Shown piece by piece: positions 1-23,169 of a stretch of DNA of 23,169 nucleotides; the first letter of the stretch is position 1, and each line of letters starts with the position of its first letter. The stretch is from a virus: IMG/VR virus record IMGVR_UViG_3300027771_000106, positions 1 to 23,169 of that record; one strand, given 5' to 3'. The notes under the pieces are model-generated. The model saw only the letters and a program-made list of their open reading frames with translations, was not told the origin of the DNA and ran no database searches. The translations under genes were made by a program, and so were the position numbers.

Positions 1-142
1 CGTCAGCGGTGCGCAGGCCACCAGAAGAAGGTATGCCGAAGTCAATAATAGATAGTTGTATTGCACGATCTAATATTTCAATTAACCGAGAGTCTATACC
101 CGTGCGGTTGTTTAGCGATGACTGTCCAAATTGAAAACTCAT
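1..142 (-). CDS. Endolysin, M15-family peptidase, N-terminal part only (cut by window edge)
   Basis: Only the first 47 residues are in the window; the rest lies beyond base 1. They resemble the start of VanY/L-alanyl-D-glutamate peptidases used as phage endolysins: an opening F-x-F-x-x-S-S-x-x-L pattern, then a helix, then I-D-F-G-I-P-S-S-G-G-L-R-T. In this family the corresponding I-D-F ... G-x-R-T segment leads into the first zinc-binding residues. The zinc ligands themselves are outside the window, so catalysis cannot be confirmed. By family knowledge it would cut peptidoglycan stem peptides at lysis. Its ATG overlaps the stop of the small membrane protein upstream (ATGA), with a GGAG ten bases before the start. 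Placement at the end of the late operon, after membrane proteins, fits a lysis role. Confidence 0.7.
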   Translation of the reverse strand, partial: MSFQFGQSSLNNRTGIDSRLIEILDRAIQLSIIDFGIPSSGGLRTAD

Positions 143-318
143 TTTGGCATATCTCCATTTATGTACATCCAAATAACTGCGCTTACAGCGGACAGTATCC
201 AAAGAATCTTTTTCATCACCGATTTTCCGACACTTTGATAAAATATATCATAGGCTTTATTCGCTGCCAGCTCGGCAATTTCGTCTTTCTCTGCGTCTGT
301 TAATGGCCTGTCAGTCAT
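139..318 (-). CDS. Small single-pass membrane protein, candidate holin
   Basis: A 59-residue protein with a charged, helical N-terminal half (about residues 1-35) and one hydrophobic segment at about residues 38-53 (I-L-W-I-L-S-A-V-S-A-V-I-W), followed by a short polar tail. AGGA lies eight bases before the ATG, and the stop overlaps the start of the endolysin gene (ATGA), so the two are probably co-translated. I do not recognise a named family. Size, one membrane segment and direct linkage to the endolysin make a holin or holin partner the best guess. That is inference from context; it could also be an antiholin or an unrelated small membrane protein. Confidence 0.6.
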   Translation of the reverse strand: MTDRPLTDAEKDEIAELAANKAYDIFYQSVGKSVMKKILWILSAVSAVIWMYINGDMPK

Positions 319-328
319 ATTACAAATC

Positions 329-913
329 CTAATTAGCTAATGGGTTATCAAGTGCACGCTGCAACTTTTTATTAAGCCTTGACTCAAGCTCAGTTAATTT
401 TCTTTCTACGTCAGTCCTTATAGTGTCTGACTTTTGCTCGTAATCGTTCTGTAATTGGTCACGCTTGTTTTCAAAGCGGCCATCGGCAACATCGATAGTG
501 CCTCTAACATCAGCTTCTATCTTTGCTATGTCGTCTTCAACCTTATCGATGATCTTCTCTTGGCGGTTAATGTCTTCACGCATGGATTGTTTAAGATCCT
601 TGAGCGTAACGTAATGGTCTTCGTTAACATCCTTAATCATGCCGATCTCTTCTTTGAACAGGCCGATCTCTTTGCTAACAAATTCCATGTGAGCATCCAC
701 AATGGAAAACTTACCATCCATGACTGCTATGCGCTTGTCGTACTCGGATAGGTCAGGTGATACGAATGAGCTGATCCTAGCCTCCATATCAAGGTAACGC
801 TGGTACACTTCAAAGCCACCCCATAGGCCACCAATAATGGTTCCAAGAAGAGGCACGATTAATAGCATCTTACTGCCACCTAACTTAACACCACCGTACT
901 CTAGTTCTGCCAT
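329..913 (-). CDS. Membrane-anchored coiled-coil protein in the lysis region
   Basis: A 194-residue protein with a short N-terminus, a hydrophobic segment at about residues 16-36 (M-L-L-I-V-P-L-L-G-T-I-I-G-G-L-W-G-G-F), and then about 150 residues rich in Glu, Lys, Asp, Ile and Leu that look like long helices or coiled coil. The layout of an N-terminal anchor plus long helical domain is also that of inner-membrane spanins (Rz). However, it is longer than lambda Rz, and I find no lipobox-bearing Rz1-like frame near its start. It could instead be a holin-associated or structural protein. Its start overlaps the nidogen-like gene by 13 bases, and a 59-residue membrane protein and the endolysin follow. 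Function is not established. Confidence 0.7.
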   Translation of the reverse strand: MAELEYGGVKLGGSKMLLIVPLLGTIIGGLWGGFEVYQRYLDMEARISSFVSPDLSEYDKRIAVMDGKFSIVDAHMEFVSKEIGLFKEEIGMIKDVNEDHYVTLKDLKQSMREDINRQEKIIDKVEDDIAKIEADVRGTIDVADGRFENKRDQLQNDYEQKSDTIRTDVERKLTELESRLNKKLQRALDNPLAN

Positions 914-2340
914 TGCAAATCCACCAACTTGTTATGTAGTATTTGATTCGCTAGGCCATTGCGTAGACCGCGCTGGTTTTCGGGAATCTTCTTATCTGCG
1001 TAGACCACTTCGTACTCATAGAACGGAGCATCGACTAAGGCTATGCCTGTATTAAATCCTGAGTTATACCCTAGCAAAGCAATGATATAATTTTGCAAAT
1101 CCTTCTGAGCCTGTAAGCTGGTAGCCTTACCAATCTCTTTAGCTAAAGACTTGAGCTTGTTGGTAATGATGGCTCGCATCTTCTGTTCTTTCGATTGTTT
1201 CTTCTCTGTCTTAGTAGGCTCTTGAACTTCCTGAACAGCCTCTATTTCTGCAACTTCCTCGACAACTTCCAGTTCTGGTTCTATTGCTGCAAGTTCCTCT
1301 GCTAGTTCAGCCTCGACCTCTTCAATAATGTCTACTTGAGGGTCTTCTACAACCTCTATTTCTGCAACTTCCTGAACTTCTACTTTTACAGTTTCTTGTA
1401 CAACTGTTGCCACTATGACAACTTCTGGCATCACTACCTGTACAGGCGGTATATAAGCCATTGCAGTCTCTTCCTCAACTACGATCGTGAGATAGTAATT
1501 AGGGCATGACACGCTGTAACTAGAATCAATATCGCACTGCTGATCCAAATACGCCTGCTGATACCCATCGCACCCTATATCATACAATGGGCTTTCTGCA
1601 CAGCTCTGGTTGTATATGTACTCAGCGTAGGCTTCGGGGTAGTAGTTGCAAATCAATGAACTCATTGGCTTGGCACTACATATACTATTGCCCTCTGGTA
1701 TCACTATTGGCTGAGTTCCTTGGCTGTCCCAATAGACTGCGCCATGTTCTTGTATTTCGTTGTAGAACCATTGCTCGTACTCGCCTAAACTTCTATCGCC
1801 TACTATTCCAACAGTCACGTTATGATTCTTTATATCCAAATTCTCATACGTCATTTTTATATTGCCTGCTGGGTAAATAGTCAGGTCAAACGTATTATCT
1901 GTGGCTTCATCGTAATACTCAGATAAATTCTTCCACATATACTTTTGGTATGTAGAATCACCTTGGCTGTAGAAGCGTCCTCGCCCAGTGTTAATTAAGT
2001 CCGTATGGAACGGCATAATGGTATAGTTGAAGCGCGAACCAGTATAGTGATCTAGGTCAACACCCTCGCAACAAAACCCATCGTACTGAGGCTCTAAGAA
2101 GCCAACAACTCCGTTAGCAAACATGAAGCTGGTAATGTAATTGTTACCGTAAAATGGAAAGGTGAAGCCTAGTGGAACTTCTACCCATCCATCGTCTGGT
2201 ATCTCGTACTCTATTACACGCGCGTCAGCGTTAGAGTAAGAAGATAGCAAAAACACCCATACCAAGAATGCCAGCCCAAAGATTGTCCAAGAACTTGCCC
2301 CTGTCCATCGTTGTAATTTCTTCTTTAGTTGGTATCTCAT
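901..2340 (-). CDS. Exported nidogen-like protein with Cys/Tyr repeats and Val/Glu-rich stalk
   Basis: A 479-residue protein built from distinct parts. Residues 1-40 look like a signal peptide: basic start, hydrophobic core at about 18-32, and A-D-A just before the mature part. Residues about 55-205 resemble the nidogen (NIDO) extracellular domain, with F-P-F-Y-G ... F-M-F-A-N-G-V-V-G-F near the start. Residues about 221-283 hold spaced Cys and Tyr residues in a repeat. Residues about 290-375 are almost only Val, Glu, Ile, Ala and Pro. Residues 380-420 are a basic helix, and the last 50 form a separate C-terminal segment. GGAG lies seven bases before the ATG. The first 110 bases overlap the upstream gene in another frame. 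A surface or virion-associated adhesion role is likely; a lysis role is possible from location. Confidence 0.75.
   Translation of the reverse strand: MRYQLKKKLQRWTGASSWTIFGLAFLVWVFLLSSYSNADARVIEYEIPDDGWVEVPLGFTFPFYGNNYITSFMFANGVVGFLEPQYDGFCCEGVDLDHYTGSRFNYTIMPFHTDLINTGRGRFYSQGDSTYQKYMWKNLSEYYDEATDNTFDLTIYPAGNIKMTYENLDIKNHNVTVGIVGDRSLGEYEQWFYNEIQEHGAVYWDSQGTQPIVIPEGNSICSAKPMSSLICNYYPEAYAEYIYNQSCAESPLYDIGCDGYQQAYLDQQCDIDSSYSVSCPNYYLTIVVEEETAMAYIPPVQVVMPEVVIVATVVQETVKVEVQEVAEIEVVEDPQVDIIEEVEAELAEELAAIEPELEVVEEVAEIEAVQEVQEPTKTEKKQSKEQKMRAIITNKLKSLAKEIGKATSLQAQKDLQNYIIALLGYNSGFNTGIALVDAPFYEYEVVYADKKIPENQRGLRNGLANQILHNKLVDLQWQN
1239..1373. repeat. Two 21-bp direct repeats in the Val/Glu-rich stalk
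   Basis: The same 21 bases (beginning cctctatttctgcaacttcc) occur at 1239-1259 and 1353-1373, exactly 114 bases apart, so in frame. They encode the repeated E-V-A-E-I-E part of the nidogen-like protein. They suggest duplication, and possible expansion or contraction, of the stalk. Confidence 0.8.
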
Positions 2341-2773
2341 CTTCGTTCTCCACCCATAGAGCTTTGGCTTCTGTTCCTATCTTGCCTTTGATTGGGCATG
2401 GTGTGCCTGCCTTCAACATGGCATCAAATACTCTAAAGTCCTGACACATCACGCTAACTGCCGCCACTTTCATTCCCATATCGAAAAGAATTTTACTGAT
2501 CTTTAATCGCTCGCAATTGGCATCTCTATAGGCTTGGCCTGTGCTAATGCCGATGATCTGCGTCTGTACTGCACCACTCACCCCGATGGCGCACAAATCT
2601 GAGTTGCTAGCGTTAATAGATGGCGAGATAGCTGATGGAGGATTAGTCCTTATCGTTGTAGTTGTCGCCGACTTACTACTAACCGTAGAATTACTGGTTG
2701 AATCAGTGACAATAGGGTCAGCAGCAGTAGCCATGACAGGCAGCAATAAAGCTAGACAGATTAGCCTACGCAT
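2231..2773 (-). CDS. Exported hypothetical protein with C-terminal membrane segment
   Basis: A 180-residue protein of no family known to me. It starts with a clear signal peptide (M-R-R-L-I-C-L-A-L-L-L-P-V-M-A-T-A-A, cleavage likely near residue 18). A Ser/Thr-rich region of about 40 residues follows, then a conserved-looking core with four cysteines, then an acidic patch. It ends with a hydrophobic segment, about the last 20 residues, finishing A-I-F-L-L. I chose the ATG at 2773 over two TTG codons just upstream; it overlaps the previous stop by eight bases. The final 110 bases also encode the signal peptide of the next gene in another frame. It may be a membrane-bound envelope or lysis-related protein; the function is unknown. 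Confidence 0.7.
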   Translation of the reverse strand: MRRLICLALLLPVMATAADPIVTDSTSNSTVSSKSATTTTIRTNPPSAISPSINASNSDLCAIGVSGAVQTQIIGISTGQAYRDANCERLKISKILFDMGMKVAAVSVMCQDFRVFDAMLKAGTPCPIKGKIGTEAKALWVENEDEIPTKEEITTMDRGKFLDNLWAGILGMGVFAIFLL

Positions 2774-3389
2774 CAACAATACTTACAAACGCTGGGTCTA
2801 CTTCCAAGCTAGGCCAGCCATGAGTGGTGTTATCTACGTCACGGTTATGCTCATCAGTCTCAGGGCCATAAGTCTCAACACCTTCATTAGATGTATGTTT
2901 AATCTTGCGAGTCTCTACCATAGGTGTGTTCTGATACAAGATCACATCAGCTAGAGTAACCAGTGCAGTAATGGCAGCTTCTTTGGCGTCCATCTCTGTA
3001 TAGATTGCAGTAGCGTGAGTAGCTATGTCAGCAGGTACAGCCTTGCCACCTTTAGATGCGCGTGACCAGTACCAATCCACTGCACTTTGCAATGAACTAG
3101 CTTGAGCCTTTACGCTGGATAGCATAGTTTCTTTAAGACTGTCTACATCCTTATCGTGAGTAGCATAAGTACCAACCACTTCACCACCAACTAAAGCACG
3201 GCTAATCGCACCTGAGTTATAATAACGTGTGTCTACTCTAGTCTCGCTGTACGGTAAGATACCAATTGCTGCTAGTTCTGCTTTACTCCATAGAGCAAAG
3301 ATATTCCTTGGGTATTGAACCGAATCGATGGTCAAGCCTCTAGGCTTATTGACTACAAATCCTGATTCTGTGTTTCCTACAAACCACAT
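2766..3389 (-). CDS. Tail-fibre-associated hypothetical protein
   Basis: A 207-residue protein. The N-terminal part (W-F-V-G-N-T ... F-A-L-W-S-K-A-E-L-A-A-I-G-I) resembles the start of small fibre-linked or fibre-assembly proteins in marine tailed phages. A central section, about residues 80-160, is helical and Ala-rich; the C-terminus is polar. AGGAG lies seven bases before the ATG, among the best ribosome sites in the window. It follows the large LamG-like adhesin after a 26-base gap. A role as chaperone or accessory protein for the fibres is inferred from position and from the general resemblance; I see no catalytic motif. Confidence 0.6.
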   Translation of the reverse strand: MWFVGNTESGFVVNKPRGLTIDSVQYPRNIFALWSKAELAAIGILPYSETRVDTRYYNSGAISRALVGGEVVGTYATHDKDVDSLKETMLSSVKAQASSLQSAVDWYWSRASKGGKAVPADIATHATAIYTEMDAKEAAITALVTLADVILYQNTPMVETRKIKHTSNEGVETYGPETDEHNRDVDNTTHGWPSLEVDPAFVSIVDA

Positions 3390-3415
3390 AGTGTTTCTCC
3401 TAAATTGTGATTAAA

Positions 3416-5776
3416 TTATCTTGCGTTAGAATGCTTGAAGGGGCTTTCAGCTATGGCGTAATATATGTAAGTGCCACCTGAAGCATTCATACCTGCCCAT
3501 GTAGCCCTTAACTTAAAACCGTTGGATAGCATATCTCTATCAATTGTGGTTGTTGTTGTATCCTCAGCGTTTGAGTTGCTGGGGTATAGATTGCCTCGTA
3601 CATAGTTAGACGGGTTTCGTGAGGTATCAACAACTGACCATGACTCAGCAGCATCAGTCCTCTTAATCATTACAAACGCTGGCCTAAAACCCGTATAAAC
3701 CATAGGCCCATCAGACGAACCATTTCCGCTGTATGAGCCTACTTTGGAATAGCCATCAACGCTGTGGAATGCGTAGGAGATATAGGTTCTAGAACTTTGA
3801 TTGACGTCTCCGTTACCACCTCTAAACTTGTATACTGAACTTGTAATCCCCGTGCCGTCATAAAAGACAGAGGTTGTATAGGCTTGCCCTGTACCATTAA
3901 GATATAGGTAGCCCGCATTAGCTGCAAACGCACCGCCTAGATCTTTATGCCAAGTAGGCCAAACTCCTGAATTTGACCTTCCTTTGGTAATTATTAAATC
4001 TGGACGTTGAGACAAGCCATGACCCACTGTAGCTGCAACACCATTACCTGTATAGCTAACAATACTAAACCCAGCGTCTACGTTAGCAGATACAGTGGAG
4101 GTGATAGTGCCATCAGTGTTAGATACACCAGTGCCGCCAGCTTTCCAGTTCCATGCTGCGTAAGTGTAACCATTGGTATTCCAATCTGGATTAGAAGTAA
4201 AACCATCAGCATCAGGAGCTATAGAGGTGAGCCCCGTATAAGCGGCACTGGTAGAGTTGGTTTGCATATACCCTCCAAACCCCTGAACAGAATCGCCTAT
4301 AGAGTGGCCTTGAGTGTGACTTCTTGACTTATGCCAAGATAAATCAGTTTGAAAACCAACTCCGTCCACATACATAGAAGTTCCATCTGCTGTCCAAGTA
4401 ACAGCACTAAAGTTCTCGCTAGGCACTACAGTAGGCTCTGGCAAGTTCTTCGTACATAACGCTAAGAACCCTGTTGGGGGAGCGTAGTAGAAATCGCCAA
4501 TACCGTTGGAGTCTTGATGACCTTGAGGTGTTTTGTTACCTGCGAATGAAGAGTCTTGACCGAAGTTGAATGTTACCGAGGCATCATCTGTCACCACTGC
4601 ATCAAAATATGCGTTTACATAAGGGATGCTTGATATTGTGCCTTGGGAGACGTTGTTCTTATAAAATGTTAAAGTTTTGGCATCCATGTCTAATGCCATG
4701 CCAATAATATCTCCAGCATTATATCCAGCCCCGTAGCTTGATACTGTACCATTAATTACTTTGTTCCCACTTTGCCGCTTATAGCCAACAAGTTTATTAT
4801 TACTATCGAATTTAACTGCTGTTGTATCAGTAGCATCAGTAACACAAGCGTATATAGCAATCCCTTCCCCTGCTGTGTTTAGCAGCATTTCGGAATACCA
4901 TTTCCCAGCACTCATAGATATTGAAGATGGCGAATGCTGCCATGCAGCATGAGCGGAAGTAGATCGTAAGTTACCTTCTGATTTTACTGATCTATTGCCA
5001 GAATCGGTTAGTACATTACACACAGCAAAGTTATTAGTAGGGCTATCCAACATCTGGTCTGTTGCAGCTAGGTTCGTAGGCGTCCAGTTGTTACTGCCAG
5101 CCGCATCATTGCCGAGACTACCACTGTCCTTGAAGTCCAAGTAGAAGCCATTAGTGCCTCTAGCGCCTGCGTATGCTTTAGGTATCCACTCACCATAGTC
5201 ACCTGTCTCACCGAATGAGTCTGGTGTTAAGGCTTGTCCGTCAATGAAGTTAACTTCTGCTAGGTAGCCGTCAAAGTACGCTGCGGCAGTAGGAGAGAAA
5301 CGCCCCAAGCCATTAGCTATTGCGTCATTTATATGTGTATCGGTATTAAGTGCTATGGGTGAGGCTATATTGACTTGTAATTCACCATTCATATACATAC
5401 GCACTCTGTCAGCAGCGGTAGCGTTTGATGTGTCCACTACTAAAGTTACGTGATACCACGCAGACGGATCGCGGAATAATCCTGATGTATTAAAAACTGT
5501 TGCCGTACTGTGTTGCAAAAAGAATCTGTTATTATTGAATGCAAAGTACGTGTTAACTGTGCCAGATGAGCCTGCACTCATTAGTGCTTTATTACTAGTG
5601 CTTACATCACCTAGCTTAACCCACCCACTCCAAGTCCAAGTCTTACGATTACCAGCACTAGCTGGAGTACGACTCAAGTAAGCACTATCATCATCATTAA
5701 ACCTAAGACTATTATCTATCTCATAGCCTCCTGCTGCACTTGCCCCCATAACGGTGTTTTCATTAAGTACGCTCAT
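3416..5776 (-). CDS. Large tail adhesin with LamG-like, SPRY-like and duplicated C-terminal domains
   Basis: A 786-residue, Ser/Thr/Gly/Asn-rich beta protein. Residues about 20-185 look like a LamG/concanavalin-type jelly roll (W-T-W-S-G-W-V near the start, W-Y-H-V-T-L-V-V-D in the middle, then M-Y-M-N-G). A linker with W-T-P-T-N follows. Residues about 255-430 resemble a SPRY-like fold (G-K-W-Y-S-E-M at the start, D-I-I-G-M-A-L-D-M then L-T-F-Y-K-N-N-V). The last 200 or so residues contain two related copies of one domain, each opening with S-Y-x-G-N-G and ending near Y-I-x-Y-A. LamG and SPRY folds bind glycans or proteins, so host-surface recognition is the likely job. It sits downstream of the tail tip and two smaller fibre proteins, as expected. 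Confidence 0.8.
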   Translation of the reverse strand: MSVLNENTVMGASAAGGYEIDNSLRFNDDDSAYLSRTPASAGNRKTWTWSGWVKLGDVSTSNKALMSAGSSGTVNTYFAFNNNRFFLQHSTATVFNTSGLFRDPSAWYHVTLVVDTSNATAADRVRMYMNGELQVNIASPIALNTDTHINDAIANGLGRFSPTAAAYFDGYLAEVNFIDGQALTPDSFGETGDYGEWIPKAYAGARGTNGFYLDFKDSGSLGNDAAGSNNWTPTNLAATDQMLDSPTNNFAVCNVLTDSGNRSVKSEGNLRSTSAHAAWQHSPSSISMSAGKWYSEMLLNTAGEGIAIYACVTDATDTTAVKFDSNNKLVGYKRQSGNKVINGTVSSYGAGYNAGDIIGMALDMDAKTLTFYKNNVSQGTISSIPYVNAYFDAVVTDDASVTFNFGQDSSFAGNKTPQGHQDSNGIGDFYYAPPTGFLALCTKNLPEPTVVPSENFSAVTWTADGTSMYVDGVGFQTDLSWHKSRSHTQGHSIGDSVQGFGGYMQTNSTSAAYTGLTSIAPDADGFTSNPDWNTNGYTYAAWNWKAGGTGVSNTDGTITSTVSANVDAGFSIVSYTGNGVAATVGHGLSQRPDLIITKGRSNSGVWPTWHKDLGGAFAANAGYLYLNGTGQAYTTSVFYDGTGITSSVYKFRGGNGDVNQSSRTYISYAFHSVDGYSKVGSYSGNGSSDGPMVYTGFRPAFVMIKRTDAAESWSVVDTSRNPSNYVRGNLYPSNSNAEDTTTTTIDRDMLSNGFKLRATWAGMNASGGTYIYYAIAESPFKHSNAR

Positions 5777-5777
5777 A

Positions 5778-6395
5778 TTACTTTACATCCAGTGATACTA
5801 CCGCATGAATCTTAGTTGAGCTTGCCACCACATAATCAAGACGATCTACCGAAGCTGCTGCTGTGCTTAATACAGGAGCAGTGCCACCTACGAACTTGAA
5901 GTAAGAACCGAAAGCTAATGTGCGTGAGCCTGATGCGTCTTGTGTAATAAAGAGTGAGCCAGATTGACCAGCTACAATATTAGTCGGGTTAGCCAAGGTT
6001 CTGTTGCCAGCTAGTGTGACTGAGAAGTTATTACTTAGGGCTAGGTTTGTGGCAATACTGGTCGCATCGGTCAGGGCTGTAACTTCGCCACGTTGACCTG
6101 CTGTGAATGTCTGTACAGCCGTTAGAGTTGCGGCAGCGTTAGCAGTCGTATTAGCAGCGTTGGCAGTGTTTGTGGTAGTCGTCAAAATAGCATCACGGAC
6201 AGCAACGTCTACCCCATCGAATGTCGAGTTAGTCGTTATAGCTCCCGTCATCGCCCCGCCCGCTTTGGCTAAAAAACCACCTAGCAAATTTGTCGATGTA
6301 ATTTTTTTAGTAGTGCCACTATCGTTAACAACAAATTCATCAGCACCGCTAATCGACGTTAATGCTGGTAATTCGCTAATCTTTACGTCTGCCAT
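5778..6395 (-). CDS. Short tail fibre-like protein
   Basis: A 205-residue protein. Its first 40 residues (V-K-I-S-E-L-P-A-L, then A-D-E-F-V-V-N-D-S-G-T-T-K-K-I-T) match the N-terminal pattern common in fibre and head-fibre proteins of marine phages. Residues about 70-105 are an Ala/Asn/Thr-rich stretch, probably a thin helical or repetitive shaft. The C-terminal 95 residues look like a beta sandwich. AAGGGG lies six bases before the ATG. The gene is between two other fibre genes and separated from them by one to three bases, so a shared trimeric fibre assembly is plausible. No enzymatic motif is visible. Confidence 0.65.
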   Translation of the reverse strand: MADVKISELPALTSISGADEFVVNDSGTTKKITSTNLLGGFLAKAGGAMTGAITTNSTFDGVDVAVRDAILTTTTNTANAANTTANAAATLTAVQTFTAGQRGEVTALTDATSIATNLALSNNFSVTLAGNRTLANPTNIVAGQSGSLFITQDASGSRTLAFGSYFKFVGGTAPVLSTAAASVDRLDYVVASSTKIHAVVSLDVK

Positions 6396-6398
6396 AAA

Positions 6399-7262
6399 TT
6401 ACCCCTTAATTTCCATTAGTGTCATTGTTGAATAAACTCCACGCCCACCTAACCTAGCATTGCCTGACGAATCTGCACGCCTAAATGCCACTGTATATGC
6501 CACGCTTGAAGTGCTATTTGGCGAATCCAAATGACTTGCTGAAAGCATAGTATCTGACGAATTATTTGACCCGATAGCTGCATTTGAATAGCCAAAAGCT
6601 GACGTTGTATTTGAGTGTCCCTGTATACCAGCCGCTAAATTTGTTCCGCTTAAATTAGTATTTAAACCCGAGCCTCTAAATACTGTTGTTGCAACTGCCG
6701 CAAATGTCGATGAGCCATAATTTTGACAATTAACATGGAATTGAACTAATATTTTATTAGAAGCACTAGACGGGGTAATTGATGCGGTCAGAGGGCTTCC
6801 AACCATACTTCCCGATGTTGTTTCTTGGTATGCTCCCCACGCTGTATTAATAACCTGTAAAACTGAACCCTGTGGCATTTGGGCATCTGTCAAATTACCC
6901 ACTGCCGTTGCCACTGCGGAATCCACCAAAGCCTTTACAAAAGCTGTTGTAGCGATTGATGTGTCATTATCACCACTAGATGGGGTGGGCGCTGTCGGGT
7001 TGCCAGAAAGGTTAGGGCTGGCTAGTGTGGCTAGGCCCAAGTTTGCAGCATCTAATGTGCCCACCGTTACCCAAGCATTATTAGCACCATTTCGAATCTT
7101 CAAAAGTCCTGCCGAAGTATCTGCCCACTGCTGATAGCTAAATGTGGTGCTTGGTGCGCTGCCGCCACTGTTTTGGCTAACCACTGCATCTAGGACGTTG
7201 TTTAAATCTGTCCTGACGGCTGCCCCCGTCCCGTTTGCTATATCGTAATCATGTTGAGCCAT
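6399..7262 (-). CDS. Tail fibre protein
   Basis: A 287-residue protein. The N-terminal 70 residues (D-Y-D-I-A-N-G-T-G-A-A-V-R-T-D-L-N, then Q-Q-W-A-D-T-S-A-G) form a pattern I associate with tail fibre N-termini of marine siphophages and podophages, thought to bind the tail. A middle section with P-T-A-P-T-P and D-T-S-I-A-T-T-A-F-V is a typical fibre repeat. Residues about 130-287 are Ser/Asn/Thr-rich beta structure. The start overlaps the J-like gene by one base (TAATG) and has AAAGGAAG seven bases upstream. It probably attaches to the tail tip and carries or forms a receptor-binding tip. Confidence 0.75.
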   Translation of the reverse strand: MAQHDYDIANGTGAAVRTDLNNVLDAVVSQNSGGSAPSTTFSYQQWADTSAGLLKIRNGANNAWVTVGTLDAANLGLATLASPNLSGNPTAPTPSSGDNDTSIATTAFVKALVDSAVATAVGNLTDAQMPQGSVLQVINTAWGAYQETTSGSMVGSPLTASITPSSASNKILVQFHVNCQNYGSSTFAAVATTVFRGSGLNTNLSGTNLAAGIQGHSNTTSAFGYSNAAIGSNNSSDTMLSASHLDSPNSTSSVAYTVAFRRADSSGNARLGGRGVYSTMTLMEIKG

Positions 7263-9994
7263 TATGCTGCTTCCTTTCCATATCCTACGGCCTGCCAGTT
7301 AATTGATCTGACAATACCTGCGTTAGATGAGTTAAAACATTGAACTGTAAAGCCAGTCCTAGCCTTACTTGTGACCCTAAAATAATCGCCTGAGTTAGCG
7401 TCTTGCATGGTGACTCCAATCACAGGAACCGCTTTAAAATTGCTGCCAAATGATACGGCTGTACTGCTTGCTGACACGCTTAAATCGCTAGCCTTTTCGA
7501 CCCGATCAGGCATATCCACAGTGACCGACAGCGCAGTGATTGATATGTTATAGGATGAATCTGTATTAGTGACCATGACTCGAAACTCATAGGCTCTTGC
7601 ATGGTAATCACCCACTAAGAAAGGAGACCAATCAGACCATGTGGGGTTTGAAGCTGGGTTATCTGTGGTTGATCTAAGCTCTAAAATTGCTGTGATTGCA
7701 TCTGAGCTTGCCCCATCAAAGTTCTGCCATGAGTCGATGTTCTGAGTTCTGTAATCAATTAAGTCACTTGCGACTGAAACAGAAGATGTTAAATTAGCAG
7801 TAAGGCGGCTTGTATAAGTTGAACCAAGATCAACTGAGTTAGCAAAATAATAAGAGCCTGCGTCCTCAATAACGCCAATATCACCTATTTCACGGGCCAG
7901 CCTGTCTCCATTTTCTGCAATTAAAAAATCATTTGCTTCTGTTAATAAGTATCGAGGCGCACCATCTAGCTTTAATACATTGCTATCGACAATCATATCG
8001 CTTCTAGTGCCAGTGAAATTAGGGTGTTCAGTGGCGGCAACTACGGCATTAAAATCTAAGATGTTGGGAACTGTGGTGGTTGCATACTTGGCATTGGTTG
8101 AGAATCTACCGCCAGAATCCACCGCCTTGATCATGTAGGTTCCTGTCAATAACGGCAGAACGGCAAAGGTTGCGCTACCAGCAATGGCCTCTCCGATCTC
8201 TTGCCCGTCTTGCCATGTCGCGTTAGCCACTAAAGAAGAGTGACGTATGATTAGCGAGCCTCCGTTAGTAACGTCCAAAACATTAACTTTTGACCAAGAT
8301 AAATGACATTGCCCATCCAGTGCGCGAATAGAAAAGTTAGCAACATCAGGAGGAACGGCTGTCAGTCCTGAGATGGTTTTATTATTTAAATAAGAATAAT
8401 CAGACTTTGCACCCATTGAGTTAATTGATCGAACTCTAAAGTCATATACCCCAGCGGGTATATCATCAACTCTAGCCTCTAGTGCGCTTGTGTTAGTGAT
8501 AAAGGTATAGGTTGATGCGTTATCAAATTTGTATTCAGCCTCGTATGAAACAACAAAAGCATCATTAGGTGCTGCCCATGAAAAGAACGCCCTTGATTGA
8601 GTGCCTTTGGAGTTTACTGTGGTGTATAACTCTTCTGTGACTCCAGTGGGTAAAGGTGAAGCCACAGAGAAAGGATTAGGCAAATTGGTATCAGGTATAT
8701 CATCGGCTTCTGTCTTTGTTGACCAAGGATAGATAGAATCTTGATGCTCGATTAACTCAACGGATACAGTTCCATCCATGCGAAGCGATAGAGCGTTAAC
8801 CCTGAACGTCTTGGCTGTCCAAGCTGGGGTTGAGTGGCTAACGTCTACAATGTCGCCTACTGAGCAATTTAGAGACTCACTGGTTGCTGTGAACTTACAC
8901 GCTAGACCATTGCGGCTTCTCTTCAATGCAATCTCGGCAATGTCTTGCGCCATGTAAACATTGGTCACAGTTTCTAGCGTGATGCGCTGTTCTAACTCCA
9001 CTCCATCTGCGGCTAAATATTCGGCCTCTTCTGCGCTACCTGTTGGCGGGTACTCAATTTGATCACTTTGCCAGTTGGCGGTTGGGTTAACAAACGAGGC
9101 AATTACCCTATTAAATCGGTTCTTTTTAGTGCCACCTTGAATGGCTAAACCACCAATAATATGAGACTCGGTAAAGCTGAAAGTGCTTGAACCTTGATCC
9201 TCAACAATAACGCCGTATTTGCCATTCGCATAAGGCATTAAGCCACGAAATCCAGACAGTAAAATCTTTACATTTTCCAATACTGAGCGATCAGTTTCTA
9301 AAACTGTATTACATTCAAAAATCTTTTGTTGTGAACCGCCAGAGTATGGAGTTACCATTGCATCACATTTGTTAGCGGCTGCGGCAAACTGGGTATCATT
9401 TATAAATGAAGTGGGAAGCCCTTTGCCGTATCTAGCGTTGGTTAGGTAATCTCTCAAGCACCATGCAGGGTTAGTGCTATAAGCAGTCGTTGAGCCGTTG
9501 TAAACCTTTCGACCTTGAACCACTGCTTGAATGTTAGGCATGGATGAAAAAGCATCATTATCCCACTTTAATCTGACCGCTAAATAAGCCACGCCTTTAA
9601 GTCTGTGATTGCCTGTCCATCCTATCCCAGCGTTTACAAATGTTGAGTCAGCCGTTTGGGTGTCAGTGCCTACATACTTGGTGATGCTAACTAATCCTGA
9701 GAACTTTGAGTCACTACTGAGCACATCGTCAATGTAGACCGATCCAATAGAATTAACCTCTCCCTCACATAGAGAAAGGATAATGTATAGATACTTATTA
9801 TCGGCTCCGCTTGTAGCAACAAACACCCTAGTGCCAGATACGCGCCTCTCTCCGTAGACGATTGGAATCTGAGCCACGTTGGAATTTTTGTTGATTTTAG
9901 TGCCCCTCTTAGCACGACCCATCGTGTCCTTCATTACACTAGCGGTTAACCAAGAGGCAACCACCGAGGCGATTAAGCTGATCCAGAAACCCAT
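7262..9994 (-). CDS. Tail tip / host-specificity protein, lambda J-like
   Basis: A 910-residue protein, the largest in the window. It opens with a hydrophobic segment (about residues 3-22), then N-K-N-S-N-x-A-Q-I-P-I-V-Y-G-E-R-R-V-S-G, a signature of the N-terminal region of J-like central tail proteins. The first 430 residues should form the tail hub. Two fibronectin-III-like domains follow at about 450-545 and 550-640. The C-terminal part is beta-rich. By family knowledge it closes the tail tube and contacts the host receptor. I place the start at the ATG overlapping the previous stop (TAATG); a GTG 15 bases upstream is also open. A lambda K-like peptidase gene, often next to J, is absent here. 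Confidence 0.85.
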   Translation of the reverse strand: MGFWISLIASVVASWLTASVMKDTMGRAKRGTKINKNSNVAQIPIVYGERRVSGTRVFVATSGADNKYLYIILSLCEGEVNSIGSVYIDDVLSSDSKFSGLVSITKYVGTDTQTADSTFVNAGIGWTGNHRLKGVAYLAVRLKWDNDAFSSMPNIQAVVQGRKVYNGSTTAYSTNPAWCLRDYLTNARYGKGLPTSFINDTQFAAAANKCDAMVTPYSGGSQQKIFECNTVLETDRSVLENVKILLSGFRGLMPYANGKYGVIVEDQGSSTFSFTESHIIGGLAIQGGTKKNRFNRVIASFVNPTANWQSDQIEYPPTGSAEEAEYLAADGVELEQRITLETVTNVYMAQDIAEIALKRSRNGLACKFTATSESLNCSVGDIVDVSHSTPAWTAKTFRVNALSLRMDGTVSVELIEHQDSIYPWSTKTEADDIPDTNLPNPFSVASPLPTGVTEELYTTVNSKGTQSRAFFSWAAPNDAFVVSYEAEYKFDNASTYTFITNTSALEARVDDIPAGVYDFRVRSINSMGAKSDYSYLNNKTISGLTAVPPDVANFSIRALDGQCHLSWSKVNVLDVTNGGSLIIRHSSLVANATWQDGQEIGEAIAGSATFAVLPLLTGTYMIKAVDSGGRFSTNAKYATTTVPNILDFNAVVAATEHPNFTGTRSDMIVDSNVLKLDGAPRYLLTEANDFLIAENGDRLAREIGDIGVIEDAGSYYFANSVDLGSTYTSRLTANLTSSVSVASDLIDYRTQNIDSWQNFDGASSDAITAILELRSTTDNPASNPTWSDWSPFLVGDYHARAYEFRVMVTNTDSSYNISITALSVTVDMPDRVEKASDLSVSASSTAVSFGSNFKAVPVIGVTMQDANSGDYFRVTSKARTGFTVQCFNSSNAGIVRSINWQAVGYGKEAA

Positions 9995-10548
9995 TAGGCG
10001 CGACCCCACTTAATATCTTTCACAGCACTAGAAGCAAACTCAAAACCTTTATCCCCTGCAAAGTATATTTGTTGCGAGTTGTGGTTAGTTCTGCGCCCTG
10101 ACTCTTTCTCAAAGTCTGACCAGTGCGAGGCCGTTGATAAATTGATCTGGCTGGTTTTGTTATCGTCTTTGATTGAAAACCCATCAATGCGCCCGTTATA
10201 TAAAGGAATGGGTGTTCCAATGATTGCGCCCGAACTGTTTAAGATTGCGCGACTAATAATGACTTCTTTGTCGATGTGATTCTCACCCAATAGGATGGAT
10301 ATAAAAGACTGCTCGACCCCTGACAGATTGATGGTGAACGTCCCCACTTGCACATCTGGGGTTTCATTCACATCAGTCATTGAGAGTAAATGTGAGCTTG
10401 AGTTGTAGTTGTTGCCGCTATAAACAATGTCATAGGCAAAATCGGTTAGGTATAAAGTAGTCGAGAAATCAATGCTCACAAGATGGGCCATATTGAACGC
10501 ATCTTTAGCAAGCTCAGTGATCACATCAGAATGAATACCTCTGCTCAT
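9994..10548 (-). CDS. Tail tip / baseplate hub-type protein
   Basis: A 184-residue protein with a beta-rich N-terminal two thirds and a conserved-looking end: R-R-T-N-x-N-S-Q-Q, then F-A-G-D-K-G-F-E-F-A-S-S, then I-K-W-G-R. This ending recurs in proteins placed just before J-like genes and may belong to the DUF2163-like group of tail-tip proteins; I am not certain of the family name. The ATG overlaps the previous stop (ATGA), and the stop overlaps the J-like start (TAATG), so three tail-tip genes are tightly coupled. Role by position: part of the distal tail complex linking the tube to the central tip protein. Confidence 0.7.
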   Translation of the reverse strand: MSRGIHSDVITELAKDAFNMAHLVSIDFSTTLYLTDFAYDIVYSGNNYNSSSHLLSMTDVNETPDVQVGTFTINLSGVEQSFISILLGENHIDKEVIISRAILNSSGAIIGTPIPLYNGRIDGFSIKDDNKTSQINLSTASHWSDFEKESGRRTNHNSQQIYFAGDKGFEFASSAVKDIKWGRA

Positions 10549-11114
10549 GAAAGTGCCTCGACTAAATCAACCTCATAAGTAAAGAACATTCCCGCACCTA
10601 ATTTATAACTCTGCACATCATTGGCTAGGCGTACAGTAAATGGCACATCATCATAGGTGACTGTCTCCGTTCCTACGGCCTCAACTAATGGAGGCGTGAT
10701 TAACATTGCACCATTGCCACTTCTGTCAGCCGTGAGCATATAAACCTTGTCATGGCCTGCGAACTTAATAACGTCACCCGCCTTTAAAACCCCTGTAAGG
10801 CCCGATACTGTAACCGAGGCTAACCCTTTAGCCGTTGCAGAAGTGCTCACTGTGCCGCTTGCTGTGCCGCTTGTGCTGCTTATTGCTGTGGGTACAATCG
10901 TGAAGACTCCATGACTACCTTGTTGGGATACAACAAAGGCAAATACAGGGTTAAATTGAGCGCGTGTCATAGGCGCATAAGACGCAGTGAAGGCCCACTT
11001 TTGACCGCCAATTTTTCTGCTTTGCATACGCCCATTGACTGCACTGCTCATTAGGCTAGGGCTGTCAGATTGTAGATTGATGCCGTTAAAGGCTGGGCTG
11101 GTTGGATAACTCAT
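10545..11114 (-). CDS. Distal tail / minor tail protein
   Basis: A 189-residue protein without a signal peptide or membrane segment. The N-terminal region (P-A-F-N-G-I-N-L-Q-S, then a basic patch, then W-x-F-T-A-S-Y-A-P-M-T-R) and the C-terminal part (F-F-T-Y-E-V-D-L-V-E-A) look like distal tail (Dit-like) or lambda M-like proteins. The middle, about residues 75-115, is a Ser/Thr/Ala/Gly-rich insertion. It follows directly after the tape measure gene with an ATGA overlap, the usual place for the first distal tail protein. It probably forms the ring at the end of the tail tube. Assignment rests mainly on position and general character. Confidence 0.65.
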   Translation of the reverse strand: MSYPTSPAFNGINLQSDSPSLMSSAVNGRMQSRKIGGQKWAFTASYAPMTRAQFNPVFAFVVSQQGSHGVFTIVPTAISSTSGTASGTVSTSATAKGLASVTVSGLTGVLKAGDVIKFAGHDKVYMLTADRSGNGAMLITPPLVEAVGTETVTYDDVPFTVRLANDVQSYKLGAGMFFTYEVDLVEALS

Positions 11115-12823
11115 GCTAGGGCTGGCCTCCCGTTTTCATTGAGAGATTGATTGATTAGGCTCATCAGTGTTCCACGCCTCTTGGTGAGCAATTCATCGAA
11201 GCCCTCCGTATCATTTGCAGAGATATTGATGGTGTAATTGCCACCGCCTAATTGATTATTAGGAACCACATTAGCTGCTTGATTTGGCACAATAAGCTCT
11301 GGCCCGCGCTCTCCTACGATGTACGGGCTACCCGCACTCATTGGGCCGCCCTTCTCACGGAACTGGGTTGCGCGTATGCTTTGAACTTGCATCATGCCGT
11401 TAGCTAAAGCCAAAGCACCAAGGCCGATATTGATGGGAAAAGGCGCAGAAGCCAAGGCTGTAGAAACGGCTTTGTAGGTGTTAATCAGCGCATCTTTAAG
11501 AGCAAATGACTTATTCATATCAAAGGCTGCTTTGTAATGTCCACTTAATGCCCCTAGAGTTTCTCTTCCTTCCTCTTTTAGATCGCCGAAATCTTTTTGT
11601 TGAGCTAATTTCTGCATGGCTGATTGTTTGGATAAATATTGATGAGTTAGCTCATTCATCTTTCTTTGATGCTCAAAAGCCTTTCCCTCTGCCATAGATT
11701 GATAACCATCTTGCAAGTCAATTAATTGGCTATTGGTCATTGCTGTAAGGTCAACCAAGCTCATGTCTTTGCTGGTTATATCAACAGCGTCAATAGGTGC
11801 TCTTGCTCCTTTTGCCTCTTCCGCAAGGAATTGCAATTGCATCCTCATCTCTGCAATATTATTAATTCCGTTATCAAAAGATTCGCCAGTGAAAGGAATC
11901 GCATTAGCTTTAAAATCTGTGTCCCCAAGGAACCTATGAAAATTTTCTAAAGCTGCGCCACTAAAATTAACAAAATCAAATATGCCTTGAGTCATTCCTC
12001 TAAAGGCCGTTAAAACTGTTTCAGAAGCACCTAATACTGAGTCAGCAATGCTTATAGCTAACTTAGCTGGGCCGCCTGCGCCACTTACCTTTAACTCAAT
12101 CCATCCCATCAGGCCCTTAGTGACTGACTCTATCGCAGGAGCTAGTTGCGCTACGGCTCGGTTAAATACATTCGTGACATAATTACTTAATACAGTGATC
12201 GAATCATTGGCCTTTTCGACTCCTTTGACTAATCCTCTTTCAAATCTAAAACCTAGACGCTCTGCCTCTTGCTCCATCTCAATAATGGCTGCGCTGCCAC
12301 CCTTTAGCGTGTTAACAAGTGCAACACCCTCAGAGTCAAATAGGCGCATAGCTAGACGCACTTTCTCGCCCTGCTGAGTCACACCCGCCATTGCATCTGC
12401 AATCGCTTTGAATTGTTGATCAGGAGCCAGCTTATTAAGAGCGTCAGCCGATAGTCCAAGCTCGATCAATGCGGCTTTAGCTTCGCCTGATCCTGCGGCT
12501 GCTTCTGAGATACGCCTAACCATGCGCTGTAGGCCCATGTCTAAGGTATTGGACGCAATGCCTGTCAGTTCTGCCGCGTGTCTTAGACCGCCTAACTCAG
12601 CCGTTCCTATGCCGATCTTGTCAGCCATTTTGCCTAGTGCATCAGTGGATTCAAGAGACTTTTTAATTAGGAATCCAAAGCCAGCCACACCCAAAGCAAT
12701 GAGCGCAGTCTGCATTGAAAAAGCGACTTTCTTTATGGCGTTTAGGCCCATAGTAACGGCCCGAAAAGACCGCTTAGTTTTATCAACAGCTTTAATGACG
12801 ATATTTAGATTTTCACTTGCCAT
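11111..12823 (-). CDS. Tail tape measure protein
   Basis: A 570-residue, mostly helical protein with a hydrophobic segment at about residues 33-53. Near the C-terminus is the motif G-G-P-M-S-A-G-S-P-Y-I-V-G-E-R-G-P-E-L-I-V-P (about residues 492-513, V-G-E-R-G-P-E being the core), common at the end of tape measure proteins. It sets tail length and is threaded through the tube. If about 1.5 angstrom per residue applies, as in other siphophages, the tail would be near 85 nm (inference). GGAG lies seven bases before the ATG. The start lies inside the end of the tail chaperone frameshift extension, an 11-base overlap. It is short for the family but shows no sign of truncation. Confidence 0.9.
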   Translation of the reverse strand: MASENLNIVIKAVDKTKRSFRAVTMGLNAIKKVAFSMQTALIALGVAGFGFLIKKSLESTDALGKMADKIGIGTAELGGLRHAAELTGIASNTLDMGLQRMVRRISEAAAGSGEAKAALIELGLSADALNKLAPDQQFKAIADAMAGVTQQGEKVRLAMRLFDSEGVALVNTLKGGSAAIIEMEQEAERLGFRFERGLVKGVEKANDSITVLSNYVTNVFNRAVAQLAPAIESVTKGLMGWIELKVSGAGGPAKLAISIADSVLGASETVLTAFRGMTQGIFDFVNFSGAALENFHRFLGDTDFKANAIPFTGESFDNGINNIAEMRMQLQFLAEEAKGARAPIDAVDITSKDMSLVDLTAMTNSQLIDLQDGYQSMAEGKAFEHQRKMNELTHQYLSKQSAMQKLAQQKDFGDLKEEGRETLGALSGHYKAAFDMNKSFALKDALINTYKAVSTALASAPFPINIGLGALALANGMMQVQSIRATQFREKGGPMSAGSPYIVGERGPELIVPNQAANVVPNNQLGGGNYTINISANDTEGFDELLTKRRGTLMSLINQSLNENGRPALA

Positions 12824-13291
12824 TCTTCATCTCCAAAAAAGCTGCCCAAAGTAGTATCTCATCGGTATCTAGGTTCATGATTTCCCCCAGCGTCTTGTGA
12901 AGGTGTTCCGCTAGTTGCATGGCGAAACGTAAATCATGATCCTCTTTTAGTTTTTTACTGCATCCTCCACAGTGGGCTGATCATCGTCACTCATTTCTGT
13001 GACTATTCGGCTTACAACTTCTGGATCAACAGTGAGCATCATTTCAGTCATGTTGGAGCGCGTGAATAACTTCACTCCGTTCTTATCCATAGCCTTTAGG
13101 ATCAAAGTCATAATCACCGCTTCTGCTGGTTTATTGTCCCCGTGTAGCCGAAGTACGGCCCCTTGATCTTTGAAGTTCATGCTGGACTTGAAATACACTT
13201 TAGTTCCCCACTCAGGAACATTAACGGATTTAAGATCACCCGACATTCGATCCGAAAAGTGAACTTTTGCTGCTTCTAAAATGGTACTCAT
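12813..13291 (-). CDS. Tail assembly chaperone, -1 frameshift product (G-T type)
   Basis: Translation begins as the 114-residue chaperone, shifts back one base at A AAA AAC (12956-12950), and continues for 45 residues to a TGA at 12815-12813. The full product is about 159 residues. The extension is fully open and bypasses the zero-frame TAA placed directly after the heptamer. It carries a helical sequence with D-E-I-L-L-W-A-A-F-L-E-M, similar in style to the end of other T domains. By analogy with lambda G and GT, both products would coat or recruit the tape measure protein and feed tail tube subunits to it. The extension is far shorter than lambda T. Frameshifting is read from sequence, not measured. 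Confidence 0.8.
12905..12928 (-). promoter_or_regulatory. Possible stem-loop downstream of the slippery site
   Basis: GTTTCGC (12928-12922) can pair with GCGGAAC (12911-12905) in a seven-pair stem with one G-U pair and a ten-base loop. It begins 21 bases after the heptamer. That is further than the usual five to nine bases, so it may be a stimulator, part of a larger fold, or chance. Confidence 0.3.
12947..13291 (-). CDS. Tail assembly chaperone, zero-frame product (G type)
   Basis: A 114-residue protein between the tail tube and tape measure genes, the standard place for the G-type chaperone. Sequence is mixed alpha/beta with an acidic C-terminus (E-M-S-D-D-D-Q-P-T-V-E-D-A-V-K-N). Ribosomes that do not slip stop at the TAA immediately after the slippery heptamer. 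The Shine-Dalgarno GGGGAA at 13302-13297 is five bases before the ATG and lies within a potential RNA hairpin (see the leader entry). It is expected to act in the cytoplasm during tail assembly and not to be part of the virion. Identification rests on position plus the frameshift signal more than on a residue motif. Confidence 0.8.
   Translation of the reverse strand: MSTILEAAKVHFSDRMSGDLKSVNVPEWGTKVYFKSSMNFKDQGAVLRLHGDNKPAEAVIMTLILKAMDKNGVKLFTRSNMTEMMLTVDPEVVSRIVTEMSDDDQPTVEDAVKN
12950..12956 (-). other. Programmed -1 frameshift slippery site, A AAA AAC
   Basis: On the minus strand the bases read GTA AAA AAC TAA in the zero frame, so the heptamer A AAA AAC is in the correct X-XXY-YYZ register and is followed at once by the stop. 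An internal Shine-Dalgarno-like GGAGG at 12968-12964 is seven bases upstream of the heptamer. Such an element stimulates -1 slippage in E. coli dnaX, where it sits about ten bases upstream. Confidence 0.8.
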
Positions 13292-13296
13292 AATAA

Positions 13297-13376
13297 TTCC
13301 CCAATTAGTCCCCCGACTAAATTAACGGCAAGCGCATCGGGGAAAACGCCTTTCAGTCATAAGACCTAGCCGTTAA
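13297..13376 (-). promoter_or_regulatory. Structured leader of the tail chaperone gene, possible ribosome-site sequestration
   Basis: This roughly 90-base spacer is the longest non-coding stretch between genes. It holds three inverted repeats on the minus strand. TTAACGGC (13376-13369) pairs with GCCGTTAA (13329-13322). TTCCCCGAT (13344-13336) pairs over nine positions, one of them G-U, with ATTGGGGAA (13305-13297), which contains the Shine-Dalgarno GGGGAA. TTAGTC-GGGG-GACTAA (13320-13305) is a perfect six-pair hairpin nested inside the second. No T-run follows, so it does not look like a terminator. A role in limiting chaperone translation is inference. Confidence 0.45.
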
Positions 13377-13380
13377 ACTT

Positions 13381-13770
13381 TTATGACACAGTGGATAGAG
13401 TTAACGCGCCAACACCAGTAAAGCTGAAAGACGTTTCAACGATTCCATCAGTGGCGGCACTAATACCAACCTCAGTCACTATTACTGTTCCTGTATAAAA
13501 CTTATCAGCACTTGCCGCTCCCTCAACATAAAATGAAATGGTCAAGGAACTGCCCACAGTGATAGCCGTTTGAGCCGCATCTGCTTCATCCCAATACGCT
13601 TCCGCAGAACCAGAGAAAGAGGTCTGTCCAGCCGTATAGGTTTTAGCCGCATCAGCTAAAGTGGTGGTTTCTATCGTTCCTGACGTTTGACTAATACTGT
13701 ACGAACGAAGCTCTCCTAAAGTGTCGGAGCCGATTTTAATAATGCCTTCTGAACTGTTGTGCGTAGCCAT
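13381..13770 (-). CDS. Major tail (tube) protein
   Basis: A 129-residue beta-rich protein with the usual features of siphophage tube proteins: an early I-K-I-G-S-D-T-L-G-E-L-R-S-Y-S-I, then T-T-T-L-A-D-A-A-K-T-Y-x-A-G, then F-S-G-S-A-E-A-Y-W-D, and a C-terminal strand F-S-F-T-G-V-G. It would form hexameric rings stacked into the tail tube. A perfect AAGGAGG (13784-13778) precedes the ATG by seven bases, the strongest ribosome site I found, in keeping with a highly made structural protein. The start overlaps the stop of the 43-residue gene upstream (TAATG). It lies between tail terminator and chaperone genes, as is standard. Confidence 0.85.
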   Translation of the reverse strand: MATHNSSEGIIKIGSDTLGELRSYSISQTSGTIETTTLADAAKTYTAGQTSFSGSAEAYWDEADAAQTAITVGSSLTISFYVEGAASADKFYTGTVIVTEVGISAATDGIVETSFSFTGVGALTLSTVS

Positions 13771-13901
13771 TAATCGGCCTCCTTTTTAGTTGCTTTCTTA
13801 GGTTTTGCAGTTGGGGCTTTATCGCTCCATCCACGAACTTTCATATTTTCAATCTGTGACGGGTGAACAATCACAGTTGATTTATCTCTATACATTTTCA
13901 T
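13770..13901 (-). CDS. Small basic protein between tail terminator and tail tube genes
   Basis: A 43-residue protein, easily missed because of its length. Both ends overlap neighbours by one base (TAATG), which supports it being translated. Residues 1-25 have a strand-like V-I-V-H-P-S, then I-E-N-M-K-V-R-G-W; the remaining residues are a Lys/Ala/Pro/Thr tail (K-P-K-K-A-T-K-K-E-A). Its last codons contain the AAGGAGG that serves the tail tube gene. I do not recognise a family. It may be a minor structural or assembly protein, or chiefly a device for coupling tube translation to the upstream genes. Confidence 0.65.
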   Translation of the reverse strand: MKMYRDKSTVIVHPSQIENMKVRGWSDKAPTAKPKKATKKEAD

Positions 13902-14323
13902 TAGCTAGAACCTCGCATGTATTGATACCTGACTTGTATGGTCATGGTGATACCACCGATAGGATCAATTGCGCCTTGATCGGTATCTACGGCTGTAACC
14001 TGAGTGTCTTTTGCATAACCGCCTCTAGTGCGATCAACATCAAGCGCATTTTCAATACCTTCGATTAATGCGTTCCGTAATGTGTCAATGCTGGCCCCTT
14101 TTACAAAGCCAACAATCCTATAATTAATAGTCGATTCTCTTGATCCGATTATTGTCACATCTTCCCGCGACTCATCAGCACCTTGAACAAACACCGCAGG
14201 GAACTGGGCATTTGATAAACGCTCATAATCAAAAGGCTCACGCGTAATCTTCTTTAACGCTGGGCTGCTCATATTGCCTAAAATTGTGACAATGTTGGCT
14301 GCGATACTTTCTCTGGTACTCAT
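13901..14323 (-). CDS. Tail terminator protein
   Basis: A 140-residue protein with an N-terminal helix (S-T-R-E-S-I-A-A-N-I-V-T-I-L) and a mixed alpha/beta core with F-P-A-V-F-V-Q-G-A-D-E near residue 42, ending in strands (I-T-M-T-I-Q-V-R-Y-Q-Y). This is the pattern of lambda U/HK97 gp10-type tail terminators, which cap the finished tail and join it to the head. The start overlaps the previous gene by ATGA. Order (connector, closure, terminator, tube) supports the call. The exact naming of the three small proteins between capsid and tube is less certain than their general role. Confidence 0.65.
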   Translation of the reverse strand: MSTRESIAANIVTILGNMSSPALKKITREPFDYERLSNAQFPAVFVQGADESREDVTIIGSRESTINYRIVGFVKGASIDTLRNALIEGIENALDVDRTRGGYAKDTQVTAVDTDQGAIDPIGGITMTIQVRYQYMRGSS

Positions 14324-14745
14324 CGGAAAATCTCTCGCTTAAACCTTGAAACAATTTGATTCTCTTCACTGTCAGTCACACCAAACCACGGACGCTTTTT
14401 CTGATTACTTACTGCTTTTCTTCTCTCAATTTCTTTTGAGAATCCAATGACCGCTTGAGTGGGTGAACTCTTTTTCAAGGTCACATCAGCCAGCATTTTT
14501 CCAGTAAACTGCAAATTAACGGCACTTGTTCCGCGCCCCTTTTTTGCTCGGTACTCTGCGTACTTTGGGTGATAAGCCTTAAACCTTCCATTAAGACCAA
14601 CACCCCCATCAACACGCTTTAACATATCCAAGATATGCCCTGTTGCGGCTCTACCAAGAGCGCGTTCAGTTTCCTTGGGAGATGGTCTGGCCTTTTTAAT
14701 TGCCGCCATAACCGCAGACGTATTAATGGAAGTGCTGATATTCAT
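14320..14745 (-). CDS. Head closure / neck protein (virion morphogenesis type)
   Basis: A 141-residue basic protein. The N-terminal helix region (A-V-M-A-A-I-K-K-A-R-P-S-P-K-E-T-E-R-A) leads to R-F-K-A-Y-H-P-K-Y-A-E-Y-R-A-K-K-G-R, then L-Q-F-T-G-K-M-L-A-D-V, and a C-terminal F-K-R-E-I-F. The combination of Y-A-x-x-R-x-K-K-G and L-x-x-T-G-x-M-L is typical of phage virion morphogenesis and neck proteins that help join head and tail. ATGA overlaps tie it to both neighbours. Its position, second after the capsid gene, agrees. Confidence 0.65.
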   Translation of the reverse strand: MNISTSINTSAVMAAIKKARPSPKETERALGRAATGHILDMLKRVDGGVGLNGRFKAYHPKYAEYRAKKGRGTSAVNLQFTGKMLADVTLKKSSPTQAVIGFSKEIERRKAVSNQKKRPWFGVTDSEENQIVSRFKREIFR

Positions 14746-15155
14746 CGGGTCAGCCTGCCAAAGTGGATAGGGAGCTTTTCAGATAGTTCCACAGTGGAAT
14801 CTTCATCATCGTCATATTCAACCCCATCCCTTAAAACCTCATCCCACTCTTCCTCATATCGGCTCTTGTAGAAACTGATCATCTTATAAAAACGATCGTT
14901 CTCATCCCAAGTTGCAAGCATCGGTATTGCGTACTTCCACAGAACCAAATAGGCCGCAGCCTTGGTGAACTGAGATTCAGTCAATAGGGCAGGTTTAAGC
15001 TCGCCCGACAAGACCTTATTAGGCCACCAATCTCTGCGTAATCTACGCTCAAGATCAGCCTTTGCTTTGGAGTGTTCGCCAGCAAAATTGCTGATCCCAA
15101 GGCTTAGAATGTCGGGGAGAATGGCTGACAAATCACTGTCAGCACTCATAGCCAT
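14742..15155 (-). CDS. Head-tail connector (adaptor) protein
   Basis: A 137-residue helical protein placed just after the major capsid gene, where gp6/gp15-type adaptors that sit under the portal are normally encoded. It has a mid-region L-T-E-S-Q-F-T-K-A-A-A-Y-L-V-L-W-K-Y-A, then D-R-F-Y-K-M-I-S-F-Y-K-S-R-Y-E-E-E-W-D, and an acidic section D-D-D-E-D before the end. The F-Y-x-x-x-Y-E-E-E-W pattern is common in such adaptors. AGGA lies seven bases before the ATG at 15155; a second ATG two codons in is possible. The stop overlaps the next gene by ATGA. Confidence 0.6.
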   Translation of the reverse strand: MAMSADSDLSAILPDILSLGISNFAGEHSKAKADLERRLRRDWWPNKVLSGELKPALLTESQFTKAAAYLVLWKYAIPMLATWDENDRFYKMISFYKSRYEEEWDEVLRDGVEYDDDEDSTVELSEKLPIHFGRLTR

Positions 15156-15164
15156 AGCTCAGTC

Positions 15165-16001
15165 CTACAGTGCAGCGTCAGCAGTTAACTTAACGCCATT
15201 CAAGTCGACTAACTCACCAACGCCATAACAGGCTGTGGCGTTCAACTCAAATCCACGGATAGACGCATCACGCTGCGGCTCGATTTTGACATCCCAGCAT
15301 ACGGCTAGACCTAATGCAGAAGGTACGAACACTGCGCCAATGGCATCGTCTGAACTATCAACTGCAATGTTTGAAGATTCATAGACGTTGATGCCAGCTA
15401 ACTGACCGACATAGCCAGTGCGCATAGCTTCGTTCTGCAAGTCACCGCCATTTGGATTAACAAAGGTGTTAGTCATGTTGGCTTTAAGCGCATAGGCTTG
15501 GAAAGGATGGATAATGGCAGACGCTTGACCGCTTGCGCCATTGGCACTTAATGTTGCAGCCGCTTTAAAGAAGTCAGCAACAGTTAGCTCACCGCCTGCT
15601 GAACCAAATCCTTGAGAGAATCCAGTGAATAAAGCGATTAGGTCTTGATCCATTTTCTTAGCTACGGCTTCACCTAGAACTCGGCCCAAGTCGCCAGCAA
15701 CATCACCTGCGGCAGCTTGTGCAGCAAGGTCAGTCAATACCGCTTGAACGCCAACTTCTGCAACAGTAATTGTCTTTGAGCTAGTGCTAACGGCTGTGGA
15801 TGAAAGATCAGTTCCTTCGGTTAGTGCTGCGGCTGCAACTTCTGGGTAGATTGGTACTTGAACAGTCTTTCCAGACTGAGCAGAAATGTCATAGATAGAA
15901 ACAAAATTGCGAACAAGAGAACGCTGTTGAGCCGTAAAAATAGCTTCTTGAATAATATTAGCAAAGAGATCGTCAAGTGTTGCTGTGGTTGATGCTGCCA
16001 T
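15165..16001 (-). CDS. Major capsid protein
   Basis: A 278-residue protein following the scaffold gene. It begins with a short polar arm, then helices with F-A-N-I-I-Q-E-A-I-F-T-A-Q-Q-R-S-L-V, then G-K-T-V-Q-V-P-I-Y-P, and ends with strands around A-T-A-C-Y-G-V-G-E-L-V. Length and order suggest an HK97-type fold without a long cleaved delta domain; a separate scaffold gene is present upstream, in agreement. Hundreds of copies would form the head shell. GAGG lies eight bases before the ATG. The 55-base gap upstream shows no clear promoter or terminator. Confidence 0.8.
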   Translation of the reverse strand: MAASTTATLDDLFANIIQEAIFTAQQRSLVRNFVSIYDISAQSGKTVQVPIYPEVAAAALTEGTDLSSTAVSTSSKTITVAEVGVQAVLTDLAAQAAAGDVAGDLGRVLGEAVAKKMDQDLIALFTGFSQGFGSAGGELTVADFFKAAATLSANGASGQASAIIHPFQAYALKANMTNTFVNPNGGDLQNEAMRTGYVGQLAGINVYESSNIAVDSSDDAIGAVFVPSALGLAVCWDVKIEPQRDASIRGFELNATACYGVGELVDLNGVKLTADAAL

Positions 16002-16056
16002 GGGAAGTGCCTCACGTTATTTAAAAACAAACGCAAGGCAACTTAAACAGAAAACC

Positions 16057-16719
16057 TTACGAAATGGGTTTGATGTAGCCACCGACATTATTGCCGCGAC
16101 CTATCATTTTTCTATGTTCAGCGTATTCATTGCTGCTCATATCACCCACAGATTTAGGCTTCTGTGTATTGCCACCAACATTCCCACTTGAGCCAGTGCC
16201 ACCAGAAGAGGCTTTGACAAAATGCGGGTTTATTGTAAGGAATTCATTAACTAACTGCTTAACTGTTAATGGTTCACCAGTGTCACCATATAGCGTTGTT
16301 CCATCGTTATCCAGCACTTCGGCCCGACCTTCATTGTTTAATCTCACTTTGCCTTTTAATAGCTCAGTGACTTGAGTAGGAGCTATTGCGCTTCCTGATT
16401 CTGCGGCCCTTAACAACGCCCCATCAACCTCGTTATTAGTGACTAATTTACTCAGCCTTGCTATTTCCGCGTCTTTCTTTTCGGCTTGTAGCTTGATGAC
16501 TTTTTCAAACTCACCTTTAGCTTTGGCTTGTTCTTCTTCTGCATTGGCTTGTTGCTCCTGCCACTTTTGGAATTGGTCAACATCGACCCCATCGTATTTC
16601 TTTTCAAACTTCCTGCGCTCACGGCCCACACGATCTGCGACAATCTTGTCTACTTCAGCCTGAGTTAATGTTTTTTCCACTTCAACTGCTTCAACTAATA
16701 CTTCCGCTGATTCACTCAT
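16057..16719 (-). CDS. Capsid scaffolding protein
   Basis: A 220-residue protein with a strongly charged, coiled-coil centre (about residues 15-95, rich in Glu, Lys, Gln and Ala, including V-G-R-E-R-R-K-F-E-K-K-Y) and a Gly/Ser-rich region near residues 168-180 before a basic C-terminus. This is the layout of gp20/DUF4355-type scaffolds, which fill the procapsid and bind the capsid protein through a basic C-terminal end. AGGGGAG precedes the ATG, which overlaps the previous stop (ATGA). It lies immediately before the capsid gene. No protease motif is visible, so cleavage, if any, is done by another protein. Confidence 0.8.
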   Translation of the reverse strand: MSESAEVLVEAVEVEKTLTQAEVDKIVADRVGRERRKFEKKYDGVDVDQFQKWQEQQANAEEEQAKAKGEFEKVIKLQAEKKDAEIARLSKLVTNNEVDGALLRAAESGSAIAPTQVTELLKGKVRLNNEGRAEVLDNDGTTLYGDTGEPLTVKQLVNEFLTINPHFVKASSGGTGSSGNVGGNTQKPKSVGDMSSNEYAEHRKMIGRGNNVGGYIKPIS

Positions 16720-16916
16720 AAAATACTCCCCTGTTTAAAATCCATAGGCACTCCATCTGAAATGCAATCTTCTACTAATTCAAGCCACTCAAGGCTATCC
16801 CAGTGTATTGGGGCTTCAAGTGTTGGCGGGTGTTCACCGAATAAATCAGTGTAATCATTCACCGCCTCGTTATATCTTGCCGCCATTTCTGGATCATCTA
16901 AGTCAATATCAGTCAT
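16716..16916 (-). CDS. Small acidic hypothetical protein in the head gene cluster
   Basis: A 66-residue acidic protein (M-T-D-I-D-L-D-D-P-E-M at the start, W-D-S-L-E-W-L-E-L-V-E-D in the C-terminal half). I chose the ATG at 16916, which overlaps the minor head gene by eight bases; a longer frame from 17018 would overlap that gene by 110 bases without need. The stop overlaps the scaffold start (ATGA). No known family. Small acidic proteins in this position occur in many phage head clusters, but no function can be claimed. Confidence 0.6.
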   Translation of the reverse strand: MTDIDLDDPEMAARYNEAVNDYTDLFGEHPPTLEAPIHWDSLEWLELVEDCISDGVPMDFKQGSIL

Positions 16917-17817
16917 CAAATGTCGCTCTAAAATGGTGCTGGCAGCGATAGCCACCGCGCACGATGAATGGGTTTCCTGCTGACTTTCCAGCCCAAGACT
17001 CATTAGCCCAAATGTCATTGATCTGTTCAGTGGTTAGAACCTTGTCTTTGTACTTCTGACAAAACTTACGGCTATCCTCAACCAGTGCGCCAAAGTAAAC
17101 CCATTTATCTGCGCCTAATTCCTTTGCAACTGAGAAGTTTATGTTTGCGCTAAACTGCATCAGCGAATCATGAGAATAAACACCAACATATTTCTTTAAG
17201 TTGTTGCCTGCTCTATCAGAAGCGTACTCCCTTTGCAGTCTACTAATTGCTTGATCAACTGCCTCGGCCTTGGCTGGATCGTCTTTGTTATCCCTCACAA
17301 ACTCAACAAGGTCATTGATCTCATCTGAATTGGCGCGAATATAAACCCCATTAATCGAGTGCCTAATACGCTGAACTAGATCAGTTGACGATTCACCCAC
17401 TAGCGTTGATTGATAAACAAACCGCGCCATAGTGTCTAAATGTGCGCTGGCAATGTCCTCAAATCCACTGAACGTGAGCCGCTTTAATTCAGCAATCACC
17501 GAAGCCTGACCACTGGGTAATATGCCGCCCACTAGCTGTGATTGATATTGGCTAGCTACCCCTGCGACCACCTCATCCAGTGAATCAACTATGTCGTTAT
17601 AAGGCACAAGTAACTCGGCCTCGATTGCCTCACGCAAACCCCTGCGTATATCAATAGCGGCTGACAGGTCATTCAACGCGCCTGCTTGGGTAGGTAGTCC
17701 ATCAATCAACTTAGCCACCTCAAGCTCAAGACTCATCAAAGCCTCATCAATAAGCCTCCCATGTGACTGAGCAAGGGCCGTTAGGTTATTGGCGTGAGCG
17801 ATAGCCGCTTGACTCAT
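16909..17817 (-). CDS. Minor head / head morphogenesis protein (SPP1 gp7 / Mu F type)
   Basis: A 302-residue, mostly helical protein directly after the portal gene. The C-terminal 65 residues carry the family signature: V-E-D-S-R-K-F-C, then a short loop, then N-P-F-I-V-R-G-G-Y-R-C-Q-H-H-F, with two Cys and paired His. Proteins of this group associate with the portal and enter the procapsid with it; some are ejected with DNA. The start overlaps the portal stop by ATGA. The length is normal for the shorter members of the family and nothing appears broken. Confidence 0.8.
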   Translation of the reverse strand: MSQAAIAHANNLTALAQSHGRLIDEALMSLELEVAKLIDGLPTQAGALNDLSAAIDIRRGLREAIEAELLVPYNDIVDSLDEVVAGVASQYQSQLVGGILPSGQASVIAELKRLTFSGFEDIASAHLDTMARFVYQSTLVGESSTDLVQRIRHSINGVYIRANSDEINDLVEFVRDNKDDPAKAEAVDQAISRLQREYASDRAGNNLKKYVGVYSHDSLMQFSANINFSVAKELGADKWVYFGALVEDSRKFCQKYKDKVLTTEQINDIWANESWAGKSAGNPFIVRGGYRCQHHFRATFDD

Positions 17818-19181
17818 AGGTTACTAACCAAGGCTAAATTTGGTTCAGTAAACTCACCCAATGTTCTAGCTGCATCAATTTCCTTTGTTGCTTGAGCTAA
17901 ATCTTCATCACTTAAAACTAACTCAGCAATGGCTTTATCAACGCCTTTATTAAACCTTGGGCTGTTAACGCCAGAAGCCTTGGCCCGTTGTAAAAACTCA
18001 AGCTCAGTGCCGTAATCGCGCAGATCAAACGTATCAGGGTAATCAATCGTAATCTCTGACGTTATGCCCTGCCACATAGCGAACAAATTCCATAACTGTT
18101 CCTCTGCCAACTCTAATAGATCAGCCTTTTCAGACAGCTTAGCGTTAAGTAATTGGAACTCAGTTTGTAGAGCAACGCCTGACTTAGTTTGGGCATCTGT
18201 CGCCCTTACTGCGCCCATGTGCGTCATTCTGTTAATCGCTTCAACTTTGTCTGTAATGCTCGCCCGTATTGCATCCAAATTGCCTCCACTGGGTTGGAGT
18301 AAATAAGGCCTGATAGAATCGGTATCTGAGACTTCAATCACGCTGCCTGCGCCTGCCCCTGCATCTGTGTCAACCGACTTCACTAGGCTAGGATGGTTGC
18401 TTATACGGATTAACTGCTCGATCTCTGATAGCTCGTTGTATATTGCCCTTTGCATATAAGCCACATCGGTTATATCAGAGTGTCCGATCCCACGAATAGG
18501 TGAGCGATTGCCATATAAACAAACGGCTGGAATTACCCCTAATGGGTTGTCCATCTTCTCAGTTAGCTTGGCCTCTTCACCAATAACTTCGTAGCCTTTG
18601 ATGCTGTCTTTTTCCCAAATGCGATAGAAAGCGCGATCATCGTCTACCCACTCTCTGACCTTGAGCATGGTTAGCTCATAACGTCCATTGGCAGAACGCT
18701 CATAGTTCCAATCAAACACATTCTCTGGGGTAATCAACGTAAGATAAGGCCGAACCTGTTGAGCTAATTCATCAGCGCGAGTGTTAGCAATTACAGTAGG
18801 CTTATCCATTATTAACCAAACATGACCATAAACGCCTGACCACATCTGAGCCTCACTCATGAACGCGTTAAGGCTTCTGCCGTCCATATCAGCATCTTTA
18901 AGAAACGAATTAAGGGCTTGATCTTCTACCAAGTTCCCGAAGTTACGAGTGGGAGGCAAACGCCAGATAAATGATGAGTAAATGTTAATGACATTCTTGC
19001 AGTGGTTATCCAGTGGCGTGAGGTCAATACGCTTTTGATATTCATTTTTATCTTCAAGTATGTATTTGAGTAGGTAATTACCATCTCTGTAGTCATTGCC
19101 ACCCATGTAGGAACGCAAAAAGAACTCCCATTTTGGGGCGTTCAAATTATATACGTCATGCGTTTTTGTGATGCTGTCCAT
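17814..19181 (-). CDS. Portal protein (DUF4055-like)
   Basis: A 455-residue protein after the large terminase. The N-terminal part (V-Y-N-L-N-A-P-K-W-E-F-F-L-R, then Y-L-L-K-Y or similar, then Y-Q-K-R-I) and the segment D-A-D-M-D-G-R-S-L-N-A-F-M, then Y-G-H-V-W-L-I-M-D-K-P, match the DUF4055 portal group. The later helical region contains M-Q-R-A-I-Y-N-E-L-S-E-I-E, as expected of the portal stem and wing. It would form a twelve-subunit ring at one capsid vertex through which DNA passes. I chose the ATG at 19181, which overlaps the terminase stop (TAATG) and has AGGTGG five bases upstream. A GTG nine bases further upstream is less likely. Confidence 0.85.
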   Translation of the reverse strand: MDSITKTHDVYNLNAPKWEFFLRSYMGGNDYRDGNYLLKYILEDKNEYQKRIDLTPLDNHCKNVINIYSSFIWRLPPTRNFGNLVEDQALNSFLKDADMDGRSLNAFMSEAQMWSGVYGHVWLIMDKPTVIANTRADELAQQVRPYLTLITPENVFDWNYERSANGRYELTMLKVREWVDDDRAFYRIWEKDSIKGYEVIGEEAKLTEKMDNPLGVIPAVCLYGNRSPIRGIGHSDITDVAYMQRAIYNELSEIEQLIRISNHPSLVKSVDTDAGAGAGSVIEVSDTDSIRPYLLQPSGGNLDAIRASITDKVEAINRMTHMGAVRATDAQTKSGVALQTEFQLLNAKLSEKADLLELAEEQLWNLFAMWQGITSEITIDYPDTFDLRDYGTELEFLQRAKASGVNSPRFNKGVDKAIAELVLSDEDLAQATKEIDAARTLGEFTEPNLALVSNL

Positions 19182-20398
19182 TATGTCCACCTAGTTGGCT
19201 GCCTTTGTGTGCTTTCTTTACGCACTGGAAATAGATAATCCACACAATAACCAAGAGCGTCATTCATGTGATCGAACCCCGAATCTTTATCAGGCTGAGA
19301 GGTTCCTTCCTTGTAGGTGTGTCTCTCAAGCCCCTTAATAACGTGTTTGCATTTTGGATCAACGATTAAGTGTCGCTCCCCTGCTTTGTTTTTTAGTCGG
19401 CTGTTGACTGCGTTTATCCTGTCCCTGATTGGCGTATGGGCTGGCCTAACTTTGACTGTAAAGCCTGCGTTTTCTAGTATGGATAAATCAGTCTTGCCGC
19501 CTGCGCTTGTCTTGCGTTGCCTCGCTGCTGGATCAGGGTAAATAGTGATCGGTCTATTTGGGTATCTGTGGTGAATCTCATCTGCCATTTCATCTGTATT
19601 TGATCCATGTATGACAATCTCATCCACGGCATGAAGGTCATTCTTGTCTCTGATAAACACCACGGCTGACATTGGGTTAATGTTGAAGTCAACTCCAATG
19701 TGTAACGGCATGAGCGAGTGCGCTTCTGATTTCTTCACTGATTGCTCTCGTTCAAAGTTGTAATAGATGATCCCTGAGTAGTTAACAAACTGGGCCATAT
19801 ACTCCTGATTGAATGTGCGTTCATCAAGATCACGCTTTGCTGACTCAATCTCTTTCTCAGGGACGTTTCCTCCATCAAGGGTAGTGAACTGAAAGCTAGT
19901 CCATTCCTCACGCCCATCTACCCCATCAGTCCAAAGGTCATAGAAGTGATTGCGGCCTTTGGGTGATCCAATGAATAAAGCAGAACCGCCTTTGTCAGAT
20001 AGTGTTGGCCTTAATACCTCAGTCCATGCCGTATTTTTCATGTCAGCAAACTCATCAAGCACAATGAAGTTCAAACCAACGCCACGCAATGAGTCTGGGT
20101 TATCAGCACCCTTGAGCGAGATCATAGAGCCATTAAGCAGCCTAATTGATAGCTCACTCTCGTTACGTTTGTCGATGTACTCCAAAGGCAAGAATTCTTT
20201 TAGTAATTCCCAAGCAATCTGCTTTGCGGCTTTATAGGTTGGAGCCACATACCAGCAATGTCTTTTGTTATCTAGCAAGGCTTGGCGCACTAATTCAACA
20301 ATAGCCAAATGAGTCTTTCCAAAGCGTCTGCCTGCAACCATGACTCTAAAGCGAGTATCATCACGAAACACTTCGCTCTGAGGTTTACTCAGCCGCAT
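19181..20398 (-). CDS. terL: Terminase large subunit
   Basis: A 405-residue packaging motor protein with ATPase and nuclease halves. The Walker A-like motif is A-G-R-R-F-G-K-T at residues 22-29; Walker B is I-V-L-D-E ending at D115-E116; the coupling motif F-I-G-S-P-K-G-R follows near residue 137. The RNase H-like nuclease half shows D in G-V-D-F-N-I-N-P, D in Y-P-D-P-A, and D in H-M-N-D-A-L-G-Y, a complete acidic set. It cuts concatemeric DNA and pumps it into the procapsid. I use the ATG at 20398 rather than a TTG nine bases upstream. It overlaps the small terminase gene by 14 bases. Confidence 0.93.
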   Translation of the reverse strand: MRLSKPQSEVFRDDTRFRVMVAGRRFGKTHLAIVELVRQALLDNKRHCWYVAPTYKAAKQIAWELLKEFLPLEYIDKRNESELSIRLLNGSMISLKGADNPDSLRGVGLNFIVLDEFADMKNTAWTEVLRPTLSDKGGSALFIGSPKGRNHFYDLWTDGVDGREEWTSFQFTTLDGGNVPEKEIESAKRDLDERTFNQEYMAQFVNYSGIIYYNFEREQSVKKSEAHSLMPLHIGVDFNINPMSAVVFIRDKNDLHAVDEIVIHGSNTDEMADEIHHRYPNRPITIYPDPAARQRKTSAGGKTDLSILENAGFTVKVRPAHTPIRDRINAVNSRLKNKAGERHLIVDPKCKHVIKGLERHTYKEGTSQPDKDSGFDHMNDALGYCVDYLFPVRKESTQRQPTRWT

Positions 20399-20726
20399 AC
20401 AACTCAATCTCGATAGGTGGAAGCTGAGTGATTGCTGTTTCCATCTTGTCTGTTTGCCCTAGCCAGTTTTTACCTAGCCAAACAAGCATTGTAGGATTAC
20501 CCTCCATAGCGGTTGTATATTGGGTGCGCCTCAAGCTCATCTTGCCACTGCTGGCCTTTTGCTTGAAATAGTCCGAAAAAGATAGATGTTTTTCACGTTT
20601 ACAAGCAGTTGCTAAGGTGTCGTAATCACAGCCTAATACTCCTGCAATCTCTTCACCTGTACACTGAATTGCACATAACTCATCCACTTGATCCCAATTC
20701 ACATCAAATAGCGGTCTACCTGTCAT
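20385..20726 (-). CDS. terS: Terminase small subunit
   Basis: A 113-residue protein just before the large subunit. The N-terminal half has a helix-turn-helix pattern (C-T-G-E-E-I-A-G-V-L-G-C-D-Y-D-T-L), followed by a helical stretch (F-S-D-Y-F-K-Q-K-A-S-S-G-K-M-S-L-R-R) and then M-L-V-W-L-G-K-N-W-L-G-Q, a block that recurs in small terminases of this type. It would bind the packaging start site and hand DNA to the large subunit. The start overlaps the nuclease gene upstream by ATGA. No pac or cos site could be recognised. Confidence 0.85.
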   Translation of the reverse strand: MTGRPLFDVNWDQVDELCAIQCTGEEIAGVLGCDYDTLATACKREKHLSFSDYFKQKASSGKMSLRRTQYTTAMEGNPTMLVWLGKNWLGQTDKMETAITQLPPIEIELYAAE

Positions 20727-21073
20727 AATGTCCCCAATAAAATTGATAAATCTGCCACAACAATTCCCTTCTTAATCATGTCGGGTGTACAGCGATAAAC
20801 CCGCCACCCATTCATTAAGGCTGCGTTGTATTTTTCACAGTCATTAGTGAAGCCAGAACCCCTTGTATGCCTACCTCCCGACCATACCCCACCCTCAACC
20901 TCTATAGCCAATAAATGCTCTGGATATGCAAAGTCAAACCGCCATTTCCTAGTCTCATGGAAACGATGCTCACGCACTGGTTCTGGCAGCTTTACGGCTC
21001 GTATCTGCAAGGCTAGATGTTCCTCTGCTTTGCTAACGCCCAATGATCTGCCCCCTGAGTGATTTAACATCAT
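20723..21073 (-). CDS. PDDEXK-like endonuclease
   Basis: A 116-residue protein with the core of a restriction-endonuclease fold: R-F-H-E-T-R-K-W-R-F-D-F-A-Y-P, then L-A-I-E-V-E-G-G-V-W, then G-R-H-T-R-G-S-G-F and K-Y-N-A-A, then W-R-V-Y-R-C-T-P. The D in R-F-D-F-A and the Glu residues in A-I-E-V-E are likely metal ligands. Related small nucleases are often found next to terminase or HNH genes. The role could be Holliday-junction cleavage or a packaging-linked cut; sequence alone does not decide. The start is uncertain: the ATG at 21073 has no ribosome site, while a TTG at 21043 has AGGGGG upstream and reduces the overlap with the Ref-like gene. Confidence 0.75.
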   Translation of the reverse strand: MMLNHSGGRSLGVSKAEEHLALQIRAVKLPEPVREHRFHETRKWRFDFAYPEHLLAIEVEGGVWSGGRHTRGSGFTNDCEKYNAALMNGWRVYRCTPDMIKKGIVVADLSILLGTL

Positions 21074-21341
21074 CAATGGTTTGATCTAATAGTGTTCTTT
21101 CTGTTCCCCAAGCCGCCTCCCACTCCTCTTGGCCTGCATGTAATGCAATGCCATAACCGCCTGTTCTGTGATGTGCTGGGCATAGCGGAATCACTTCATA
21201 GTTGCTGGCGCGTTGGCTCATGCCTTGCCCGTTTCTAATATGATGTATCTCGGCTGGGCTTTCTCCCCATTCGCAATTTCTACAAACAACGCACCCCATA
21301 CTTGCCACATCACCAAGATACAAACGCTCTGCCTTTTTCAT
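21033..21341 (-). CDS. Ref-like HNH nuclease (RecA-dependent nuclease family)
   Basis: A 102-residue protein matching the catalytic domain of phage P1 Ref. Visible motifs are C-V-V-C near residue 17, A-E-I-H-H-I near 30, a Gly-rich loop, then V-I-P-L-C-P-A-H-H-R near 50, and I-A-L-H-A-G with a G-T-E-R near the end. Cys and His pairs probably bind zinc, and the H-H motif is catalytic. P1 Ref cuts single DNA strands within RecA-made displacement loops. P1 Ref is longer and has a basic N-terminal extension that is absent here, so RecA dependence is not certain. ATGA overlap with the gene upstream; a second nuclease follows. Confidence 0.8.
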   Translation of the reverse strand: MKKAERLYLGDVASMGCVVCRNCEWGESPAEIHHIRNGQGMSQRASNYEVIPLCPAHHRTGGYGIALHAGQEEWEAAWGTERTLLDQTIDDVKSLRGQIIGR

Positions 21342-21628
21342 TCTTTCTTCTCAAAATATCTGGGAAAATCTGTAAATTTATAACGCAATAAATCAAGGGC
21401 CATTGCTGTGTCCCAGCCTTGATTAATCTCAGCCAATTCATACATGGCTCCGCTATCATGGCGGCAGCTTTGGCGAATCTCTGTGAGGCTTGTGATGCCT
21501 TTTAACCGCTTCATATTCCAGCTTCTAATGGTGACGTTCTTTATCCCAGTAACGCGCTCGATCTCAACATACGGCTGACCATTTAAAAGCATCAACATTG
21601 CTTCTGACCTAGCCGATTCTGAGATCAC
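21338..21628 (-). CDS. Small helix-turn-helix hypothetical protein
   Basis: A 96-residue protein starting at GTG, two bases after the NinB stop. Residues about 5-40 (S-E-A-M-L-M-L-L-N-G-Q-P-Y-V-E-I-E-R-V-T-G, then K-N-V-T-I-R-S-W-N) have the spacing of a helix-turn-helix. The rest is mixed, with a Cys-His pair and an aromatic C-terminus. A DNA-binding regulatory or replication-accessory role is inferred. No family is recognised. The stop overlaps the Ref-like gene by ATGA. Confidence 0.55.
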   Translation of the reverse strand: MISESARSEAMLMLLNGQPYVEIERVTGIKNVTIRSWNMKRLKGITSLTEIRQSCRHDSGAMYELAEINQGWDTAMALDLLRYKFTDFPRYFEKKE

Positions 21629-21630
21629 GT

Positions 21631-22059
21631 TTAAGCTGCGCTCTCTTTGTATTCTGAATATAATTGCAGGCTTGGCTCACTCCATTTAACCTGTCTCTCA
21701 CTGCCAAAATGATACATATACTCAATACACTCACTCATCTGCTCAACACTTAACTCAGTAGATGAAACGCCAATCATTATGACATTACCTTCTGGCGTTA
21801 TTGCTGGCTTTTGACCTTTGATAATGCCGCAAAAGAATTCCCGCCAGCTTTTCTCATTGGTTAAATTCATCCATTCAACTTGGGTTTTAATATCCCTTAT
21901 CATTGGTTGAAGTTTTCGGTTCTGAGGATCAGTTCTCTTGGTTCGCCTTAACACCACCTCAACTGGGCCTTTGAAAAGACCTTTGTTGATCATGGCGCAT
22001 ATCTTCGAAATCATGCCCGATACGTTTTTATTATCCACGCTAAAAATCACTTCACTCAT
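21631..22059 (-). CDS. ninB: NinB-like recombination protein (lambda Orf family)
   Basis: A 142-residue protein, the usual length for NinB. Key stretches are R-T-K-R-T-D-P-Q-N-R-K-L-Q-P-M-I-R-D-I, then W-R-E-F-F-C-G-I-I-K-G, then G-V-S-S-T-E-L-S-V-E-Q-M-S-E-C-I-E, and F-G-S-E-R-Q-V-K-W-S-E. The R-T-x-x-Q-N-R-K-L and V-x-W-S blocks are family hallmarks. In lambda, Orf supports recombination by acting with SSB on single-stranded DNA in place of bacterial RecFOR. I chose the ATG at 22059, overlapping the upstream stop by ATGA; an ATG five codons upstream is possible. It lies beside two nuclease genes, forming a small recombination cluster. Confidence 0.88.
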   Translation of the reverse strand: MSEVIFSVDNKNVSGMISKICAMINKGLFKGPVEVVLRRTKRTDPQNRKLQPMIRDIKTQVEWMNLTNEKSWREFFCGIIKGQKPAITPEGNVIMIGVSSTELSVEQMSECIEYMYHFGSERQVKWSEPSLQLYSEYKESAA

Positions 22060-22334
22060 ATAGCTTTTGCCCATTCACTTATTGGTAATTTAGCCAATCT
22101 CATGCTTAATCGAATGTCCCAAGAGCAAGGCTTTTCATCAATCGGCTTATCTCTTGAGAGTTTGTCAAAAATGGATAGGTAATCAGTTAACGGATAGTGG
22201 TAACGCTTGCAGTGCCTAATGGCTTTAATATGCCCAGAGCTAACCTTTAACTCAGCACAAATAGCCCAAGTTGGCTGACCACTTTCATAGCGTTTAATAA
22301 CGTCTTTGCATTCATCAAGTGTTAAAGGATTCAT
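22056..22334 (-). CDS. Small hypothetical protein with helix-turn-helix-like region
   Basis: A 92-residue protein. Residues about 5-38 (L-D-E-C-K-D-V-I-K-R-Y-E-S-G-Q-P-T-W-A-I-C, then K-V-S-S-G-H-I-K-A-I) look like a helix-turn-helix; the C-terminal part is basic and helical. I chose the ATG at 22334, which overlaps the previous stop by ATGA, over a TTG four codons upstream. Function unknown; it might bind DNA in replication or early-late control. Confidence 0.55.
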   Translation of the reverse strand: MNPLTLDECKDVIKRYESGQPTWAICAELKVSSGHIKAIRHCKRYHYPLTDYLSIFDKLSRDKPIDEKPCSWDIRLSMRLAKLPISEWAKAI

Positions 22335-22582
22335 GCTGCTGCCCAAACCATTGCTTTCTTACCTGTGACTTTGCATGGGCGTTTGTACGGGTTGCTGACA
22401 AAACCCTTGAACCTTAGCTCTGGCAATCTTTTCCAAGGTGCTGGTATGCCATTGCTCAACAATTCGATTTCACGCGCAGTAGACTCTGGGTTTTCTTTAA
22501 CAATTTTCAAAAACTCAAACTGGTGCGTTAAAATTAGGTCTTGAATCGTTGCGTATGCGGCACTACTATTTTCATGAATCAT
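22331..22582 (-). CDS. Small winged-helix-like protein
   Basis: An 83-residue protein. After an N-terminal helix come E-N-P-E-S-T-A-R-E-I-E-L-L, then P-A-P-W-K-R-L-P-E-L-R-F-K-G-F-V, then P-C-K-V-T-G-K-K-A-M-V-W. A helix, recognition helix and K/R-rich wing ending in T-G-x-K-A-x-V-W is a pattern seen in small winged-helix proteins near phage replication genes. It probably binds DNA. AGGA is nine bases before the ATG, which overlaps the previous gene by 11 bases. Confidence 0.6.
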   Translation of the reverse strand: MIHENSSAAYATIQDLILTHQFEFLKIVKENPESTAREIELLSNGIPAPWKRLPELRFKGFVSNPYKRPCKVTGKKAMVWAAA

Positions 22583-22769
22583 CTTGATTTTTCCTTTTAT
22601 TGTTTGCTTTTCTCACTGCTTTGCTAATCATCTCTTTGTACATGGCTGGCATACCGCCTGATTCGCCATGTGAGCAATTTTTAATGGTATTGCCTGCACT
22701 TATGTATGCCTCTAGCTTCGCCTCTGAGAATGAGCTAACGGCCTTTGCAGGAGCTAGGTAATCTTTCAT
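22572..22769 (-). CDS. Small basic hypothetical protein
   Basis: A 65-residue protein with a Lys/Arg/Asn-rich C-terminus (A-V-R-K-A-N-N-K-R-K-N) and one Cys-Ser-His segment in the middle. No known family. The start overlaps the previous stop by ATGA, and it sits in a run of closely coupled small genes, which supports it being real. No function is suggested. Confidence 0.5.
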   Translation of the reverse strand: MKDYLAPAKAVSSFSEAKLEAYISAGNTIKNCSHGESGGMPAMYKEMISKAVRKANNKRKNQDDS

Positions 22770-23041
22770 AAAAAATCCAAATCCAAGGCAACACTCATAT
22801 AGCCTTTGCTCATGTTCCAGCGTCTATGTTCACTTAATAAAAGACGTTCTGTTTTCAAACTTCGCGCTGTTTCAAATGGCGTTTGATGCCCAAGCTCTCG
22901 ATGGTGACGTAATAAACTGACCTCGTTAACAATTGCTATCACTCGATTCTTTTCACTTAACCGCCTAGCGCCTGCCAAAATGCTTGAAACAACAGCTTTC
23001 TCTAAAACCTTAGTCTTAACGCTTTCTTCACCTATGATCAT
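22766..23041 (-). CDS. Hypothetical protein of the early-late boundary
   Basis: A 91-residue helical protein with several Arg/His-rich stretches (S-L-L-R-H-H-R-E-L-G-H-Q, then E-H-R-R-W-N). AGGA lies six bases before the ATG, and ten bases separate it from the end of the gene upstream. The stop overlaps the next start by ATGA. I do not recognise a family and see no membrane segment or catalytic motif. Position upstream of NinB suggests a role near replication or recombination. Confidence 0.55.
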   Translation of the reverse strand: MIIGEESVKTKVLEKAVVSSILAGARRLSEKNRVIAIVNEVSLLRHHRELGHQTPFETARSLKTERLLLSEHRRWNMSKGYMSVALDLDFL

Positions 23042-23051
23042 GTGTATTCCT

Positions 23052-23169
23052 TTACCAATCTGTATTGTTTACATCCAAAACTGCGGCTGTTTTTCTTTGA
23101 TTATTAAGTTGCTTTTGGCTGTATCCACTTGGGCTAACAACAATCTCACTAGCCCTACTTGATTCCCTT
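23052..23169 (-). CDS. C-terminal end of an unidentified gene (cut by window edge)
   Basis: An open frame of 38 residues runs in from the right edge and stops with TAA at 23054-23052, ten bases before the next start. The visible part is polar (S-G-Y-S-Q-K-Q-L-N-N-Q-R-K-T-A-A-V-L-D-V-N, then W at the end). By position it could be the end of a replication protein, but the fragment is too short to identify. Confidence 0.4.
   Translation of the reverse strand, partial: RESSRASEIVVSPSGYSQKQLNNQRKTAAVLDVNNTDW

What the first reader, a model, noticed from the sequence alone, without database searches (positions are those of the whole stretch)
12813..13291. Programmed -1 frameshift making a 159-residue tail chaperone with an unusually short T extension
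Seen in sequence: A AAA AAC in correct register, a zero-frame stop directly after it, and a 45-codon open -1 frame running to 11 bases inside the tape measure gene. Known: lambda-type phages make G and GT chaperones this way. The T part here is 45 residues against well over 100 in lambda, so it may show the minimal region needed to contact the tape measure or tube protein.
Basis: partly seen in the sequence, partly recalled or inferred. Interest (0 to 1): 0.6.

Follow-up and report, generated by a model that had tools for sequence, protein, structure and literature searches.

The report
Tail-chaperone frameshift with conserved RNA stimulator
This virus of bacteria makes two versions of a tail-building helper protein by having some ribosomes slip back one base, a well-known phage trick; what is new here is a folded RNA just past the slip site that has been conserved across relatives, while the 'unusually short' extra piece turns out to be ordinary.

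Summary
On the minus strand, G (13291..12947, 114 aa) ends A AAA AAC TAA, and a 45-codon -1 frame (T, 12950..12813) ends 11 bases inside the tape-measure gene. Comparison makes a -1 programmed frameshift very likely: 113 of 120 informative loci keep the in-register A AAA AAC beside the G stop and an open T frame, and T is under purifying selection only in the -1 frame. G's predicted fold matches the HK97 tail assembly chaperone; T matches the first ~40 residues of lambda T.

'Unusually short' is not supported: T is 45-61 residues across the family, P2's E' is about 56, and one PHROG already spans the whole G-T protein.

It is supported by compensatory changes and is far stabler than synonymous recodings (mean z -3.6 and -3.3; controls 0.1 to -1.25). 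It probably compensates for A AAA AAC, an inefficient slip site in E. coli. One clade (L113-L118) lost the heptamer but kept T and the structure; how it makes T is unexplained. A new member of a known kind.

The parts
12947..13291 (-). G: zero-frame tail assembly chaperone, 114 aa
   Evidence: ORF; phrog_344 and phrog_16513 tail assembly chaperone; AlphaFold model (pLDDT 80.6) matches HK97 tail assembly chaperone 2ob9, Foldseek E 4.6e-4, prob 1.00, TM 0.64
12950..12956 (-). A AAA AAC slippery heptamer in the zero frame, abutting the TAA stop (12949-12947)
   Evidence: present in 113 of 120 informative loci
12813..12950 (-). T: -1 frame extension, 45 aa plus TGA stop
   Evidence: purifying selection in this frame only; T alone hits phrog_337 tail protein E 1.5e-4 and phrog_16513; lambda T residues 3-43 align E 1.7e-6; three-helix AlphaFold model, pLDDT 85
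12871..12943 (-). Downstream RNA three-way junction beginning 6 nt after the heptamer: P1 12943-12941/12873-12871 and 12939-12931/12883-12875; P2 12928-12922/12911-12905; P3 12903-12898/12889-12884. Proposed frameshift stimulator.
   Evidence: MFE -24.8, z -4.1; covariation in 23 distinct sequences; stability beyond synonymous recodings, localised here
12964..12968 (-). SD-like GGAGG 7 nt upstream of the heptamer, a possible second stimulator
   Evidence: sequence; SD-like motifs in 64 of 113 loci and 20 of 35 in the window's clade, so not universal
11111..12823 (-). Tape measure protein gene whose start overlaps the end of T by 11 bases
   Evidence: phrog_9483 tail length tape measure protein E 3.4e-65

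Best explanation
Most ribosomes translating G terminate at the TAA right after A AAA AAC and make the 114-aa chaperone. A minority, paused by a folded RNA that starts 6 nt past the heptamer (a three-way junction in this clade), slip back one base at A AAA AAC, bypass the stop and add the 45-residue T domain, giving a 159-residue GT protein. By analogy with lambda, many G and few GT coat the tape measure protein, and the T domain recruits the tail tube protein so the tube polymerises around it. Shown here by comparison: slip site, frame, selection on T, RNA structure, G fold, T homology. Inferred: that slippage happens, its efficiency, that the structure stimulates it, and what G and T bind.
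For: In-register A AAA AAC with abutting stop in 113/120 informative loci found by searching with G alone, so not selected for T. T under purifying selection only in the -1 frame. G fold is the HK97 chaperone. T core homologous to lambda, HK97 and P2 extensions. Gene order is major tail protein, G/T, tape measure. RNA structure at canonical spacing: 34 double-change cells vs 11.7 +/- 2.8 in shuffles, 91.9% of cells paired vs at most 50% when slid. Synonymous-recoding z is -3.58 (15 loci) and -3.25 (20 loci) right after the heptamer, between 0.1 and -1.25 in G and tape-measure stretches. No conserved start codon for a separate T (21 of 113 loci have none in the first 15 codons). A runs of only 6-7 bases in 112 of 113 loci argue against transcriptional slippage. 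HK97-type chaperones give 6-7% frameshifting experimentally (PMC3711429).
Against: No expression data. A AAA AAC is inefficient in E. coli (PMC4066793). Six relatives (L113-L118) lack the heptamer but keep T and the RNA structure, so something other than this heptamer can serve there. On the 23-sequence alignment the number of pairs with double changes (6) did not exceed shuffles (4.8 +/- 0.8); only the cell count, percentage paired and covariation score did, and the sequences are related. RNAalifold drops helix P3 on that alignment and gives only a weak consensus for the sister clade.
Confidence: 0.88

Rival explanations
1. Frameshifting occurs at the heptamer alone; the downstream RNA fold is incidental to coding constraint or has another role (such as mRNA stability or control of tape-measure translation).
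For: Lambda and P2 show only weak or no structure by the same test (z -2.0 and +1.4 immediately downstream), so G-T frameshifting does not need a strong structure. The T peptide itself is strongly constrained.
Against: The fold is more stable than recodings that keep the same peptide and codon usage, and only directly after the heptamer. Compensatory changes keep pairs. Two clades keep a stable element at the same spacing with different topologies.
Confidence: 0.15
2. RNA polymerase slippage on the A run, rather than ribosomal slippage, creates the T frame.
For: A-rich slip site; 64 of 113 loci have 7 A and one has 9.
Against: 48 of 113 loci, including this one, have only 6 A. The third base of the A-site codon is fixed as C, and the fixed register, abutting stop and RNA structure are not needed for transcriptional slippage.
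Confidence: 0.04
3. T is made separately by reinitiation or an internal start rather than as a fusion.
For: The heptamer-less clade L113-L118 keeps T, with AATAG at the stop (a possible AUA restart).
Against: No start codon position is conserved in T; 21 of 113 loci have none in the first 15 codons, and only 18 have a start plus SD-like motif. The conserved L1, D4 and F9 lie upstream of many candidate starts.
Confidence: 0.04

Closest known systems
Phage lambda gpG/gpGT (G GGA AAG frameshift)
   Same: Position between major tail protein and tape measure genes, -1 shift near the end of G, T overlapping the tape-measure start; lambda T residues 3-43 align with the T family profile (E 1.7e-6)
   Different: Lambda T ORF is 144 aa against 45 here; different slip heptamer; weaker downstream structure by the same test
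HK97 gp13 / gp13-14
   Same: G fold (2ob9, TM 0.64); the first ~34 residues of the extension align (E 1.1e-5)
   Different: Extension of about 96 residues (224 vs 128 aa); no significant sequence similarity of G to gp13
Phage P2 gpE / gpE+E' (T TTT TTG frameshift)
   Same: Short -1 extension of about 56 residues ending just inside the tape-measure gene; weak T-core similarity
   Different: Slip site about 20 nt before the stop; no strong structure immediately downstream; myophage
IS911 -1 frameshift (A AAA AAG with three-way-junction stimulator, PMC5009743, PMC4066793)
   Same: Adenine heptamer followed by a three-way-junction RNA, with an upstream SD-like motif
   Different: Transposase gene, not phage; A AAA AAG (own knowledge) rather than A AAA AAC; the junction here is supported by covariation only, not by mutagenesis
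Pelagibacter phages HTVC111P/112P/026P/202P and Phage DSL-LC06
   Same: Nearest sequenced phages by capsid (46-51% identity) and chaperone; HTVC202P, HTVC026P and DSL-LC06 keep A AAA AAC, an abutting stop and T of 56-61 aa, unannotated in those three records
   Different: HTVC111P uses A AAA AAG, as the HTVC112P gene end also shows; structure strong in DSL-LC06 but not in HTVC202P or HTVC026P

Membership tests
G-T tail assembly chaperone frameshift (lambda type) | Gene located between major tail protein and tape measure protein | tested here: met
   Phage_tail_2 at 13381-13770, tape measure at 11111-12823
G-T tail assembly chaperone frameshift (lambda type) | In-register slippery heptamer near the 3' end of G with an open -1 frame | tested here: met
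   conserved in 113/120 informative loci
G-T tail assembly chaperone frameshift (lambda type) | G homologous to or sharing the fold of a known chaperone | tested here: met
   phrog_344/16513; fold match to HK97 2ob9
G-T tail assembly chaperone frameshift (lambda type) | -1 frame is protein-coding and homologous to T | tested here: met
   pN 0.11 vs pS 0.80; lambda T alignment
G-T tail assembly chaperone frameshift (lambda type) | Both G and GT produced at a defined ratio and required for tails | not testable with these tools
   needs expression experiments
Structure-stimulated -1 frameshift signal (IS911-like three-way junction) | Stable RNA structure a few nt (about 5-9) after the heptamer | tested here: met
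   spacing 6 nt; z -3.6 vs synonymous recodings
Structure-stimulated -1 frameshift signal (IS911-like three-way junction) | Structure conserved by compensatory changes | tested here: met
   helices 1 and 2 have changes on both sides; helix 3 varies on one side only
Structure-stimulated -1 frameshift signal (IS911-like three-way junction) | Disrupting the structure lowers frameshifting | not testable with these tools
   needs a reporter assay

The most novel reading that the evidence does not exclude
A widespread lineage of environmental phages tunes its chaperone ratio with a weak A AAA AAC slip site plus a conserved RNA stimulator that has changed topology (hairpin versus three-way junction) between clades, and one clade (L113-L118) keeps the stimulator and T with no recognisable heptamer (GCA CGG GAA TAG), making T by an unrecognised slip or restart.
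Probability: 0.35. Interest if true: 0.55.

Novelty: new member of a known kind. Interest (0 to 1): 0.38.

Why it matters
G-T frameshifting is textbook biology, but what sets the G:GT ratio in phages using poor slip sites is little studied. This family offers many natural variants: two stimulator topologies, a clade that lost the heptamer, and relatives with A AAA AAG. The 45-residue T, which coincides with the region shared with lambda, HK97 and P2, is a compact candidate for the minimal tube-contacting domain. The T frame is also missing from the annotation of several sequenced relatives.

Tried and rejected
T as an independently started gene: no conserved start. Transcriptional slippage: A run too short in 48 of 113 loci, including this one. 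Pfam and NCBIfam searches of T and the fusion gave nothing credible. PDB sequence search with G gave no credible hit, and with T only designed repeat proteins, rejected as chance. Fold search with the T model gave no significant match. The upstream SD-like GGAGG is present here but not universal, so it is listed as possible only. RNAalifold over the mixed sister clade gave a weak consensus because GCG/GCA/GGC variants shift the stem register, so named-structure counts and synonymous recodings were used instead. Rfam has no match to the downstream structure. Papers searched for chaperone frameshift stimulators gave only general reviews and surveys.

Full report
Observation. On the minus strand, G runs 13291..12947 and ends GTA AAA AAC TAA; the heptamer A AAA AAC is 12956..12950. 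The -1 frame from 12950 is open for 45 codons to a TGA at 12815-12813, 11 bases inside the tape-measure ORF that starts at 12823. Every number in the finding is right. AAAAAAC as a string is not enriched in the window (4 seen, 5.5 expected); the evidence lies in register, position and conservation.

Context. The gene order on the minus strand is major capsid, tail terminator, major tail protein, G/T, tape measure, distal tail protein and lambda-J-like protein. The window is a 23-kb virus record. Its capsid protein is closest (46-51% identity over nearly the full length) to Pelagibacter phages and Phage DSL-LC06.

Conservation of the frameshift. Searches with G alone gave loci that, together with the window and two isolate phages, were read for both frames. 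113 have the in-register A AAA AAC, 109 with the stop immediately after and 4 with it one codon later. All have an open T frame of 45-61 residues, apart from one contig (L023) that ends inside T. Six (L113-L118) lack the heptamer, L070 has an internal deletion that joins G to the last third of T (possibly an assembly artefact), and two are truncated. T evolves as protein in the -1 frame: pN 0.11 vs pS 0.80 in the window's clade and dN/dS 0.14 in the sister clade, while the other two frames carry stops and show no such signal.

Identity of the parts. G hits tail assembly chaperone PHROGs, and its AlphaFold model matches the HK97 chaperone 2ob9 (E 4.6e-4, prob 1.00, TM 0.64). T alone hits phrog_337 (tail protein, 1.5e-4), and the joined protein matches phrog_16513 from end to end (E 1.9e-13, 160 positions). 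The T family profile aligns with lambda T residues 3-43 (E 1.7e-6), with the start of the HK97 extension (1.1e-5) and weakly with P2 E' (3e-4); these are pairwise E-values. T is predicted as three helices (5-17, 21-25, 29-42; pLDDT 85).

Is T unusually short? Against lambda (144-residue T ORF) yes; in general no. P2 E' adds about 56 residues. In this family T is 45-46 residues in the window's clade, which lacks a basic tail (such as KKAMNKRSR) present in most sister-clade members with 51-58. For lambda, T is reported to bind the tube protein and G the tape measure (PMC5009743).

RNA structure (not in the finding). The 73 nt from 12943 to 12871 fold into a three-way junction starting 6 nt after the heptamer (-24.8 kcal/mol, z -4.1; L010 z -5.6, L011 z -6.8). 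Over 23 distinct sequences of the clade, 91.9% of cells pair (50% or less when slid), with 34 double-change cells against 11.7 +/- 2.8 in shuffles; 6 of 28 pairs have double changes, in helices 1 and 2. The number of such pairs does not exceed shuffles on that alignment (4.8 +/- 0.8), though it did on the smaller set of 8 distinct sequences (6 vs 1.8 +/- 1.0). In the sister clade (48 distinct sequences) a single long hairpin occupies the same place, with GC/CG/AU exchanges at its base. Because this RNA also codes for T, a control recoded each sequence synonymously with local codon usage: mean z -3.58 (15 loci) and -3.25 (20 loci) directly after the heptamer, and between 0.1 and -1.25 in G and tape-measure stretches (mean -3.17 in T vs -0.38 in G over 64 sequences). 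The same kind of test gives -2.0 for lambda and +1.4 for P2 just downstream of their slip sites. Rfam has no match to it.

Mechanism. A AAA AAC is among the inefficient slip sites in E. coli, because re-pairing from AAC to AAA is non-cognate, yet it is used by some insertion sequences (PMC4066793) and is the reported site in archaeal virus HCTV-2 (PMC5009743). A downstream structure at 6 nt would be expected to raise slippage; a three-way junction does so in IS911 (PMC5009743). I therefore propose a weak site plus a structured stimulator setting a low but defined GT fraction. The slippage itself and the effect of the structure are inferred, not shown.

An unexplained clade. L113-L118 end G with GCA CGG GAA TAG. 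They keep T (45 aa, IAKDHDLRF...) and a -30 to -33 kcal/mol fold in the same place. A -1 frame stop upstream limits the event to about 18 nt around the stop. Single-tRNA slippage of GAA onto GGA beside the UAG, or restart at AUA in AAUAG, are possibilities; neither is tested.

Verdict. The frameshift passes every comparative test that could be run, and is ordinary in kind and in T length; the conserved RNA element and the heptamer-less clade are the parts worth following.

Noticed in passing
window 13310-13376 (-), leader of G: An int-alpA RNA (Rfam RF02996) lies between the major tail protein gene and G: 34 bits here (gathering 35.8), above gathering in relatives L106, L097, L099 and L127 (38-42 bits). 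Its CCCC loop could pair with either of two downstream GGGG runs, the second next to G's start codon; CCCCGAT/ATCGGGG becomes CCCCGT/ACGGGG in relatives, suggesting control of G translation.
   Followed up: partly
L113:2501-2860 and L114-L118 equivalents: Clade with the A AAA AAC heptamer replaced by CACGGGAATAG but T frame and downstream structure kept.
   Followed up: partly
L070:1998-2405: Internal deletion joins G in frame to the C-terminal third of T, removing the slip site; natural deletion or assembly artefact.
   Followed up: no
L128:3824-3970 and L129:3880-4032 (Pelagibacter phages HTVC112P, HTVC111P): Opposite-strand hypothetical genes (gp41, gp45) are annotated over the unannotated T frame region; HTVC111P has A AAA AAG with a T frame of 60 residues and a short perfect hairpin just downstream.
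   Followed up: partly
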